A stretch of 64,000 bases of DNA, taken from contig NZ_FOLL01000006.1 of the NCBI RefSeq assembly GCF_900112315.1, positions 1-64,000 of the forward strand, written 5' to 3'. A program made the translations under genes and the position numbers. Positions 1-64,000 of the stretch are shown here, piece by piece. The first letter of the stretch is position 1. Each line of letters opens with the position of its first letter. Source of the stretch: Parapedobacter composti (lineage in GTDB: Bacteria > Bacteroidota > Bacteroidia > Sphingobacteriales > Sphingobacteriaceae). Below the pieces are notes generated by a model. It ran no database searches, was not told where the DNA came from, and worked only from the letters and a program-made list of their open reading frames with translations.

Positions 1-951
1 TGCCCAGCCAAGGCCATAGGCCACCGCGGCGATGGAATGGCCGGTGCTGAGCCTGCGCTTGGCCTCTTCAATACGGCAGGCGGTGATGTGCTGGATCAGT
101 TTGTGTCCATGCAGGCGGCGGTGGAGCTCGCGCAGGCGCCGCGGCGTGGTTTGCAGCGTGGCAGCAACCTGGCCCACGGTTGGGGGCGGCTGGCTGCCGT
201 CCATACGGGCTACCAGCTTCTGGATGAGTTGGCGGGCTGTATCAACGAGCGCCGCGGACCTCCCGTCGTGCTCGGCTTGCTTGCATTCATCATAACACAG
301 CGCCACCAGATGGGCTACGGGGCGTTGCAGGGCATAGTCCATGAATATGCCGGCATGGCGCGGCATGGTGAGCAAAAGGTGCAGCCAGGTGTGCATGTGA
401 TGTGAAATGGGCGAGGGACGAAGGTAGCGGTATTCAGCAAGCTGCTGCTTTTGATATAGCAGCAATTCATCAAATGGGTTTTGCCGGCTACGGACATGGC
501 GGGTTAGCCACTTGCCTTTGGGTACGCATGTGGCCAAGGCGTACCGATGGGTTTGCCGGTCTGGAACGATGCGAACCACCGCGCTGGCGGGTGGCGTGTA
601 CACGGCCACATGGTGGTTGCGGGGTAAGTGTAGCGCATGGCTATCCAGCGGAGCGGCGGCGCGGAATGCCGAATGCCCCGCCAACTGATATACCAGGTAC
701 AGGTCGTGGAGGTGGCTCTCAACGCGGAGCTCCACTGCGGCTGCCGCGGGCAGGTATGCCTCCAGCACGGCAACAAATACATTAAAGGCGTCGTACCAGC
801 GGTAGATGAGCTGACAGCCATCTCCGGCGTAGTAGACCGTGGCATCCGCTGCTACGAACGGCATGGGATGGCTGGGTGCAAACGGCCGGTTGCGCAGGCA
901 GGTGAGCAAGGGAACGGCCAGCCCGAAATGCAGTGTAAAAGGTGTTTTCAT
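1..951 (-). CDS. AraC-family transcriptional regulator (C-terminus cut by window edge)
   Basis: The minus strand stays open for 317 codons from an ATG at 951 to the window edge, so the C-terminus is missing. The last visible stretch reads RIEEAKRRLSTGHSIAAVAY followed by GLGWA. This is the AraC/XylS helix-turn-helix pattern (recognition helix, linker, then the start of the second HTH around SIAAVAYGLGW). The preceding roughly 230 residues would be the family's variable sensor domain, with no recognisable motif. The gene follows the 124-aa gene upstream on the same strand with a gap of about 107 bp. The effector and targets cannot be inferred. The family call is firm; the start is the only ATG that keeps the whole frame. 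Confidence 0.8.
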   Translation of the reverse strand, partial: MKTPFTLHFGLAVPLLTCLRNRPFAPSHPMPFVAADATVYYAGDGCQLIYRWYDAFNVFVAVLEAYLPAAAAVELRVESHLHDLYLVYQLAGHSAFRAAAPLDSHALHLPRNHHVAVYTPPASAVVRIVPDRQTHRYALATCVPKGKWLTRHVRSRQNPFDELLLYQKQQLAEYRYLRPSPISHHMHTWLHLLLTMPRHAGIFMDYALQRPVAHLVALCYDECKQAEHDGRSAALVDTARQLIQKLVARMDGSQPPPTVGQVAATLQTTPRRLRELHRRLHGHKLIQHITACRIEEAKRRLSTGHSIAAVAYGLGWA

Positions 952-1058
952 ACGGCAGCGGAATGGCAATCCGGCGCGGTCGGCCCGGGGTCCCACGAGC
1001 CGGCTCCGCGCGGATTGACGAACCAAGAAACTGCTTTCCGATCTGCGGGAAGGTGCCG

Positions 1059-1433
1059 TCAGTAACTTATCCGGACAATGAACTGCCCCGTGAAGCTGGC
1101 CTCGCGGCCTTGCCCGTCGGCGCTTTCAAACTGCTTGATAAGCTCTTCCAGCTTGGCTCCTTTGATAGCCGGCTTTTCCGGTTTTTCCAAGATGATGGGC
1201 AGCCGGTGGCGCACGGCGAAGTACACACCGTCTGCAGCAAAGCGCACGTGTGCGTAGTCCAGTTGCCGCAGGTATGCCTGCTGCGACTCATCAAGCGAAA
1301 ACCGCTGGATAAGCCAGTCTTCGAAATGAAGGAAAGCAAACTCCGCCTCTTGGCGGACAACAGGGTCTGGTTGCGCGTAAAGGCGGTCCTGCCAGTCGCG
1401 CACACCTTCAGGTGTAAATGGATAGTTCATCAT
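1059..1433 (-). CDS. Hypothetical protein, 124 aa
   Basis: I do not recognise this protein. It is small and charged, without a signal peptide or membrane segment. It begins MMNYPFTPEGVRDWQDRLYA and contains RHRLPIILEKPEKP and a Lys/Glu-rich helix (AKLEELIKQFESADGQ). The frame can be extended upstream to an ATG at 1619, but that extension (rich in Phe, Val and Lys) looks non-coding and would overlap the promoter box of the divergent LytTR gene. I therefore prefer the ATG at 1433; ATG 1430 is equally possible. It lies just upstream of the AraC-type gene on the same strand. Confidence 0.6.
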   Translation of the reverse strand: MMNYPFTPEGVRDWQDRLYAQPDPVVRQEAEFAFLHFEDWLIQRFSLDESQQAYLRQLDYAHVRFAADGVYFAVRHRLPIILEKPEKPAIKGAKLEELIKQFESADGQGREASFTGQFIVRISY

Positions 1434-1596
1434 GTGTTTGAATTTTGGTTTTGAGAGGGCTAATTTCGAGACACCTGTGAAAAGATAAAACCCTGAACCG
1501 CCTTGTGCTGCAACGAACGGCCATAACCGGCTAACGAAGTGGCCCGGGTTGCCAACGAACGACACTTTTTTTGGAACGAATTGTCGCAGAAAATTG

Positions 1597-1604
1597 TACT
1601 TTTG
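1597..1604 (+). promoter_or_regulatory. -7 promoter box (TACTTTTG) for the LytTR gene
   Basis: TACTTTTG matches the Bacteroidota primary-sigma -7 element TAnnTTTG. It lies 44 nt before the LytTR start codon at 1649. A convincing -33 box at the usual 19-21 nt spacing is not visible (TTTG at 1570 is 23 nt away), so the call rests on the -7 box and its position. Confidence 0.45.
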
Positions 1605-1648
1605 TATACCACAAGACATAAACCCATTCTTAAAACCGTAGGATAATC

Positions 1649-2629
1649 ATGGAAGAAACCCCAAAAGTTCCGGATTATGACGATCGTGCGCCAAAGTTGT
1701 GGGCAGCTGCCGTGGCCGGCTTGGCCATCTGCGCTTTGGGCATGCGTGAGAAATTACTGGTGTTGATAGTGGAGCACTTCTTGGCTGTGATGACCGTTTT
1801 CCTGCTCACTGCCGGGTTGGCGTGGTGCCTGATACATTACGTGTCTTGGCAAACACGCCGCCTGGACCGCACCTTGCCCTGGCATACGGCTTTTGGGCAA
1901 CGCCTGCTCCGCCAACTGGGGTGGTGCGTGGCATTGCCCGCAACGGTGATATTGCTGTTTGCCGTGGCGTTTTTCAACGCGCTGCCGCAACCGGTATCCG
2001 TGGGCGATACCCGTTACTTTTATGCGGATTTTCCGCTGGCGGTATTGATGCTGATAGGCCTCAGCGCCGGCTACGGCTTTGCCTATGGCTACTGGTACGT
2101 GGAAGAACTCCGGAGCGAACGGGCTTCGGTCAGGGAGGCACTTGGCCGGGAGGTAGCGGTATACCGGGAAACCATTGCCCGGCTGGAAGAGAAGAATGCC
2201 GCGCTGGTTTCCTTGCTTCATGGCGGGCAGGCTAATGAGTCGGAAGCAAGGTATTCGCTTACCGATAAGGAAGGGACCCATGCCATTCTTTATACGGATA
2301 TCGCCTATTTCCGCGTATGGAGGGATAAGGTTGGGGAGGGCCGGGTTAACCGCTTCATCCAACTGGTATTGCTTGACGGCACGGTCTATGTTGCCAAAGA
2401 GCCGTCGCTCGCCAAGGTGGTGGAGGTGACCGGGGGGTATTTTGTACCGATACACCGCCGTTATGCGGTTGCGCCGCATGGCATCAAATCGTGCACCCAA
2501 AACGGCAAGGGCAGGCTTACACTGTTGCTCCAACCCAATGACATACCGGTAAAGCTGAGCGGCAGGGCCTCGCGCAAGCTGAAAGCGTGGGTGTTTGAGC
2601 AGGTAGGTGCCATTTTGCTTGAATCTTGA
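1649..2629 (+). CDS. Membrane-anchored LytTR-domain transcriptional regulator
   Basis: A 326-aa protein. The N-terminal half carries about four hydrophobic membrane segments (roughly residues 18-34, 38-62, 92-112, 128-148). A charged coiled-coil-like linker follows (YVEELRSERASVREALGREV to about 190), and then a LytTR DNA-binding domain from about 205 to the end. That domain shows DIAYFRVWRDK, a VYVAKEPSLAKVVEVTGGYFVPIHRRYAV core and a basic tail. LytTR proteins bind direct repeats upstream of their targets. Fusion to membrane helices suggests a one-component sensor acting from the inner membrane. No partner kinase is adjacent. The domain call is secure; the signal and targets are unknown. 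Confidence 0.85.
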   Translation: MEETPKVPDYDDRAPKLWAAAVAGLAICALGMREKLLVLIVEHFLAVMTVFLLTAGLAWCLIHYVSWQTRRLDRTLPWHTAFGQRLLRQLGWCVALPATVILLFAVAFFNALPQPVSVGDTRYFYADFPLAVLMLIGLSAGYGFAYGYWYVEELRSERASVREALGREVAVYRETIARLEEKNAALVSLLHGGQANESEARYSLTDKEGTHAILYTDIAYFRVWRDKVGEGRVNRFIQLVLLDGTVYVAKEPSLAKVVEVTGGYFVPIHRRYAVAPHGIKSCTQNGKGRLTLLLQPNDIPVKLSGRASRKLKAWVFEQVGAILLES

Positions 2630-2830
2630 TGATGATGTTTAAGTAGTTTTGGATAAAAACTTTATCTTTAGCCTGTTAAATTAATCAATTGTTTCACCGC
2701 CATCTACCGGTGGAGCTATTGGCCGCCTAGGGAAGCCGATCTGCGGGCGGTTGAAGTTTGGAACTGTATTCCTGTGGCATGCCGGTTGCCGGGTCTGCCG
2801 CCTTGACGATGGCGCTTCATCCTAAGTGCC

Positions 2831-3304
2831 ATGATTGCCAACCTATTGCTTGAGATAATCAACTTGTTGGGCCACCTGGTGCGGACCGCCAGCGGTCTGG
2901 TGAAGGAAGTACGGCCCCTTATCCGTGAGTTCAAAGAGTATTTGCGCGCTCGGCGCGAGAGCGGTATGCCATTGACGGATCCATCGGCAGAACATCCGCT
3001 TGTTCAGGAACATCTTGCTTCCATTGCAGCCGTAGCCCGAACGCTCACGGAAACCGGCGTGCTGGAACAACTGGCCAAGCACCTGCCGGACATGACCCTG
3101 CGCCTGCACCGCGGTTTGCACCGCGAAGAACCTAAACTGTTCATGGCGGATGTGCTGCGGCACCTCGGCATCAGTGAGCGTACGTACTACCGCAAGGTAG
3201 CCCAAGGCAAGCTGAGGCCCCGCAAGTGGGAGGGGCCGGACTTCTTTTACCTCAGTGACCTGGAGGAGGAACGCAGAGAGAGCGTGCGCCGCGGAAGGGT
3301 GTAG
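2831..3304 (+). CDS. Small protein with C-terminal winged-helix/excisionase-like motif, 157 aa
   Basis: I do not recognise the full-length family. The N-terminal third is helical (LLLEIINLLGHLVRTASGLV, then a charged KEVRPLIREFKEYLRARRES). The C-terminus reads FMADVLRHLGISERTYYRKV followed by AQGKLRPRKWEGPDFFYLSD, which resembles the MerR/excisionase-type winged helix (recognition helix SERTYYRKV, wing KWEGPDFFY). It opens the DUF6266/DUF5675 cassette, immediately before an array of 11-bp direct repeats, so it could be a DNA-binding protein of that module. This is inference from domain shape and context only. The upstream 2630-2830 stretch holds no obvious gene. Confidence 0.65.
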   Translation: MIANLLLEIINLLGHLVRTASGLVKEVRPLIREFKEYLRARRESGMPLTDPSAEHPLVQEHLASIAAVARTLTETGVLEQLAKHLPDMTLRLHRGLHREEPKLFMADVLRHLGISERTYYRKVAQGKLRPRKWEGPDFFYLSDLEEERRESVRRGRV

Positions 3305-3397
3305 GCACCGCCCCCGGTCTGCGCGTGATTCGTCCGGCTTTGGCAGCACCCTTGGCTTGCTCTTGCCGGCGCGACCTCCGGCTGGCGTTCGGCCAGT

Positions 3398-3507
3398 TGT
3401 CGAAGGATTGTCGAAGCGCCGTCGAAGGATTGCCGAAGCGCTGTCGAAGAATTGTCGAACAAGTCTCGAACAACTGTCGAAGCCGTGCCGAACAATTGCC
3501 GAGCAAC
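3398..3507 (+). repeat. Ten tandem 11-bp direct repeats (consensus TGTCGAAgnat)
   Basis: Ten back-to-back 11-bp units fill 3398-3507 without gaps. Examples are TGTCGAAGGAT, TGTCGAAGCGC, TGCCGAAGCGC, TGTCGAACAAG and TGCCGAGCAAC. The CGA core is invariant, and CGAA is kept in all but the last unit. The unit is not a multiple of three, so the array is not coding-like in a single frame; short open frames across it are by-products. Its period is close to one DNA helical turn. It lies between the winged-helix-like gene and the DUF6266 gene. Confidence 0.85.
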
Positions 3508-3647
3508 CGGGGGCCGTACTCTCCTGCGAAGACCCGTAAGTGTGACCGCCTGGCGCAAACGGGAGGCCGTGGTGGAAAAGCGGATCCGTCCGGACGGGCC
3601 GCCCTGTATGCTTATACCTAATTACTGTTATGCCGTTTTTTTGAATT

Positions 3648-3695
3648 TGGCAGCGATTGGCAGCAATCTGTGCCAATTACTGCCAATCGCTGCCA
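3648..3695. repeat. Perfect 16-bp inverted repeat with 16-nt loop
   Basis: The arms TGGCAGCGATTGGCAG (3648-3663) and CTGCCAATCGCTGCCA (3680-3695) are exact reverse complements around a 16-nt loop. Each arm itself contains two TGGCAG units, and the loop carries another TGCCAATTA element, so the block is built from about five TTGGCAG-type elements in both orientations. It sits in the gap (3305-3813) upstream of the DUF6266 gene. It could be an operator, a strong RNA hairpin or a recombination site. No T-run follows, so a simple terminator is unlikely. Confidence 0.8.
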
Positions 3696-3813
3696 TAAGT
3701 TGGCGCATGCCCCTCCACGGGGCTACGTTTGCTCCCGGAAAGCAAAGGATACCGGTATACAGCAGCTTTCTGGGAGTAATAAACAGAATGTTCAACAGTA
3801 AAATTTTCAAATT

Positions 3814-4497
3814 ATGGCAATTTTCAAGAAAGGAATCAACGGCGCGTTTTCGGGCACCATCGGCAGTACGGTGGGCGCCAGCTGGCGGCACATCCACTAC
3901 ATGCGCAGCTTGCCCAAGCCGAGCAAGAAGCCGGCATCGCCGCAGCAGCTGGCACAGCGGGCCAGGTTTGCGCTGGCGGTGAGTTTCCTCCAGCCCATGA
4001 AATGGCTGGTGAACCTGGGCTTTAACGACCGGCAGCGGGGCCGCAGCACGGGATATAACCGCGCGCTGCAACTGTTCATCACGCAGGCCATCACGGGCGA
4101 CTATCCGGATTATGGGATAGATTTCTCCAAGGTGACGGTAAGCCAGGGCAATATGGATAAGCTCGTGGGCCTGTCTGTGGCTTCAGATGCCCCCAACACG
4201 TTGTCGCTGGCGTGGACGGACCTCAGCGAGGGGGCGGTTGACCCGGGCGAGGTGAAGGGATCGTATGATGACGACCGTGTGTATGTGCTGCTCTACAACC
4301 GCACGGAGCAGCTCTTCACCACCAACCGCTCGGCCCTGCGCGGCAGCGAAGGGCTGCAGCTGGAGCTTCCGCCGGTCTTTGCGGGCCATGAGTTCCATGC
4401 GTGGGCGTTTGTGCGCCACCGCGATGGCATGAGGCAGTCGACCAGCCAGTATGCTGGCACGGTGGTGCTGGCGGGCGAACCGGACCCGGGGCCGTAA
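3814..4497 (+). CDS. DUF6266 family protein
   Basis: 227 aa. The N-terminus MAIFKKGINGAFSGTIGSTV followed by GASWRHIHYMRSLPKP matches the hallmark start of DUF6266 proteins of Bacteroidota (an xFSGxxGxxVGxxW...YxRSLPK signature). A conserved central part follows, including a QQLAQRARFALAVSFLQPMK stretch, and then a beta-rich C-terminal half ending in an FHAWAFVRHRDGMRQSTSQYA-like segment of fibronectin type. There is no signal peptide. The family has no established function to my knowledge. Here it precedes a DUF5675 gene and two small membrane proteins, which resembles a phage-derived or secretion-linked cassette; that role is inference. Confidence 0.8.
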   Translation: MAIFKKGINGAFSGTIGSTVGASWRHIHYMRSLPKPSKKPASPQQLAQRARFALAVSFLQPMKWLVNLGFNDRQRGRSTGYNRALQLFITQAITGDYPDYGIDFSKVTVSQGNMDKLVGLSVASDAPNTLSLAWTDLSEGAVDPGEVKGSYDDDRVYVLLYNRTEQLFTTNRSALRGSEGLQLELPPVFAGHEFHAWAFVRHRDGMRQSTSQYAGTVVLAGEPDPGP

Positions 4498-4576
4498 CAG
4501 CGGCGGGGCCAATGCCCATCGCAGCGGGGCGGGGAAGGCCCCGCTGCTTTTTGTGTTACCCAAAAGCTGATGGATT

Positions 4577-5017
4577 ATGATAAGCATTATCCGCGTGGCG
4601 CAGGGGAAGAACAGTACCCTGAGCCACCTCTATATCGGCGGCCTGTTTGCCTGCTACCTGCTGGAAGACAGCATCCGCGAGGAGAAGATTCCGGGGGCTA
4701 CGTGCATCCCGGAAGGGGAATACCGCCTGCGGCTGAACCCTTGGGCGGGCATGAATGCGCGCTACAGCGTCCGGTACCCGAAGGTGCACCGGGGTATGGT
4801 GGAGATTACGGGGATACCGGACTTCAGCCTGGTGTTCATCCACATCGGCAACTACCATACCGACACGAGGGGGTGCCCGCTGACGGGGGCTTACTGGCGG
4901 CTGGTGGATGGCGACTACCAGGTGCTGCACTCGGCGGCGGCGTATAAGTTTGTGTACCCGCAGCTGGTGGAGGCTATCGAGCGGGGAAATGACCGTGTGG
5001 TGGTTGGGGGACGGTGA
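4577..5017 (+). CDS. DUF5675 family protein
   Basis: 146 aa, resembling DUF5675 (often annotated as structural protein P5-like in Bacteroidota). Visible features are an N-terminal beta-rich part (TLSHLYIGGLFACYLLEDSI), the IPGATCIPEGEY core, RYPKVHRGMVEITGIPDFSL, and the conserved FIHIGNYHTDTRGCPLTG block with His, Asp and Cys in a catalytic-looking arrangement. The sequence is reminiscent of small phage-type peptidoglycan or structural proteins, but the biochemical role is not established. It starts 79 bp after DUF6266 on the same strand and precedes a G-rich tract and two small membrane-protein genes. Confidence 0.75.
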   Translation: MISIIRVAQGKNSTLSHLYIGGLFACYLLEDSIREEKIPGATCIPEGEYRLRLNPWAGMNARYSVRYPKVHRGMVEITGIPDFSLVFIHIGNYHTDTRGCPLTGAYWRLVDGDYQVLHSAAAYKFVYPQLVEAIERGNDRVVVGGR

Positions 5018-5093
5018 TCGGGGTTGGGTGGACGGTGATGGGTGGTCGGTGGTGGGTGATCGGGGGTCGGTGATCGGTGGGTGGGTGATTTAG
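5001..5093 (+). repeat. G-rich GGTGATCGG/GGTGGGT low-complexity tract
   Basis: The last codons of the DUF5675 gene and the following 75 bp are a run of imperfect GGTGATCGG, GGTGGTCGG and GGGTGGGT elements with many G-runs of three to five. All G-runs are on the + strand, giving G-quadruplex potential in the non-template DNA and in the transcript. The tract ends abruptly at an AT-rich stretch before the next gene. Confidence 0.7.
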
Positions 5094-5116
5094 TTAATTT
5101 TTTGGTTTAATTTAAA

Positions 5117-5368
5117 ATGTATAAAAATATGAATTACAGCAATAAAACTACGGATACGTCAACGGATAAGGCACAGGGGTTGTACGACCGGATTAAGGCG
5201 ACGCTGGCGGTGGCGAGCCAGTTCATCATTGCTGCGCCGGTGAAGCTGCCGCCAAAGGTGGTGGCGGTGGCCAGGTATGTGGCGCTGGCGATTGGTGTGC
5301 TGGAGGCGGTGGAGCAGGCGGCCCGTGAGCCGCTGGCAGGGAAAGGGGGTGCGGACGATGAGGGTTGA
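5117..5368 (+). CDS. Small hydrophobic protein, 83 aa
   Basis: I do not recognise this protein. A polar N-terminus (NKTTDTSTDKAQGLYDRIKA) is followed by a moderately hydrophobic, Ala/Val-rich helical region (AVASQFIIAAPVKLPPKVVA, then RYVALAIGVLEAVEQ) and a charged tail. ATG 5129 is an alternative start. It overlaps the next small gene by 11 bp, so the two are probably translationally coupled. A small membrane-active protein pair downstream of a DUF5675 gene recalls holin-type genes in lysis cassettes; this is inference only. Confidence 0.55.
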   Translation: MYKNMNYSNKTTDTSTDKAQGLYDRIKATLAVASQFIIAAPVKLPPKVVAVARYVALAIGVLEAVEQAAREPLAGKGGADDEG

Positions 5369-5528
5369 CCAGCGGCTGGGCATCGGCACTACGGGTGGCA
5401 CGCTGCTGAGCGTCGTGGGCCAGCTGGGCGTGCACGACGTGGTGCGCACCGCCGTGCTGGCGGCCATCGGGGCGGTGGTGAGCTTTGCGGTTACGCTGCT
5501 GCTGCAACGCTGGTGCAGGCGGCGGTGA
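5358..5528 (+). CDS. Small membrane protein, 56 aa
   Basis: The start at 5358 lies inside the end of the preceding gene (11-bp overlap), a typical coupled arrangement. The protein begins MRVDQRLGIGTTGGTLLSVV and contains one or two hydrophobic segments (about 10-24 and 28-48, with AAIGAVVSFAVTLLLQRWC), ending in a very basic CRRR tail. The size and topology are holin-like, but no homologue is recognised. It is the last gene of the cassette; a short GC-rich stem followed by TTGTTTATTT at about 5538-5570 may end transcription. Confidence 0.55.
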   Translation: MRVDQRLGIGTTGGTLLSVVGQLGVHDVVRTAVLAAIGAVVSFAVTLLLQRWCRRR

Positions 5529-5666
5529 GGGAGAGATGCAGGGCGGGCGGTTATGCGTCCGCCTTGTTTATTTCTGCCGTCGCACTATTTGTCGGAACCT
5601 TGTGATGTAGTTTGATAGGTATCACTGGTTTTTTTGTTAAAAATCAAGGAGATATCGGAGCGGCGC

Positions 5667-6044
5667 TTAACTTTCAGGTTCGCGCTGCTGCAGGTTGAAG
5701 ACCGTACCTGCCGGGTCGGTGATCCAGTGCATGTTTTCAGGGAGCGCTTCAAGCTCATCGCACGTTTCCACGCCTTGTGACCGCAGGTATCCGGTAGCCG
5801 CCTCCACATCCGGCACGGTAAGTTGCAGCCAGGTTTCTGAATGGGTATAGTTGTCCACACAATCCAGCCAAACCACGTTGCTGCCGAATTTTACCCGGTG
5901 CGTCCGGGAAACGGTGGGGCTGGTTATGGGTTTTTCTTCGACCTCCAGCTTCAGGACGTCCCGGTAGAAAGCAACCGTTTTTTCATACTTGCTTTTGGGT
6001 ATCTTAATGGCGATGTTAATTCCTGCCTCAAATTTAATATCCAT
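5667..6044 (-). CDS. VOC family (glyoxalase/bleomycin-resistance-like) protein
   Basis: 125 aa, a single vicinal-oxygen-chelate module. It has an N-terminal beta-strand (INIAIKIPKS), the helix KTVAFYRDVLKLEVEE, a FGSNVVWLDCVDNYTHSETW strand pair, and a C-terminal DPAGTVFNLQQRE strand. The family binds a divalent metal and acts on diverse substrates, such as glyoxalase or antibiotic-binding reactions. The substrate cannot be told from the sequence. It sits downstream of the ECF sigma gene on the same strand with a 42-bp gap, so it may belong to that transcription unit. Confidence 0.75.
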   Translation of the reverse strand: MDIKFEAGINIAIKIPKSKYEKTVAFYRDVLKLEVEEKPITSPTVSRTHRVKFGSNVVWLDCVDNYTHSETWLQLTVPDVEAATGYLRSQGVETCDELEALPENMHWITDPAGTVFNLQQREPES

Positions 6045-6086
6045 GGTTTCAATGTTAATTCAAGTTCACGACAATGGTACGCAAAG

Positions 6087-7355
6087 TTACCTGATGGTTG
6101 CGGCGCTTTTGCTGGCTTCCATCCGTTTCCGGATGAGCTGCTTGTCCAGCGGGTTCTGGGCCAAAGACAGGGCTTCTTCATAGGCGGCATGGGCCTGCGC
6201 GGTGTAGCCCGCGCGCTGGTAAACGTGGGCCTTGGTTGCGGCAAGCAGAAACGCGCTGCCGGCGCTGCCGTCGCCTTTAAAAGCCGCCAGCTCGCTGACA
6301 ACCGGCAGTGGCCCCAGGGCATAGCTCTGGGCAATGAGCCGGTTCAGACGGATGAGCGGGGAGTTGGGTTCCATGTTTTCCAGCAACCGGTATAACCGAT
6401 GGATGGCTCCCCAGTCGGTGGCATCGAAGCGGGGCGCGGCGCAATGGTAAGACGCAATCAGCGCCTCCAGGTAGTACTTACCTGCATGGCCCCGGCGCTG
6501 TGCCTGGTCAAGGTAATGGAACCCTTCGGCAATCAGCCTGCGGTCCCACAGCGCCCGTTCCTGTTCTTCCAGCGGTATCCAGTCGCCGTAGGCTGCCCGG
6601 CGGGCCGGAAAGCGGGCGACACCGAAAAACATCAGCGCCAGCAGGGCATCCACCTCGGCTTCGGGAGGTGCCACGGGGTGCAGCAGCTTGGTCAGGCGCA
6701 GGGCTTCGTAGCAGAGGTCAACGTCGATGCCTTTGCTGTTGCGCGTGGATTTATACCCTTCGTTGAACATGAGGTAGAGGATGGTACAGACGGTGGGCAG
6801 CTGCGGGGCCACGTCGGCCAGGGATTGCTGGCCCAGCGTGAGCGGCTTCTGGCGGAGCAGGGCTTTGCTGCGCTGCAACGCCTTTTTGACGGCCTCGCGG
6901 TTCATCTGAAGGGCATTGGCCAGCTCGGGTATGCCGAAGCCGCAGAGGATGTGCAGCGTAAGCAGGATGCGGTCGCGCTCGCTCAGTGCCGGACGGCAGC
7001 ATACCACCAGCAATTGGATCTGGCTGTCTGTGCTTGCTTCGTCTGCCAGCGCGGGGTCTGGGTCGGTAGTAGACAGCGCGTGCAGCGGGGCTGCTGCTTC
7101 ATCGGCGTAGCTGTGCCGCGCATCGCGCTTCAGGGCGTTGATGAGCTTATTGCGGGCAACCTGCGACAGCCATGCGCGCGGATGGTCAGGTGGCCCATGG
7201 TAGCGCCAGTGCGTCAGGGCCGTTTCAAAGGTGTCCTGCACGGCATCGAGGATGGTGTCCAGGTGTGCCATGCCATACACCCGGGCAAGGGATGCGACCA
7301 TCCTGCCCGAGTGTTCACGGAAAAAGTGCGCTGCAAGTTGTCCGCTGGTGTCCAT
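6087..7355 (-). CDS. ECF42-type RNA polymerase sigma factor with C-terminal extension
   Basis: 422 aa from ATG 7355; a longer upstream frame looks non-coding. Sigma region 2 is visible early (LDAVQDTFETALTHWRYHGP, then RAWLSQVARNKLINALKRDA). Region 4 lies at about 135-185 (LSERDRILLTLHILCGFGIP, then MNREAVKKALQRSKALLRQ). A roughly 200-residue C-terminal extension follows, with LMFNEGYKSTRN and a TPR-like end (AYEEALSLAQNPLDKQLIRK). This long extension and an adjacent DGPF/YCII gene are the hallmarks of the ECF42 group, which lacks a classical anti-sigma factor. The DGPF gene ends 5 bp upstream, so the pair is co-transcribed. Confidence 0.88.
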   Translation of the reverse strand: MDTSGQLAAHFFREHSGRMVASLARVYGMAHLDTILDAVQDTFETALTHWRYHGPPDHPRAWLSQVARNKLINALKRDARHSYADEAAAPLHALSTTDPDPALADEASTDSQIQLLVVCCRPALSERDRILLTLHILCGFGIPELANALQMNREAVKKALQRSKALLRQKPLTLGQQSLADVAPQLPTVCTILYLMFNEGYKSTRNSKGIDVDLCYEALRLTKLLHPVAPPEAEVDALLALMFFGVARFPARRAAYGDWIPLEEQERALWDRRLIAEGFHYLDQAQRRGHAGKYYLEALIASYHCAAPRFDATDWGAIHRLYRLLENMEPNSPLIRLNRLIAQSYALGPLPVVSELAAFKGDGSAGSAFLLAATKAHVYQRAGYTAQAHAAYEEALSLAQNPLDKQLIRKRMEASKSAATIR

Positions 7356-7360
7356 GGCTG

Positions 7361-7705
7361 CTAGTCTTCCATGGGCATGATTTCGCGGACTTCCACGGCG
7401 CGGTCCCAATCCAGATCGGGGTTTCCCTTGGCAATCTCGATGGCTTCTTCCAGCGATTCGGCCAGCAGGATGTAATACCCGCTCACGCATTCCTTGCCTT
7501 CCAGGAATGGGCCGTCAGATACGATGCGCTGCTTGCCGCGGATGTGGGCGCCCCCGGCTTCCAGCGGTTGGGCCTCTTTGAACCGGCCGTTTTTCTTGAG
7601 CGTTTCTACCCAGCTGTAGTGCTTCTCGATGCAGGCCTGCATTTCGTCGGCCGACATTTCGCCGTAGTTGGCATCTTCACGGATTAACATCAAAAACTCT
7701 TTCAT
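7361..7705 (-). CDS. DGPF/YCII-domain protein, partner of the ECF42 sigma factor
   Basis: 114 aa, starting MKEFLMLIREDANYGEMSAD at 7705; the upstream extension is implausible. The defining SDGPFLEGKE motif is at about residues 66-75, followed by the YYILLAESLEEAIEIAKGNP strand-helix of the YCII fold and an ending VREIMPMED. DGPF proteins are encoded next to ECF42 sigma factors and are commonly their targets or modulators. The stop is 5 bp before the sigma start. A bipartite TTGTCCCC/TTGTCTC element upstream is a candidate promoter. Confidence 0.88.
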   Translation of the reverse strand: MKEFLMLIREDANYGEMSADEMQACIEKHYSWVETLKKNGRFKEAQPLEAGGAHIRGKQRIVSDGPFLEGKECVSGYYILLAESLEEAIEIAKGNPDLDWDRAVEVREIMPMED

Positions 7706-7732
7706 CTGTGTTGTTGTTTTTTGTTTATACCT

Positions 7733-7762
7733 GAGACAACCGCTGCCTGCGTTTGGGGACAA
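7733..7762 (-). promoter_or_regulatory. Candidate ECF-type promoter (TTGTCCCC, 15 nt, TTGTCTC)
   Basis: On the minus strand, TTGTCCCC (7762-7755) and TTGTCTC (7739-7733) are separated by 15 nt and sit 28 nt before the DGPF start. A repeated TTGTC core at roughly -35/-10 distance is the shape expected of an ECF-dependent promoter, and ECF42 operons are generally autoregulated. The assignment is inference from spacing and repetition. Confidence 0.35.
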
Positions 7763-7802
7763 TTTTTTTCTGCAAGATACTGATTTTTTTAAAATCGGTG
7801 CA

Positions 7803-9044
7803 TCAAGCGGGTGACAGCTCCAGCAGGGCGATTTCGGGCGGCATGCCCAGCCGGCCGAGGTAGCCGAGGAAGCCGAACCCGCGGTTGACGTATAGGTACT
7901 GATGCCCGCGACGGTAAAGTCCGGCCCATTGCTTGTAGAAGTATTGCGCCGGGCTCCACTTGAACCACCGCGATTCGAAACCGAACTGCATGCCGTGCGT
8001 ATGCCCGCTCAGGGTGAGCACCACCTGCGGATAGTTGCCAACGACCTCGGCTTCCCAATGCGAGGGGTCGTGGCTGATGAGTATCGCCGGGCGGTTGGCG
8101 GGTGTGCCGGAAAGGGCCTTGGCGAGGTTGCCGTAGCGGGAGAAGCCGGCGCGGCCGCTCCAGTTTTCTACGCCGGTGAGCGTGAGCGTGTCGCCGCCGC
8201 GCTGGATGGCGACCGATTCATTCAGCAGGGGCTGCCATCCGGCCTGGCGTTGGTATTGGAGCAGCTTGCGGAGGTTTTCTTGCTTGGCGCTGAGCGATGG
8301 CCAGCGGACGTAGTCGCCGTAATCGTGGTTGCCCAGCACGGAATAGACGCCCAGCGGTGCACGGAGCGCTGCGAAAATGGAAAGGTAAGGGGCAAACTCG
8401 TCGGCCCGGTTGTTGACCAGGTCGCCCGAGAAAAGGATAAGATCGGGGTGAAGGGCCAGGGCCATATCAACCCCGCGGCGCACGGCCTCCGGATTGTCAA
8501 AACTGCCGGCATGGATGTCTGAAAGCTGCACGATGCGCAGGCCGCGGAAGGCTTCGGGAAGGCCGCGGATGGGTATCTGCACCGTGCGCACCCGGTAGCG
8601 GTAGCGCCGGAATACCCCGTAGAGCAGGCCAAGGGTGAGCAGGCCTCCGCCGAGCATGGCCAGCTGGCCGGCAAGGGGGCTCCGCTGGACGGCCACGTCT
8701 GCCGTGCCCGGGGTGGCCCAGGCGGAGCGCGCCGCCGTCAGTGCGGCCTTGATGCCGGTAAGGAGGTCGCCCGCGAGCATAAGGGCGGCCATGGCAATCT
8801 GCCCCAGCAGCACGGCTATGAGCGCATGTACGGCATGTTTCGCCCACGTGTTGGGCCAGCCGGCAGCCGACCAGCGGCTGTACATCAGGGGGCTGGCCAG
8901 CGCGCCCGCGCTGAGCAGCCCGTAGGCAATCAGCAGCAACTGCCGGGCGGGGGCTTCCACATGCCGCAGGCCGGTGTGCACGGCCGTGAAGGCATAGTAG
9001 GCGGTGGCGGCGAGGAAGAGCAGTAAAAAGAGGAATGCCCGCAT
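7803..9044 (-). CDS. Membrane metallophosphoesterase
   Basis: 413 aa. The N-terminal part has about four hydrophobic segments (1-22, 34-53, 70-92, 126-146). A calcineurin-like phosphoesterase domain follows at about residues 165-400. Metal-binding motifs are seen in order: QLSDIHAG, FSGDLVNNR, LGNHDYGDY, ISHDPSHW and SGHTHGMQF. The layout resembles the YkuE/YaeI-like membrane phosphoesterases, whose substrates (UDP-sugar lipids, cyclic nucleotides) vary. It begins 2 bp after the RtcB stop, so it is co-translated with the RNA ligase. The domain is certain; the substrate is unknown. Confidence 0.9.
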   Translation of the reverse strand: MRAFLFLLLFLAATAYYAFTAVHTGLRHVEAPARQLLLIAYGLLSAGALASPLMYSRWSAAGWPNTWAKHAVHALIAVLLGQIAMAALMLAGDLLTGIKAALTAARSAWATPGTADVAVQRSPLAGQLAMLGGGLLTLGLLYGVFRRYRYRVRTVQIPIRGLPEAFRGLRIVQLSDIHAGSFDNPEAVRRGVDMALALHPDLILFSGDLVNNRADEFAPYLSIFAALRAPLGVYSVLGNHDYGDYVRWPSLSAKQENLRKLLQYQRQAGWQPLLNESVAIQRGGDTLTLTGVENWSGRAGFSRYGNLAKALSGTPANRPAILISHDPSHWEAEVVGNYPQVVLTLSGHTHGMQFGFESRWFKWSPAQYFYKQWAGLYRRGHQYLYVNRGFGFLGYLGRLGMPPEIALLELSPA

Positions 9045-9046
9045 CG

Positions 9047-10477
9047 TTAATCCTCCCGGCTGCCGTCGTCAGCCATGCGCACGAGGCGCGGTGTGAATGT
9101 TGCCACCACCTCCACCAGCGCGGTCTGCGCGGCCATTACGGTGTGGATGTCTTTATAGGCCATGGGCGCTTCATCCAGCCCGGCGCCGATGAGCGTGACG
9201 CCGTGCTGCTTCAGCGTGGCCTTCATGGCGTCGCGGCTGATGGTCTTGATGGCCTGCGTACGGCTCATCTGCCGCCCGGCGCCGTGCGAGGCGGAGCTGA
9301 TGGAGGCCGCTTCGCCCTTGCCGCGCACGAGGAAGCCGGGGGCCGTCATCGAGCCGGGGATGATGCCCAGCACGCCTTTGCCGGCGGGGGTGGCGCCCTT
9401 GCGGTGCACGACGACTTCCTGCCCGTTCCATGTTTCTTTCCAGGCGAAGTTATGGTGGTTTTCTACCCGCGCCAGCACTTCGGCGCCCAGGGCGGCGGCC
9501 ATCTTGCGGTGGATGATGTCGTGGCTGGCCGAGGCATAGCTGCCCGCCAGCGTCATCGCCTGCCAGTATTCCTGCCCCGCGTGGGTATCCAGCCCGAGGT
9601 AGGCGAGGTTCCGCGCTTCACTGGGCAGGTGGCACAGCTCTTTGGCCAGCTTGGTGTAGTGCCCGGCGATGGTGGCGCCCAGCCCCCGCGAACCGGAATG
9701 GGAGAGGAGGGCCAGGTATTTGCCTGCGGGTATGCCCAGCGGCTCATCGGCAGCGGGAAATTCGATGATGCCGAATTCTACGAAATGGTTGCCCCCGCCG
9801 GAGGTGCCCAACTGTGCCCAGGCCTTGTCTTTGAGGTTAGCCACGAAGGGGTTCATGCCGAAGGCTTCGTCTGTGAGCACCTGATGGTCGGCCCGCTCGT
9901 GCGGCTTGAAGCCATGGCCCGCGCCGAAGCGCGTCTGTGCAATGAGCTCCCGCTTGAAGCGGGCGTGGTGTTCTACGAAGAACGTTTCCGGGATGTCGTA
10001 GATAGACAGCGCCATGCGGCAGCCGATATCTACCCCCACGCCGTAGGGAATGACCGCGTTGTCGACGGCCAGCACGCCGCCGATGGGCAGCCCGTACCCT
10101 TGGTGGGCGTCTGGCATCAGCGCGCCGGCCACCGCCACGGGCAACTGCATGGCCACATCCATCTGCGCGCGTGCGCCGGGTTCGATGTGCGATTCGCCGT
10201 AAACGGCGTAGCCGGTGCCGGCTTCCCGCAGGGGGATGGGGGCTATGTCGGCCATGGCGGCCGCTTCGATGAGCGCATTGGCCAGTTTGCCGTAAACGGC
10301 ATGGGCGGCGTAGGCTTCGGGTGCCGCCAGCACATCGGCCAGTTGCGCAAGCAGGGTTTCTTTGCCCAGGCGCTGGTGTTTCCCGGCCGTGCGCAGGGCC
10401 ACGCCGAAAGCACGGCCGGGTGTGTATCCGAGCGCCATCAGGTCTTCGCTGTTGATAACGTTTGTTGGTGTGTTCAT
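9047..10477 (-). CDS. rtcB: RtcB family RNA-splicing ligase
   Basis: 476 aa. The RtcB signatures are present: MPDAHQGYGLPIGGVLAVDN, VGVDIGCRMAL with the metal-binding Asp/Cys, HERADHQVL, LGTSGGGNHFVEFG, LLSHSGSRGLG, and the C-terminal SHGAGRQMSRTQA holding the guanylylated His. RtcB joins 2',3'-cyclic phosphate (or 3'-phosphate) and 5'-OH RNA ends using GTP and Mn. No archease gene or RtcR regulator is visible. The next gene downstream (2 bp) is a membrane metallophosphoesterase. A long open frame on the opposite strand is a compositional shadow. Confidence 0.93.
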   Translation of the reverse strand: MNTPTNVINSEDLMALGYTPGRAFGVALRTAGKHQRLGKETLLAQLADVLAAPEAYAAHAVYGKLANALIEAAAMADIAPIPLREAGTGYAVYGESHIEPGARAQMDVAMQLPVAVAGALMPDAHQGYGLPIGGVLAVDNAVIPYGVGVDIGCRMALSIYDIPETFFVEHHARFKRELIAQTRFGAGHGFKPHERADHQVLTDEAFGMNPFVANLKDKAWAQLGTSGGGNHFVEFGIIEFPAADEPLGIPAGKYLALLSHSGSRGLGATIAGHYTKLAKELCHLPSEARNLAYLGLDTHAGQEYWQAMTLAGSYASASHDIIHRKMAAALGAEVLARVENHHNFAWKETWNGQEVVVHRKGATPAGKGVLGIIPGSMTAPGFLVRGKGEAASISSASHGAGRQMSRTQAIKTISRDAMKATLKQHGVTLIGAGLDEAPMAYKDIHTVMAAQTALVEVVATFTPRLVRMADDGSRED

Positions 10478-10546
10478 CGCTTATGCTTCAGTGGTATTGT
10501 TATACGAAATCTGTGCCAGAAGCCGCTGAAAGTTGCTGTTCAATGA

Positions 10547-10577
10547 TTTGCGGTTTGAAGAACTTTAGTTAAGTTTG
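10547..10577 (+). promoter_or_regulatory. Strong -33/-7 promoter, leaderless start (TTTG-N19-TAAGTTTG)
   Basis: TTTG at 10547-10550 and TAAGTTTG at 10570-10577 have the 19-nt spacing expected for the Bacteroidota primary promoter. The -7 box ends only 4 nt before the ATG at 10582. The transcription start should therefore fall on or within a few bases of the start codon. Confidence 0.65.
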
Positions 10578-10581
10578 ACCT

Positions 10582-11046
10582 ATGAAACCATCAGTTATAA
10601 GCTGCCTGCTTGTTTTGTTGTGCCTTTCAGGCCATGCAGGTAAAAGCTACGGCCAGGAAAAGTACACGGTGTTTAACCATATTGCCCTGTCTGTTTATGA
10701 TCTGGAAAAAAGCGCTTCGTTCTATCAGAACGTGCTGCTGCTGGACACCATCCCCGAACCGTTCAAGATAGGCAGGCATAAATGGTTTGCGATTGGCGGG
10801 GGGCTGTCATTGCACCTGGTGCGCGACGCAAAAGAAATAAAGGAGCATAACCGGAGCACGCATATGTGCTTTAGCGTGAAATCCATAGACGACTTCATTG
10901 CCCGGCTGGACAGATTCGGCGTGGCCTACTACAACGTGCACCACGAACGGGGCAAGGTGAACGTGCGCGTGGATGGCGTTAAGCAACTGTACATCCAGGA
11001 CCCGGACGGGTATTGGATAGAGATTAACGACGAACGCATGGAATGA
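10582..11046 (+). CDS. Secreted VOC family protein
   Basis: 154 aa with a clear signal peptide (MKPSVISCLLVLLCLSGHAG, then cleavage near KSYGQ). A single VOC module follows: FNHIALSVYDLEKSASFYQN, LSLHLVRDAKEIKE, HMCFSVKSIDDFIARLDRFG, and YIQDPDGYWIEINDE, which carries the C-terminal metal-ligand Glu. His and Glu residues at the usual VOC positions suggest a metal-binding protein exported to the periplasm. The substrate is unknown. It stands alone between divergent rtcB and a convergent minus-strand operon, and ends in a strong bidirectional terminator. Confidence 0.8.
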   Translation: MKPSVISCLLVLLCLSGHAGKSYGQEKYTVFNHIALSVYDLEKSASFYQNVLLLDTIPEPFKIGRHKWFAIGGGLSLHLVRDAKEIKEHNRSTHMCFSVKSIDDFIARLDRFGVAYYNVHHERGKVNVRVDGVKQLYIQDPDGYWIEINDERME

Positions 11047-11081
11047 AAAATCCCCGGCAACGGATGCTGACCGGGGATTTT
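11047..11081. terminator. Bidirectional rho-independent terminator
   Basis: AAAATCCCCGG (11047-11057) and CCGGGGATTTT (11071-11081) form a perfect 11-bp stem around a 13-nt loop, with A/T ends on both sides. It lies between the convergent VOC gene and the thioredoxin-like gene and can serve both. Confidence 0.85.
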
Positions 11082-11095
11082 GCAGTTGCCGGGCC

Positions 11096-12235
11096 TTAGT
11101 TGCCCAATATTTCGGCCAGCACGGTGTGCAGCCGCTCGTCGCGCAGGTTGGATGCGACAATCCGCCCTTCGGGGTCAATGAGGTAGTTCTGCGGTACGCC
11201 GCGCACGCCGTAAAGCACGGCAACGGCATTGCTCCACCCTTTGAGATCAGACACATGTACCCACGGCAGGCCGTCTTTTTCGATGGCTTTGAGCCAGGCA
11301 TCGCGGCCGCTTTTGCTATCGAGCGATACGCCCAGCACTTCCAGCCCTTTGTCTTTATACGCTTCGTAGGCCTTTACCAGGTTGGGGTTTTCGGCGCGGC
11401 AGGGTGCGCACCAGCTGGCCCAGAAATCGACCAGCACATACCGGCCGCGGTAGTCTGACAGGCTGACGGGTTGGCCGTTGATGTCTGGCTGCGTGAAATC
11501 GGGTGCGATGTTGCCTATCTGGATGGTTTTTTCGGCTTGGATGCGGGCGGCCAGTTGCTTGGCGGTACTGAGGTTGCGTACTTCTTCAGACAGGCTGGCC
11601 AGCACGGGCTCGATTTCGCTGAGGGGATGCCCGTTGGCCACGTCGCGCAGGGCCTCGGCAGAAAAGATGGAGTTGGGGTTGTTTTTGGCAAACTCCAGCT
11701 CCTTCAGGCGCCGGTCTGCAAGGATCTTATCGTACTTGTTGCGCAGGGCGGTCATCTTTTCGTTGTACTGGGGGTCGCTCTGGGGGATGGACGCCGCCGT
11801 TTTGCCTGCTTCGTCCATAATGGCGATGAAACAGCCGCCCACCTCGTTCAGAAAGGCGGTGTATTCGGCATGCATGGGCGAACCGGTGATTGCTGCATTG
11901 TGCAATGAATCGGTAATCGCGATGTGGTAATTTTCATTGCCGACGTAGAAGTAAAGGCGGTCGCCGATGTTCTGAATCATGTATTTGCCTTGGCCCTGAT
12001 GGTCGAAGATCATCCGTGAATAGCTTGGCTCGCTTACGGCCCCCCGGAACTGGAAGGTGCCGTTGGTAACGATGGTGGAGTCGCTGATGCTCTCGCCGTT
12101 GCTCGTGTAGTCAAGGTATACCACACAGCCTTCTTTTGAGGCCGGGGTAGTGCCGTTGATTTGGAAACCTGTTTGGGCAAAGAGCATAGCCGGCCCGGTA
12201 AATAAACTGATTAATGTGATTTTTAGTGTATTCAT
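11096..12235 (-). CDS. TlpA-like thioredoxin-fold protein with DUF4369 N-terminal domain
   Basis: 379 aa with a signal peptide (MNTLKITLISLFTGPAMLFA then QTG). Residues about 22-120 form the beta-rich DUF4369-like domain (FQINGTTPASKEGCVVYLDY). A helical linker follows, then a TlpA/ResA-type thioredoxin domain from about 240. That domain has PDFTQPDINGQPVSLSDYRG, the active site FWASWCAPCRAE, and the cis-Pro loop GVRGVPQNYLIDPEG. It is probably a periplasmic thiol-disulfide reductase. It is the last gene of the SusC/SusD operon, 27 bp after the PKD-like lipoprotein. Confidence 0.88.
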   Translation of the reverse strand: MNTLKITLISLFTGPAMLFAQTGFQINGTTPASKEGCVVYLDYTSNGESISDSTIVTNGTFQFRGAVSEPSYSRMIFDHQGQGKYMIQNIGDRLYFYVGNENYHIAITDSLHNAAITGSPMHAEYTAFLNEVGGCFIAIMDEAGKTAASIPQSDPQYNEKMTALRNKYDKILADRRLKELEFAKNNPNSIFSAEALRDVANGHPLSEIEPVLASLSEEVRNLSTAKQLAARIQAEKTIQIGNIAPDFTQPDINGQPVSLSDYRGRYVLVDFWASWCAPCRAENPNLVKAYEAYKDKGLEVLGVSLDSKSGRDAWLKAIEKDGLPWVHVSDLKGWSNAVAVLYGVRGVPQNYLIDPEGRIVASNLRDERLHTVLAEILGN

Positions 12236-12262
12236 CTGTTCTTTATTTATGCTGTGTTTAAA

Positions 12263-13687
12263 TCAAAACCGGAAGGCGATATCCACCGGATAGCCGGGTA
12301 TGCCGTTGATCTGCCCGGTGAGGTCGCCGAACCGGCCGGTGCTGATGGCCAGGTAATAGAGGCTGTTGCCCGAGCCGACCACCAGCGTGTTTTCGTTGTC
12401 GGCCAGTTTGAGCATCGTGACGGGCGCCTGGAAGCTGGTGTTCAGCTCGCGTACTTCTTCGTTGAGCGGGTTATACCGGTACACCTTGCTGCCTGCGGCG
12501 ATGTAGATGACTCCGTTGCGCGCGGCCAGCAGTTTGGTGCCTTCGCCGAAGAGCTCCTGGCGGATAAACGTGCGTTTGTGCAGGGGCGTAAAGGTGAACG
12601 GCCCGTTGAAGTTGACCGTGAAGGCCAGTTCATGGACAAGGCCGTCGTGGCCGGCGACATAGGCATAGGTTTCTGAATTGTTGATCTGCACCAGTTCAAT
12701 GAGATCCATGCCTACGTTGTGGGGGTTGAAGATTTCGGGGTTGGCCACATTGTATTGGGTGCCGAAATACGTGGGGTCGCCATACAGGTTGAACCGCAGG
12801 AACTGTTTCCTGTGCTGATCGAACCCGATGAAGCTGGTGCCGGCATCAAGGGTGGTCATCACAAATGAGGGGGCCAGCGTGTAATCGCCGTCGGCATAGC
12901 TGCCGAACATGCCGTAGGTGGTCGACTGGTTCCACGTGCTGGTGGTGCCGCCGTAGAGTTTGCCGTTGATAACGCCCATCAGCACCCCCCGGTTGAAGTG
13001 CCGGAGCGAACTGACCGTGATGGTTTCCGGCGCAAAGAAGAAATTGGCGGCCAGCGTGTTGGGGTAGAGGGGATCTTCCTGCATGGTGGATACGTTGAGC
13101 CGTACGCCGCCGTTGCGGCAGATGATCCAATAGCCCAGGGGCATGTTGCCCGTGGCTTGGTCATGCATATAGAAGAGCTGGACGGGGTTAGCCGGAAGCT
13201 GCTTGTTATGGATGGCTTCATAAAGCCGGGCCTGCACGGTGCTGTCTGGCTTGATGAAGGAAAGGCGCGTGATGCCGTCTTCGACGCTGAGCACCGTGGT
13301 GCCGCGCACAAACTCGGTGATGCCCTGTACCTCAAAGTTATGGAAGTACCTCATCCCGTTGCTTTTGTTGTGTACGGTAAGGCGTGCGGCATATAGGTTG
13401 GCCTGCAGGCCGAAGATGATGCGCAGCGACGGCCCCGTGAGCTCGTAGGTGCCTGCGGGGGCTTCGGGGGCGAATATCCGCCATTCCAGTTCGATATCAT
13501 CGCCGGGCGCGGCCTGCACCACCGGCTCGATGATCAGGCTGTCGCCCACGACGGCTTCGTACCGTTCTTCCAGGTTGGATACCTGCGGTTCGATGGGCAT
13601 GTTGATGTCGTAATTGCCTTTATCTTTATAGCACCCCGCCACCAGGAAGGCGAGGACCAGGGCGAGGGAAAAATGTGGGTGTTTCAT
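12263..13687 (-). CDS. PKD-like family lipoprotein
   Basis: 474 aa from ATG 13687 (MKHPHFSLALVLAFLVAGCY), with a clear lipobox LVAGC. The mature part begins YKDKGNYDIN, the usual start of PKD-like lipoproteins found downstream of SusCD pairs. An immunoglobulin-like first domain (DSLIIEPVVQAAPGDDIELEW) is followed by a long propeller-like C-terminal part with repeated VIYIAAGSKVYRYNP-type strands. It is probably an outer-membrane, surface-exposed accessory binding protein of the SusCD transporter. It starts 1 bp after the DUF4843 stop, so the genes are coupled. Confidence 0.82.
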   Translation of the reverse strand: MKHPHFSLALVLAFLVAGCYKDKGNYDINMPIEPQVSNLEERYEAVVGDSLIIEPVVQAAPGDDIELEWRIFAPEAPAGTYELTGPSLRIIFGLQANLYAARLTVHNKSNGMRYFHNFEVQGITEFVRGTTVLSVEDGITRLSFIKPDSTVQARLYEAIHNKQLPANPVQLFYMHDQATGNMPLGYWIICRNGGVRLNVSTMQEDPLYPNTLAANFFFAPETITVSSLRHFNRGVLMGVINGKLYGGTTSTWNQSTTYGMFGSYADGDYTLAPSFVMTTLDAGTSFIGFDQHRKQFLRFNLYGDPTYFGTQYNVANPEIFNPHNVGMDLIELVQINNSETYAYVAGHDGLVHELAFTVNFNGPFTFTPLHKRTFIRQELFGEGTKLLAARNGVIYIAAGSKVYRYNPLNEEVRELNTSFQAPVTMLKLADNENTLVVGSGNSLYYLAISTGRFGDLTGQINGIPGYPVDIAFRF

Positions 13688-13688
13688 G

Positions 13689-14513
13689 TTATCTGACCTC
13701 CTCTCCGTTTTCGTCAATAAAATAGTACAGGCCGGACGCGCTGCGGCGCAGCGGGATGATGCGGCCGGGGTTGTCTTGGTGGTAAAAGTGGTAAAGTGCG
13801 GTGCTGCCTGCCGCTGCCGGCTCCAGCACGTAGCCTTTCTCGGGGTGGTTCTGAACCCAGCCGAAGGGGTTGTTGAGCATCATGGTAAGCATGGAGGCGA
13901 AGTACAGGTTTTTGGGGGCGTCAAGGCCATCCATGGTGAGCTCGGTCTGTTCGGTGACCAGCAGGAACAACTGGTGCTTGGTGCGCGAGTAGCTGCCCAG
14001 CCACATGCTCCACCATGCCGGTTGCTCCAGCCGTGCGGAAATGACCACCTTGGCCCGGATAATGCGGGGGTTTTCGATGCCGAAGTGGTCGGAAGCCCGG
14101 AGCTTGATGATGAGTGAAACGGCGGTGGATTCCAGATCGGCCGTATTGTAAACCACCAGCGGCAGGTAGGTAAGGCCCGAATCGGCGGGCAGGGTATATG
14201 CCGGCTTCAGGGGCTCGTAGTGCGTGCCCGCCACGGCCGACGAGGAGTCTTGCTCCACATAGGCTTCGTACTGCCGATCGCGGCCCTCGCGGACGCCGGA
14301 AAGGCGTACGGGAATGAACACCGTATCCTGGGCTTTGGTGAGGTCGTAGGCGAAGGTGTAGACGATGCTGTCGCGCAGGTCATCGTTGTCCAGGTCGAAA
14401 TAGATATTCGCCGGATGGTCATACATGGTTAAACCCGCTTTTTCGCAACCGGAAAGCAGGAACGAGAGGCCGGCGAGCGCGCATAAGAGTTTCAGCGTAT
14501 AATGGGGATACAT
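13689..14513 (-). CDS. DUF4843 family lipoprotein
   Basis: 274 aa from ATG 14513 (MYPHYTLKLLCALAGLSFLL, then SGCEKAG), with lipobox LLSGC. Mature features typical of DUF4843 are YDHPANIYFDLDNDDLRDSI, a VYTFAYDLTKAQDTVFIPVR strand pair and a VAGTHYEPL motif. A longer start at 14537 would overlap the SusD stop and lacks a signal peptide at the N-terminus. The protein is an outer-membrane accessory lipoprotein of the SusCD system; the function is unestablished. It lies between SusD (10-bp gap) and the PKD-like lipoprotein. Confidence 0.82.
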   Translation of the reverse strand: MYPHYTLKLLCALAGLSFLLSGCEKAGLTMYDHPANIYFDLDNDDLRDSIVYTFAYDLTKAQDTVFIPVRLSGVREGRDRQYEAYVEQDSSSAVAGTHYEPLKPAYTLPADSGLTYLPLVVYNTADLESTAVSLIIKLRASDHFGIENPRIIRAKVVISARLEQPAWWSMWLGSYSRTKHQLFLLVTEQTELTMDGLDAPKNLYFASMLTMMLNNPFGWVQNHPEKGYVLEPAAAGSTALYHFYHQDNPGRIIPLRRSASGLYYFIDENGEEVR

Positions 14514-14523
14514 GGGGTGTGAA

Positions 14524-16011
14524 TTAACGGTTTCCATAAATAATTTCATCGTCTGGCAGGGGCAGCACGAATATGGCGTCTGATGGCGCAATGGTGGTGC
14601 CGCTTTGTGCGGGAATGCCGCGGTGCAGCCGCTTATAGGCGTAAAATACCTGCCCTTCTGCCAGCAGTTCCTTGCGGTATTCTTTGAGCAGCTCTTCGGT
14701 AAACGCTTCTTCATTGGCCGCGGTGAGCGGATCGTTGATTCCGCGGTGCATGCGCACGGCGTCTATGTAAGCGGTGGCTGCCTGGGGGTCTGCTGCGTAG
14801 GTGCATTCAGCGGCAATATAATAGAGCTCGCTGAGCCGGATGGCCGGGGCCATCAGGTAATGCCGGTTGGCATCCTGCGCGTCGCTCAGGGTATTGCGGC
14901 GGTATTTCGTGATGATGGACAGGAAATTGGTGTTTTGCGAGATGGAAGTGTACCATTGCCGGTAGCGCTGGTCGGTGCTGCCAACGGTGGCCGTTTCGTA
15001 GAAGGCCTGGTTGACCGGCTGGGCGATATACATGCCGCTGTTGTTTTCCCGGAACCAATCTTGGTTGTAGGCGTCGTTTTTGCCGGGAATGTACCAGCCG
15101 AAAATGAGCTCTTTGTACAGGATACGGTCTTTGTCTTTGGCGTCTACGGCCATGAAGTCTTCCAAGGCCGTCCAGGGGAACTTATCGGCACCGATGACCT
15201 CCTGGGCCTGGAGCAGGGCGTTGTTCTTGTCGCCCCGGTAGAGGTAGGCGCGTGCCAGCGTGCCGCATACGGCGAAGTAATTCAGCCGGTGCCGCCGGTT
15301 CTGCAGGAAAAGGTTGCCGGACGATTCTTCGGTGTTGCTTGTTGGCTCTACCGGATAGCCGATGACGTAGCCGGGGCTGCGGATGGGGTCATCGGCCAGC
15401 AGCGCCTTGGCGGCCTCCAGATCGCGCACGATGGAGTCAAGCGCTGCCGATACGGTTGACATGGGGGTGGTATTCTTGGAATATGCCGTAACGTAGGGGA
15501 TGCCCTGGGCACCGGCATTGCGCAGGGGCGAGGGAGCAAACAGCCGCAGGGCGTCAAAATGGAGGTAGGCGCGCAGGGCGAGCGCTTCGCCTTTGATCAG
15601 TTCGTGCATGCCGGGCTGGAACAGCCTCGCCTGGCCGTCTATCCGCGCCAGGATGAGGTTGCAGTTGGCGATGGCATGGTACAACCCTTTCCAGATGTTG
15701 TCTTTGCGGACGATGAAGTCGCCATCGTTGTATTCGAAATTGCGTGTGCGTAGGTAACGCAGCGGATCTTCGTTGGAAATGGTGTAATGCTGTGCCAGTA
15801 CCTCGGGTGTGCCGATGGTGAGCTCCTTGCCATACAGGTCGTTTTGCGTGGCGCGGCTGTAGACGCCGAGCAGGGCTTCTTCGAATCCCTCGGCGGTAGA
15901 AAAGAGCACGTCGCGGTCGACCTCCGTTTCGGGCCGGATGTCCAGCCACTTGCTGCAGGAGGCGAATCCGGCAAGGAGTATGGTGAGTAGCGATAAGGTA
16001 ATCTTGTTCAT
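14524..16011 (-). CDS. RagB/SusD family outer-membrane nutrient-binding lipoprotein
   Basis: 495 aa. The signal peptide and lipobox (MNKITLSLLTILLAGFASCS) are followed by KWLDIRPETEVDRDVLFSTA, the canonical SusD start. The TPR-like helical scaffold is visible (EGFEEALLGVYSRATQNDLY, GEALALRAYLHFDALRLFAP), and the C-terminal SusD domain includes LSELYYIAAECTYAADPQAA and YRKELLAEGQVFYAYKRL. SusD lids the SusC transporter and binds ligand at the cell surface. It is 34 bp downstream of SusC. The ligand is not evident; there is no glycosidase in this operon, so peptides or other small compounds are possible. Confidence 0.93.
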   Translation of the reverse strand: MNKITLSLLTILLAGFASCSKWLDIRPETEVDRDVLFSTAEGFEEALLGVYSRATQNDLYGKELTIGTPEVLAQHYTISNEDPLRYLRTRNFEYNDGDFIVRKDNIWKGLYHAIANCNLILARIDGQARLFQPGMHELIKGEALALRAYLHFDALRLFAPSPLRNAGAQGIPYVTAYSKNTTPMSTVSAALDSIVRDLEAAKALLADDPIRSPGYVIGYPVEPTSNTEESSGNLFLQNRRHRLNYFAVCGTLARAYLYRGDKNNALLQAQEVIGADKFPWTALEDFMAVDAKDKDRILYKELIFGWYIPGKNDAYNQDWFRENNSGMYIAQPVNQAFYETATVGSTDQRYRQWYTSISQNTNFLSIITKYRRNTLSDAQDANRHYLMAPAIRLSELYYIAAECTYAADPQAATAYIDAVRMHRGINDPLTAANEEAFTEELLKEYRKELLAEGQVFYAYKRLHRGIPAQSGTTIAPSDAIFVLPLPDDEIIYGNR

Positions 16012-16045
16012 CGTTTTTATATCAAAAATGTGCCGATAATTTTAA

Positions 16046-19000
16046 TTAAAACGCCGCCTGCAGGGTAAACGTGGCCGTCCGCGCGAAGGGATAGTCTATC
16101 CCGCGCTCTATCTGGACAGACGACCACCGGAACAGGTCGTTGGCGGTTACGCCCAGCCGGAGGCGCGACATGGCGAGCTTGGCGGCCAGTGCCGGGTTCA
16201 GGTCATAGGACAGGAACACCGACTGCAGCGACAGCGTGTGGTCTGGCATGATGAAGCGCGACGATACGCGGGTTTGGCCGAGATCCTGGATGTTCTTGAA
16301 GAACGCCCTGTCGCCGGGCTTCTGCCATTTCTCTTCAAACACGCGCCGGTCTACATTATACCGCGGATCGGCGTTTTCCACCCGGTCTACGAGCGTTTGG
16401 TTGTATAGGTCGCCGCCGAAGCGGGTCTGGAAGTAAACCACGGCCATGAACTGCTTATACCGCACGGTGGTGCCGAAGGAGCCTTCCATCTTGGGGGTGG
16501 CGTTGCCCACCACGGTGATGTCGCGCGCGTCCCACTCGTAAGAGAGGGTGCCGTCTCGTTTGATGAATATTTCCCTGCCGTTTTCCGGATCGATGCCCAG
16601 TGAGGGCACGGCGTAAATGGCGTCAATGGATTGCCCTTCGTTGTAACGCAGCAAGGGGACGCCGCGGAGGTCCGGCTCGCCGTTTTCCGGCGTTTTCTGC
16701 TGGGCATCGTTTACGCGATCGTTATAGGCTTTCAGCGCGTTGGAAATGCGGACAATCTTATTGGTGTTGTGGGCGAAATTGCCCATCAGCGAAACCGTCC
16801 AGTCGCGGTTGTTGACGGCTTGCCACGTGAGGTTGAGCTCTGCTCCGCGGTTTTCCATATCGCCCAGGTTTTCTTTGTATGACGAGAACCCGGTGGAAGG
16901 CGCGATGGTGATGTCTGCCAGGATATCGCGGGTAAGCCTGCGGTAAACGCGCGGCGTCATGACCAGCCGGTCGTTGAACAGGCCCAGGTCAAAGCCGGCG
17001 TCTGTGGTCAGCGTTTTTTGCCAGGACAGGCCCGTGTTGCCGAACGACTGCACGATGGCGCCGATTCCGGAAGAGTACCAGTTATCCTGCTGGTAGCGGT
17101 AGGTGGTGCGCGACATGTAGGGCGAGAACTGGACGGAACCGGTAACCCCGGTGGTGAAGCGCAGGCGGAGGAGGCTGACGGCATCAGACCGGAACCAGGG
17201 TTCCTGATGGACGTTCCACCCCAGGCCGGCCGACCAGAAGGGGGCGGTGCGGTTGTCGCTGCCGAACTTGGACGAACCGTCTATGCGGACGGTGGCATCC
17301 AGCAGGTAGCGGTTGTGCAAGGAATAGTTGGTGCTGGCGAATAGCCCGAACAGGCGCGATTCGTAAAGGTCGCTGGATGGACTGGCATTTTCTGCATACC
17401 CTTTGGCGAAGCCGATGCTGCTGAAACGGTCGTTGGGGAAGCCGATGGCTTCGAACGCCCGTTCGTCCAGCCGCTCGGTGCGGATGTTGGTGCCGCCAAC
17501 CAGGTTGAAGCTATGGTCGCCCACCTGCTTGATGTAGTTGACGCGCAGGTTGCCATCCCAGAACGTTTCGTCCAGATTGGCGTTGTAATAGGCGCCTTTC
17601 TCGTCGGTGCGCGAAGCTTCGTAGTTATAGAACTCGTTGGCCAGCGGCGAACGGTAATGGCTTACCTGGTGGAGCCGCTTGGTGAAGCTGATCTGGCCGC
17701 GCAGCCGCAGGCCGGGTGCCAGCTCGAACTCGCCGGCAAGGTTATCGATAATCTCGTTGTAGTTGCCGCGGTTAAAGCTGCTGAGGGTGGCGTCGAAGAG
17801 CGGATTCAGCAGGTTAACGTAGGAGATGTTGTTGGTGTTTCCGAGATAGGCCAGCCGCTCAGGGCTTTGCACGACGTTGCCGTTATCATCGGTCATCCGG
17901 TAGTAGGGGTTCATGCGCACGTAGTCGGCAAAATTGCCGTAGGGCGATTCCTGCGAACCCACCACGGTAATGGCGAGCTCGTTCTGGAACCGGATTTTGT
18001 TGTTCAGGTTGTAGCTGAAGTTCATGCTGCCGGAATACTGGTTGCGGTGCGAACCCTTCATGACGCCGGGCCGTGTCTGGTAGCGCAAATCCACGCCGTA
18101 GCGGAACACCTGGGAGCCGCCTTCTACGAAAAGGCCGTGTTTCTGGCCTACCGCCGTACGCACGGGCTGCGACAGCCAGTAGGTGTTTACGCCGCCGACC
18201 ACGCTGGCCATCTTGGCATAATAGAGCACATCCAGGTCGTATTGCGACTGCCCTCCGCGCGCGGTGTATAGTCCGGCAAGCCGCTCGTATTCCAGCTTTT
18301 CTGCCGCATTGAGCACGTGGTAGTCGGTGAGGTCCGGCCCGCTGACACTGGTTTCGTGGTTGTAGGTGAGCTGCAGCCTGCCGTCTTTGGGCACTTTGGT
18401 GGTGATGACCATTACCCCGTTGGCGGCGCGCGACCCGTATACGGCCGTGGCGGCGGCATCTTTCAGGAGTGTTACCGACGCGATGCGGTTCATGTCGAGA
18501 TCAAGCACCTTCTGCACGCTGACCTCATAGCCGTCCAGGATGAAGGCGGGCATGTTTACCGTGGTGGTGACATTGTCGCGCCGGAGGATTTCCGTATCCA
18601 CCCCGCCGGGCAGGGCCGATGAGCCGCGCACCGTGATGTTGGGCAGGGCATTGGGGTTGGAGCCGGCAATGTTGTTTTCAGCCAACCGGAAGGAGGGGTC
18701 AAAAGTCTGCATGGCCTGCAACACGTTCTGTGGATTGACCCGCTGCAGCTCTTCGCCGCTTTTGGTGATGGCCGTGCCGGTATAACTGTCGCGGTTGATC
18801 ACCTGGTAGCCGGTAACCACCACCTCGTCCATCTCGCTGGTTTCTTCTTCCAGCACGATGGTATATTCGGTTTGGCCGGACACGAGCATAACGGTTTGGG
18901 GCTGATAGCCCATGAAGCTGACCACCAGCCGGTTGTCTGCGGGCATTTCCGTAACGGTGAACCGGCCGGCATCATCGGCCACCACGGTGGGCCTGCCCTT

Positions 19001-19435
19001 CAGGGCGATGGTGGCGCCGGCCAGCGGCACCTGCTTCGCGCCGACCGTGCCCAGCACAACGCCCCGGACGGGCTGCTGCCGGGCCGGAGGGCTTTCCTGC
19101 GGCTGGGCAGGGCGTTGCTTCTGCTCCAGCATGATGGTTTTATCGACAAGACGGTAGCCCAGGGGCTGGTTTTTGAGCAGCAGCGCAACAAAGTCAAGCA
19201 CGGGCATGTTGCGGACGTTTACGGTGACGGGCAAGGTATGGGCAAACATGGACGTATTGCCCACCACTTCATAATCCGTTTGCTGCCTGATTGCTTTTAG
19301 CGCCTCGGACAGCGGCTGGTTGGCCGCCCGGTAAGTGATGTGTTGTGAATACCCCGCCAGGCTAACCTGCAAAAACAGGGTCATATGAAGAAAAGCGATG
19401 ATTTTCATCACGGGTAACGTATATTTTTTGTTCAT
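16046..19435 (-). CDS. SusC/RagA TonB-linked outer-membrane receptor with STN signalling domain
   Basis: 1129 aa. A signal peptide is followed by an STN domain (about residues 33-105, with HITYRAANQPLSEALKAIRQ and IRQQTDYEVV). Next come a carboxypeptidase-D-like domain (GVVLGTVGAKQVPLAGATIA), the plug with the TonB-box-like EMDEVVVTGYQ, and a long 22-strand-type barrel ending in FTLQAAF. The STN domain marks it as a transducer that signals through the FecR anti-sigma factor and ECF sigma factor encoded just upstream. It is the receptor half of the SusCD pair. Confidence 0.95.
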   Translation of the reverse strand: MNKKYTLPVMKIIAFLHMTLFLQVSLAGYSQHITYRAANQPLSEALKAIRQQTDYEVVGNTSMFAHTLPVTVNVRNMPVLDFVALLLKNQPLGYRLVDKTIMLEQKQRPAQPQESPPARQQPVRGVVLGTVGAKQVPLAGATIALKGRPTVVADDAGRFTVTEMPADNRLVVSFMGYQPQTVMLVSGQTEYTIVLEEETSEMDEVVVTGYQVINRDSYTGTAITKSGEELQRVNPQNVLQAMQTFDPSFRLAENNIAGSNPNALPNITVRGSSALPGGVDTEILRRDNVTTTVNMPAFILDGYEVSVQKVLDLDMNRIASVTLLKDAAATAVYGSRAANGVMVITTKVPKDGRLQLTYNHETSVSGPDLTDYHVLNAAEKLEYERLAGLYTARGGQSQYDLDVLYYAKMASVVGGVNTYWLSQPVRTAVGQKHGLFVEGGSQVFRYGVDLRYQTRPGVMKGSHRNQYSGSMNFSYNLNNKIRFQNELAITVVGSQESPYGNFADYVRMNPYYRMTDDNGNVVQSPERLAYLGNTNNISYVNLLNPLFDATLSSFNRGNYNEIIDNLAGEFELAPGLRLRGQISFTKRLHQVSHYRSPLANEFYNYEASRTDEKGAYYNANLDETFWDGNLRVNYIKQVGDHSFNLVGGTNIRTERLDERAFEAIGFPNDRFSSIGFAKGYAENASPSSDLYESRLFGLFASTNYSLHNRYLLDATVRIDGSSKFGSDNRTAPFWSAGLGWNVHQEPWFRSDAVSLLRLRFTTGVTGSVQFSPYMSRTTYRYQQDNWYSSGIGAIVQSFGNTGLSWQKTLTTDAGFDLGLFNDRLVMTPRVYRRLTRDILADITIAPSTGFSSYKENLGDMENRGAELNLTWQAVNNRDWTVSLMGNFAHNTNKIVRISNALKAYNDRVNDAQQKTPENGEPDLRGVPLLRYNEGQSIDAIYAVPSLGIDPENGREIFIKRDGTLSYEWDARDITVVGNATPKMEGSFGTTVRYKQFMAVVYFQTRFGGDLYNQTLVDRVENADPRYNVDRRVFEEKWQKPGDRAFFKNIQDLGQTRVSSRFIMPDHTLSLQSVFLSYDLNPALAAKLAMSRLRLGVTANDLFRWSSVQIERGIDYPFARTATFTLQAAF

Positions 19436-19530
19436 TCAATTGTGTTTGGTTCGATAAGGAATTAAGTGATTCCGTGTGGGTGGTGGTTTTGATACAGGGT
19501 GTCGGTGTGTTCGATAGGGCCTCCTTTCTG

Positions 19531-20706
19531 TTAGGGATTACGAGTGGCTGTTGATAAGATTAGTGTGGTATCAGGCGTTAGGCGATAGCGGATGCCGTTG
19601 GTTTCCAACAGGCTCATCACCGTGGCCAGGTTGTGGTTGCGCCGGATGCCTCCGTAAAATTCGATGGCCGGGATGCGGCCTTCGTAGGCTACCTTGATGT
19701 TGTACCAGCGGGACAGTTCGCGCATGACCTGCGGCAGGGTTTTGCCGTCAAAATGGAAGCGGCCATCGCGCCAGGCGGTATACTGATCAGTAGCTACCTC
19801 CTGTATGCTGAAGCGGCCTTGCTGGAGGATGCTCTGTTTGCCGGGGGTAAGGAGCTGTGCAGGCTGCCCCGTGGCCGCGCCGTTCAGGGATACGCTGACT
19901 TTGCCGGTTACCAGTGTGGTGGTGATGGTGTTTTCGTCGGGATAGGCATTGATATTGAACTCCGTGCCAACCACGGCAAGCTCTTGGTGGCGGCTGGCCA
20001 CGATAAACGGGCGCTGCGGGTCTTCCGCTACGGCGAAATACGCTTCGCCCTCAACCGTCACCCGGCGTTCGCTCCCGTAAAAACGGCTGGGATAGGTAAG
20101 GGTAGAGGCCGCATTGAGCCATACGGTGGTGCCATCGGAGAGCGTTACGCGGTAGGTGCCGCCTTTCGGGGTGGCCAGTGTAAGCGTACCGGCATGTTGC
20201 GGGGTGGGCCGGCTGGAATCGGGGGCTTCGCTGACCACCGCGCTTCCATCCGCATAAGTGATGCCATCTGCCACCACAATGCCTGTCTGCCGTTCGCTTA
20301 ACGCAACGGTGGAACCGTCGGCCAGCGACAAGGTCGCCTGGTTGCGCCCCGGCGCGATATCCTGCATGGCCAGCGCCGTTTCAGCGGGCCGGGGCGGGCG
20401 GCCCCAGAAAAACCACACGGCACCCGAAACGGCAAGCAGCACGGCCGCGGCCTGAAGCCAGGTGCGCAGCGGCGCACGGCGCCGCGGTTGCCGTATGACT
20501 TGCCTGAAAATGCGGTTTGCACGCGTTGCCGGCATGGCGCGCGCATTGCCCGGCCCGATGGACGCCCAAACGCCATGCATGAGCGCCTGGAGTGTGGGTT
20601 CGTGCGCCGCGGCATGAAGCACCTGCTCCCATTCGGCCTTTTCCGCGGCCGAAAGCTGGCTATCCAGGTAACGTTGGTGTAAGTATTCGATACGGCTTTT
20701 GTCCAT
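19531..20706 (-). CDS. FecR family anti-sigma factor
   Basis: 391 aa from ATG 20706. The order of parts is cytoplasmic N-terminal sigma-binding helices (SRIEYLHQRYLDSQLSAAEK), one membrane helix at about 95-112 (WLQAAAVLLAVSGAVWFFWG), a periplasmic FecR domain (LATPKGGTYRVTLSDGTTVW, LNAASTLTYPSRF, VEGEAYFAVAED), and a C-terminal DUF4974-type domain (LPQVMRELSRWYNIKVAYEG). It would hold the ECF sigma factor inactive until the STN domain of the neighbouring SusC signals ligand uptake. It lies between the sigma gene and susC. Confidence 0.93.
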   Translation of the reverse strand: MDKSRIEYLHQRYLDSQLSAAEKAEWEQVLHAAAHEPTLQALMHGVWASIGPGNARAMPATRANRIFRQVIRQPRRRAPLRTWLQAAAVLLAVSGAVWFFWGRPPRPAETALAMQDIAPGRNQATLSLADGSTVALSERQTGIVVADGITYADGSAVVSEAPDSSRPTPQHAGTLTLATPKGGTYRVTLSDGTTVWLNAASTLTYPSRFYGSERRVTVEGEAYFAVAEDPQRPFIVASRHQELAVVGTEFNINAYPDENTITTTLVTGKVSVSLNGAATGQPAQLLTPGKQSILQQGRFSIQEVATDQYTAWRDGRFHFDGKTLPQVMRELSRWYNIKVAYEGRIPAIEFYGGIRRNHNLATVMSLLETNGIRYRLTPDTTLILSTATRNP

Positions 20707-20775
20707 AACCAAGCGGAGCTTTCAATTAAAGACGCACGCGCGGCCCCGCAGGGGCAACGGTGGGTTAAAAAAATA

Positions 20776-21369
20776 TTAAAAAAGTTTTAACAATAGCAGC
20801 AACACGCCGGATACCCCGTGCTTGTTGAGGTAATCTCGGAGAAAGCGGAGCGCCAGTTTCATGTGCCGGTGCACGGTTTGCTCCGATATGGCCAATTTCT
20901 GGGCCGCCTGGCTGTAGGTAAGCCCTTGTTGATGGCAAAGTTGGTATACCCGCTGCTGCTGGGGCGGCAGCCTGGCGATGCCTTCTTCCAGGATGCGGCG
21001 CGTATCGCGCAGCAGGATGGCCTCTTCGGTGTTGTTGGTGAAGGGTTCCTCCGCCGCGGGCAGCGGGGTATGGAGTTTTTCCCGAACCTTGTTGCGGCGG
21101 AGGCAATCCAGCGCGTGGTTGCGTGCGATAATGAAGATATACTGCTGCAGATCGCCGATACCGGCCAGGTCGCTGCCTTTTCGCCACAGCTTCAGGAACA
21201 CCTCCTGCACGGCTTCTTCGGCTTGCTGGTCTGACTTCAGGTAATGCAGGGCGAACGTGTAGACGCGCGATTGATAGGCATCAAAGATGAACTTAAAGGC
21301 ACGCGAATCTCCCCGGGCCGAGCGGGCCAGCGCATCTTGTTCGTCGAAATCAGCCGGGATTTCGCTCAT
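20776..21369 (-). CDS. ECF sigma-70 factor (FecI-like)
   Basis: 197 aa from ATG 21369 (MSEIPADFDEQDALARSARG). The upstream open frame overlaps the divergent promoter region and is not a plausible N-terminus. Region 2 is seen as AFKFIFDAYQSRVYTFALHY and AEEAVQEVFLKLWRKG, and region 4 as ARLPPQQQRVYQLCHQQGLT with AISEQTVHRHMKLALRFLRD. It heads the sigma-FecR-SusC-SusD operon and is the expected transcriptional output of that surface-signalling system. It is divergent to the GntR-type gene. Confidence 0.92.
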   Translation of the reverse strand: MSEIPADFDEQDALARSARGDSRAFKFIFDAYQSRVYTFALHYLKSDQQAEEAVQEVFLKLWRKGSDLAGIGDLQQYIFIIARNHALDCLRRNKVREKLHTPLPAAEEPFTNNTEEAILLRDTRRILEEGIARLPPQQQRVYQLCHQQGLTYSQAAQKLAISEQTVHRHMKLALRFLRDYLNKHGVSGVLLLLLKLF

Positions 21370-21476
21370 TGTGTATTCTCCATAGTGCGAAAATAGCAAA
21401 ATCGTACCGAAATGCCGCGCGCTTGCCTGATCGCCGCTTGCAAGAAGCAAAAAAGTGATTTCGTGACTTATTTTTC

Positions 21477-21484
21477 TATTTTTG
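21477..21484 (+). promoter_or_regulatory. -7 promoter box (TATTTTTG) for the GntR-type gene
   Basis: TATTTTTG fits TAnnTTTG and lies 23 nt before the ATG at 21508, giving a leader of only about 15-20 nt. No clear -33 box is seen. Confidence 0.4.
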
Positions 21485-21507
21485 ACGCGAACTAGCGCGG
21501 AGCCAGC

Positions 21508-22197
21508 ATGGACAAACAAGCAGTGAATCACATCGTAAGTATCACCATGACCGATCAGGCGGAGCGCCGCTTAAGGGAATACTTCGTGGATAAAGGGTAT
21601 AAAATCGGGGATACCCTGCCAAAGGAAATGGAGTTGGCCGAAGCACTGGGCGTAAGCCGGAGCGTGATCCGCGAGGCGATGAGCCGCCTGCGCATGCTCG
21701 GACTCATCGACGTGCGCAAGCGCCGGGGTACTGTGCTGACGGAGCCTGACGTGCTTGGTGGTATGGAACGTATTCTTGACCCGAACTTGCTTGGCAAAAA
21801 TACGCTGCAGCGCCTGTTTGAGGTGCGGCTGATGCTCGAAATGGGGCTCGGCGATTTCCTGTACCCCCGCATCCAACCCGGGCATTTAAAACAATTGGAC
21901 AACATTGTGCTGGAAGAGCGCGCCGCCCAGGATAAGGCGTCCCTGGTGCGCCTGGATATCCAGTTTCATGCCACGCTGTATGAAATTACCGGAAACCCGG
22001 TGCTGATACGGTTCCAGCATATGCTGCAGCCGATTTTCCAGTATGTACTGGATTACCGCGAGGCTATCCACCAGCCCGGTGCCGCGCCGAGGGTGACCCA
22101 TGGCGATTTGGTGGACACCCTCCGCCGGGGTAATCCGGCAAGCTTCCGCGAAGCGATACGGGCTCATTTTGAGCATCATTTTGGGCTTATTGGCTGA
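21508..22197 (+). CDS. GntR/FadR-family transcriptional regulator (FCD domain)
   Basis: 229 aa. The N-terminal winged helix (residues about 10-80) has KIGDTLPKEMELAEALGVSR, SVIREAMSRLRMLGLIDVRK and RRGTVLTEP. It is followed by an all-helical FCD ligand domain with the metal-binding Asp/His pattern (LVRLDIQFHATLYEITGNP, then THGDLVDTLRRGNPASFREA and HFEHHFGL). FCD regulators usually sense sugar acids or organic acids and act as repressors. It precedes the sialidase-like/symporter operon on the same strand. A perfect palindrome at 22299-22317 in that operon's leader is its likely operator. Confidence 0.92.
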   Translation: MDKQAVNHIVSITMTDQAERRLREYFVDKGYKIGDTLPKEMELAEALGVSRSVIREAMSRLRMLGLIDVRKRRGTVLTEPDVLGGMERILDPNLLGKNTLQRLFEVRLMLEMGLGDFLYPRIQPGHLKQLDNIVLEERAAQDKASLVRLDIQFHATLYEITGNPVLIRFQHMLQPIFQYVLDYREAIHQPGAAPRVTHGDLVDTLRRGNPASFREAIRAHFEHHFGLIG

Positions 22198-22232
22198 TGC
22201 CTGCGGTCTTTTTCAATAATTTAAGCCTGAAA

Positions 22233-22264
22233 TTTGGTTTTGTCAATGCGGTGGCTTTACTTTG
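22233..22264 (+). promoter_or_regulatory. Promoter of the sialidase-like/symporter operon (TTTG-N21-TACTTTG)
   Basis: TTTG at 22233-22236 and TACTTTG at 22258-22264 are separated by 21 nt; the -7 box lacks one base relative to TAnnTTTG. Transcription would start near 22270, upstream of the palindrome at 22299-22317 and about 90 nt before the ATG at 22362. Confidence 0.4.
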
Positions 22265-22298
22265 CGTACGGTTAATAAGTCAGACATATATGATTTAA

Positions 22299-22317
22299 TT
22301 ATATGTTTGACATATAA
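22299..22317. promoter_or_regulatory. Palindromic operator candidate for the GntR-type regulator
   Basis: TTATATGTTTGACATATAA is a perfect 8-bp inverted repeat around a 3-bp centre. An additional ACATATA half-site lies upstream at 22284-22290, so the block TCAGACATATA-N9-TATATGTTTGA is also nearly symmetrical. The site lies between the candidate promoter and the operon's first gene, where a bound dimer would block transcription. The link to the adjacent GntR-type gene is inferred from position. Confidence 0.55.
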
Positions 22318-22361
22318 ACATGAAGTTCTATAAACCAATTATTGATGCTATTTAAATTCAG

Positions 22362-23513
22362 ATGAGAAAGCATGTTTTTCCTTACGGCGTATGGGCAGCT
22401 CTGGTATTCATTGTGGGATGTCAGGGCAGCCGGATGGCGGTGCAGCCGCGTGAAATCCGCACCATTGATTTGTCTGACGATACGGCCCGCCATGTGATGG
22501 TGGCTGAAGGTACGGCGGAGGTTTACCAGGGGCACCCGACTACGGTGCTGCTGCCGGATGGCAAGACGATATATTGCGTGTGGACCTACGACCATGGGGG
22601 AGTGTGCGGCCCCATGAAACGCAGCGACGATGGTGGCCTGACCTGGAGCGGTCTGCTTGACGTGCCGGACAATTGGCCGGCCGTGAAAAACTGCCCTGCC
22701 ATTTACCGGCTGCCGGACAGCGAGGGGAATCACCGATTGTTTGTTTTTGCGGGCGAGGGACCGGACGGTAGTATGTACCAGTCATATTCCGAAGACGACG
22801 GCCGCACCTGGTCGCCCATGGCGTCTAACCACATCGGGCCAAGCGTGATGCCGTTCTGTACGATTATGCCGATTAACGGCGGCAAGCGCTTGCTGGCGAT
22901 GTCGAATATCCGGAGACCGGGAGAAAAGGTGGAAAAGCGCTCCAATGTGGTGGTGCAGAGCTATTCGGATGATGGTGGGTTTACATGGTCGCCCTGGCAG
23001 ATCGTGCTCGACCTGCCCGGACTGAAACCCTGCGAGCCGGAGCTGGTGCGCTCGCCTGACGGCAAGCAGTTGCTTTGCCTGATCCGCGAAAATGTAAAAC
23101 GGGTGGCGCTGTATATGACCAGCGACGATGAAGGGGCCACCTGGTCTGAAGTGAAGGCGCTGCCGGGGCCGTTGCACGGCGACCGCCATAAGGCGAAGTA
23201 TGCGCCGGATGGCCGCCTGGTGGTGGTATTCCGCGATACGGGGCACGATAATCCTACGCGCGACCATTTCGTGGCGTGGGTAGGTACGTATAACGATATC
23301 CTGAAGGGACGCGACGGACAGTTCAGGGTGAAGCTGCTGCACAGCCATAAAAAGGCCGACTGCGGCTACCCCGGACTGGAACTGCTGCCTGACGGTACGT
23401 TTGTGGCAACGACTTATGTCAAGTACCGCGAGGGGCCGAAGAAAAATTCGGTGGTGAGCACGCGCTTTACGCTCCGGGAGCTGGATGCTTACGGTATATC
23501 AGCCGCTAACTGA
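22362..23513 (+). CDS. Sialidase-like (BNR/Asp-box) lipoprotein
   Basis: 383 aa. The signal sequence ends in a lipobox (MRKHVFPYGVWAALVFIVGC). Four Asp-box motifs mark a six-bladed sialidase-type propeller: SDDGGLTW, SEDDGRTW, SDDGGFTW and SDDEGATW. CEPELVRSPDGKQLLCLIRE and FRDTGHDNPTRD are typical of Bacteroidota exo-sialidase-like proteins. I do not see the complete N-terminal Arg motif of true sialidases, so the substrate is open. It is the first gene of an operon with two unfamiliar proteins and an SSS symporter, downstream of a GntR-type regulator. Confidence 0.82.
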   Translation: MRKHVFPYGVWAALVFIVGCQGSRMAVQPREIRTIDLSDDTARHVMVAEGTAEVYQGHPTTVLLPDGKTIYCVWTYDHGGVCGPMKRSDDGGLTWSGLLDVPDNWPAVKNCPAIYRLPDSEGNHRLFVFAGEGPDGSMYQSYSEDDGRTWSPMASNHIGPSVMPFCTIMPINGGKRLLAMSNIRRPGEKVEKRSNVVVQSYSDDGGFTWSPWQIVLDLPGLKPCEPELVRSPDGKQLLCLIRENVKRVALYMTSDDEGATWSEVKALPGPLHGDRHKAKYAPDGRLVVVFRDTGHDNPTRDHFVAWVGTYNDILKGRDGQFRVKLLHSHKKADCGYPGLELLPDGTFVATTYVKYREGPKKNSVVSTRFTLRELDAYGISAAN

Positions 23514-23567
23514 CTAAAAAGGGATCGCCAGCTTGTGCGGGTTAAGGGTAAACGATAACGACAATAC

Positions 23568-24479
23568 ATGATAGACTATCGATTAGCTAAATTCCAGCCC
23601 CTGAAACACCTGGTTTGCTATGATGATTTCGACCGGGGCCTCTGCGGGTGGACCAACCTGATGCCCAACTACACGCTGGATAATTTCGGCGTGCGCAAGA
23701 GTATCGTTGAAAAAACCCAATGGGGGCCTATCATGCTGAGTACGGCGACCTTCCGGTTTCCGGGAACGCACGGCTCGATGGATGGGCTTTATTCATTGAA
23801 ACTGGCGACGCGCCCGGTTGCGAACCGCTATGAAGAGCCGCCCGCCCCGGGCAGCATGAGCCATGCGATTAAGCGGCTGACAACGCACCGGAAGCCGGGG
23901 CGCCTGCAGTTTGAAATGTGGTATGCCTATACCACCGAACAGGACCGATCGGGGCTGAGTGAAAACGATATCCGTGCCTTCGGCGTGAGTTTCGATACGC
24001 AGAACGCACAGGCCCGTAACTTCGCGGGGGTACGGTACGTGAATTCGGTAAATGGCGAACTGAAAAAGCAGTGGCAGGTGATGCAGGCGGGGGAGGTTAG
24101 TGACGCGGACTGGGCATACGGCACCGACGGCGACTGGTGCAAGCGGGGGGTAGACCCCATGTGGTACGGGCGGCGCTACCCGGATGGGGAGGCCGACGGC
24201 TACCGGTTTATCCCCGACAGCCGGCAGGAGCTGTGCTACAACGAAAGCGACGATAAAATCAACTGGTTGTACCTGCGCTTCACGTACGACCTGGAAAGCC
24301 GCCGGTACGTAGAACTGCAGTCGCGCGACCGGGTGTTCGACCTCAGCGCTTTTGCGCCTACGGATGTCCGTCCGTATGCGCGCATCGAGGGCCTGCTGAA
24401 CCCGGTTATCTGGGTAGAGAACGACAGCAATCGGCGCGTATTCCTGTTCGTGGATTCGGTAGTCATTTCTGTAGATTGA
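23568..24479 (+). CDS. DUF6772-like protein, 303 aa
   Basis: No signal peptide and no catalytic motif that I recognise. It begins MIDYRLAKFQPLKHLVCYDD and has a beta-sandwich feel (LYSLKLATRPVANRYEEPPA, LQFEMWYAYTTEQDRSGLSE, LYLRFTYDLESRRYVELQSR). It ends with strands VIWVENDSNRRVFLFVDSVV. It resembles the DUF6772 proteins found beside sugar transporters, but I am not certain of the family number. It lies 54 bp after the sialidase-like gene and 11 bp before a 112-aa gene, so it is part of that operon and is probably cytoplasmic. Confidence 0.6.
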   Translation: MIDYRLAKFQPLKHLVCYDDFDRGLCGWTNLMPNYTLDNFGVRKSIVEKTQWGPIMLSTATFRFPGTHGSMDGLYSLKLATRPVANRYEEPPAPGSMSHAIKRLTTHRKPGRLQFEMWYAYTTEQDRSGLSENDIRAFGVSFDTQNAQARNFAGVRYVNSVNGELKKQWQVMQAGEVSDADWAYGTDGDWCKRGVDPMWYGRRYPDGEADGYRFIPDSRQELCYNESDDKINWLYLRFTYDLESRRYVELQSRDRVFDLSAFAPTDVRPYARIEGLLNPVIWVENDSNRRVFLFVDSVVISVD

Positions 24480-24490
24480 TAAACGGGCCG

Positions 24491-24829
24491 ATGATGAGAC
24501 ATTTCCAAACAAGCACCGTGGAACAACGGAGGGTTGTTGACACCGATTTTGCCACCCACCCCTTGGAGGTGGCCTGGGCGTCTGAAGCTATCTTTTTTGT
24601 GGATGCCGAGCAATTGGATGAAGGGGGCGGTCCGCTGCTGCTGAAGGTACAGCTATCGGTGGATGGGGTGAACTGGCTGGACGAGGGCACGGCTTTCGAA
24701 CCGCTCCGCGGTAACGTCAGCGCCTTCCGGCGGGTGAGCCATTTCGGGGGCTGGCTGCGCTTGGAAGGCAGCCTGCCGGAGCGGGGCAGCGCGTATCGGG
24801 TAACTATCCACCTGGTGGCTAAAGCATAG
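24491..24829 (+). CDS. Hypothetical protein, 112 aa, of the symporter operon
   Basis: Not recognised. It is acidic and beta-rich (RRVVDTDFATHPLEVAWASE, LLLKVQLSVDGVNWLDEGTA, RRVSHFGGWLRLEGSLPERG), without a signal peptide, and could be a small jelly-roll or discoidin-like fold. Start ATG 24491 (or 24494) follows the preceding stop by 11 bp, and the stop is 6 bp before the symporter start. This is tight packing within one operon. Function unknown. Confidence 0.6.
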   Translation: MMRHFQTSTVEQRRVVDTDFATHPLEVAWASEAIFFVDAEQLDEGGGPLLLKVQLSVDGVNWLDEGTAFEPLRGNVSAFRRVSHFGGWLRLEGSLPERGSAYRVTIHLVAKA

Positions 24830-24835
24830 TGCCGC

Positions 24836-26305
24836 ATGCATCCGGTAGACAGCATAATCGTTGTGGTGTATTTCATCGCCGTTGTGGTGGTGGCAAGCCT
24901 TTTCAGCAAGTCGCAGCAGTCGCTGAAAGACTTTCTGATGGGCGGCCGCAACATCCCGTGGTGGGCTGCCGCGCTGGCCGGTGTGGCCACGGTGACCAGT
25001 GCCATCTCTTATATCGGTGCCGTGGGCCTCGGTTTCAGCACAAACTTCGGGTTTTTGCAGTACCGGCTGGCGGTGCCGATGGCCATTGCCGTGATTTGCT
25101 TGATTATCATGCCCTTTTTCTTCCAGCTGCGGCTCTATTCGATATACGAGTATCTCGAGAAGCGGTTCAGCCCCATGCTGCGTCTGCTGGGCAGCGGCCT
25201 GTTTCTGCTCTTCAAATGTGCTTTCCTGGCGGTGGGTATCTATGCCCCGGCATTGGTCATGAGTGTGCTTATGGGAATAGACCCGTTGTGGATAGTGCTG
25301 GTTACGGGGGTGGTAACCACCGGCTATACGCTGCTGGGCGGAATGAAAGCGGTGATTTGGACCGACGTGCCCCAGCTGCTTATCATGATGGGCGGCATCT
25401 TCATCGTTATCTTCGTTGCTGCGTCTCGAATCGATGGCGGCTTCGGCCAGGTGTTTGCGCTTGCCGGAGCGCACGGTAAATTCGACTATGTTAACTGGTC
25501 TGCCGACCCCACGGACACCTATACCGTATGGAGCGGTATCATCGGGGGGACATTTCTCATTATTTCGCAATTTGGTGCCGACCAGGCGGAGATGCAGCGC
25601 TTCCTTTCGGTCAATTCCCTGAGGCGGGCCAATTGGGCTTTTGTGACCTCCCTGCTGGTGGCATCGTTGATCGGCTTTCTGATCTTCTTTGAGGGAGCGG
25701 TGCTTTTCGCCTTTTATACTCAGGAAGGGAATACCGACATCCCCACCAATGAAGTATTCATCCGGTTTGTTATCAACGAGCTGCCGATTGGGGTGAAGGG
25801 ACTGATGGTGTCTGCCCTGTTTGCCGCGTCTATGTCGACCATCAGCTCGGTGCTTAACTCGATGAGCACCGTATTCATGGCCGATTTCCACCGGCGTTTC
25901 AGCCGGGGTGAAGGCTCCGTGCGCGTGGCGCGCGGGATGACCATGCTTTTCGGTCTGGTAGCCACGGCGCTGGCGTGCCTGGGCGGCTTGCTGGGTAACC
26001 TGCTGGAAGCATCAACGACCATTATCAACTTTTTCGGCGGTGCGCTGGTTGGCGTGTTTCTGCTTGGCATGCTCAGCAAACGGGCGGAAAGCGGCGGCGC
26101 TATAACAGGACTGGTGGCCGGCTTTGTGGCGGTACTTGCCACGTGGCTGGCCACCAGTGTATCGTTTATGTGGTACAGCGCCATCGGCGGCATCACCACC
26201 CTGGTGGTGGGTGAGCTGTACAGCCGCCTGTCTGGACGCCGGCCCCGGGCTGAGCAGCTGAAGCTGGTGCTTAAGGTGCCCCGTTTGGTCCGGCGTGGCC
26301 GGTGA
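24836..26305 (+). CDS. Sodium:solute symporter (SSS family)
   Basis: 489 aa with about 12-13 hydrophobic segments across its length. SSS-typical features include an N-terminal helix (SIIVVVYFIAVVVVASLFSK), SLKDFLMGGRNIPWWAAALA, VATVTSAISYIGAVGLGFST, the ADQAEMQRFLSVNSLRRANW block, and LMVSALFAASMSTISSVLNS, where the Na-binding Ser cluster is found in this family. It imports a sugar, sugar acid or related compound with Na. Clustering with a FCD regulator and a sialidase-like protein suggests a sialic-acid-like or sugar-acid substrate, but this is not demonstrated. It converges on the minus-strand gene beginning 20 bp later. Confidence 0.92.
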   Translation: MHPVDSIIVVVYFIAVVVVASLFSKSQQSLKDFLMGGRNIPWWAAALAGVATVTSAISYIGAVGLGFSTNFGFLQYRLAVPMAIAVICLIIMPFFFQLRLYSIYEYLEKRFSPMLRLLGSGLFLLFKCAFLAVGIYAPALVMSVLMGIDPLWIVLVTGVVTTGYTLLGGMKAVIWTDVPQLLIMMGGIFIVIFVAASRIDGGFGQVFALAGAHGKFDYVNWSADPTDTYTVWSGIIGGTFLIISQFGADQAEMQRFLSVNSLRRANWAFVTSLLVASLIGFLIFFEGAVLFAFYTQEGNTDIPTNEVFIRFVINELPIGVKGLMVSALFAASMSTISSVLNSMSTVFMADFHRRFSRGEGSVRVARGMTMLFGLVATALACLGGLLGNLLEASTTIINFFGGALVGVFLLGMLSKRAESGGAITGLVAGFVAVLATWLATSVSFMWYSAIGGITTLVVGELYSRLSGRRPRAEQLKLVLKVPRLVRRGR

Positions 26306-26324
26306 TGACGCCCGGGATGCGGCG

Positions 26325-28037
26325 TTAATACGCGTTTATGCCCTTGTTGTCTATCACCCCGTCGTAACCCGGGCCGCCCGCGCCGAGGTAGCCGTAGCTG
26401 GCACCACTTTTATCGGGGCTTACCCAGAAGGAATACAGCTTACCGTTGCTCAGCTGAAACCGGAACTGTACCGGCTTGCCGGCAATGGAAGAGAGGTCTT
26501 CCCCTCCGGTCCACTCGATCTGATGCAAGGTTTTGTTTACCCGCGTGGGCTTGCAGTGCTTCATGGAAAAGGGCTTGATGACCTTGCCCCGCTCGTCCAG
26601 GATTTCTGCGCGGAGTTCGCCCTCGGGGCAGTCTACATTGACGAAAAGGTATTTGCCGTCGAACGTAACGGGCCGGGTGACCAGGTGCCCCGCCTTTTTG
26701 CCGGCTTCCATGGAAGCGAATCCGTCTCTCCGCAGTTTGGCCATCCCGATGCTGGCGCCGGTATACATGCCGCGGAAACCGTCTGACGCCTGGCCGGAAT
26801 AACCGCAATAGGGGAACCACAGTTCATCGCCCATCACCAGGCACACGCCCATGGTGCCGTGCAGGTATCCGCGGTCCCAGTCGCCTTCTTTCCGCGTGGC
26901 GGCGATGAACGGACGGCGGTCTGGCCGGTGCCAGTGGAATCCATCGCGGCTGAACCCTAATTTCAGCTCCGTGATTTTGGGGAAACGCCCTTCGTTGGCA
27001 ACCCTATTGGTGGGGCCCAGGTGGACGTAAAACTCGCCGAGGATAACGCTCTCGTAAGCAACGGCATTGAGGCTGTACAATTGCGCAAAGTTGCCGATGT
27101 CGGGGTCGGGTTTATCCAGGGTATCGGCATTGACCCAGAAAACAGCATCGTCCCAGTTGGTGCCCTTCATGAACTCTTCGCTCTCCAGGTACCACCGGGC
27201 GCGGCCGCGTCCCTGCTTTTTGAGGCTGAACACCCACACATCCCGGAAGGGATTGTAGAAGAACGAGCAATAGTCGTCTGCCCGGTGAGCGGGCAGTCCG
27301 TGTGACCATATCCGGCCATCCCTGGAAAAATGCAGCGTATGGTCCCTCCGGTCGGCTAAGTGCGTGCCGCGGTCGGTAACCATCTTGAACTTTTCATCGG
27401 GATTTTCGGTTTGGCTGTCTAACCATATGGCGTTGTCGCCGCCGGCATTAAGCCAGCCACCGGGAAGAATGATATTCTGGTCTACCAGCCCCAGATCCGG
27501 ACGTTTCCAGTCGACCAGATTGGTGCTCGTTGCCATGGCCAGTCCGCCGCGCCAGCCGGCCGTGTAGAACATTTTGAAGAGGCGGTCGTCAAAATCATAG
27601 AATACGCCGCCGTGGCCCAGGTAGGTAACGTCTTTATGGCCCGGTTCAGAACTACCCAGCGACTCCTTTTCGTAGTCGGTTTCGGGGAAAAATACGGGGT
27701 TTTGGTCCAGCTTCTCCGCGGCATGGAATACCCGGTTGAGCGTTGTATTGGCGATGAGGAAATCATCCACGAACAACTGGCGCCCCGTGTTGATGTTGAT
27801 GACATCCGGCGGATTGACGAGGTAGGGCGGCGTGCGGTAGCCGACGAACTTCGGGTCGTCATACCGGGGTGGCCACTGCTCGGGAAGCCTGATGTTGTTA
27901 TAAAGTACTTCGGGCCGCCGCTGGGCCGTGGAATCTTGGGCAGCCGCTATTCCGCAGGCGGTTATCAGCCCCATGACAGACAGGGCTTTTAACGTGGTGA
28001 GGCGGAGGGCTGGTGTGGCGTGTTTTTTCAATGACAT
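26325..28037 (-). CDS. Secreted beta-propeller glycoside-hydrolase-like protein
   Basis: 570 aa. The N-terminal signal ends LSVMGLITACGIAAA, so either a lipoprotein (ITAC) or a cleaved signal. The body has five-bladed-propeller features shared with GH32/43/130-like proteins: INTGRQLFVDDFLIANTTLN near the start, VTYLGHGGVFYDFDDRLFKM, FYTAGWRGGLAMATSTNLVD, and RDHTLHFSRDGRIW. A small beta-sandwich follows (FDGKYLFVNVDCPEGELRAE). The substrate is not identified. It starts 5 bp after the rhamnosidase stop, in one operon, so a rhamnose-containing glycan target is plausible. Confidence 0.72.
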   Translation of the reverse strand: MSLKKHATPALRLTTLKALSVMGLITACGIAAAQDSTAQRRPEVLYNNIRLPEQWPPRYDDPKFVGYRTPPYLVNPPDVININTGRQLFVDDFLIANTTLNRVFHAAEKLDQNPVFFPETDYEKESLGSSEPGHKDVTYLGHGGVFYDFDDRLFKMFYTAGWRGGLAMATSTNLVDWKRPDLGLVDQNIILPGGWLNAGGDNAIWLDSQTENPDEKFKMVTDRGTHLADRRDHTLHFSRDGRIWSHGLPAHRADDYCSFFYNPFRDVWVFSLKKQGRGRARWYLESEEFMKGTNWDDAVFWVNADTLDKPDPDIGNFAQLYSLNAVAYESVILGEFYVHLGPTNRVANEGRFPKITELKLGFSRDGFHWHRPDRRPFIAATRKEGDWDRGYLHGTMGVCLVMGDELWFPYCGYSGQASDGFRGMYTGASIGMAKLRRDGFASMEAGKKAGHLVTRPVTFDGKYLFVNVDCPEGELRAEILDERGKVIKPFSMKHCKPTRVNKTLHQIEWTGGEDLSSIAGKPVQFRFQLSNGKLYSFWVSPDKSGASYGYLGAGGPGYDGVIDNKGINAY

Positions 28038-28042
28038 TTCAG

Positions 28043-30517
28043 CTACTTCTTGTTGGGTTTATAAACAAAGGTATATGTTCCTGATCCGAGTTTGAGCTTG
28101 ACCGCATCGCCCGATTGGGCGGCGTCTTTTAATCCTTTTATGGCGGTAAGCGGCTGGTTGCTCTCTTGCACATCGGCGAGCGTGGCCTGGGGCAGCAGCA
28201 CCGTGGCGCTCGTATTGGGCGGTATGGTAACGCTGACCTCCATGCGGTCTGCGGTATACTGCCAAGCGGTATGGATATCGCCATACAGCAGCAGTTTGTA
28301 AGCGACGTCGGTATAGCCGAACCGGGTGAGTACATGGTTAAGGTAGGGCGTGCCGACGAAGCCGGTTGTCAGGTGGTAATCATACGATTCAATGTTTTCA
28401 ACCAACCGCCGTGCGGCCTGTTCGCGGAGTTCTTCGGGCAGGATATCAAAATGCAGCGCCAACACGTAGGCGGTTTGCGTGGGAGACACCAGGCGGCCGT
28501 TTGCGGTGACGAATTCATCCATGAATGCCTGCTTCAGCGTTGGCAACAGTTGCTGGTAGACGCGATAATCGGATTCTTTGCCCAGCCGTTCAGCAGCTTT
28601 GGCAACCAGGGTCGTTGAATAGATGTAAAACGCCTGTGCGATGAGGTCTTTGTCTGTTAGGGCAGCTTTTCCGTACCGATCATCCGTGGGGGAGTAGAAC
28701 AGCCAGTCGCCATACCGAGAACTGATGGTAGACAGGTTGTTTTTGCTGGTTTTGCGCATAAACTCTACCCACGCTTTCATGCTTTCGTATTGCGTTTCCA
28801 GCAGGCGTTGGTCGGCATAGTTCACAAAGAAATTCCAGGGGACGATGGTGGCCGCATCGGCCCAGGCCGCTGATCCGGAACCGCCCCTGACGTTGGGAAC
28901 AACCACGGGCATGTTGCCGCTCTTGAACTGGTCGGCCCGTAAATCGGCCAGCCACTTGGCGAAGAAGTTGGACACATCCATGTTGAAGGCGGCCGTGTTG
29001 AAGAACACCTGGGCATCGGCCGTCCACCCCAGGCGCTCGTCGCGCTGCGGGCAGTCGGTTGGAACATCCAGGAAATTACCCTTCTGGCTCCATGTGATGT
29101 TGTGCTGCAGTTGGTTCAGCAGCGGGTTGGAGGTCTGGAACTTGCCGGTAACGGGTATGTCGGAGTGCAGGACCTGTGCGGTAAAGTTCTCGATATCCAC
29201 GTCGCCGGGGTATCCCTGCAGCCTGACATACCGGAACCCGTGAAAGGTGAAGTGGGGCTCATAAGTCTCTTCGCCGCCGCCCCTGCAGATGTAGACGATT
29301 TCTTGTTTTGCGTCTTTGAGGTTGGCGGTATAGAAGTTGCCCGCGCTGTCCAGCACTTCTGCGTGGTGCAGGGTGATGGTGTCTCCGGCTTGGGCCGCTA
29401 CGGTGAATTTTACCCAGCCGACAAGGTTCTGGCCGAAATCAAGCACCTTTTCGCCTTTCGGCGTGACGATAAGCCGGGTGGGTTTGACGGCTTCGTGTTT
29501 GGTGACAAATACACCGTTGCTGGCCACCAGGTTGGCTTTGCTGATGTCTTGTTCGATGACGTTTTCCCAGCGGCTGGCATCATACGCAGGTGCACTCCAG
29601 CGGGAATCGGCCTTGCGTGCGTCGTAGACCTCCCCGTCATAATGGTCTGCCGCCTGGATAGGTCCGTCAAAGGTTACTTTCCAGGTGCCGTCGGAAATTA
29701 CCGTGGCCATGGAGCCGTCTTTATAGCGCACCTCGAGCTGATATAGCAGGGCGTGCTCTTTGCCATAGACGTTGCGGCGGGAGAAAAGCCGCCCGCGGTA
29801 CCAGCCGTCGCCCAGGGTGACCAACGTGACGTTGTCGCCCCGGCGGGGGTGTTGTTTTACGTCGAACACCTGATACTGGAGGCGCTTGTGATAGCTTGTC
29901 CAGCCGGGCGTGAAGTAATAATCGCCCACCCGTTGCCCGTTGAGGGCGACCTCATAGAGGCCGTGGGCGGTAACGTACAGGCGGGCGTCGGCGATTTCTT
30001 TTTCTACGGTGAATGCTTTCCGGAACACGGGCGATGGAACCGGCTTGCCGTCAGTGGTTTGCGCGGCCCGGATCCACCGGGCATTCCATAAGCTGGTGTC
30101 CAGCAGCCCCATTTCCCAGTGCTGCACATCGCTCCACGGCGAAACGCGGCCCCGGTTGTCCCATACGCGCACTTGCCAGAAATAACGCTGGCGCGACTGG
30201 AGGGCAGGCCCACCATACGGAACATGAATGGACTGGTCTGACTGGACTTTGCCCGATTGCCATAACAGTTTGCCCCGCTGTTTCAGCGCATTGGGCGATT
30301 CAGCGACCTTAATCTCGTATGCCGCTTGGGTAATGCCGCGCGATTCCGTGCTTAGTTTCCAGCTGAACCGGGGCTCGGTGACGCCGATTCCAAGGGGGTT
30401 GTGGAGGTTTTCGCACTTCGGTGCAGCAACGGAAAGATCCTGGGCGGTTGCCGATAGGCTGGAGCCGGCTGCGATTAGCCAGCCGATGAGGATGCTTGCA
30501 AATGACAGTCGTTTCAT
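28043..30517 (-). CDS. GH78 alpha-L-rhamnosidase with internal deletion of the catalytic-base segment
   Basis: 824 aa from ATG 30517 (MKRLSFASILIGWLIAAGSS, signal peptide). N-terminal beta domains (CENLHNPLGIGVTEPRFSWK; WNARWIRAAQTTDGKPVPSP) precede an (alpha/alpha)6 catalytic domain. The general-acid motif FLDVPTDCPQRDERLGWTAD is intact. Near residue 743 the sequence passes directly from YLNHVLTRFGYTDVAYKLLL to YGDIHTAWQYTADRMEV, the start of the C-terminal beta domain. The stretch that normally intervenes, about 90 residues with PSWLY, TTIWERWDG and MNSFNHYAYG, is missing in frame. WERWDG holds the general-base Glu, so rhamnosidase activity is doubtful. It heads a two-gene operon. Confidence 0.82.
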   Translation of the reverse strand: MKRLSFASILIGWLIAAGSSLSATAQDLSVAAPKCENLHNPLGIGVTEPRFSWKLSTESRGITQAAYEIKVAESPNALKQRGKLLWQSGKVQSDQSIHVPYGGPALQSRQRYFWQVRVWDNRGRVSPWSDVQHWEMGLLDTSLWNARWIRAAQTTDGKPVPSPVFRKAFTVEKEIADARLYVTAHGLYEVALNGQRVGDYYFTPGWTSYHKRLQYQVFDVKQHPRRGDNVTLVTLGDGWYRGRLFSRRNVYGKEHALLYQLEVRYKDGSMATVISDGTWKVTFDGPIQAADHYDGEVYDARKADSRWSAPAYDASRWENVIEQDISKANLVASNGVFVTKHEAVKPTRLIVTPKGEKVLDFGQNLVGWVKFTVAAQAGDTITLHHAEVLDSAGNFYTANLKDAKQEIVYICRGGGEETYEPHFTFHGFRYVRLQGYPGDVDIENFTAQVLHSDIPVTGKFQTSNPLLNQLQHNITWSQKGNFLDVPTDCPQRDERLGWTADAQVFFNTAAFNMDVSNFFAKWLADLRADQFKSGNMPVVVPNVRGGSGSAAWADAATIVPWNFFVNYADQRLLETQYESMKAWVEFMRKTSKNNLSTISSRYGDWLFYSPTDDRYGKAALTDKDLIAQAFYIYSTTLVAKAAERLGKESDYRVYQQLLPTLKQAFMDEFVTANGRLVSPTQTAYVLALHFDILPEELREQAARRLVENIESYDYHLTTGFVGTPYLNHVLTRFGYTDVAYKLLLYGDIHTAWQYTADRMEVSVTIPPNTSATVLLPQATLADVQESNQPLTAIKGLKDAAQSGDAVKLKLGSGTYTFVYKPNKK

Positions 30518-30795
30518 TAAACGGAAATCGTTTTCGTTTTTCAATGTGTCGTCGTTTTTAAACGGGTTAGCGGGTTCAATAACTGACCATGCAAAGAACG
30601 CATTTACGGGGGGCATAATTGTTCACTATTTTGCCAATTGTGTATATGGATTTGCCACTTTGCATCGGGTTATGGTGCCTGGGGCGGCTAAGATAAGTTA
30701 AATAAGTATACAAAGCGGGTAATCTTTTAAACAGCTTTACCGCCGTTATGCGGGATATTTGCAGCACCAGAAACGAACATTCGCAAGTAGACCTG

Positions 30796-32609
30796 ATGAG
30801 ATTATTCGCTGTATTTATTTTCCAGTTAGCCATGACATGGCCATGCCTTCGCGCCGCGGCAGATTACGGCGCGGCCGATACGTTGCACCAGACCCGGAGC
30901 GGCAAGATGGTTGCCCCGGTGATTGATATTATGCCCCAATTGCGGGTGTTCCACGATTTGAAAGCCATTGAACGCGAAATCAGTGAGCTGAAAGCCCTCG
31001 GGTTCCAGCGGGTCTATTTCGTGTTGTGCAATCCGGGATACCCGTCATTTGCGAGTCCGCGCTTATCCGTGATGCCGCTGTACCCGGATTTACGCAACGA
31101 TATGCTGCGCTCCATCCTTTGCCTGGGCGATCCCAACTGGGTATACGCGAAAGAAGCCAAACGGCAGGGCCTGGAGGCCTGGGCCATTATAAAACCCTAT
31201 GAATCGGGCACGGGAAATACCATCCCCCATAACCGGCATGCCGCACTGAGCTTGGCCCATGTACCGACCGTTGGGGGGCAGCATATCGGCTTCGATGAAC
31301 TGCTGTCTGCTAACCCCCAACCTGCGGGTGAAAAGGAAACCCCTTTCGGCGAGGGAGGAGGCATGCCTGTCTGAACCCATCGAAAAGCTGGAAATCGCCT
31401 TCTGCATCGACTCATTCCGCCAGCGGGTGGGGGCACAGAAGTGGATTGACCATGAAGCCGTGGAAGTTAGCCGGCTCCGGCCTCCTGCATTGGCGCTGTG
31501 GACCAGTGCCGACAACGAAACGTATGCGGAATACGATGCGGTGTTGACCACGGAAACCCGCGTGGAATGGCGGCATGTGTATGATGCAAACGGCCAGCCA
31601 TTGTTTGACCAGCCCAAGCGCCACCTGGTGATGACCGTGGGTGGACTGCACATCTCCCCGGAAACGCCCTACGTGGCACTGACGGTAAGGGAGGGAAATA
31701 GGTGGTCTACGATACCTTACAGCATGATTAAGGCGTTTTCACAGTCGGGCGAAGTGCCACTGACGGCGACCGTGCAGGCCCGGGCGCCTTCTGTACAATA
31801 CCGGGGGACGCTCAGCGAGCGGCAATGGGGCACCGAAGCCATCCCCGTGAAAGGCAACGTGGCCCAAGCGAACTTCAAGACGTATGGCCGGTACGCCATG
31901 TGAGGGGTATCCGGAAGTGACCGACTACTGGCTGCGACAGGTGAAAAATGCGATGGAGATGGGATTTGACGGGGTGGACTTCAGGCTGCAGAATCACTCA
32001 AGCATGGTGACCGACTACGTGGAATATGGGTATAACGAGCCTATTGTGGCACGTTACAGGGATAAATATGGCGTTGACATCCTCCAGGAGGAGGCCGACC
32101 CGCTGAAGATAATGCAGGTTAGGGGAGCGTTTTATGCCGATTTCCTCGAGCAAGCGGCCAGCCTCATCCACTCATACGGCAAAAAAGTGCAGGTGCACCT
32201 GCGGCATGCCAACGAGGCACCCACCCTGAACGATGAATTCAATGAACTTGGCTTCTGGGCAATGCCCAAAGTACAGGTCGACTGGAAGCGCGTTGTTGAC
32301 CTGGCGGATGAAATAACGCTGAAGCATTACTACCACAATGCCTACGATACGGCGATGGCGGCGCAGATTAAGCGGTACGCAAACGCGAAAAACAAACGGG
32401 TGTGGGTACATGCCTATATCCAGCAGGCCGGTGAACTCAACGAAGGTTTTCTGGATGCCGTGGAACAGGACAGCGCCGTGCAGGGCATATTGCTGTATGA
32501 GTTTTCCAACGCCATATTCCAGCCCAGGCGGAAATCAGACGTTTCGTTGAACACCGTGAGGTACCACCTGGAAAAGCTGGGCTTCAGCCCGCCCGGCGAT
32601 ATCCGTTAG
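30796..32609 (+). pseudogene. Secreted glycosidase-like gene broken by two frameshifts
   Basis: One coding sequence in three frames. Part 1 starts at 30796 (MRLFAVFIFQLAMTWPCLRA, signal peptide) and reads to about HIGFDELLSANP. The frame then shifts at a run of five C at 31314-31318; with four C it continues as NLRVKRKPLSAREEACLSEP into the second frame. Part 2 runs to about 31901 (KTYGRYAM stop). The third frame resumes as EGYPEVTDYWLRQVKNAMEM and ends GFSPPGDIR at 32609. Both shifts are in the same direction. The product resembles TIM-barrel glycosidase-like proteins (FDGVDFRLQNHSSM, YVEYGYNEPIVARYRDKYG) but I cannot assign a GH family. It is probably non-functional, unless the shifts are sequencing errors. 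Confidence 0.75.
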
Positions 32610-32685
32610 GGGCAAGACCCAGCTGCACCCGCTGCGCCCAGCAACCGGAGGCTGCATGAGCAGCACGCCGCAGGGCGTGCCGCCG

Positions 32686-33438
32686 CTATCCGGCAGCGGC
32701 CGGACGTTGGCCGGGCTTTGGATAGTGGATAATCCGTAACCATTTCAGCAGCATGGCCACGGGGTATACCGGATCTATTTCATGCCAGCGCCTGCCGAAG
32801 TTGACGGATGAGGGATGCTTATGGTGATTGTTATGATACGATTCGCCCAGCATCAACACATCGACCATCAGCAAGTTGCGTGATGTATTCTTCAGCTTGA
32901 AGTTGATGTACCCGTATTTGTGGGCAAACCAGTTGACCACCGCACCGTGGAAAGCACCCGAGGTGATGACCACCGGCAACAGCAGGAACCACCAGAAGCT
33001 GCTGGCAAACAGCCAGAAGTAAGCCACGTATAGCAATACCCACAGGATACGGGAAAGCGGGGAGTTGCCCCAGCGATCCAGGCGTTTCCACTCCGGAAGA
33101 CCTTTGGTGAAACGCTCCTCGACCGGATACCGGCCTTTGACGATAGCAACGTAAATATTACGCGTGCGCCACATCATCGCAAAGATGTTACGCGAGAAGT
33201 TGGGCGAATGGGGATCCTTTTCGGTATCGGTATATGCATGGTGCATGCGGTGCATGATGGCATACGCCCGGGGGCTCATATAAGACGACCCCTGCGTGAT
33301 GTAGGAAAAAAGGAAGAAAAAACGTTCCCAGAAGCGGCTCATGGTGAATGATCCGTGAGCAGCGTACCGGTGCTGGAAAAACGTTTGGGAAAATAACGAG
33401 AGATACCATATCCCGATAAAAAACAATAAAATAGCCAT
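32686..33438 (-). CDS. Fatty acid (acyl-CoA/acyl-lipid) desaturase
   Basis: 250 aa with the three His boxes of membrane delta-9-type desaturases: HRYAAH (about 23-28), HRMHHAYTD (about 63-71) and ESYHNNHHKHP (about 199-209). Four hydrophobic stretches flank them (MAILLFFIGIWYLSLFSQTF, WVLLYVAYFWLFASSFWWFL and others). It introduces a double bond into membrane fatty acids using oxygen and a di-iron centre. Length and start are normal for short Bacteroidota homologues. A TTG-N20-TATCTTTA promoter on the minus strand lies about 115 bp upstream. Confidence 0.93.
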   Translation of the reverse strand: MAILLFFIGIWYLSLFSQTFFQHRYAAHGSFTMSRFWERFFFLFSYITQGSSYMSPRAYAIMHRMHHAYTDTEKDPHSPNFSRNIFAMMWRTRNIYVAIVKGRYPVEERFTKGLPEWKRLDRWGNSPLSRILWVLLYVAYFWLFASSFWWFLLLPVVITSGAFHGAVVNWFAHKYGYINFKLKNTSRNLLMVDVLMLGESYHNNHHKHPSSVNFGRRWHEIDPVYPVAMLLKWLRIIHYPKPGQRPAAAG

Positions 33439-33551
33439 AATGTAATGCGCTTTAAATGATAAATGGAGACAGAAAATTAAATGCTAAAGCTCACTTGGCT
33501 GGTTGTAGGGAAGCGGTAACTGAAGATCTGTTTCTGAATCTTTGATTGTTG

Positions 33552-33582
33552 TAAAGATAGGTTATTCATCTGGAATATGCAA
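33552..33582 (-). promoter_or_regulatory. Promoter of the desaturase gene (TTG-N20-TATCTTTA)
   Basis: On the minus strand, TTG (33582-33580) and TATCTTTA (33559-33552) are 20 nt apart, matching the Bacteroidota -33/-7 arrangement. Transcription would start near 33546, giving a leader of about 108 nt before the ATG at 33438. Confidence 0.55.
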
Positions 33583-33603
33583 GCGGCGGCTTGGCTGTTT
33601 GGG

Positions 33604-33626
33604 GGCGCGCAAAAAAAAAATGCGCC
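33604..33626. repeat. A10 tract inside a GGCGC/GCGCC hairpin
   Basis: GGCGC (33604-33608) and GCGCC (33622-33626) flank a run of exactly ten A (33611-33620). It lies 44 bp upstream of the ECF sigma start at 33670, in its presumed promoter or leader. Homopolymers of this length are slippage-prone. Confidence 0.6.
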
Positions 33627-33669
33627 GGCCACTAAGGGTAACGTGCGGCAGCGTTGTCTACTTAAACAA

Positions 33670-34239
33670 ATGGAAGTAACTTTGGCCAAAAGAGAAACAC
33701 CGGTGCATCCCGACCATGATATTACCCTTGCGTTTGAAGCGGCTTTTAAAAGCAATTTCAGGGCATTGCATGCTTATGCCAGCACGATACTGGAGGACGA
33801 CAGCGCGGCTGAGGAAATTGTGCAGCATGTTTTTTTGAAGCTGTGGGAGCATCGCGACCGGATGCGGATACACACGTCGTTGCGGGCATACCTCTATAAA
33901 GCGGTTTACCACGAAAGTTTGAACTACCTGAAACACCGGCGGGTGCGAAGGAAATACATGAAGGAAGCGATGGTTGATTTTAAAGAGCAAGCACCGGATG
34001 CGGCACCCGATGAGGAGCTGCGGCGGCAGCTGAAGGCGGCACTGCGGCTGCTGCCCGAGAAGTGCCGGACGGTTTTTCAGCTGAGCCGCTTTGAGGAGCT
34101 GAAGTACCAGGAAATTGCAGACCGGCTGGGCATTTCGCTGAAGACGGTGGAAGCGCACATGGGTAAAGCGCTGAAGCTGCTGCGGCTGCGGCTGGCGGAT
34201 TTCCTGCCGCTGCTGTTGGTTGTATTACCTTGTATATGA
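33670..34239 (+). CDS. ECF sigma-70 factor of the STN/repeat-protein locus
   Basis: 189 aa from ATG 33670 (MEVTLAKRETPVHPDHDITL). The upstream open frame runs through the A10 hairpin and is unlikely to be translated. Region 2 is seen as HAYASTILEDDSAAEEIVQH with VFLKLWEHRDR, and region 4 as LRLLPEKCRTVFQLSRFEEL with YQEIADRLGISLKTVEAHMG. It is a FecI-like extracytoplasmic sigma factor. The stop is 1 nt before the FecR start, so the pair is coupled. Its expected targets include the downstream STN-repeat gene, since no other output gene is adjacent. Confidence 0.92.
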   Translation: MEVTLAKRETPVHPDHDITLAFEAAFKSNFRALHAYASTILEDDSAAEEIVQHVFLKLWEHRDRMRIHTSLRAYLYKAVYHESLNYLKHRRVRRKYMKEAMVDFKEQAPDAAPDEELRRQLKAALRLLPEKCRTVFQLSRFEELKYQEIADRLGISLKTVEAHMGKALKLLRLRLADFLPLLLVVLPCI

Positions 34240-34240
34240 A

Positions 34241-35191
34241 ATGATGGACGACGCATTATTGACAAAATATCTGCTGAATGAAGCCAGTGAGGCGGAGGCT
34301 GCGGCGGTGCGGCAGTGGATTGCCGCGGACCCCGCGCATGAAAGGCATTTCAGGCACATGCGGCTGATATGGGAGACCAGCCAGTCGCTGGCCAGCGGAA
34401 GCGGCGTGGATGAAGACGAAGCGTGGCGGCGCTTCGTGCAGCGCCGGGATAGCCGCCCGAAAGGGTACAGGCTGGGATGGGTGCGCATCGCCGCCATGTT
34501 GTTGCTGGTGCCTATCGCCGGACTGGCGGGATTCTACCTGCTGGGGCCGGGGGGCGGCGGGCGGTTTGCGTCTACGTATGCAACGGCCGATGCGCCCAGC
34601 ACGGATACGCTGGCGGATGGTTCGGTGATTACGCTGAACCGGTTTGCCGAACTGGATTTTTCGCAAAGCCCGTTCAAGCGGGAGCGGACCGTAGACCTGC
34701 ATAAGGGCGAAGCTTTTTTCAGGGTTGCTCCCGATGGGAAGAAGCCGTTTGTTATCCGCTCCGGAGACGTAACGGTTACCGTGGTGGGTACGTCTTTCAA
34801 CGTGAAGCGCCGGGGCGACGAAACCACCGTAATCGTTGAAAGCGGAAAGGTGAACGTGGCGGGGCTTAACCAAACAGCGGAGCTGGGGCCGGGCCAAAAG
34901 GTGACCGTGAATACGCGTACCGGCAGGTTTGAGGAAGGATGGGCGGAAGACCGGCTGCACCATTATTATGTGAACCGCCGCCTGGTGCTGGACAATACAC
35001 CGCTGTGGCGCATCGCGGAGGTGCTGGAGGAGGCTTATGGTGTGGACATCGCCATAAGCCGGAAGGAAATCGGGGAGCTGCCGATGTCAACCACCCTTCG
35101 CCTGGGGCCGCTGGACGAGGTGCTGAACGTGGTGGCGCAGACGCTGGGCGTGCAGGTTGAACGGACGGGAAAAAGGGTGGTCATCCGGTGA
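34241..35191 (+). CDS. FecR family anti-sigma factor of the STN/repeat-protein locus
   Basis: 316 aa from ATG 34241 (MMDDALLTKYLLNEASEAEA). Cytoplasmic helices are followed by a membrane segment at about 84-104 (WVRIAAMLLLVPIAGLAGFY), a FecR domain (ATADAPSTDTLADGSVITLN, LHKGEAFFRVAPDGKKPFVI, VTVTVVGTSFNVKRRG), and a C-terminal domain of STN/DUF4974 type (IAEVLEEAYGVDIAISRKEI). It would sequester the preceding sigma factor. Its stop overlaps the start of the next gene (TGATG), so the STN-repeat protein is translationally coupled to it. Confidence 0.92.
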   Translation: MMDDALLTKYLLNEASEAEAAAVRQWIAADPAHERHFRHMRLIWETSQSLASGSGVDEDEAWRRFVQRRDSRPKGYRLGWVRIAAMLLLVPIAGLAGFYLLGPGGGGRFASTYATADAPSTDTLADGSVITLNRFAELDFSQSPFKRERTVDLHKGEAFFRVAPDGKKPFVIRSGDVTVTVVGTSFNVKRRGDETTVIVESGKVNVAGLNQTAELGPGQKVTVNTRTGRFEEGWAEDRLHHYYVNRRLVLDNTPLWRIAEVLEEAYGVDIAISRKEIGELPMSTTLRLGPLDEVLNVVAQTLGVQVERTGKRVVIR

Positions 35192-36810
35192 TGCGGCTGA
35201 GGTTGGCGCTCGTCGGCCTGGTATTGGCCGCTCCGCTGGTTACCCGTGCGCAACACCTGATGCGTGAAATCGCAGTGGCAGACAGCGGTCCGCGCCGGCT
35301 GGGCGACTTGCTGGAGGAAGTCAGCGAAAGCCAGGGATTTTATTTTTCATACAACAGCACGCTGGTGGCCGAAGACAGCGTGGTGGCGCTGGACCGGTTT
35401 AAGGGCAGGCTGGCAGACCTCCTGGAGCGCACCTTCGGCAGTAACTATGAATTCAAGGAGGCCCCGGGGTATGTGATTATCCGGTATGCGCCGCATACGC
35501 TGGATCTGGCGATGCACATCGACAGCGAGCGGAGCGGGACGCTGGTGGTGACGGGGTGGATTAAGGATGCGGCGAGCCACCGGGGGGTGCCCGGCGCAAG
35601 TGTTTATGAACGGAACGTACTGGTGTCTACCTTGTCTGACTCCGACGGGCGGTTCAAGCTGTCCATCCGGCGGCCCGGCGAAAGCGTATGGCTTACGGTC
35701 AGCAAAGCAGACTACCGCGATACCACGGTGGTGCTGCTGCCGACGGTGAAGGTAGGGGGCGGCGATAAGGGGCGGCGCTATGCGTTTTATCCTGACGATG
35801 GCGGCAAAGCCGGACTTGAAAGTTCGGCACTGGGCCGCTTTTTTACGAGTTCAAAGCAACGTATCCAACGCATCAACCTGGGCGGCTTTTTCGCGCACAG
35901 CCCGTATCAGGTGTCGCTTACGCCGGGCCTGAGCTCACAGGGGCTGTTCAACAGCCAGGTGGTTAACCAGGTGTCGCTGAACCTCGTCGGCGGTTATACC
36001 GCCGGGGTGCGCGGCATTGAGATAGGGGGCGGATTCAATATCAATCAGCACGATGCCCACCGCGTGCAGGTAGCGGGTGCGTTTAACCTGGTGGGCGGGC
36101 AGATGCGGGGGCTGCAGGTGGCCGGTGTGTCGAACGTGGTGTTGCAGCGCGCGGGCGGTGTGCAGATAGCCGGTGTGGCCAACTGGGGCGGGGAGGTGCA
36201 AGGCGTACAGCTGGCCGGTGTTTTCAACAAGGCGCGCCGGAACAGCGGCCTGCAGCTGGCGGGGGCGATGAACACCGCCGACGGCGAGGCGGGCGTGCAG
36301 GTAGCGGGGATAGTGAACCGGGCGCGCCACGTGCGGGGCGTGCAGGTGGCCGGTCTGGTTAACATAGCTGACAGCAGCGACTACCCCGTTGGTATCGTGA
36401 ACCTGGTGAAGAACGGCCGGAAAAGTATAACCGCAGGGGCGGACGAGTCTGGCATGATGCAGTTGGCATTCCGATCGGGCGGACGGGTACTCTACGGCTT
36501 GGTTGGCGTAGGGCATTACCTGAACGGCAATCCGCTGAAATATGTGGTTGAAGCGGGAATGGGGGCGCACGTGGCGGAGGGGAGAACTTTTTTGTTTGAT
36601 GTTGAACTGGTGAGCCGGACGAGTACGGATCTCCGCATCGCCACGGGATCGCGGGTGGCACTCCGGGTGCTCCCGCAGTTTCGCATCGGCAGGCACGCCA
36701 GTGTCATTGCCGGTCCGGCCCTCAGCTATACCTATCCTGAAGCAGACCACCGCTATGGGGGCGAAGGCTGGCAGGCCGGTGTTTACGGCGGCCTGGCTTA
36801 CCGGTGGTAA
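35191..36810 (+). CDS. STN-domain surface repeat protein (GVQVAGVxN repeats), atypical signalling partner of FecR
   Basis: 539 aa from the ATG overlapping the FecR stop. A signal peptide (MRLRLALVGLVLAAPLVTRA) precedes an STN-like domain at about 25-105 (RLGDLLEEVSESQGFYFSYN, RFKGRLADLLERTFGSNYEF). A carboxypeptidase-D-like module follows at about 118-185 (VTGWIKDAASHRGVPGASVY). There is no plug or TonB-dependent barrel. Residues about 275-395 instead hold tandem 15-16-residue repeats of the form GVQVAGVxN, as in LA_2272-type surface repeat proteins. The C-terminal part (FRSGGRVLYGLVGVGHYLNG to GVYGGLAYRW) looks like outer-membrane strands. STN domains normally relay signals from a receptor to FecR; here the repeat protein appears to take that place. 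Confidence 0.8.
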   Translation: MRLRLALVGLVLAAPLVTRAQHLMREIAVADSGPRRLGDLLEEVSESQGFYFSYNSTLVAEDSVVALDRFKGRLADLLERTFGSNYEFKEAPGYVIIRYAPHTLDLAMHIDSERSGTLVVTGWIKDAASHRGVPGASVYERNVLVSTLSDSDGRFKLSIRRPGESVWLTVSKADYRDTTVVLLPTVKVGGGDKGRRYAFYPDDGGKAGLESSALGRFFTSSKQRIQRINLGGFFAHSPYQVSLTPGLSSQGLFNSQVVNQVSLNLVGGYTAGVRGIEIGGGFNINQHDAHRVQVAGAFNLVGGQMRGLQVAGVSNVVLQRAGGVQIAGVANWGGEVQGVQLAGVFNKARRNSGLQLAGAMNTADGEAGVQVAGIVNRARHVRGVQVAGLVNIADSSDYPVGIVNLVKNGRKSITAGADESGMMQLAFRSGGRVLYGLVGVGHYLNGNPLKYVVEAGMGAHVAEGRTFLFDVELVSRTSTDLRIATGSRVALRVLPQFRIGRHASVIAGPALSYTYPEADHRYGGEGWQAGVYGGLAYRW

Positions 36811-36876
36811 TTTTTTTTCTTGAAGGCGTAAGGGTGGCGCGGGCGTTTGCTGTCTTATGATCAAAACAACATAATA

Positions 36877-37461
36877 ATGATTAAAGACATGCAAAAGATG
36901 AAAACTATCGGAACATGCCTGGCGATGCTGGCCGGGCTGGCAGGCACGCAGGTGGCCACAGGTCAGACCCTCGATTTGGGCGTGAAGGCAGGCGTGAATT
37001 ACGGAATGCTGCACAGCGGCGCTGGCGCGGTAAGCGACGCGTCTGGAAAGACCGGATGGCATGTTGGGCTGTTTGCCCGCACGGGCAACGACTTTTACTT
37101 TCAGCCCGAGGTGAATTACACGTCGTTCAGCAGTGAATTTTCTTATGAAGGGCAGGTTTATGAGCCCCGATTCCGGCAACTGAATGTGCCCCTGATGGCG
37201 GGATACCGCATCATCAGTAACGGTAACATGAACCTGCGGGTATCTGCCGGCCCTGACGTGAACCTGAACCTGAATACGCCCGTTGCGCCCCAAGCTACCA
37301 GTTATAGGCGGTTTACGGTGGGTGGCGTGCTCAACGCCGGGGTGGACCTGGGCCGGGCTACCTTTGATGTGCGCTACAGCCGCGGGCTGACCGATATCAA
37401 CGAAGGGCTGAAACAGAAAACCGGCGTACTCGGGTTTTCTGTGGGATTCAAGATTCAATAA
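36877..37461 (+). CDS. Outer-membrane beta-barrel protein (PorT/OMP_b-brl type)
   Basis: 194 aa from ATG 36877 (MIKDMQKMKTIGTCLAMLAG); ATG 36898 (MKTIGTC) is an equally good start with a tighter signal peptide. The mature part begins QTLDLGVKAGVNYGMLHSGA, the pattern of small 8-stranded outer-membrane barrels of Bacteroidota, with alternating strands (YFQPEVNYTSFSSEFSYEGQ, LNVPLMAGYRIISNGNMNLR) and a terminal GVLGFSVGFKIQ. It sits between two GVQVAGVxN repeat proteins in the same operon direction, and may assemble with or anchor them. Confidence 0.82.
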   Translation: MIKDMQKMKTIGTCLAMLAGLAGTQVATGQTLDLGVKAGVNYGMLHSGAGAVSDASGKTGWHVGLFARTGNDFYFQPEVNYTSFSSEFSYEGQVYEPRFRQLNVPLMAGYRIISNGNMNLRVSAGPDVNLNLNTPVAPQATSYRRFTVGGVLNAGVDLGRATFDVRYSRGLTDINEGLKQKTGVLGFSVGFKIQ

Positions 37462-37470
37462 GGGGCATCT

Positions 37471-38496
37471 ATGAAGTTACGTCATATCACGGGGCTGTTG
37501 ACCCTGCTGTGCTGCTCCAGCTTGTTGCCTGCACAGGAAACCAGTCCGGCCCATGTGGGTATTCTGTACCCGCTGAGCACCCATGGCGACAAAGCCGCTG
37601 CATACACCAACCATTTCAGCCTGCATGCGCTGTGGGGCGTATCCGGAGGCGAGAAAGGCCTGGGCCTGTACGGCGCGGCGGGCACGGTGAAAGGCGACGC
37701 CAGCGGCGTGCAGGCGGCGGGCGTGTTTAACGGGGTGGGCGGCGAACTCAAGGGCGTGCAACTGGCCGGCGTCATGAACCGGGCCCATACCATGGCGGGC
37801 GGTGCCCAGTTTGCCGGTGTACTGAACGTGACTGGTGGGCGTGCGCCGGTGCAGCTGGCCGGGACGGCCAACGTGACCGACAGCGTAAAAGGAGCGCAGG
37901 TTGCCGGCGTGGTCAATGTGGCCGGCCATGTGCAGGGGGTGCAGATAGGCGGGGTGGTGAACAAAGCGGGCAAGGTAAGCGGCGTGCAGATTGCGGGCTT
38001 GCTGAATATTGCAGACAGCAGCGATTACCCCATAGCCATCATCAACATCGTCAGGAACGGAGAAAAGCGGGTGGGAATATCGACGGATGAAAACCTTTTT
38101 ACGATGGTAAGCTTCCGCTCCGGCGGAAGGAAGCTTTATGGCCTGGTAGCGGCCGGTGTCAGTCCGCTGCATCCCGAACGGCGCTATGCCGCGGAGGGCG
38201 GACTGGGCATCAGCCTGGTGGAGCGCAACGCGTTCAGGCTGGATATGGAGACCGGCCACCTTTTTGCCACCGATTTTGAAGGCCATGAATATTACCGAAG
38301 CGGCCTGCGTTTGCTGCCAGCCCTGCGGCTGGGCAGCCATGTGCAGATCTTCGGCGGCCCGGGGGTGTATTATGCGAGCGCAAACACGCGGGAGGGCGCT
38401 GTCCGCGCGGGATGGGAACTCTGGGAACGGCAGCGCCTGGCGGAACGCCAGTCTATTTACCTGGGAGGCACGGTGGGTTTGCAGCTGGTGCTGTAA
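37471..38496 (+). CDS. Second GVQVAGVxN surface repeat protein (LA_2272-like)
   Basis: 341 aa with a signal peptide (MKLRHITGLLTLLCCSSLLP, then AQE). It lacks the STN and carboxypeptidase-D-like modules of the 35191 gene but shares its repeat region. Seven to eight tandem units of about 15 residues run from about residue 75 to 180 (GVQAAGVFNGVGGELK, GVQLAGVMNRAHTMAG, GVQIGGVVNKAGKVS). It has the same capping sequence (LLNIADSSDYPIAIINIVRN) and the FRSGGRKLYGLVAAG block. It is a paralogue of the 35191 protein's C-terminal half and is probably an outer-membrane or surface protein. It follows the barrel gene by 9 bp. Confidence 0.82.
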   Translation: MKLRHITGLLTLLCCSSLLPAQETSPAHVGILYPLSTHGDKAAAYTNHFSLHALWGVSGGEKGLGLYGAAGTVKGDASGVQAAGVFNGVGGELKGVQLAGVMNRAHTMAGGAQFAGVLNVTGGRAPVQLAGTANVTDSVKGAQVAGVVNVAGHVQGVQIGGVVNKAGKVSGVQIAGLLNIADSSDYPIAIINIVRNGEKRVGISTDENLFTMVSFRSGGRKLYGLVAAGVSPLHPERRYAAEGGLGISLVERNAFRLDMETGHLFATDFEGHEYYRSGLRLLPALRLGSHVQIFGGPGVYYASANTREGAVRAGWELWERQRLAERQSIYLGGTVGLQLVL

Positions 38497-38520
38497 ACCG
38501 CCGACGGCCGACAATTACCC

Positions 38521-38557
38521 ACATCGCCGGTTGCTTCAGTTCAGCGACCGGCGATGT
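38521..38557. terminator. Bidirectional hairpin between convergent genes
   Basis: ACATCGCCGGT (38521-38531) and ACCGGCGATGT (38547-38557) form a perfect 11-bp stem with a 15-nt loop. It lies in the 86-bp gap between the repeat-protein gene and the convergent GH78-like gene. The T-tract is short, so termination efficiency is uncertain. Confidence 0.6.
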
Positions 38558-38582
38558 TTGCACCCCGCGGTGCCTGCGTGGC

Positions 38583-40844
38583 TCACGGCGCGGTGCCTTC
38601 CAACCGATGCGTGCCGGGCGGTAAATGGAGCACCGGCCCGGCCGCTTTCTTGCCATTGGCACGGACAATACGGTAAACGGCCGGAACATGCACTTCGGCG
38701 GAGGTTCCGGCAGGCACGGTGAGCTGCAGGGAAAACGTTTTTGACGCTTGGGTAACGGCGGCCTTTATCTCGCCATAACCCGTGGGGACAACAATGTCTA
38801 CGTGATTTAACGGGCCCAGCCTGGGTGCTACCCTGAATTTCCTGAATGCCGGCTCAACGGGCGAAATGCCGGCCACGTATTGGGCCAGGATGGTGAGGCC
38901 GCCACCGCTCCAGGCGTGGTTGGTGGAACCACCGCCGTACCCTGCCTCGCCGATGCCCCAGCCCTCCCAGAGTGTGGTGATGCTGGGATGGTTTACCATC
39001 TCGGCAAACCGCGATTGCAGGCGTTGCATGGCGTATTGCTCGTGCCCCATATGGAACAGGGCCTCCACCACGTATTTCTCCATATACGGACTGGCCAGGA
39101 AGACCGTTTCGAAGATGTGCTTTAATGCCGGGTATTTGCTGGTATCGGCCAAGCCGGACACCACGGCGAGGGCTTGGGCGCGGTCGTCATAAGTGCCTTC
39201 GTAAGCGGCGGTGCGGTAGCCCTTGCCATCCCAGAACTGCCGGTTGAAGGCCTCCGAAAACTGCGCCATCTTTTCCTGCGTGGCGGCGGCCACTGCCTGC
39301 TCGCCCAGCAGCTCGGCCATATGGCGATAGCCTTTCAATGCCAGGTAATACCAGGCATTAACCAGCAGATGCTTATCGGGCTGCGTGCCCCAGTCGCCCC
39401 AATACCAGCCGCCCTGGCGCTCGGCCAGCGTGCCGTTGGGCAGCAACTGCCAAACCTCCAGGTATTTCCGGACACCGGGGAAGACCTCCGCGATGGTTTC
39501 TTTATCGCCGCTATTCAGGTAGTAGTTCCAGAAGCCGTAATAGCCGATGCTGGCCAGCATCTGCCCGGGAAGTTCTTTATCCCAGTTGCCGGCCGGTACG
39601 GGCGAATAGATCACCCCGTCCGGCCGCTGCCAGTTGATCAGTTCCAGGATGCCTTTCCTGGTCAGCGAAGCGGCTGGTGAATCCAGGGCATAGAACGCTT
39701 CGCCGCTCTCGATGACCACATCGCCCCACCACTGGGCGCGTTCACGGTCGGGACAATCCATATACGTATCGCGCATGGTAACGTACAGCGTTCTGACGGC
39801 TTTTTCCCATAGCCGGTTGAAGAAAGGGTCGTTGCAGGAGAACCGGCCGGCGAATGCGGTATTGAAGCCGGTTTCGCGGTATAGCAAGCGGACGACTTCG
39901 ACCTGCTTGGGTACCACGTAATAGACATGATGCCCGTTCATCCAGCCGATGCTTTCGTAGGCCTGGGAACCCGCTTTGGTGATGTACTCCGCGCGGACGT
40001 TGGGTGTACCCCCGCCCATGTAGTGATCGGTGAACACCTCAATCTGCTGGCCGGCGCTGGCATTGATCTGGAGCCAGGGCGTTACCTGCGCATTGTAGGG
40101 CAGCTTGCACACCAGGGTATCATGCGTGTCGCCGCTGATTTTTTCAATGGCGGCATAATCTTTCAACCCGTAATCCTTCCACAGGGGGATGGGGCGTTTC
40201 ACCAGTTTGTTCCAGGGTGCTACGGGCGGTTTTCCCAGCGTTTTGGCCGCCTGGAAACCGCGCAGTCCGGTGACGCCGGGCTGTGTCCAGCTGCCGATAT
40301 CGCGGCGGGCATCAAACCGGATGTTCGACTCCGGCAGGCGGTAGTTCGGTTTGGTGCCGGGAGCGGTTTCAAAAGCGGGGTGGACAACGGCCTGCCATGT
40401 GCCATCGCTATACAGGCCGACCTGTTCGTGCGCGCATTCAAAGACCAGGGCCGCCTTGCCGCTGCTCAGGTGCGAAAAGCCGTCTTTGCCGAAATACCAG
40501 AGCAAAACGGCCACAAGGTTTTCGCCCTGCTTCAGGTAAGGCGCGATATCGACCTCGTCATAATACGTGTCTGACGGCGTAGGGCCCCGTTTCAGGCCAC
40601 CTTCAAAAACCACCAGCCGCCCGTTGATCCACAGCCAGTATTTGCTGTCGGCAGCGATACGCGCCACGGCGCCCGCGGGTACGGAATCCACCGCGAACAC
40701 CTTGCGGAAAGCCAGCCAGGTGTTGCTTTCGTTCTGGTTTTCGGCCGCGGTAATCCATTGGGCATGCCAGGCGTCTCCGGCCTGCGGGTAAGCGGTGCCG
40801 AGTTGCAGCACTGTGCAGATTAAAAGGAGTATGCTTATCTTCAT
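38583..40844 (-). CDS. GH78-like alpha-L-rhamnosidase-family protein
   Basis: 753 aa from ATG 40844 (MKISILLLICTVLQLGTAYP, signal peptide). N-terminal beta-sandwiches (WHAQWITAAENQNESNTWLA; ARIAADSKYWLWINGRLVVF) precede an (alpha/alpha)6 domain. That domain contains MRDTYMDCPDRERAQWWGDV, the general-acid motif of GH78-like enzymes, and later PSITTLWEGWGIGEAGYGGG with the Glu expected as general base, then TNHAWSGGGLTILAQYVAGI. A C-terminal beta domain ends the protein (YGEIKAAVTQASKTFSLQLT). Unlike the 28043 gene, both catalytic segments are present. It acts on a rhamnoside or related sugar and is probably periplasmic. Confidence 0.82.
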   Translation of the reverse strand: MKISILLLICTVLQLGTAYPQAGDAWHAQWITAAENQNESNTWLAFRKVFAVDSVPAGAVARIAADSKYWLWINGRLVVFEGGLKRGPTPSDTYYDEVDIAPYLKQGENLVAVLLWYFGKDGFSHLSSGKAALVFECAHEQVGLYSDGTWQAVVHPAFETAPGTKPNYRLPESNIRFDARRDIGSWTQPGVTGLRGFQAAKTLGKPPVAPWNKLVKRPIPLWKDYGLKDYAAIEKISGDTHDTLVCKLPYNAQVTPWLQINASAGQQIEVFTDHYMGGGTPNVRAEYITKAGSQAYESIGWMNGHHVYYVVPKQVEVVRLLYRETGFNTAFAGRFSCNDPFFNRLWEKAVRTLYVTMRDTYMDCPDRERAQWWGDVVIESGEAFYALDSPAASLTRKGILELINWQRPDGVIYSPVPAGNWDKELPGQMLASIGYYGFWNYYLNSGDKETIAEVFPGVRKYLEVWQLLPNGTLAERQGGWYWGDWGTQPDKHLLVNAWYYLALKGYRHMAELLGEQAVAAATQEKMAQFSEAFNRQFWDGKGYRTAAYEGTYDDRAQALAVVSGLADTSKYPALKHIFETVFLASPYMEKYVVEALFHMGHEQYAMQRLQSRFAEMVNHPSITTLWEGWGIGEAGYGGGSTNHAWSGGGLTILAQYVAGISPVEPAFRKFRVAPRLGPLNHVDIVVPTGYGEIKAAVTQASKTFSLQLTVPAGTSAEVHVPAVYRIVRANGKKAAGPVLHLPPGTHRLEGTAP

Positions 40845-40937
40845 GTCATATAATCGGTATGGCAAAAATGTTTAAAATATTCAGTAACCTTTGCATATCG
40901 ATTACGCGTTGGTGGTATATCCTTGTTTTTCAGTTGA

Positions 40938-41687
40938 TTATTTTGTTGAGGCAGTCCTTTTTAAGGGCTTAACACGCCGGCGGAGCCACCATTGCAGATT
41001 TATGCGGAATGCATCGTAAAAAAGGGTGAATGTCAATATGCCTGCAGAAATATAGAAGGTACGGAAATGCAGTTTCATGAATAAAAAGCCGCTGATGATT
41101 CCGCCGAGGATAAATGAGGTAATAATCACTATTCGCAATATGATGCGTTTTTTTAACCGGGAGACGTTGGCCGCCTTGACGGTAGCCCATTCAGCAAGAT
41201 CGATTCCCAGGTCGGTGAAGATGCCGGTGAGGTGGGTTGTCCGGACGACAGAACCGGAGATAGCCGAGACCAGCGCATTCTGCACGCCCATCGCAAAAAG
41301 GAGGGCTCCGGCAAAATAACCCGCATTTTTGGCCGGTATTTTGGCCCCGGCAGCTAATAGCCCTACTGAAATAAGCAGTACGAATTCAACAATGATGGGA
41401 ATAGTATAGGAATGGCGGCTGTTAGCGCCGGCCAGCCGTGTACATATTCCCGAAAAGAATGCACCGGCAAGAAACAGCAATAGCCATGCAATAATGGTGA
41501 ATGAAGCAGTGATATGCCCTAACGAGAGGTGTTCGGCCAGCAACGCGGCATGGCCCGTTACATTGGTGGTAAGCACCTGGAAAGCCAACAATCCAGCAAC
41601 GTTAACCATACCTGCCGTAAGGCATAACAAGGCTGCGAGCCTGAGGTTATGTTTGTAATTTCTCCTGTGTCCTGTGTGCCGAAACAT
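40938..41687 (-). CDS. YoaK family (DUF1275) membrane protein
   Basis: 249 aa with about six hydrophobic helices. DUF1275 features are LRLAALLCLTAGMVNVAGLL, FQVLTTNVTGHAALLAEHLS, and FAMGVQNALVSAISGSVVRT followed by THLTGIFTDLGIDLAEW. These are inner-membrane proteins of unknown function, often suggested to be transporters. A basic C-terminus (RRRVKPLKRTASTK) follows. It is transcribed toward the GH78-like gene on the same strand with a gap of about 93 bp. Confidence 0.88.
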   Translation of the reverse strand: MFRHTGHRRNYKHNLRLAALLCLTAGMVNVAGLLAFQVLTTNVTGHAALLAEHLSLGHITASFTIIAWLLLFLAGAFFSGICTRLAGANSRHSYTIPIIVEFVLLISVGLLAAGAKIPAKNAGYFAGALLFAMGVQNALVSAISGSVVRTTHLTGIFTDLGIDLAEWATVKAANVSRLKKRIILRIVIITSFILGGIISGFLFMKLHFRTFYISAGILTFTLFYDAFRINLQWWLRRRVKPLKRTASTK

Positions 41688-41818
41688 TTTTTACAGATAT
41701 TACCGGTATGCCGGTTAAACAAGCGGTAAAAATACGAAAAGAAAAGGGGCTGTTAAACTAAATGTTTTTGATTTTGGCATGACTTTTGACTAAAAAAAAT
41801 CAGGTTTAGGTTGATAAG

Positions 41819-41860
41819 AAAAGTCCGGTAATCCCAAAACGCCGGGCTTTTCGCTTTTTA
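41819..41860 (+). terminator. Terminator-like hairpin in a divergent intergenic region
   Basis: AAAAGTCCGG (41819-41828) pairs with CCGGGCTTTT (41842-41851) around a 13-nt loop, followed by cgcTTTTTa. It has rho-independent terminator form on the + strand, but no + strand gene precedes it: the YoaK-type gene starts at 41687 on the minus strand and the DUF4886 gene starts at 41942. It may end a short RNA or act as an attenuator. Confidence 0.55.
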
Positions 41861-41941
41861 GCGCCGGACAATTCGTTGGCTGATTGGCGGCTGTTTGACG
41901 GGCCAATTTTGGCAACACCGTTTTTTTTCCTATCATTGGGC

Positions 41942-42811
41942 ATGCTAAAGATTCATCGATTGCTGTGGATAGCGCTTGTCATGGCGGCGCTCAGCCTCCA
42001 CGCACAACCGGCAAGCCAACCCGACACGTTACGGGTGTTGGCCATAGGCAACAGTTTTTCGCAGGACGCCGTGGAGCAATATTTACATGAGCTGGCGGCG
42101 GCTGATGGTAAAATCCTGATTATCGGAAACATGTATATCGGCGGCGCTCCGTTGGCGCTGCACCTGAGAAACGTTAGGGGCGACAAGGCGGTATACAGCT
42201 ACCGGAAAATTGACGCGGACGGCCAAAAAAGCACGGCCGAGAAAACCAGTATACGCACGGCTTTGCTGGACGAACGCTGGGATTACGTGTCTTTGCAGCA
42301 GGCCAGCACGTACTCGGGTAAGTTTGAGACGTATGCGGAGCCCATCCCGGAACTGCACCGGTATATTGACAGCGTGACCGCCGGAAGCGTGAAGTATATC
42401 TGGCACCAGACCTGGGCATACGAGGCGACCTCTACGCATAAAGGCTTTGCCAATTATGACAATGACCAACAAACCATGTACCGGGCCATCATGGAGGCAT
42501 CCGCAAAGGTGAAGACGCTGGCTCCGTTTGATCTGCTGATTCCCTGCGGCACCGCGATACAGAATGCACGCACGAGCTTTTTGGGCGATCGTTTGACCCG
42601 CGACGGATACCACCTTGACCTGCATGCCGGACGGTTTATCGCCGCCTGTACGTGGTTCGAGTCGCTCTACGGCCGGTCCGCACCAACAGCGAAGTACCGC
42701 CCTGAGGGGGTAAACGCTGCCGCAGCGGAAGTGGCCCGGCAAGCGGCGCATGCCGCCGTAAGGCAGCCGTTTTCTGTAACGGAAATTAGCGTGGAAGCAC
42801 CGGGGAGGTGA
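41942..42811 (+). CDS. Secreted DUF4886 (SGNH-hydrolase-like) protein
   Basis: 289 aa from ATG 41942 (MLKIHRLLWIALVMAALSLH), signal peptide ending HAQP. LRVLAIGNSFSQDAVEQYLH has the GNSFS block of SGNH-type hydrolases with the nucleophile Ser. WDYVSLQQASTYSGKFETYA and GYHLDLHAGRFIAACTWFES carry the later Asp and His of the triad. Members of this group are presumed esterases or deacetylases acting on glycans. It stands alone on the + strand after a terminator-like hairpin. Confidence 0.82.
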   Translation: MLKIHRLLWIALVMAALSLHAQPASQPDTLRVLAIGNSFSQDAVEQYLHELAAADGKILIIGNMYIGGAPLALHLRNVRGDKAVYSYRKIDADGQKSTAEKTSIRTALLDERWDYVSLQQASTYSGKFETYAEPIPELHRYIDSVTAGSVKYIWHQTWAYEATSTHKGFANYDNDQQTMYRAIMEASAKVKTLAPFDLLIPCGTAIQNARTSFLGDRLTRDGYHLDLHAGRFIAACTWFESLYGRSAPTAKYRPEGVNAAAAEVARQAAHAAVRQPFSVTEISVEAPGR

Positions 42812-42914
42812 TCGTGCAACTTTTGAAATTTTTCTGAACATCCTTTCGGTTTTGTTGTTGTAACCTACAACCATTGGTTTCATACAGCCGTTGGTTCCAG
42901 ATACAAAACAGGAG

Positions 42915-43961
42915 ATGACAGACATTTATTTAGGGTTAATCGAATCTTCGCCTTTACCTATGTGTTTTCTGACCGGCCGGGAGCTGCGCATCGAGATGGC
43001 TAATCCGTCTATGCTGGCAGCCTGGGGCAGGGATGAATCGGTTATCGGGAAGCCGCTTGAAGAGGCCATCCCGGAGATCATCGAGCAGCCCTTTCCGGTG
43101 ATGCTGCGCGAAGTGCTCGACACGGGTATCCCGATGCGGGGCAACGCCGCGAAGGCCTACCATTATATAAAGGGCAAGCTGACCACTTTTTACTACGACT
43201 TTTCGTTTAGGGCGGTTACGGCAAGCGAAGGAATCCAGGGTGTAGCGGTAATTGCATATGATGTGACCGATCAGGTAAGGGAAAAGAAGGCCCGCGACCG
43301 GTTCATTTCTGTGGTAAGCCACCAGTTCAACACCCCGCTGACATCGGTAATGGCCTATGGGCAGGTGATTGAAAAGGAGCTCAGGGAAGGTAACTATGCC
43401 AAGTGCCAGGAACTGGTAGCGAAGATGAACGCGAACACCCGCAAGCTTTCAAAATTGGTGGAGGAGTTACTGGACGTCGCTTCTTTTGAGCCGCCCCGCC
43501 CGGTGAGCCAGCATAGCTTTACCTGTGCCGACGTGGTGGATGAAGTGCTTACTGAAATGAACCTGGGCCAGGCAGTGCAGGTAGCCGTGCCCGAGCAGAT
43601 CAGGGCGTGTGCCAGCGTTTCGACCACCAAGAAAATCCTGAAGTACCTGATAGAAAATGCCGTGCGGTTTTCGCCGGTGGAACAGTCGGTATCCCTCTCA
43701 GCCACGACGTTGAACGAACAGGTGGTAAAATTCATGGTTTCCGACAGGGGGGTAGGTATCAGCAAAGATGAGCAGACCCGAATTTTCGCGAAATACTATA
43801 AATCTACGAGAAACGCGCTTCCCTGGCAGAACGGGTTGGGTGTAGGCCTGTTCAAAGCATCAAAACTGGTGCAGGCCGAAGGCGGGCAACTGTGGGTGGA
43901 GAGCAACGGGCTGAACCAGGGGGCAGCGTTTTGTTTCACGCTGCGGAACGGTATAACATGA
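42915..43961 (+). CDS. PAS-domain sensor histidine kinase
   Basis: 348 aa from ATG 42915; a TTG at 42891 is an alternative start. There are no membrane segments. A PAS domain occupies about 8-130 (SPLPMCFLTGRELRIEMANP, VIGKPLEEAIPEIIEQPFPV). HisKA follows with the H-box VVSHQFNTPLTS, where Gln replaces the usual Glu/Asp after the phospho-His. HATPase_c has LKYLIENAVRFSPVEQ (N-box), VSDRGVGISKDEQ (G1) and WQNGLGVGLFKAS (G2). It is a soluble orphan kinase with no response regulator next to it. The next gene downstream is a cold-shock protein. Confidence 0.9.
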   Translation: MTDIYLGLIESSPLPMCFLTGRELRIEMANPSMLAAWGRDESVIGKPLEEAIPEIIEQPFPVMLREVLDTGIPMRGNAAKAYHYIKGKLTTFYYDFSFRAVTASEGIQGVAVIAYDVTDQVREKKARDRFISVVSHQFNTPLTSVMAYGQVIEKELREGNYAKCQELVAKMNANTRKLSKLVEELLDVASFEPPRPVSQHSFTCADVVDEVLTEMNLGQAVQVAVPEQIRACASVSTTKKILKYLIENAVRFSPVEQSVSLSATTLNEQVVKFMVSDRGVGISKDEQTRIFAKYYKSTRNALPWQNGLGVGLFKASKLVQAEGGQLWVESNGLNQGAAFCFTLRNGIT

Positions 43962-43992
43962 CCGGCCGCGCTAGGATTAAAAATAAAAAAAC

Positions 43993-44022
43993 TTGGTTTT
44001 CAAATATTTATTGTTATCTTTA
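43993..44022 (+). promoter_or_regulatory. Promoter of the cold-shock gene (TTG-N19-TATCTTTA)
   Basis: TTG at 43993-43995 and TATCTTTA at 44015-44022 have a 19-nt spacer, close to the Bacteroidota -33/-7 consensus. The remaining 37 nt to the ATG at 44060 are very T-rich, giving a short AU-rich leader. Confidence 0.6.
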
Positions 44023-44059
44023 TACCAATTAATTAATTTTTTTATTTTATTCCATTACC

Positions 44060-44251
44060 ATGCAGGAAGGCGTAGTAAAATTCTTCAATGAAACCAAAGG
44101 TTTCGGCTTCATCACCCCCAACGACGGCGGACGTGAGATTTTTGTCCACACATCGGGGTTGAAAGACCGTATCCGTGAGAATGACGATGTTTCATTTGAA
44201 GTACAGCAGGGCCAAAAAGGCCTAAACGCAGTAAATGTAAAACGGATCTAA
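44060..44251 (+). CDS. Cold-shock domain protein
   Basis: 63 aa, a single OB-fold cold-shock domain with both nucleic-acid-binding motifs: KGFGFI (RNP1) and IFVHTSG (RNP2). It begins [20 protein letters not shown] and has the usual length of CspA-family proteins in Bacteroidota. It binds single-stranded RNA/DNA and can melt RNA structure. It has its own promoter and terminator, so it is monocistronic. Confidence 0.95.
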
Positions 44252-44279
44252 TTCATTTTTCAGCTATTGTAACGACCAC

Positions 44280-44304
44280 CCACCTTCCGGTAGGTGGTTT
44301 TTTT
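44280..44304 (+). terminator. Rho-independent terminator after the cold-shock gene
   Basis: CCACCT (44280-44285) pairs with AGGTGG (44292-44297) around a 6-nt loop and is followed by seven T (44298-44304). The SDR start codon follows immediately at 44305. Confidence 0.8.
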
Positions 44305-45036
44305 ATGCATATGGACCAACAAAGGATTATCATTATCGGGGCAACTTCGGGCATTGGCCGTGCGCTGGCCGAAATATATGTGCGCAACGGCTGGACGGTG
44401 GGGGTTACGGGCCGCCGGAAGGAATTGCTGGACACGCTGGTTGCCGCCCATCCGGGGAGGGTGGTGGCAGCGGCGTTTGACGTTACGGAAGAAGCGGACT
44501 GCACGGACCGCCTGGAAGCACTGATTGCCGCCCTGGGCGGTGTTGACGTTATTGTCATCAGTGCGGGCGGAGGGGCCATGAACCCACCGCTTGACTATGA
44601 ACTTGAACGCGCGACGGTGGAACTGAATGTGCGTGCGTTTACACGTTTGGCGGTGTGGGCCTATCATGAACTATCGCGGCGCGGCGGCGGGCAGCTGGCG
44701 GCAATAACCTCTGTGGCGGGCACGCGCGGGAGCCGGCAGGCGCCGGCATACAGCGCCACCAAAGCCTTTCAGATAGCTTATCTGGAGGGATTGCAGCAAA
44801 AGGCGCGGAACGCCGGCGGGCAGGTGCGGGTGACGGATATCAGGCCCGGCTTCGTTAAGACAAAGCTGGTAGCGGGTATGCCGAACCGGTTTTGGGAGGC
44901 CGATGTGGAACGTGCGGCCCGGCAGATTCATCAGGGGCTGGCCGGCCGCAAGCGTGTTATCTACGTGACCAAGCGGTGGCGCTTGGTGGCATGGATTTAC
45001 CGCATAGCGCCCCGGTGGCTGCTTGAACGGTTGTAA
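44305..45036 (+). CDS. SDR family NAD(P)-dependent oxidoreductase
   Basis: 243 aa. The Rossmann nucleotide-binding motif IIGATSGIGRALAE is followed by VTGRR, which suggests NADP preference, then VISAGGG (NNAG equivalent), the catalytic Ser in ITSVAG and the active-site YSATK. It belongs to the classical short-chain dehydrogenase family; the substrate is unknown. The ATG (or a second ATG at 44311, MDQQRI) lies directly at the end of the terminator of the cold-shock gene, so its own promoter must overlap that region. It converges on the OstA-like gene. Confidence 0.9.
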   Translation: MHMDQQRIIIIGATSGIGRALAEIYVRNGWTVGVTGRRKELLDTLVAAHPGRVVAAAFDVTEEADCTDRLEALIAALGGVDVIVISAGGGAMNPPLDYELERATVELNVRAFTRLAVWAYHELSRRGGGQLAAITSVAGTRGSRQAPAYSATKAFQIAYLEGLQQKARNAGGQVRVTDIRPGFVKTKLVAGMPNRFWEADVERAARQIHQGLAGRKRVIYVTKRWRLVAWIYRIAPRWLLERL

Positions 45037-45069
45037 CCTGGTATCTCTGGTATCAGGCAGCTGACGTTC

Positions 45070-47514
45070 TTACAGCGGCGCGCGCTGCGGTGCTGCGTTC
45101 CGCCGGTTTGGCGGTAAGGCCGCATCGTTGCGCGTATCCGGCCGATCGGTACCGTCAGGTATATCTGGCGCATTCTCCGAAGGCGACAGTTCGGTAGGCG
45201 GCGGATCCTCCCCGGTTAACGGGCGGCCACCCGTGGTGTCTGTGCGGGCGGTATCGGCCGGTATGGCTATGCCGGCATCGGCAGGAGGGCGCTGCCGCGC
45301 AAGGAGGTCTTCCTTGGAAGTGGGGCGGTCGCCGGGCTTCCACACAAAGCCGTCCAGTATTTCGGCCTCCTGCGGAATCAAATGAATGGGGTATAACTTG
45401 CTGTCCAATCGGCGGATAGGGATGAAATGGGTAATGGCATTGCTATCCAGCAGGATCTTGAAGCGGCTGGCACGGCTATGGTACATGTCAGTGAAGATTC
45501 CCCGCTTGTCATTCACCAGGTAATACAAGCTTTCGGCATTACCATCGACAAACATCCGCTCCAGTTCATTGTTTTTAAAGAAGCCGGTGATCTGGCGGCC
45601 CTTGACCTGATTGTATTTGCTGGAATCTAATTGCGTATTTACGATAAAGGCATTACCCACGAACAGCATGTTGTCCAGCTGTTCATTGCGTATTTGCATA
45701 TAAATCGTGTCGGCCGTCATCTGCGACCCCTGCGCCCATATCATGGGTCGGCCGAAGAAGCGCATCATCGAATCCGGATATCCGTAGTATACAGAATCGG
45801 CTACCGCCTGGAGATCGGATTTAAAAAGCCGGACATTGTAATAGGCCTTGACGATACGGGTACGTGCCGTGTCATTGGCCAACGAATCTTTAGGGATCGT
45901 ATCCTTGACCGCAGGGCGCAAAAGCGCCGCGGCGGCCTCGGCCATGAGGCTGTCTGCCTCTCCGCCGGATGGGATAACGACCTGCGACCGCAGCAGGCTA
46001 TCGGCCACCAGGTTCTTTGCGAGGGCATCATGGCCGAGCTGCGTAGCCAACGGTACAGCCTCTACCCGCTGGATGTGGGTGTTCAGGACGGCAGCGTCCG
46101 TTTTGGCGGCCAGATCTGCCGCCACCGAGTCTTTATAGGCAATCGCCAAGCTATCGGACGGTGCGCGCAGCGTATCGGGCGGCGACGGCGTACCGTCAGG
46201 CACAGGCGATGCGGTATCGGGCTGCACCGCCAAGGAATCCGCGGCAGGAGGCTGCTGCAGCGCGTCTAAGCCGATGGCTGCCGCGGCGGTGTCTGTTAAA
46301 CCGGCGTCGTCCGGATCCAGGGGATCCTCGCCGTAATCCTGATCTTCATAGTCCATGATTTCGCCCCCTTCGCGGTCGAGGTCGAACACCTTGGGCACGT
46401 AATCTTTCAGCCGGATGAGCTGGGAGAACAGCGTATCGGCCGTCATGTAGATAGTATCGACAGCCGGGCGGCTGGCCGGCGGCATGCCGAGGCTGTCGGC
46501 GGATCGCGCCAGCGTATCGGTATCCGGCAGGGTAAGTGAAGGGGCGCCGACGCTATCTATCGGTGTTGCGACGCTATCTATCGGTGTTGCGATGCTACCT
46601 ACGGCCGAGGTATCGGAAGCCGTCGTGTCGTTGCGTGTGACGGTGACTACAAGCGGCCGTTCGGTCATGGTGATGGATTCGTTGTCACTACGATATAACC
46701 CCATGCCGCCGTAAGCAAAAAATTGGTCGGCCGTATCAATGAATACCACGTTGTTGACCGCCCTGCCGACGCCCACCTGTCCGTCGTAATACAGGCTGTC
46801 GCCCCGCAGAAAGCGGCTTCCCTCGGTGTAGAGGTTGTTGTGATCAAACCAGGCCTGCTTTGTTTCGGTATTGTATTCGCCACGTTCGGTATACAGGTTT
46901 TCACCGCCATGACCCTTGATGTTGGTGGGACCGTAGAAATAGGTCATTTTGGTTGCCGAATTATAGCGCATGGTGTCTGTAAAGATGTTTACATCCGGTG
47001 TGCGGACAACCACGTTATGACGGAAATAAGCGTCTTTTGTATTATCAAAATAATAGGCGTTGCGACTGGTAATGGTATCGGTAGTGTTGACGATGCGGCC
47101 GCCCCCCGTATAGGTGCCCACGTGGGTGTTCATGTTGTAAGTAAGGTAGTTGGTGGTGAGCACGGCATTGCCGTCTACCATGCGCACGTTGTTGGTGAGT
47201 GTGGCCAGCCGGGTATCTACCGTATAGTGGAGCTTATCGGCATAGATAACCGTGCCGTTGGGCTGGGTGATGATGACCTTGCCGAACGCTTCGAAAAACT
47301 GCCGTGCCTCGTTGTCTTTATAGAGGTACCCGCTGTCTGCCGATAAGGTGGAGCCGTTGTGTTCATACACGGGCCGGTAATGGATTGTCAGGTTTTTCGA
47401 GGGGTTGACGCGGCTGTATGAGGAAGAGATGAGCCGTAGCACGTTGCCCTGCTGTGCGTGCAGGGACAAAGCGGCCATCATGGCCAGCGAGACGAGCAAC
47501 AGGCATTTCTTCAC
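45070..47514 (-). CDS. OstA-like protein (LptA/LptD N-terminal-type domain)
   Basis: 814 aa with a signal peptide (MKKCLLLVSLAMMAALSLHA, then QQG). Residues about 25-280 form an OstA-like beta-jellyroll region (LSADSGYLYKDNEARQFFEA, VIYADKLHYTVDTRLATLTN, TTNYLTYNMNTHVGTYTGGG), as in LPS-transport proteins. Residues about 290-520 are a Pro/Ser/Thr/Asp-rich low-complexity insert containing a 7-residue duplication (ATPIDSV twice). A second OstA-type region follows (AVADSVYYGYPDSMMRFFGR, FIVNTQLDSSKYNQVKGRQI) with an acidic, Pro-rich tail. It probably takes part in LPS transport across the periplasm. It is divergent from tilS. Confidence 0.85.
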   Translation of the reverse strand: MKKCLLLVSLAMMAALSLHAQQGNVLRLISSSYSRVNPSKNLTIHYRPVYEHNGSTLSADSGYLYKDNEARQFFEAFGKVIITQPNGTVIYADKLHYTVDTRLATLTNNVRMVDGNAVLTTNYLTYNMNTHVGTYTGGGRIVNTTDTITSRNAYYFDNTKDAYFRHNVVVRTPDVNIFTDTMRYNSATKMTYFYGPTNIKGHGGENLYTERGEYNTETKQAWFDHNNLYTEGSRFLRGDSLYYDGQVGVGRAVNNVVFIDTADQFFAYGGMGLYRSDNESITMTERPLVVTVTRNDTTASDTSAVGSIATPIDSVATPIDSVGAPSLTLPDTDTLARSADSLGMPPASRPAVDTIYMTADTLFSQLIRLKDYVPKVFDLDREGGEIMDYEDQDYGEDPLDPDDAGLTDTAAAAIGLDALQQPPAADSLAVQPDTASPVPDGTPSPPDTLRAPSDSLAIAYKDSVAADLAAKTDAAVLNTHIQRVEAVPLATQLGHDALAKNLVADSLLRSQVVIPSGGEADSLMAEAAAALLRPAVKDTIPKDSLANDTARTRIVKAYYNVRLFKSDLQAVADSVYYGYPDSMMRFFGRPMIWAQGSQMTADTIYMQIRNEQLDNMLFVGNAFIVNTQLDSSKYNQVKGRQITGFFKNNELERMFVDGNAESLYYLVNDKRGIFTDMYHSRASRFKILLDSNAITHFIPIRRLDSKLYPIHLIPQEAEILDGFVWKPGDRPTSKEDLLARQRPPADAGIAIPADTARTDTTGGRPLTGEDPPPTELSPSENAPDIPDGTDRPDTRNDAALPPNRRNAAPQRAPL
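46550..46591. repeat. In-frame 21-bp tandem duplication in the OstA-like gene
   Basis: Two identical copies of a 21-bp unit (46550-46570 and 46571-46591) lie in the low-complexity part of the OstA-like gene, followed by a diverged third partial copy. They encode the repeated SVATPID heptapeptide. Being in frame, copy-number change would alter the linker length only. Confidence 0.8.
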
Positions 47515-47572
47515 GGGGCAAACTTAGGTAAAATGCATTGCATTCACGAACACCAAAAACATTGTTTTTTTA

Positions 47573-47580
47573 TACCTTTG
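47573..47580 (+). promoter_or_regulatory. -7 box (TACCTTTG) 5 nt before the tilS start
   Basis: TACCTTTG fully matches TAnnTTTG and ends 5 nt before ATG 47586, predicting a leaderless or nearly leaderless mRNA. No clear -33 box is visible. Confidence 0.5.
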
Positions 47581-47585
47581 GGCGT

Positions 47586-48911
47586 ATGGGCCTACAGGAA
47601 CGTTTTATCCAATACGTGCATGAACAAGCACTGTGCCAACCGCATGAACGTATCCTCGTTGCGGTGAGCGGCGGCAAAGATTCGGTGCTGCTGGCTCACC
47701 TTTTTGCGGAGGCGGGCTACGCGATAGGCCTTGCGCATTGCAACTTCCGGTTGCGGGGCGAAGCGGCTGACGCCGACGAGCTGCTCGTAGCTGAATTGGC
47801 CGAACGCTTGGGTGTGCCGTTTCATGTGACGGCCTTTGATACCGAAGGCCATGCCCGGGAGCACGGTATTTCCATCCAGATGGCGGCCCGGGAATTGCGG
47901 TATGCATGGTTTGAGCAGGTGCGGGCCGCCCAGGGATACGACCATATCGCCGTGGCGCACCATCAGAGCGACCATGCGGAGACGCTGTTGCTTAACCTGG
48001 TGCGGGGAACGGGGATATGGGGGCTACGGGGTATACAGCCCCGGCGCGACCATATCATCCGGCCGCTGCTCTTCCTGCGCGCGGAGGAAATACAAGCCCA
48101 TGTGCATCGCCTTGGCGTGATTTACCGCGACGATGCCTCTAATTTTTCCACCAAGTATGCCCGCAACAAGATCCGGCTGGAAGTCATTCCCAGGCTCCGA
48201 GAACTGAACCCCGAGCTGGAGCGCACGATGGCCGCCAACATGGCACGTTTTGCGGACGCCTGCACGGTATTGCATGGCTATGTTGAGGGGTTGCGGAGCA
48301 GCCTCTTTGAGGTCCGCCATAACGAGTGGCATATTTCCATTGCCGGCCTGATGGCGTTGCATCCGCTTCCGTTTCTGCTGTATGAGCTGTTCCGCCCTTA
48401 TGGGTTTACGGAAGCCGTGATGGCCGATGTGGCCCGCACGCTGCCGGGCACGCCGGGAAAGTGGTTCGCTTCCCCGGCATACGAGCTGCACATCGACCGG
48501 GGGAAGCTGGTGCTCCGTCGCACGGCGGTGCCTGCTCCCGGAGCCGCGATTATCACTGAGCCGGGGAAAGAAGTATATTGGGGCGGACACCGGTTTGCGG
48601 TGAACGTGACGACGGATACGGCTATCCGGCGTGAACCCCATGCGGTGCAGCTGGACGCCGACAAGGTTGTTTTTCCCATATGCATACGCACATGGCAGGA
48701 AGGGGATGCGTTTTACCCGCTGGGGATGGGGGGGCGCAAGAAACTGAGTGACCTTTTGGTGTCGTTGAAGATACCGGCATACCGTAAAGCTGCGGTACCC
48801 ATTGTGGTGAACGGCAACGATGACATCCTGTGGGTAGCCCCCTACCGGATGGACGAACGTTATAAAATTACAGGCAAAACAAAAAAAGTGGTTACTTTAG
48901 CATATTTTTGA
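47586..48911 (+). CDS. tilS: tRNA(Ile)-lysidine synthase
   Basis: 441 aa from ATG 47586 (MGLQERFIQYVHEQALCQPH); an upstream frame would run through the promoter box. The PP-loop VAVSGGKDSVLLAH is at about 27-40. HCNFRLRGEAADADE, VAHHQSDHAETLLLNLVRGT, and RDDASNFSTKYARNKIR are TilS motifs, and a C-terminal TilS domain ends with KKLSDLLVSLKIPAYRKAAV. The enzyme forms lysidine at C34 of tRNA-Ile(CAU) using ATP and lysine, and is essential for AUA decoding. The next gene starts 4 bp downstream. Confidence 0.95.
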   Translation: MGLQERFIQYVHEQALCQPHERILVAVSGGKDSVLLAHLFAEAGYAIGLAHCNFRLRGEAADADELLVAELAERLGVPFHVTAFDTEGHAREHGISIQMAARELRYAWFEQVRAAQGYDHIAVAHHQSDHAETLLLNLVRGTGIWGLRGIQPRRDHIIRPLLFLRAEEIQAHVHRLGVIYRDDASNFSTKYARNKIRLEVIPRLRELNPELERTMAANMARFADACTVLHGYVEGLRSSLFEVRHNEWHISIAGLMALHPLPFLLYELFRPYGFTEAVMADVARTLPGTPGKWFASPAYELHIDRGKLVLRRTAVPAPGAAIITEPGKEVYWGGHRFAVNVTTDTAIRREPHAVQLDADKVVFPICIRTWQEGDAFYPLGMGGRKKLSDLLVSLKIPAYRKAAVPIVVNGNDDILWVAPYRMDERYKITGKTKKVVTLAYF

Positions 48912-48915
48912 GCCG

Positions 48916-49401
48916 ATGGAGCAAAAACCGATTTTTATAGAAAACCAATACATGGGGCGCGACCGCAGCTGGGTGAGCGTGCGGCTGGTGCTGGCGCTGT
49001 TTTGCTTCATCGCCTACTACATCAACATCGACCGGGAAAGCGAAAGTCAATTGTTTCTGCTGGTGGGATGTGCCATCCTGTTTGTTTCCATTGTGATGAT
49101 GTACATGCTGCAATACCGCATTACCGTTGAAGAAGGCAGCGTGAAACTAAGCGGGCTGTGGACAACCCGCTTAGTGAAGATTGACCTGAACAGTATTGTG
49201 AAGGTGGAGGCGAAACCTTACAGCAGATTTTTTATCAATAACCCTGTATATAACCTCCATACAAAGGGACGGATACGGTTTTATGCAGGCGGAAGGGATG
49301 CCGTATGGCTGACCGACCGTGACGGACTGGTTTACGTGATTGGCACACAGCGGCCGGTAGAACTCAAGCAAGCCGTCAAGAAAGCCAAAGGCGAAGCGTA
49401 A
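48916..49401 (+). CDS. Small membrane protein with two TM helices and a C-terminal PH-like domain
   Basis: 161 aa, not assigned to a named family. After a short polar start there are two hydrophobic helices (about 22-38, VSVRLVLALFCFIAYYIN, and about 45-66, LFLLVGCAILFVSIVMMYML). A beta-rich cytoplasmic domain follows (YRITVEEGSVKLSGLWTTRL, VKIDLNSIVKVEAKPYSRFF, DRDGLVYVIGTQRPVELKQA) resembling bacterial PH-like domains. It starts 4 bp after tilS, so it is probably co-transcribed. Function unknown. Confidence 0.7.
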   Translation: MEQKPIFIENQYMGRDRSWVSVRLVLALFCFIAYYINIDRESESQLFLLVGCAILFVSIVMMYMLQYRITVEEGSVKLSGLWTTRLVKIDLNSIVKVEAKPYSRFFINNPVYNLHTKGRIRFYAGGRDAVWLTDRDGLVYVIGTQRPVELKQAVKKAKGEA

Positions 49402-49467
49402 TTTGTCAGCCATTCGTTAAAGTTGGTTAAAATGCCCTTGAGAAAAGGGTGCTTAACCTTTTTTTTG

Positions 49468-49475
49468 TATGTTTG
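49468..49475 (+). promoter_or_regulatory. -7 box (TATGTTTG) 4 nt before the DUF4834 start
   Basis: TATGTTTG matches TAnnTTTG and ends 4 nt before ATG 49480, again predicting a leaderless mRNA. The flanking T-rich run may act as a weak -33 substitute. Confidence 0.4.
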
Positions 49476-49479
49476 TGAT

Positions 49480-49776
49480 ATGACTGCATTATTGAAGTTT
49501 TTATTGATAGCGATAGCCATCCTGTGGTTGATACGCGTGCTGGCACGGCTGCTTTTCCCCTGGGTGATGCGCGAGCTGACACAGCGGATGATGAAGGATG
49601 CCCAGCGTCAGTACCAGCGCCATAGCGGAACACAACAGCAACGGGGAGGCCGGCAGCCTAAGCCTGACGGCGAAATACGGATAGACTACGTACCGCCACA
49701 GGCCAAATCTAAGCGGGGCGCCAAACGTGCCGGGGAATTCGTGGAGTTTGAAGAAATCAAGTCGTCAGCAGAATAG
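49480..49776 (+). CDS. DUF4834 family protein
   Basis: 98 aa from ATG 49480 (MTALLKFLLIAIAILWLIRV). A single N-terminal membrane helix is followed by a short amphipathic segment (LLFPWVMRELTQRMMKDAQR), a Gln/Gly/Arg-rich linker, and the conserved C-terminal GEIRIDYVPPQAK with an acidic end (AGEFVEFEEIKSSAE). This is the DUF4834 layout, a small Bacteroidota protein usually encoded next to recF. Function unknown. Confidence 0.82.
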   Translation: MTALLKFLLIAIAILWLIRVLARLLFPWVMRELTQRMMKDAQRQYQRHSGTQQQRGGRQPKPDGEIRIDYVPPQAKSKRGAKRAGEFVEFEEIKSSAE

Positions 49777-49789
49777 CCGGCAAAAACCT

Positions 49790-49797
49790 TACCTTTG
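49790..49797 (+). promoter_or_regulatory. -7 box (TACCTTTG) 5 nt before the recF start
   Basis: TACCTTTG ends 5 nt before ATG 49803, the same sequence and spacing as at tilS, again predicting a leaderless transcript. Confidence 0.5.
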
Positions 49798-49802
49798 TAG
49801 GT

Positions 49803-50942
49803 ATGTGGCTGAAACAACTGTCCATACTGAATTTCAAGAATTATACCGAAGCCACGCTCCACTTCGCTCCCGAAGCGAACGCCTTTACGGGCAGCAACGG
49901 TGCAGGCAAGACCAACCTGCTTGACGCCATCCATTACCTATCGCTCTGCAAAAGTTATTTTAACCCGATAGATTCCCAGCAGATTAAGCAGGGTGAAGAC
50001 TGGTTTATGGTGCAGGGCGAATTTGACCAGGAAGGGAGGACGGACGTGGTTGCCTGCAGCCTCAAACGCAACCAGAAAAAGCAATTCAGAAGAAACAAGA
50101 AGGAATATACACGCTTAGCCGATCACATCGGCCGATTTCCGCTGGTAATGATTTCGCCGAACGATTCGGCCATCGTGACGGACGGCAGTGAGGAACGGCG
50201 GCGCTTTGTGGACAACGTGATTTCCCAGACCGACCTGCGATACCTCGATGCATTAATCGCTTATAACCGTTGCCTGGTGCAGCGCAATAGCCTGTTGAAG
50301 CAAGCCGCGAAAAGCGGGGTGCTGGATAAGGGGCTGCTGGAGGTGCTGAACATGCAGCTGGTGGACACGGGCATCCCGATATTTGAGAAGCGACAGGCGT
50401 TTATGGCTGAGTTTATCCCTGAATTTGACCGGCATTACCGGTTTCTCACGGAAACGGCCGAGCAGGTATCGCTTGTCTATGAATCGCCGTTAATGGAGGC
50501 CGCTTTTGCCGATCTGCTGGAGCAGAGCCTGGAGCGCGACCGCCTGCTGGAGCGTACCACCGTGGGTATCCATAAAGACGACCTGCTGTTTTCCATACAC
50601 GGCAATATGCCGCTGAAGAAGTTCGGTTCGCAGGGGCAGCAGAAATCGTTCCTTATCGCGCTGAAGCTGGCACAGTACAGCTTCCTGCACCGGCAGAAGG
50701 GCTTTAAACCGCTGCTGCTGCTCGACGATATTTTTGACAAGCTGGATGAACAGCGTACGCGCAAACTGATGCAGATGGTGTCTGCAGATGACTTCGGCCA
50801 GATATTCCTCACTGATACCGATGCGGTGCGTATAAGCCGTATATTTGATGAAATAGACCGGAAGATACGGGTGTTCGACATCAGCCGTGGCATGGTTAAC
50901 CAACCTTTAAAACTGTATGACGATGAGCCGCAGGGGCAATGA
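49803..50942 (+). CDS. recF: DNA replication/repair protein RecF
   Basis: 379 aa. The N-terminal RecF start MWLKQLSILNFKNYTEATLH is followed by the Walker A motif TGSNGAGKTNLLDAIHYLSL, FPLVMISPNDSAIVTDGSEE with RRRFVDNVISQ, the ABC signature region FGSQGQQKSFLIALKLAQ, and Walker B LLLLDDIFDKLDEQR. RecF binds gapped DNA and helps RecO/RecR load RecA. The DUF721 gene overlaps its 3' end. Confidence 0.95.
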   Translation: MWLKQLSILNFKNYTEATLHFAPEANAFTGSNGAGKTNLLDAIHYLSLCKSYFNPIDSQQIKQGEDWFMVQGEFDQEGRTDVVACSLKRNQKKQFRRNKKEYTRLADHIGRFPLVMISPNDSAIVTDGSEERRRFVDNVISQTDLRYLDALIAYNRCLVQRNSLLKQAAKSGVLDKGLLEVLNMQLVDTGIPIFEKRQAFMAEFIPEFDRHYRFLTETAEQVSLVYESPLMEAAFADLLEQSLERDRLLERTTVGIHKDDLLFSIHGNMPLKKFGSQGQQKSFLIALKLAQYSFLHRQKGFKPLLLLDDIFDKLDEQRTRKLMQMVSADDFGQIFLTDTDAVRISRIFDEIDRKIRVFDISRGMVNQPLKLYDDEPQGQ

Positions 50943-51216
50943 CATGACCATCAAGGAAGCTATCGAGAAAATGCTCGACGTATATAAGCTGCGCCGTAAA
51001 TTCGATGAAACATCACTGCTGTCTGCCTGGCCTGAGCTGATGGGGAGTGCCATTGCCAACCGCACCAAGCAGATTTACATCCGTGACCGCAAACTGTTTG
51101 TCAAAGTAGAATCGTCGGTCATCAAGAATGAACTCCTGTTGATGCGCTCCCAAATCATCGGCCGCATGAACGAGCACGTGGGACAGGTGGTTATTGAAGA
51201 CCTTGTGGTGCTATGA
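50923..51216 (+). CDS. DUF721 family protein (DciA-like)
   Basis: 97 aa from ATG 50923 (MSRRGNDMTIKEAIEKMLDV), overlapping the recF end by 20 bp. ATG 50917 and 50944 are alternatives; I prefer the one retaining the RGNDMTIKEAI start usual in the family. The core includes TSLLSAWPELMGSAIANRTK and LFVKVESSVIKNELLLMRSQ, the KH-like fold of DUF721. Related DciA proteins load the replicative helicase. The context after recF is typical for Bacteroidota. The stop overlaps the convergent response-regulator stop by 6 bp. Confidence 0.85.
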   Translation: MSRRGNDMTIKEAIEKMLDVYKLRRKFDETSLLSAWPELMGSAIANRTKQIYIRDRKLFVKVESSVIKNELLLMRSQIIGRMNEHVGQVVIEDLVVL

Positions 51217-51924
51217 CGGCACGGACAGGATGAACCCCACGCCATAGATGTTTTCGATTTTTACTTCCGAAGCAGAATGCCGCAGCAGCTTGCGGAGGCG
51301 GGAAATGAACACATCAAGGCTGCGCCCCATGAAATAATCATTTTCGCCCCAGAATCGGATGAGCAGATCTTCGCGCTTAACGATGGAATTACGGTGGGCG
51401 TACAAGTATTCCAGCAGCTCCGCTTCGCGCAGTGTTAATGTGGTTTTGGTTTGATCGTCTATGGTGATGCGGAGCGATTCTTTGTTCAGCGTGATGCTGC
51501 CTATGCGGATAATATGGTTTGCCGCGGCCTCGGGATGTGCCGTTGCGAGCTGCTCCGCCCGACGGGTGATATTGCGGATGCGCAGCACGAGCTCATCGAT
51601 ATCATAAGGCTTGGTAATGTAATCTACGGCGCCCATATCCAAGCCCATCAGCCGGTCTTTTTTCTCTTTCCTGGCGGTTAAGAACAGAAAATAAGCGTTT
51701 TTGTCTTGGCCGATAATCTGGCGGGCAAGGTCAAAACCGTTGATGTCTGGCAACTGGACGTCAATGATGATTAAACGATAGGAATTGGTGTATTTGACGT
51801 ATTCTTGGTATGCCTTTTCCCCTTGCGTACACCATTCCACATCGAACCCCTTGGCTTCAATGTACTGTTTGGTTACATTTCCCAAGTCTATTTCGTCTTC
51901 TACGTAGAGTAGTTTTGTTTTCAT
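51211..51924 (-). CDS. OmpR/PhoB-family response regulator (RprY-like)
   Basis: 237 aa. The receiver domain has acidic residues in LLYVEDEID, phospho-acceptor Asp in IIIDVQLPDINGFDLA, Thr in FLFLTARKEKKDRL and Lys in YITKPYDIDEL. A winged-helix output domain follows (LTLREAELLEYLYAHRNSIV, FMGRSLDVFISRLRKLLRHS, YGVGFIL). Its kinase is encoded just upstream (76-bp gap). The pair resembles RprX/RprY-type systems and is divergent from the mannan-type polysaccharide locus, though control of that locus is only suggested by position. Confidence 0.93.
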   Translation of the reverse strand: MKTKLLYVEDEIDLGNVTKQYIEAKGFDVEWCTQGEKAYQEYVKYTNSYRLIIIDVQLPDINGFDLARQIIGQDKNAYFLFLTARKEKKDRLMGLDMGAVDYITKPYDIDELVLRIRNITRRAEQLATAHPEAAANHIIRIGSITLNKESLRITIDDQTKTTLTLREAELLEYLYAHRNSIVKREDLLIRFWGENDYFMGRSLDVFISRLRKLLRHSASEVKIENIYGVGFILSVPS

Positions 51925-52000
51925 AGAACCCGTTATCCTGTTGAAGAAAAAACGCCATTAATATACGTTTTTTTAATTGAAGATTGTGTTGTTTTACCGG

Positions 52001-53437
52001 TTATTCTTTTAGCTGCATGGTGATAACAAATTTGCTGCCGACGTCAATTTCGCTGGTTACTGAAATCTGCCATCCATGGCTTTTGATGCATTGATACGTA
52101 TAGTATAAGCCCAATCCCAGCCCTGTAACGCTTTGGTCGCCCACCTTTGACGCACGGTAGAATTTTTCAAATACGTGTCTTGCTTCTTCGTCTGCAATTC
52201 CTTTCCCATTATCCGCTACGGTGAGGTGGACGATTGGTCCTGTTGAATCGATGGATACTGAAATGGATTTTTGGGTGTTTCGATTATGTTTCACCGCATT
52301 GTCAAACAGGTTATACATCATCGTCGTAAAAAAGAATTTGTTTAGTTCTACCGTAACCGGTCGGGGTAAAGACCTAAACGTAATGTTAACGTGTTGTTCT
52401 GAAACCTTTATGCCGTAGTCCATGATAATTTCCTGAAGCAACTGGCCGAGGTCAAAAGGCTCTTTTTGCAGCGACGAGTTGTCCATCGTTGTGATGTCGA
52501 GTACCTGATCAAATAATTTCTGTAGACGAAGCGACTGACGTTCAATGATTTTTGTGAGTGGCTGGATGTTGGAGGGATTGCGCTGTATCTCTTCGTTTTG
52601 CAGGTTTTTGTTTGCTACGATAATGGTAGAAAGCGGGGTGTTGAACTCATGGGTGATGCTATTTACGAAATCTGATTTCATTTCGGCAAGTTTTTTTTGC
52701 CGTAGCCAATTACGAAATGTGATATAGTAAACGGACACTGTACAGGCAATGGCAAATAATGCGAGTAGGAAAGTAGGCAGCATCAACTTGATGACATGCC
52801 ACGTCCGGTTATTTTGGTCAGCGTGCAACGAAAACGTAATCCAATAATTATAGTCGTCAGGCGAACTGACGGTTAAGCTTGTCACGCGGTTTTGCGGGAG
52901 GGGAGTTTTCAATGAACCGCCCACCACCAGACCATTGGCAGTATTTAAGCTGTCCGGAATCGGTGGATAGTGGAAGCCTTGATTATAGATTTTTACAACA
53001 CTGAAGTTTTTGAACACTAGTTGTACGGCATTGATGGTCAGTAAGTAATTTAAATCCTGATCCAAACGCGACGCTGTTTTAAAAGCCGCGAATAAACTAT
53101 CCATAGGGTTCGCCTCTCTCAGTTCGACGAACATGCTATCTAAGACGGCATTTTTGGTACGTTCGAAGGCCAGGGTGTCTTTCAGGTACATCGACTCCAA
53201 TGCATGGATATTGCCCATTAGATACCGATTAATGATAGTTATACCGCCAGGGAACACCTTGTCGTTGCGTACAAGTCCGGTATACCATTCGTTGATAATG
53301 GCTTTTTCGGCAAGCTGGAATTGCGCATTTTTAAGCTTGAACGTATTGTAGGTGAGGTAAAACAACACGCCAATGAGCAGGATGAACCCGAACAGCGAGA
53401 CACCTTTATGTATCCGTAACGAATATTCCATAATCAT
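52001..53437 (-). CDS. Membrane sensor histidine kinase (RprX-like)
   Basis: 478 aa from ATG 53437 (ATG 53431 is possible). Two TM helices (about 13-31, VSLFGFILLIGVLFYLTYNT, and about 227-248) flank a periplasmic sensor domain with no recognised fold. HisKA follows with SITHEFNTPLSTIIVANKNL. HATPase_c has YNLFDNAVKHNRNTQ (N-box), VADNGKGIADEEA (G1) and VTGLGLGLYYTYQCIKSHGW (G2). It is cotranscribed with the response regulator downstream. The gene is visibly more AT-rich than the housekeeping block to its left. Confidence 0.92.
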   Translation of the reverse strand: MIMEYSLRIHKGVSLFGFILLIGVLFYLTYNTFKLKNAQFQLAEKAIINEWYTGLVRNDKVFPGGITIINRYLMGNIHALESMYLKDTLAFERTKNAVLDSMFVELREANPMDSLFAAFKTASRLDQDLNYLLTINAVQLVFKNFSVVKIYNQGFHYPPIPDSLNTANGLVVGGSLKTPLPQNRVTSLTVSSPDDYNYWITFSLHADQNNRTWHVIKLMLPTFLLALFAIACTVSVYYITFRNWLRQKKLAEMKSDFVNSITHEFNTPLSTIIVANKNLQNEEIQRNPSNIQPLTKIIERQSLRLQKLFDQVLDITTMDNSSLQKEPFDLGQLLQEIIMDYGIKVSEQHVNITFRSLPRPVTVELNKFFFTTMMYNLFDNAVKHNRNTQKSISVSIDSTGPIVHLTVADNGKGIADEEARHVFEKFYRASKVGDQSVTGLGLGLYYTYQCIKSHGWQISVTSEIDVGSKFVITMQLKE

Positions 53438-53742
53438 TGGCTCATAACCTCTATTCGAGGGGGAATGATAACTGTTTCAGCGAATCTATGGATATTCGGG
53501 GAGCTTCTTAAAGCATTAACGCTTTGTTTGCTTTTTGTTAACATTTTATCATGCAGAAGCTGTAACGTCATGCCTGTACTTTTCATATCTAAAGTCTATT
53601 TGAAACGAAAAATAGTGCTTTTGGATTTTGTTAACAAATCATTAGGTTTTGATTAACAACGATGCCTGCTTGTTTGGGTTACTTTTACGACCGTGAATTA
53701 ACCGATTCTTTTGAGTCATTGCGTAACCTAACGTAATACATT
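53438..53742. other. Divergent intergenic region between kinase and SusC
   Basis: A 305-bp AT-rich region between the divergent histidine-kinase and susC starts. A 63-codon open frame at 53465-53656 lacks any family feature and is taken as chance. TACTTTTA at 53690-53697 resembles a -7 box about 46 nt before susC, but no -33 box at proper spacing is visible. Binding sites for the adjacent response regulator would be expected here. Confidence 0.4.
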
Positions 53743-56700
53743 ATGAAAAAAAAGATACAATATTGTTGCAGAAACGGTTTAGCTATTCTGTTGTCTCTGT
53801 GTGTTCAGTTGGCTATCGGTCAGCAGACAGCGCAGCAAGGAGAAATCGCTATTAGCGGAACCGTTAAAGACAACCTGGGAACCCCTTTACAAGGGGTAAG
53901 CATTACTAACCTGCGCACGGAAACGGTAACAAGTACCGATGAGCGAGGGCAGTTTTCGCTTACGGCGGCTAAAGGCGACTCGTTAGTGGCCCGTTATGTT
54001 GGCTATGAAGATTATCATTTTGGGGTGACCGATCGCTTAGTATTTGACATTGTGTTGGAATCGTCTAATGTGGGTATCGATGAAGTGGTAGTAGTGGGTT
54101 TTGGCCAACAGCGTAAAATCAGCCTTGTAGGTGCGCAGTCTACTGTAAAAGTGGATGAGTTGAAACAACCGGTCACTAACCTCAGCGCGGCGCTTGCTGG
54201 CCGAATTGCGGGATTGGTAGGGGTACAGCGTACCGGATTGCCGGGCCAGAATGATGCCGATTTATGGATTCGTGGTATTTCGACGTTTAATGCGTCTAAT
54301 CCGGCTGGACCGCTTATCGTTGTGGATGGGGTAATGGGACGAGATATCAATGCGTTTGATCCGGAAGACATTGAGTCCTTCAGTATACTAAAAGATGCCG
54401 CTGCTACGGCAGTATATGGCGTAGATGGTGCGAATGGAGTCATTCTGATTACTACCAAAGGAGGCCGTATAGGAAAACCGCAGTTAAGTGTCAACTATAA
54501 CCAAGGAGTGTCTGCATTTACCAAAACACCACAGTTGACCGATGGTATCACCTACATGAGGCTACGAAATGAAGCCATGATGGCCACCGGGCTTGCACCT
54601 TATTATTCGGAAGAATATATTCAGAATACGGCCAGTGGTATAGACCCGTTATTGTATCCGAACGTCAATTGGATGGAGGAGCTGTTTAATGATGTGTCGA
54701 ATTTCAGGAGGGCCAATGTAAGCGTAAGAGGCGGATCCGAACGAGCACGCTACTACGTTTCGTTGGCATATGTGGATGACCAAAGTTTGTTGAAAACGGA
54801 CGGACTGCAGCGCTACAACTCCGATACGCGGTTCAGACGATATAATTTTACTTCAAACGTGAATATGGACTTGACAGCGACCACCAAATTTGACGTAGGT
54901 GTGCAAGGCTATATCACGAATACCAATTATCCTGGAGAAACGCCGGGGAATGCCTTCGGGCAGATGATGCAGATCAACCCGGTTTTGTATCCGGTGATGT
55001 ATCCAGGGGGCTTTGTGCCAGGAATCAGCCCTAATGGGGATCAGCGTAACCCGTATGCTGATATTACACAGCGGGGATTCCAAAATATATTTGGCAATCA
55101 GGTATATTCCAATGCCCGAGTAACACAAGACTTGGGTTTTTGGGTGCCGGGCCTTTCTGTTCAGGGATTATTTGCCTTTGATATCAATAATACGCAAACT
55201 ATCAATCGAGCCCGGCGCCGTAGTACTTGGTTTGTTGATCTGAATAATCCGTATAACGAGGACGGTACATTGAACCTGCTACAAACCTATCAGGGTACGG
55301 ATAACCTCGGATATAGCCGGTCGAACGGCGGGCGCCGGAGTTTTTATGTGCAGGGATCAGTTAATTACAACAGAACGTTCGGAACGGAGCACTATGTTAC
55401 CGCTGCACTGGTGTATAACCAGGAGAGCGAAGTGGATGCATTTGCGGGTAATCTGACCTCATCTATCCCTTACCGGATGCTTGGTCTGGCCGGACGGCTG
55501 AACTATACCTATGCTAACAGGTACATGGCGGAGGTGAACTTCGGTTATAATGGCTCAGAGAACTTTGCGCCGGAAGCCCGGTTTGGATTTTTCCCTTCAT
55601 TCGGCGTTGGCTGGGTCGTTTCCAGCGAGCCGTTTTTTGAGGGGATGCGTGATGCTGTGCAGAACCTCAAAATACGTTATTCAAATGGCTTGGTTGGAGC
55701 ATCCGGCGGTGGAAGAAGGTTTGGTTACTTGACAATCATCAATGAGTATGGTAACAACGATGGAGAGCGTTTTACATTTGGCAATGGCACCAACAATCGC
55801 AGATACAATGGCTTGGCTGTGGGCGACTATGGTGTGGACGTGACCTGGGCCGAGGCCCATAAACAGAATCTTGGTCTGGAAGTTACCACATTGAATTCGA
55901 AGCTAAGCTTGATGGTGGATTTCTTTAAGGAGCGGAGAGAAGGAGTATTCCTTCAGCGTGAGGGCCTGGCAGGTTTCGTTGGGCTGTTGAATAATCCTTG
56001 GGGTAACCTTGGAGTCATCGAGAACAAGGGGGTGGACATGACCCTGGAAAGTGCTCCGATAAATATAGGAGCAACCGCGTTGACGCTCCGTGGCACACTA
56101 ACGTATAATCGTGATGAAGTCATTGAAAACGACCAACCAGCCCAGCCTTTCAGGTATCTGGAAAGCAGGGGATTCAACTACCTGTCGCGATTCGGTTACA
56201 TAGCCGAAGGGTTGTTCCAAAGCGAAGCTGAAATCGCTAACAGTGCGGATCAGTCGTCATTGGGCACGGTAAGGGTTGGAGATATTAAGTATAAAGATCT
56301 CAATGGCGATGGTGTGATCGATGCCTTTGACCGTACACGGATTGGTAATGGAGACGTACCCCGGTATGTGTATGGTTTCGGTTTTAATTTAGCTTGGAAG
56401 CGCTTTAATTTCGGAGCTTTTTTCCAAGGTGTGGCCGAAGCTGACCGCTTGCTAAGTGGTGATGGTATTATCCCATTCAATAATTCTACCGGGGCGGATC
56501 GTAGCAATCTTTTTGCCATTGCTGAGGACCGCTGGACACCGGAAAACCCTAACCCCAATGCTTTCTATCCACGACTGGCTTATGGGAACTCTGCCAACCG
56601 GAACAATGCGGTGGCCAGCACTTGGTGGGTAAAGGACATTAGCTTTTTGCGGCTGAAGAATCTGGATATTGGCTATTATTTTCCTGATAACTGGTTTTCA

Positions 56701-56856
56701 AAAGTCGGGGTAAGCAACAGTCGCTTGTATTTGCAGGGTATAAACCTGTTTTACTGGAGTAAGTTTGACCTTTGGGATCCGGAATTGAACACATCAAACG
56801 GGACAGCCTATCCGAATACACGCACCATCACGTTGGGCATTCAGGCCAGTTTTTAA
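53743..56856 (+). CDS. SusC/RagA TonB-linked outer-membrane transporter
   Basis: 1037 aa. A signal peptide (GLAILLSLCVQLAIGQQ) precedes a carboxypeptidase-D-like domain (ISGTVKDNLGTPLQGVSITN), the TonB-box-like IDEVVVVGFGQQRK, the plug with LAGRIAGLVGVQRTGLPGQN and LKDAAATAVYGVDGANGVIL, and a barrel ending TRTITLGIQASF. It has no STN domain, in contrast to the receptor at 16046, so it is not an ECF-coupled signal transducer. It imports glycan fragments together with the SusD that follows 40 bp downstream. Confidence 0.95.
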   Translation: MKKKIQYCCRNGLAILLSLCVQLAIGQQTAQQGEIAISGTVKDNLGTPLQGVSITNLRTETVTSTDERGQFSLTAAKGDSLVARYVGYEDYHFGVTDRLVFDIVLESSNVGIDEVVVVGFGQQRKISLVGAQSTVKVDELKQPVTNLSAALAGRIAGLVGVQRTGLPGQNDADLWIRGISTFNASNPAGPLIVVDGVMGRDINAFDPEDIESFSILKDAAATAVYGVDGANGVILITTKGGRIGKPQLSVNYNQGVSAFTKTPQLTDGITYMRLRNEAMMATGLAPYYSEEYIQNTASGIDPLLYPNVNWMEELFNDVSNFRRANVSVRGGSERARYYVSLAYVDDQSLLKTDGLQRYNSDTRFRRYNFTSNVNMDLTATTKFDVGVQGYITNTNYPGETPGNAFGQMMQINPVLYPVMYPGGFVPGISPNGDQRNPYADITQRGFQNIFGNQVYSNARVTQDLGFWVPGLSVQGLFAFDINNTQTINRARRRSTWFVDLNNPYNEDGTLNLLQTYQGTDNLGYSRSNGGRRSFYVQGSVNYNRTFGTEHYVTAALVYNQESEVDAFAGNLTSSIPYRMLGLAGRLNYTYANRYMAEVNFGYNGSENFAPEARFGFFPSFGVGWVVSSEPFFEGMRDAVQNLKIRYSNGLVGASGGGRRFGYLTIINEYGNNDGERFTFGNGTNNRRYNGLAVGDYGVDVTWAEAHKQNLGLEVTTLNSKLSLMVDFFKERREGVFLQREGLAGFVGLLNNPWGNLGVIENKGVDMTLESAPINIGATALTLRGTLTYNRDEVIENDQPAQPFRYLESRGFNYLSRFGYIAEGLFQSEAEIANSADQSSLGTVRVGDIKYKDLNGDGVIDAFDRTRIGNGDVPRYVYGFGFNLAWKRFNFGAFFQGVAEADRLLSGDGIIPFNNSTGADRSNLFAIAEDRWTPENPNPNAFYPRLAYGNSANRNNAVASTWWVKDISFLRLKNLDIGYYFPDNWFSKVGVSNSRLYLQGINLFYWSKFDLWDPELNTSNGTAYPNTRTITLGIQASF

Positions 56857-56896
56857 TAAATAAAAGATTACTAATCAGAGTATAGATATAGCAGCA

Positions 56897-58693
56897 ATGA
56901 AACTTCTCAAAAACATAATGATTGGTCTGCTGGCAGTAAACCTGTTAGGCGCTTGCAGCAATTACCTGGATCAGGTGCCGGACGACCGGCTGACGTTGGA
57001 AGATATCTTTAAGACCCGAACGAATACCGAACGCTACCTCGCGATGGTTTATTATCGATTGCCCAATGAGGCGCGGCAGCGGTTTGTGGCGACCGAAAAT
57101 GCCGGGCCCTGGACGGCGGCATCAGACGAAGGAAAATACAATTGGGATTTCAACTATGCGAATAATATCAATTTTAGTACATGGAATCCAACTAATAGCC
57201 AAGTCAGCAATATCTGGAACAACTTCTATCGGGGTATCCGTGATGCATCATATTTCATTGAACAGATAGACGACGCTACTGAAGAGCTGTCGCCGGCCAT
57301 GAAGGCACAATACAAAGCTGAAGCACGTGCATTGCGGGCAATTTTTTACTATAACTTAGTGAGAATATATGGTCCGGTGATTATTTTATATGACATGCTT
57401 CCGCCTGATGCACCATTAGCGGATGAACAGATTCCGCGGAGCCCATTGGACGATTGTATCGCATATATCACTCAAGAGCTGGAAATGGCGGCTGCAAATC
57501 TGTCTGTAACGCCGATAAACGCCGAGTACGGGCGTGTGACTCGCGGGGCGGCGCTGGCTTATCGCGCGCAGGCACTGCTCCTGGCCGCCAGTCCGCTTTA
57601 TAACGGCAATACCGATTTGGCCGGTTTCAGGAATAAGGATGGTACTCAACTGGTGAGCCAGAGCTATGACCCTGCAAAATGGCAGATTGCTGCGGATGCC
57701 GCGAAAGAATTTATCGATGAATTTGTGCCTAATACATATGATCTATACCGCGAAAATGGTCCAAGTGGTTACGACCCCTACCTGTCTACCCGCAATGTAA
57801 TGACCGTAGACTGGAATAAAGAATGGATTTATGCGCGAGCAAACTCACAGAATAACACCCAGTATGACCGGACACCTTATCATGCCGGTGCACCTACCGA
57901 GATAAGGGGCGGCGGCGCACTGGGAGTTACTCAAAAAATGGTTGATGCTTATTTCACTGCTAATGGGCGTTCCATCGACGACCCCGCTTCCGGTTATCTA
58001 AGGGACGGCTTCAGTGAATTTCAGGCACCTTTCGATACAAGACCCCGGCGTACCTATAACCAATGGGTTAATAGGGAACCTCGTTTTTACGTAGGGGTGA
58101 CGTATAACAATAGCCTATGGCTGAATCAACCCAATGCCGACCGGGAATACCTGACCGTTATGGAGTTTTCAGGAAACTCCGGGAGGATAAATAGTGACAG
58201 CGACGTAACGCCTACCGGTTATATTATCCGGAAAAATGTTCATATCAATGGCAATGATCGCGGGTTTGTGTATATACGATTGGCTAATGTTTACCTTGAT
58301 TATGTAGAGGCACTGAATGAGTACCAACCTGATCATCCGGATATCCTCACATACCTGAACCTGATCCGGGAGCGCGCGGGAATACCTGCCTACGGCACGG
58401 AGGGGCTGCCTGTACCGAGCGGACAATCAGCGATGAGGCAAGCTATTCGCAAGGAGCGGCAGGTAGAATTGGCATTCGAGAATGTACGTTATTTCGATAT
58501 CCGCAGGTGGAAAATCGCTGAACAGGAAATGAGCGGTCCTTTCTATGGGATGAACCTGGCGGCCAACGGTGAAGCTTTCTATGAGCGCACCCAACTGGAA
58601 GTAAGGCGGTTCAACCAACGGGATTATTTCTTCCCTATACCGCATGATGAAACGTTGATTAATCTGGAGTTGGTGCAAAATCCGGGATGGTAA
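56897..58693 (+). CDS. RagB/SusD family nutrient-binding lipoprotein
   Basis: 598 aa. The lipoprotein signal MIGLLAVNLLGACSNYLD is followed by QVPDDRLTLEDIFKTRTNTE. SusD helical features include QYKAEARALRAIFYYNLVRI with YGPVIILYD, and the C-terminal domain has RLANVYLDYVEALNEYQPDH, MRQAIRKERQVELAFENVRY and FDIRRWKIAEQ. It captures the target glycan at the cell surface for the SusC partner. It is larger than the SusD at 14524, as is common in glycan utilisation loci. Confidence 0.94.
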   Translation: MKLLKNIMIGLLAVNLLGACSNYLDQVPDDRLTLEDIFKTRTNTERYLAMVYYRLPNEARQRFVATENAGPWTAASDEGKYNWDFNYANNINFSTWNPTNSQVSNIWNNFYRGIRDASYFIEQIDDATEELSPAMKAQYKAEARALRAIFYYNLVRIYGPVIILYDMLPPDAPLADEQIPRSPLDDCIAYITQELEMAAANLSVTPINAEYGRVTRGAALAYRAQALLLAASPLYNGNTDLAGFRNKDGTQLVSQSYDPAKWQIAADAAKEFIDEFVPNTYDLYRENGPSGYDPYLSTRNVMTVDWNKEWIYARANSQNNTQYDRTPYHAGAPTEIRGGGALGVTQKMVDAYFTANGRSIDDPASGYLRDGFSEFQAPFDTRPRRTYNQWVNREPRFYVGVTYNNSLWLNQPNADREYLTVMEFSGNSGRINSDSDVTPTGYIIRKNVHINGNDRGFVYIRLANVYLDYVEALNEYQPDHPDILTYLNLIRERAGIPAYGTEGLPVPSGQSAMRQAIRKERQVELAFENVRYFDIRRWKIAEQEMSGPFYGMNLAANGEAFYERTQLEVRRFNQRDYFFPIPHDETLINLELVQNPGW

Positions 58694-58717
58694 TGTCGGC
58701 TAAAAAATATAACTAAA

Positions 58718-59668
58718 ATGAAATCTGTTACATATAAATTTTTGCTGCTTATTTGTTTTACAGTAGCATTGGTTAGTTTAGGAGGTTGTTTAAAGGATGA
58801 AATACCATTAAGCGAACATGAAGGGTATATTTACATGCCCCAAGCCGTGGGTAATCGTGCGCAGATGCGCCTGGCACGGGTAGATGAAGCACAGGATATT
58901 GTGTTCGGTGCGGCTTACGGTGGTGTTAATTATCCGGAAGCGGACATCCGCGTAGCCTTCAAGTTGGATATCAGCCGTATTGCGGAATATAATGCGGAAC
59001 ATGAAACCAACTATATCCCGTTGCCCGAAAATAGCTATCAGGTTTCGGGGTTGGCCGCAACAATACCAGCCGGCAAATCCAATTCAGAACCGCTTGCAGT
59101 GTCCGTGCAAAGTAACATGCTTGACGTTAATGAAAAGTACATGCTACCCATCACTATGGTGTCCGTGTCAGGCGGTATACTCGATAATGAATTGGCTACA
59201 GCGTGGTTCAGGATTGATAGCATCGTAACGAGAGAACGCGACGTGACTGGCTTGTCGTCGGTATCGGTTAGTGATGAAAATAGGGGAGGGCCAAACGCAG
59301 CAGAGGGTTCTGAAAAATTGATTGACAATGATTACAACACGAAATTCTTGACCTTTGATTACTCGCCCCAATTCTGGATGCAATTGATGTTCACTACTCC
59401 GGAGGTGGTAAACGCATACACATTGACATCCGGCAATGACGCCCCAGGACGAGACCCCCGTAGTTGGGTGTTAAGTGGATCAAATGACGGAACGGATTGG
59501 GTGGAACTGGATGTACAAACCAATGAGTTGTTCTCAGGACGTAATCAGACCCGTCGCTTCAACATCAATAATGACGAAGCGTATCGCTATTATCGGATTA
59601 ATGTCACAGCGAACGGGGGAGATGCTCTTTTCCAGTTAAGTGAATGGCGGCTTATTCAGTATTATTAA
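58718..59668 (+). CDS. DUF1735 plus discoidin (F5/8 type C) domain lipoprotein
   Basis: 316 aa with lipobox ALVSLGGCLKDE. Residues about 30-155 match the BT_3987-like DUF1735 domain (GYIYMPQAVGNRAQMRLARV, VAFKLDISRIAEYNAEHETN and a MLPITMVSVSGG strand). Residues about 180-316 form a discoidin-like carbohydrate-binding domain (EGSEKLIDNDYNTKFLTFDY, QFWMQLMFTTPEVVNAYTLT, YRYYRINVTANGGDALFQLS and EWRLIQYY). It is a typical surface glycan-binding protein of mannan-type loci, encoded 24 bp after SusD. Confidence 0.9.
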   Translation: MKSVTYKFLLLICFTVALVSLGGCLKDEIPLSEHEGYIYMPQAVGNRAQMRLARVDEAQDIVFGAAYGGVNYPEADIRVAFKLDISRIAEYNAEHETNYIPLPENSYQVSGLAATIPAGKSNSEPLAVSVQSNMLDVNEKYMLPITMVSVSGGILDNELATAWFRIDSIVTRERDVTGLSSVSVSDENRGGPNAAEGSEKLIDNDYNTKFLTFDYSPQFWMQLMFTTPEVVNAYTLTSGNDAPGRDPRSWVLSGSNDGTDWVELDVQTNELFSGRNQTRRFNINNDEAYRYYRINVTANGGDALFQLSEWRLIQYY

Positions 59669-59745
59669 TCAGCATTCGGAAAGCTGTCAGTGCAGTTACT
59701 AATTGCTGGAACACCTACGGGTAGTTGCAAACCGGGAGACACACA

Positions 59746-60720
59746 ATGATATTCGGAAAAATTTCACTATTTTCTATAGGACTATGGTTTATTTGCTCAG
59801 GGTTATCACAGGCATGTAATAAACCAGTTGCGGATAAGGTGGCAAATGAAGAGCAACCAGGGGAATCGGAAGGAAACGACGACCCGGATGCTCCGCCATT
59901 GACGTGGCGCGAGCATTGGTTTGAACATAACCAGTTGCTTTCGCGCGTATATTATGATGATGATGTAGCAGTGTATTATGATGAAGATATGGAGAGGTCC
60001 ATCACATGGCCCCAACGGATATGTGGTGAGATTTGGCGGTACGTAAAACAGGTTTATGGTGATTTTGGCGATGACAAACGGCTGTTTGTTATCATGCATG
60101 CTGGAAAGTACGCCGGCGGCCACCCATCTACCTATTTTGATGCCAGCCACGACTACCGGAATGTCATCGACAACGGGCAGATGAATTCTTGGGCGGATAG
60201 TTCCGGTTGGAACTTGGATATCCTGGCACATGAAATCGGGCATATTGTAGAAGGCGCTTCAAAGCATGTGCATCGCTCTCCGGCTTTTCCGATTTGGCGG
60301 GACAGCAAGTGGATGGAGATTTTTCAGTACGATGTCTATAAACAGCTTGGATGGGAGGCTGAGGCCGAACGTTGGTTTGCGCAAATGAATAGTACCGTGG
60401 ATGACTTTCCCAGAGCCGGCACTCGTTGGTTCCGGGATTGGTTTTTTCCGATTTACCGAGATCACGGCGAAACAAAAGTGCTCAATGCTTTCTTTGAACT
60501 ACTGGCAGAACACTTTCCCAAACGAGCATTAGGCGGAGGCTACTACCAATATACCCGGGATTTGAATTTTGGAGAATTCGTGCATTTTTGGAGCGGCGCA
60601 GCGGGAGTGAGCCTTCGTGATCTCGCCCGAACGGCGTTTGGCGATCTTGACCAGCATGGCCGCAACTGGCAGGAACAGTATGAACAGGCTATAGTGGATT
60701 TTGCTGGAGTGACGTATTGA
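59746..60720 (+). CDS. Secreted putative zinc metallopeptidase (HEIGH motif)
   Basis: 324 aa from ATG 59746 (MIFGKISLFSIGLWFICSGL, then SQACNK, a possible lipobox). After an acidic linker the domain shows VYYDEDMERSITWPQRICGE, a KRLFVIMHAGKYAGGHPSTY strand, and NLDILAHEIGHIVEGASKHV with the HExxH zinc-ligand motif. A SKWMEIFQYDVYKQLGWEAE helix that may give the third ligand follows. I do not recognise the named peptidase family. Position within the SusCD/GH92 locus suggests cleavage of the protein part of a glycoprotein substrate. Confidence 0.72.
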   Translation: MIFGKISLFSIGLWFICSGLSQACNKPVADKVANEEQPGESEGNDDPDAPPLTWREHWFEHNQLLSRVYYDDDVAVYYDEDMERSITWPQRICGEIWRYVKQVYGDFGDDKRLFVIMHAGKYAGGHPSTYFDASHDYRNVIDNGQMNSWADSSGWNLDILAHEIGHIVEGASKHVHRSPAFPIWRDSKWMEIFQYDVYKQLGWEAEAERWFAQMNSTVDDFPRAGTRWFRDWFFPIYRDHGETKVLNAFFELLAEHFPKRALGGGYYQYTRDLNFGEFVHFWSGAAGVSLRDLARTAFGDLDQHGRNWQEQYEQAIVDFAGVTY

Positions 60721-60754
60721 ACAGATGAGACGATAACGAATAACTGAAATAATA

Positions 60755-61420
60755 ATGATGAAGATTACGATGATAGTGACAATATGTTCTGCCATTATGT
60801 TCGGCGCATTTGCCGATAGTCCTGAAATTACGTTGACCACAAAAAAAGGGTATACCTTGGAATTTGTGATCCAAGATACAACTTTTGATAAAGCGATCCA
60901 ACGGCGGCTGACGGACGTCTTTTTTTCCGTTTATCCGAAACTGGCCAAAACATATAACAAAAATGCGGTAAAAACTGTTTCAATCACCATTGATACGACG
61001 TACGATGGCGTTGCTTATGCCCATAACGGAAAGGTTGTTATCGCCCAGGCGTGGCTGAAAAAAAATCCGGGTGATGTGGACGTAGTGACTCACGAGGTAA
61101 TGCATATTGTGCAGGCTTACCCGCCACGCAGTGGTCCGGGCTGGCTTGTTGAAGGGATTGCCGACTATGTGCGTTATAAATATGGCATAGACAACGCTGG
61201 GGCTAACTGGACGCTTCCAGAACTGAAGCCGGAACACCATTATACCAATAGCTACCGAATCAGTGCACGCTTTTTGGACTGGGTGGAACATAACAAAAAG
61301 AAGGGAACCGTGAAGAAACTGGATAAGGCCTTGCGTGAACGGGCTTATAAGAAGCAGATCTGGGAGACGATTACCGGAGCTTCGTTAGACGAGTTGTGGG
61401 ACGCTTATACTGCAGGATAA
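60755..61420 (+). CDS. Basic secretory protein (BSP)-family peptidase-like protein
   Basis: 221 aa with a short signal peptide (MKITMIVTICSAIMFGAFAD). The BSP family signature is clear: VAYAHNGKVVIAQAWLKKNP, VDVVTHEVMHIVQAYPPRSG with HExxH, then PGWLVEGIADYVRYKYG, giving the downstream Glu-Asp zinc-site residues, and SYRISARFLDWVEH. These plant-defence-type secreted proteins are metallopeptidase-like. The stop overlaps the GH92 start (TAATG), so the two are translationally coupled in the glycan locus. Confidence 0.88.
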   Translation: MMKITMIVTICSAIMFGAFADSPEITLTTKKGYTLEFVIQDTTFDKAIQRRLTDVFFSVYPKLAKTYNKNAVKTVSITIDTTYDGVAYAHNGKVVIAQAWLKKNPGDVDVVTHEVMHIVQAYPPRSGPGWLVEGIADYVRYKYGIDNAGANWTLPELKPEHHYTNSYRISARFLDWVEHNKKKGTVKKLDKALRERAYKKQIWETITGASLDELWDAYTAG

Positions 61421-63744
61421 TGAGTAAAACGATTCGCCAGCAGGTGATAACATGCTGCCTCACCGGACTGCTGGTAGCCGCGTGGTGCGGGCGGCAGGCA
61501 AATGGCCAGTACTTGGAGCAGATAGATGAACCGGAGGAATGGGTGAACCCGTTGATGGGCACCGACTCGAAGGTATCTTTTTCCAATGGGAATACGTATC
61601 CGGCCATTGCCGTACCGTGGGGCATGAACTTTTGGAGTCCGCAGACGGGGCGGATGGGTGACGGCTGGATGTATACATACAGTGCCGATAAAATCCGGGG
61701 ATTCAAGCAGACGCACCAGCCCTCGCCCTGGATGAATGATTATGGCCAGTTTTCTATCATGCCCGGTTCGGGTAGGCCGACGGTCGATCAGCACGAACGG
61801 GCCAGTTGGTTTTCACATAAGGCGGAAATCGCTAAACCTTATTACTACAGCGTGTACCTGGCCGACGCGGATGTGACTACGGAGATCACACCGACCGAGC
61901 GGGCAGCACGCTTCCGGTTTACCTTTCCGGAAACAGATAGTGCCTTTGTGGTTATTGATGCGTTTGACCGAGGGTCTGAAATTACTATTATCCCCTCCGA
62001 ACGAAAAATCGTAGGCTATTCGAGCCGGTATAGCAGAGGAAATTTACCTAATTTCAAAAATTATTTTGTTATCGAGTTCGATAAGTCGTTCGCTTTTACC
62101 AAGGGATGGTGCGACAGTGTGTACAGTAACACGGCGTTGCAACTGAAGGGTAATCATGCAGCTGCCATCGTGGGCTTCAAAACCAAACGTGGTGAGCAAG
62201 TGAACATGCGGGTAGCATCTTCGTTTATCAGTTCAGAACAGGCGGAGTTGAACCTAAAACGGGAAGTGGCGGATAGGGGATTCGACGATATCCGGAGGGA
62301 AGCCAAAGCTATATGGAATGAAACCCTTAGCCGAGTCGCCGTAGAGGGTGGTACACATGATCAGTTTAAAACGTTCTATTCGTGCTTGTATAGGACGGTA
62401 TTGTTCCCCAACCGTCTTTATGAAATTGATAAAGATGGTCAGATCATACATTATAGTCCGTATAACGGTCAAGTGTTGCCGGGATACCTTTTCGGGGGAA
62501 CCGGGTTTTGGGACACCTTTCGGGCACTGTACCCTTTCTTGAATTTAGTATATCCCGAGATCAACGTGGAGATGCAGGAGGGGTTGGCGAACGCCTATCG
62601 CGAAGGGGGATTCCTGCCAGAATGGAGCAGTCCCGGATATGCCAATATTATGGTGGGCAACAACTCGGCTTCTGTAGTATCCGATGCTTACATTAAAGGG
62701 TTGCGGGGATATGACATTGAGACGCTTTACGAAGCTGTACTACACGGTGCTAATAATGAAGGGCCGATGACGGCCGTAGGCAGGGCTGGTGCGCCTTACT
62801 ACATCGAATTAGGTTACGTACCCTATGATGTGGGTATTAATGAGAGTGCTGCCCGTACGCTGGAATATGCGTACGATGACTTTGCCATTTACCAGTTGGC
62901 CAAGGCGTTGGGGCGTCCTAAGGCAGAAATAGACCTGTATGAAAGGCGGAGCCGCAACTATCGGCATTTGTTTGACCGGGAAACAGGGTTGATGCGGGGA
63001 AAGAATAAGGATGGCACTTTTCAGTATCCTTTCAATCCGTTTAAGTGGGGCGATGCGTTCACCGAAGGCAACAGCTGGCATTATTCGTGGTCTGTGTTTC
63101 ACGATATCGAGGGGCTGGCTCGGTTAATGGGTGGTTATGAGGAATTTGTGAAAAAATTGGATTCAGTTTTTTCTCTGCCACCAGTTTTTGACGAAAGCTA
63201 CTACCGGGGTGTAATACACGAGATCAGGGAAATGCAGGTGGCCAATATGGGACAGTATGCGCATGGCAATCAGCCTATCCAACACATGATTTACCTTTAT
63301 AACTATGCGGGGCAGCCCTGGAAAGCGCAATATTGGGTAAGGGAGACCTTGAACCGCATGTATACCCCACACCCTGATGGGTATTGTGGAGACGAGGACA
63401 ATGGGCAGACATCGGCATGGTATGTTTTTTCGGCACTTGGATTTTATCCAGTGTGCCCAGCAACCGATGAGTATGTGCTGGGCGCGCCACTATTCCGGAA
63501 AGCTACGGTAAGCTTCAGCAACGGCACGCAGTTGGTCGTTAATGCGCCGGGCAATAGTGCGCAAAATCGGTATATTGGTTCATTACGGCTGAATGGAAAG
63601 GAATATAGCAAGAATTTTATCAAGCACAGTGAATTAACTAAGGGCTCGGTATTGGATGTCGAAATGGTTGCCCAGCCAAACGAATCAAGAGGCATAGACA
63701 AAGACGACTTTCCGTATTCGCTGACGAACGAAAGGGAAAATTGA
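61420..63744 (+). CDS. GH92 family glycosidase with Gln in place of the general acid Glu
   Basis: 774 aa from ATG 61420 (MSKTIRQQVITCCLTGLLVA), signal peptide. GH92 features: WVNPLMGTDSKVSFSNGNTY, RGFKQTHQPSPWMNDYGQFS, a long (alpha/alpha)6 domain with GTGFWDTFRALYPFLNLVYP, and the base-region GYCGDEDNGQTSAWYVFSAL. At residue 618 the motif reads HGNQPIQHM, whereas classical GH92 alpha-mannosidases have GNEP, with Glu as general acid. The Gln variant is known from GH92 enzymes that cleave mannose-1-phospho-6-mannose, whose leaving group needs no proton. It is probably a Ca-dependent periplasmic enzyme of the mannan locus. Confidence 0.88.
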   Translation: MSKTIRQQVITCCLTGLLVAAWCGRQANGQYLEQIDEPEEWVNPLMGTDSKVSFSNGNTYPAIAVPWGMNFWSPQTGRMGDGWMYTYSADKIRGFKQTHQPSPWMNDYGQFSIMPGSGRPTVDQHERASWFSHKAEIAKPYYYSVYLADADVTTEITPTERAARFRFTFPETDSAFVVIDAFDRGSEITIIPSERKIVGYSSRYSRGNLPNFKNYFVIEFDKSFAFTKGWCDSVYSNTALQLKGNHAAAIVGFKTKRGEQVNMRVASSFISSEQAELNLKREVADRGFDDIRREAKAIWNETLSRVAVEGGTHDQFKTFYSCLYRTVLFPNRLYEIDKDGQIIHYSPYNGQVLPGYLFGGTGFWDTFRALYPFLNLVYPEINVEMQEGLANAYREGGFLPEWSSPGYANIMVGNNSASVVSDAYIKGLRGYDIETLYEAVLHGANNEGPMTAVGRAGAPYYIELGYVPYDVGINESAARTLEYAYDDFAIYQLAKALGRPKAEIDLYERRSRNYRHLFDRETGLMRGKNKDGTFQYPFNPFKWGDAFTEGNSWHYSWSVFHDIEGLARLMGGYEEFVKKLDSVFSLPPVFDESYYRGVIHEIREMQVANMGQYAHGNQPIQHMIYLYNYAGQPWKAQYWVRETLNRMYTPHPDGYCGDEDNGQTSAWYVFSALGFYPVCPATDEYVLGAPLFRKATVSFSNGTQLVVNAPGNSAQNRYIGSLRLNGKEYSKNFIKHSELTKGSVLDVEMVAQPNESRGIDKDDFPYSLTNEREN

Positions 63745-63781
63745 TTTGGATGGGGGACTCTATAATGGGATAATAAATAAG

Positions 63782-64000
63782 ATGAAAGCACAGAACTATC
63801 AGTTGTTTTTTATAGTCGTATGGTTGGTAATGGCACCTTCAACCGAACTGACGGCGAAAACGGATAGCCTAATACGCTACGTGCAGCCGTTGATCGGCAC
63901 AGCCAAGATGGGCCATACCTTTCCCGGCGCCACAGTGCCTTTCGGCGCGGTACAGCTTAGTCCGGATACCGACACCATCCCCTATGCCGTTGGCGGAAAA
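63782..64000 (+). CDS. GH92 family glycosyl hydrolase (N-terminal fragment, window edge)
   Basis: The first 73 codons are visible: a signal peptide (MKAQNYQLFFIVVWLVMAPS) and then DSLIRYVQPLIGTAKMGHTF, PGATVPFGAVQLSPDTDTIP. This is the N-terminal signature of GH92 alpha-mannosidases (VxPxIGT...GHTxPGAxxPFGxVQLSPDT). The rest lies beyond the window. It starts 37 bp after the preceding GH92 and belongs to the same operon. Confidence 0.88.
   Translation, partial: MKAQNYQLFFIVVWLVMAPSTELTAKTDSLIRYVQPLIGTAKMGHTFPGATVPFGAVQLSPDTDTIPYAVGGK

Follow-up and report, generated by a model that had tools for sequence, protein, structure and literature searches.

Signalling through an STN domain and FecR is usually bound to TonB-dependent uptake. 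At the locus described here the partner of FecR appears instead to be a small outer-membrane protein, which raises the question of what kind of signalling unit such a gene set forms. The following features were delineated in the window, a stretch of 64,000 nucleotides of Parapedobacter composti (contig NZ_FOLL01000006.1, positions 1 to 64,000):

33632..33664, + strand: promoter-like motif CTAAGGGTAACGTGCGGCAGCGTTGTCTACTTA, of the form AGGGT...GTTGTC, upstream of the sigma gene (25.6 bits)
33670..34239, + strand: ECF sigma factor (TIGR02985), 189 aa, from the ORF list and Pfam/NCBIfam
34241..35191, + strand: FecR, anti-sigma factor with FecR_C, 316 aa, 1-nt gap from the sigma gene
35191..36810, + strand: P3, putative outer-membrane STN transducer, 539 aa, TGATG overlap with FecR
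35251..35505, + strand: STN domain of P3, residues 21-105, by profile match to SusC STN (block pLDDT 86-93)
35539..35739, + strand: carboxypeptidase-D regulatory-like Ig-fold domain (CTLD) of P3, residues 117-183, by family and structure matches
35965..36405, + strand: GVQVAGVxN repeats of P3, residues 259-405, a beta-solenoid in the predicted model
36412..36807, + strand: 8-stranded outer-membrane beta-barrel of P3 with a C-terminal W, residues 408-539, in the predicted model
36828..36860, + strand: weaker motif copy GTAAGGGTGGCGCGGGCGTTTGCTGTCTTATGA, upstream of the small barrel gene (15.1 bits)
36877..37461, + strand: small barrel protein, OMP_b-brl_2 (Pfam), putative start at ATG 36877
37471..38496, + strand: repeat paralogue, 341 aa, 9 nt past the small barrel gene

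The sigma factor matches TIGR02985 (NCBIfam, E 4.4e-49) and FecR matches PF04773 and PF16344, both over the cut-off (Pfam). The ORF coordinates, with start codons at ATG 33670, ATG 34241 and ATG 35191, bear out the tight packing of sigma, FecR and the 539-aa protein described in the initial annotation, and the canonical SusC/FecR/sigma set that it had placed at 16046-21369 of the same window was also found there. The start of the small barrel gene was set at ATG 36877 because the listed TTG 36847 falls within the motif copy. The paralogue, for which no Pfam/NCBIfam match was obtained, consists of a signal peptide-like start, GVQVAGVxN repeats and a C-terminal part resembling that of P3 (41% identity with P3 residues 237-528), and has neither STN nor CTLD.

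The window's P3 itself is without a Pfam STN match, and a genome-wide PF07660 search returned nothing within 35191-36810; PF07660 is matched, at E 0.001 or better, by 15 of 67 aligned members of the P3 family. Comparison by hhalign of the P3 STN profile with the STN segments of 29 SusC proteins of the same genome gave Prob 98.2 and E 6e-14 over 79 columns, against a Prob of at most 0.23 in column-shuffled controls (n=20). The family matches and this profile match make the assignment sound, so that, judged by sequence comparison, an N-terminal STN domain is present in P3 as originally proposed, and the first refuting condition set for the proposal, a missing STN, did not refute it. A PDB sequence search with the STN profile yielded three weak matches, the third of them the PilQ secretin (E 0.94). 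The carboxypeptidase-D-like module was likewise confirmed: the CarboxypepD_reg families stay below threshold in the window's P3, as does an OMP_RagA_SusC match on the same stretch (Pfam/NCBIfam), CarbopepD_reg_2 is found in 65 of the 67 aligned members, 4zjg aligns with residues 103-183 of the P3 model at Z 10.8, and the SusC NTE 9hfj gives 36% over 53 columns.

The tandem units of 15-16 residues noticed at the outset are real, since seven strict GVQVAGVxN units occur in P3 and six in the paralogue, mostly at that spacing, whereas 200 shuffles of P3 contained 0.23 on average and two at most. The repeats modelled alone (pTM 0.74) are predicted to form a beta-solenoid; in the model of full P3 the block pLDDT is 62 at residues 261-270 and 78-97 thereafter. 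Its structural match is 3p4g (Z 14.8, rmsd 2.5, 161 aligned), and other matches include the HxuA and FHA secretion domains; no match was found in a PDB sequence search with the repeat profile. The left-handed helices of LpxA and GlmU were rejected as the repeat fold, as they align only at an rmsd of about 9.5. Downstream of the solenoid, the predicted barrel resembles the N-terminal barrel of OprF (4rlc; Z 16.0, rmsd 2.3, 122 aligned), and no Pfam OMP family is matched by P3 or the paralogue. The claim that P3 lacks a plug and a TonB-dependent barrel holds, as no match to either was obtained for the window's P3 or, at E 0.001, for any of the 67 members, but it had overlooked this predicted C-terminal barrel. 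The placement of the domains relative to each other is unsure owing to the pTM of only 0.54 for the full model.

Initially, the repeats were pictured as a cell-surface structure that perceives an external ligand directly. Repeat beta-solenoids are often surface passengers, and the resemblance to the HxuA and FHA secretion domains speaks for such a picture. However, in 8-stranded outer-membrane barrels both the N and the C ends are periplasmic, and the predicted P3 solenoid precedes such a barrel. Placed this way, the barrel would turn its longer predicted loops (3, 7, 5 and 11 residues, versus 3, 3 and 4 on the other side) outward, and the STN domain ahead of the solenoid must be periplasmic to meet FecR. 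On the predicted model the solenoid is therefore probably periplasmic rather than a surface array, and we give surface display hardly any credence.

The gene set is conserved. From 141 loci taken, one without a target ORF (L162) and seven duplicates were dropped, and 121 of the remaining 133 match the STN/CTLD segments of the window's protein; at least two of the 12 others (L119, L122) also have an STN by Pfam. In the 121 distinct loci, which include related species and are hence not independent, sigma, FecR and P3 are colinear in 102 and convergent in 6, the set is missing in 12, and in one FecR is present with the sigma gene lost at the contig end (labels of neighbours come from phmmer searches with proteins of the window or of the loci and not from annotation). 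In many loci the FecR and P3 genes share bases or are separated by just a few. The proposed combination of a sigma/FecR set with an STN domain on a protein other than a TonB receptor is thus a recurrent arrangement. In a viral collection, 25 pattern matches were obtained, none of which encodes a relative. Eleven of the 12 P3 homologues without an adjoining sigma/FecR belong to Flavobacterium, and no close FecR was found elsewhere in these 11 genomes (best identity 34-38%, versus 77-100% in two control genomes), which indicates that a P3 with STN can be maintained where its matching FecR is absent.

In a tree of the sigma factors from a random 45 cassette loci and the window, those of Sphingobacteriaceae, Cyclobacteriaceae, Chitinophagaceae and Flavobacteriaceae cluster together (support 100/98), apart from 35 of 36 other sigma factors of the window's genome. 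They do not constitute a strict clade, because the long-branched sigma of L218, which belongs to a FecR/TonB-receptor-like set, falls inside; the tree needs two changes and one-clade bootstraps are 0%. The idea that the window's genome holds many receptor-less FecR sets was rejected. The fetched stretches contain 36 FecR genes, of which 29 have a SusC-labelled gene after them (broken in one case, L232) and six a different protein of 838-1199 aa; in the last, a small opposite ORF stands between FecR and SusC.

The motif preceding the sigma gene is newly reported here. AGGGT and GTTGTC, which resemble an ECF -35/-10 pair, are invariant across eight aligned upstream regions of the same genus. The site upstream of sigma has the top matrix score on both strands of the window; the copy before the small barrel gene is the second best, its core carrying one mismatch and being picked up with the loose pattern. 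Of 113 loci, 36 have the core upstream of sigma, where shuffles that preserve base content only predict 0.25; the gap is the same 14 nt in 35 of the 36. A matrix built from these 36 sites, with shuffles in blocks of two bases as control, detects the motif upstream of 60 of 114 sigma genes, the other 54 being below threshold. In the STN/CTLD loci it also precedes the repeat paralogue in 38 of 46 cases (40/60 in the full count with the 12 target ORFs, 39/48 without them), the small barrel gene in 15 of 22 and TonB receptors in 13 of 15, while in all loci it precedes FecR in 0/118, P3 in 4/121 and other neighbours in 44/1199.

At the level of genomes, the strict pattern occurs in 46 of 75 with a P3 homologue and in 10 of 126 without (p 4e-16), where some of the latter may be misses since at most four candidates per genome were scored; a reversed-pattern control leans the same way (24/75 versus 22/126, p 0.024). 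Copies far from the cassette lie upstream of the repeat paralogue in six and of a PepSY-like protein in five same-genus genomes, and in relatives the motif also precedes genes for lipid A acyltransferases, small barrels, PepSY-like, DUF6134 and head-GIN proteins and STN-less TonB receptors. A search of the window's genome with a PepSY-like stretch, a query without a positive control, gave no match. In favour of specificity, of 34 other sigma upstream regions examined in the window's genome only one has the core. Against it, the core pattern gives 15 matches in that genome and 26 in the reversed control, hence no enrichment, and 372 kb of other stretches contain two sites at 15.9 and 15.2 bits, compared with 15.1 for the barrel site. 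Taken as a sequence pattern, AGGGT...GTTGTC is a candidate promoter of the cassette sigma, and the small barrel protein and the paralogue, earlier counted as parts of the sensor, are better read as putative members of its regulon.

A transport-independent system had been proposed. Most loci, including that of the window, are indeed without an STN-less TonB receptor within four genes, but the wording was too strong. Of the 121 loci, seven have such a receptor within the same-strand run and 15 have one no more than four genes away, so that its presence in the operon is not regular, yet real; the 15 receptors of which 13 are preceded by the motif are those found within six genes. Ten of these receptors were tested, and CTLD was found in all ten, Plug in nine at E 0.001 (six over the cut-off) and STN in none. 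Receptors identified by similarity and led by the motif also occur in L327 (2.2 Mb from the cassette), L292 (about 15 kb from it) and L283. These data count in favour of a split receptor, in which P3 is the signalling half and a separate TonB receptor with CTLD and plug imports, meets P3 in the envelope and has its transport reported in trans. Against this stand the many loci with no such neighbour and the window's genome, where none of the 15 core matches directly precedes a recognisable receptor, and we consider a split receptor unlikely. On our reading signalling is a matter apart from transport, even if the putative regulon takes in a receptor in some lineages.

A different possibility is that P3 is an output of sigma/FecR rather than a sensor, its STN serving assembly or docking as in secretins, with FecR sensing otherwise. 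Close STN-less paralogues of P3 share the motif and orphan homologues exist without FecR, as such a role would allow; the copy adjoining FecR, however, retains STN and CTLD, neither of which the repeat paralogues match, and the near-contiguity of FecR and P3 in many loci is a further point against it. This explanation appears less plausible still than a split receptor.

We consider it likely that the cassette is a dedicated cell-surface-signalling unit with P3 as a non-transporting outer-membrane STN transducer. From the computed domains, fold, gene order, sigma grouping and motif distribution we infer the topology of P3 in the cell, an STN-FecR contact, a cue, proteolysis and binding of sigma to the motif. 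P3 would be anchored in the outer membrane by its 8-stranded barrel, with the periplasmic solenoid supporting CTLD and STN, which a linker of about 70 residues could carry in the direction of the inner membrane. At that site the C-terminal domain of FecR may receive the STN (their profile match is weak, Prob 16), whose docking would govern FecR stability. Once the outer-membrane part perceives its cue, FecR would be processed and sigma freed to transcribe from AGGGT(AA)-GTTGTC promoters its own operon and the barrel-paralogue operon and, in relatives, the lipid A acyltransferase, PepSY-like, DUF6134, head-GIN and STN-less receptor genes named above. Perhaps P3 watches the outer membrane itself. 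Lipid A acyltransferases act in making lipid A, and the motif before their genes strengthens the still tentative idea of a Bacteroidota class that senses outer-membrane state instead of an imported nutrient, in which a barrel-anchored solenoid of variable length would set the STN on FecR and the dedicated sigma group would make lipid A acyltransferases, STN-less twins, small barrels, PepSY-like lipoproteins and a few receptors.

The working mechanism is taken by analogy from FoxA/FoxR, where the anti-sigma factor, bound by the STN, is spared proteolysis until a signal arrives (PMC11637429); FoxA is a siderophore receptor, and P3 may act in parallel. With FecI-FecR-FecA and SusC-linked signalling the cassette shares the ECF sigma, a FecR with C-terminal domain, an outer-membrane partner with N-terminal STN and the tight order. 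It differs in its own sigma group and motif and in having a predicted 8-stranded barrel and solenoid in place of plug and TonB-receptor barrel. OmpA/OprF-type proteins have the barrel fold predicted for P3 residues 408-539, but the periplasmic part of P3 is N-terminal, comprises STN, CTLD and solenoid, and goes with a barrel that matched no Pfam OMP family. The combination had been held to be undescribed, and our literature search indeed found no description of a sigma/FecR set with the STN on such a non-TonB-receptor protein; a precedent in kind nevertheless exists. VreA of P. aeruginosa PUMA3 (VreA-VreI-VreR) is an STN transducer other than a TonB receptor, encoded with an ECF sigma and an anti-sigma factor, and is barrel-less and mostly soluble with a TolA/TonB-like C-terminal domain (PMC2729926). 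It is the nearest precedent, P3 being distinguished by its predicted anchoring in the outer membrane. Proteins with STN and CTLD are already annotated in Bacteroidota, since the RefSeq product name 'STN and carboxypeptidase regulatory-like domain-containing protein' stands in a gene-table row (PMC12893687); that row is silent on function, barrel, repeats and any tie to sigma/FecR.

Across many genera, a conserved and largely separate sigma group goes with a P3-type partner, which offers a lead on the function of a large family of nameless repeat-barrel proteins and would link PepSY-like and DUF6134 proteins and lipid A acyltransferases into one envelope response. The motif and the gene list make the cue, the regulon and the control of FecR by the STN directly testable.

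As a minor observation, a divergent fatty-acid desaturase gene adjoins the window's cassette but recurs in one of the 121 loci, for which reason it was set aside, and a fatty-acid hydroxylase gene lies no more than seven genes away in 21 of them.

The initial annotation had described the genes for an ECF sigma factor, FecR and a third protein (P3) as tightly packed, which is borne out by the ORF positions. The features referred to in the text are listed here.

33632-33664: promoter-like AGGGT...GTTGTC block before the sigma gene
33670-34239, plus strand: ECF sigma factor
34241-35191, plus strand: FecR
35191-36810, plus strand: P3 (539 aa), the proposed outer-membrane STN transducer
36828-36860: weaker copy of the block
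36877-37461: small barrel gene
37471-38496: repeat-barrel paralogue without STN or carboxypeptidase-D regulatory-like domain (CTLD)

Elsewhere in the window, three overlapping plus-strand ORFs at 30748-32609 may represent one frameshift-broken gene.

P3 starts with a signal peptide-like segment (residues 1-20), followed by an STN domain (residues 21-105) and a carboxypeptidase-D-like Ig fold (residues 117-183), the latter recognized as CarbopepD_reg_2 in 65 of 67 aligned members. The Pfam STN search matched 15 of these 67 at E 0.001 or better and left P3 of the window itself unmatched. Compared with STN segments taken from 29 SusC proteins encoded in this genome, the P3 STN profile gave Prob 98.2 (E 6e-14), while 20 column-shuffled controls reached at most 0.23. 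The structure model continues after the CTLD with a linker of ∼70 residues, for most of which confidence is low; a single helix is predicted in it. Strict GVQVAGVxN units number 3 to 11 per locus, most commonly 7, in the 125 of 133 loci with any.

The full model of P3 (mean pLDDT 82.6, pTM 0.54) comprises the repeats (residues 259-405) and a C-terminal part (residues 408-539), which superposes on several 8-stranded outer-membrane barrels, including OprF (Z 16.0, rmsd 2.3, 122 residues). Plain Foldseek with the P3 model returned no match at E 0.001, the best (2.4e-3) being a designed transmembrane barrel. Modelled alone (mean pLDDT 80.9, pTM 0.74), the repeats yielded nothing significant in Foldseek (best E 0.26); a second structural aligner laid them on right-handed beta-solenoids such as 3p4g (Z 14.8, rmsd 2.5 over 161) and HxuA (Z 13.5, rmsd 2.5), as against a much poorer rmsd of ∼9.5 with left-handed solenoids. 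In 8-stranded outer-membrane barrels the N- and C-terminal ends are both periplasmic. Hence, going by the model, the solenoid, CTLD and STN of P3 should all lie in the periplasm, an orientation in which the outside loops are the longer set (3, 7, 5 and 11 residues versus 3, 3 and 4, by model strand limits).

Searched against this genome, P3 retrieved itself, the adjoining paralogue and four weak N-terminal matches (frames of 1034-1189 aa). Within the family, 132 of 301 genomes gave a match at E 1e-10; a draw from the phylum gave one in 65 of 395 genomes at E 1e-5, many of these being repeat-only. Among the 133 distinct loci whose neighbourhoods were read, 121 match the STN/CTLD segments; sigma, FecR and P3 are colinear in 102 of them, six are convergent, one has FecR with the sigma gene missing, and 12 have neither alongside (L161, L163, L168, L170, L173, L177, L178, L184, L185, L187, L188, L105). 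No close FecR was found elsewhere in the 11 of these 12 genomes that were searched. Repeat proteins with no STN/CTLD match (L117, L118) also lie in same-strand gene runs with no sigma/FecR alongside. The same-strand run includes a repeat-barrel paralogue at 33 of the 121 loci, a TonB receptor at seven (15 within four genes) and SusC at none (two within four genes). All ten neighbouring TonB receptors tested carry a CTLD and nine match the plug, with STN in none. Head-GIN (DUF2807) proteins (22/121), fatty-acid hydroxylases (21/121) and DUF6134 proteins (12/121) occur within seven genes of P3, mostly two to five genes before it (L083, L086, L175 and others).

Alignment of the DNA upstream of sigma from the window and seven same-genus relatives revealed, in otherwise dissimilar sequence, a single conserved block consisting of AGGGT and GTTGTC at a fixed distance. 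The core GGGT-N14-TTGTC precedes sigma at 36 of 113 loci (0.25 expected), with an identical gap in 35 of the 36. It is found upstream of only one of 34 other sigma genes examined in this genome. A matrix built from those 36 sites (threshold set by shuffled regions, at their 99th percentile) found sites before 60 of 114 sigma genes, including the 36 of the training set, 0 of 118 FecR genes, 4 of 121 P3 genes and 44 of 1199 other neighbours, several of which head the same operon (e.g. DUF6134 genes). At STN/CTLD loci, the motif precedes 38 of 46 repeat paralogues, 15 of 22 small barrels and 13 of 15 TonB receptors. When both strands of the 64-kb window are scored, the site before sigma ranks first at 25.6 bits and that before the barrel gene second at 15.1 bits. 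Another 372 kb of this genome contains three sites of at least 12 bits, two of which score above 15.1. Across 201 family genomes, the strict pattern occurred in 46 of the 75 that have a P3 homologue and in 10 of the 126 that lack one (p 4e-16), the reversed-pattern control giving 24 of 75 and 22 of 126. This genome has no strict match because its site starts with CTA, and the looser core gave 15 matches, fewer than the control (26).

In relatives, the motif also leads genes remote from the cassette. A repeat-barrel paralogue lies behind a site in six same-genus genomes (L310-L314, L320), separated from the cassette by 70 kb or more or located on a different contig, and a PepSY-like protein in six genomes (L308, L315, L316, L317, L319, L323; PepSY_like in 4/4 tested with Pfam), five distant from the cassette and one (L308, G057) adjoining a second cassette. 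Motif-led DUF6134 (L325) and receptor (L327) genes are both far from their respective cassettes; cassette-adjacent motifs lead a small barrel (L306) and a receptor (L280). Lipid A acyltransferase-like genes (PF03279) occur within seven genes at 12 of 121 loci, and eight of the 12 are preceded by the motif at 19-23 bits, seven of these loci being of the Sphingobacterium type. The motif also occurs at 20-23 bits in another three same-genus stretches (L260, L261, L262), and sites in G058 and G192 also lead a PF03279-type gene (L326, L329); motif-led loci further include L069, L077, L135, L149, L150, L151 and L153. The motif is absent from PF03279 stretches L065 and L066, and several fetched strict-pattern sites are followed by no gene at all or by one that is unrelated.

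The sigma tree gathers all 46 sampled cassette sigmas into a single group (100/98) that excludes 35 of the 36 other sigmas from this genome. The remaining one, L218 (branch length 3.16), falls within it and breaks its strict monophyly: cassette sigmas require two changes on the tree, and 0% of bootstraps show one. L218:3022-7755 carries genes for sigma, FecR and a receptor-like protein of 838 aa with an STN domain; a small-barrel-like ORF lies alongside, and the motif is missing before the sigma gene (best -0.2 bits). This set is possibly a receptor-type relative of the cassette system. At L232:3927-5837, a SusC-like gene following sigma and FecR is broken into short frames.

The cassette is best explained as a cell-surface signalling unit in which the outer-membrane transducer does not transport and the sigma factor regulates its own expression. 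According to work on FoxA/FoxR (PMC11637429), the signalling domain holds the anti-sigma factor when no signal is present and shields it against proteolysis; by analogy, the STN of P3, on its linker, could bind and protect FecR. Because the targets inferred here are proteins of the envelope, lipid A acyltransferases among them, the cue would more likely come from the outer membrane itself than from a nutrient. Counting against this account are the roughly half of sigma upstream regions with no clear motif and the 12 unpaired P3 homologues. With TonB receptors in the putative regulon, a split receptor is a possible, if less probable, reading. For the non-transporting transducer, the principle is already known, as VreA of P. 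aeruginosa is described (PMC2729926) as an STN transducer that is not a TonB receptor. P3 is set apart by having a barrel, a solenoid and a CTLD; the cassette differs in its sigma group and motif. A literature search, with most subscription papers outside its reach, found no earlier description of this sigma/FecR/P3 set.

A 528-aa protein following sigma and FecR at L124:7864-9447 (minus strand) combines an STN-like N-terminal region with a CTLD and a very different, repeat-free C-terminal half, and is perhaps a second non-receptor architecture.
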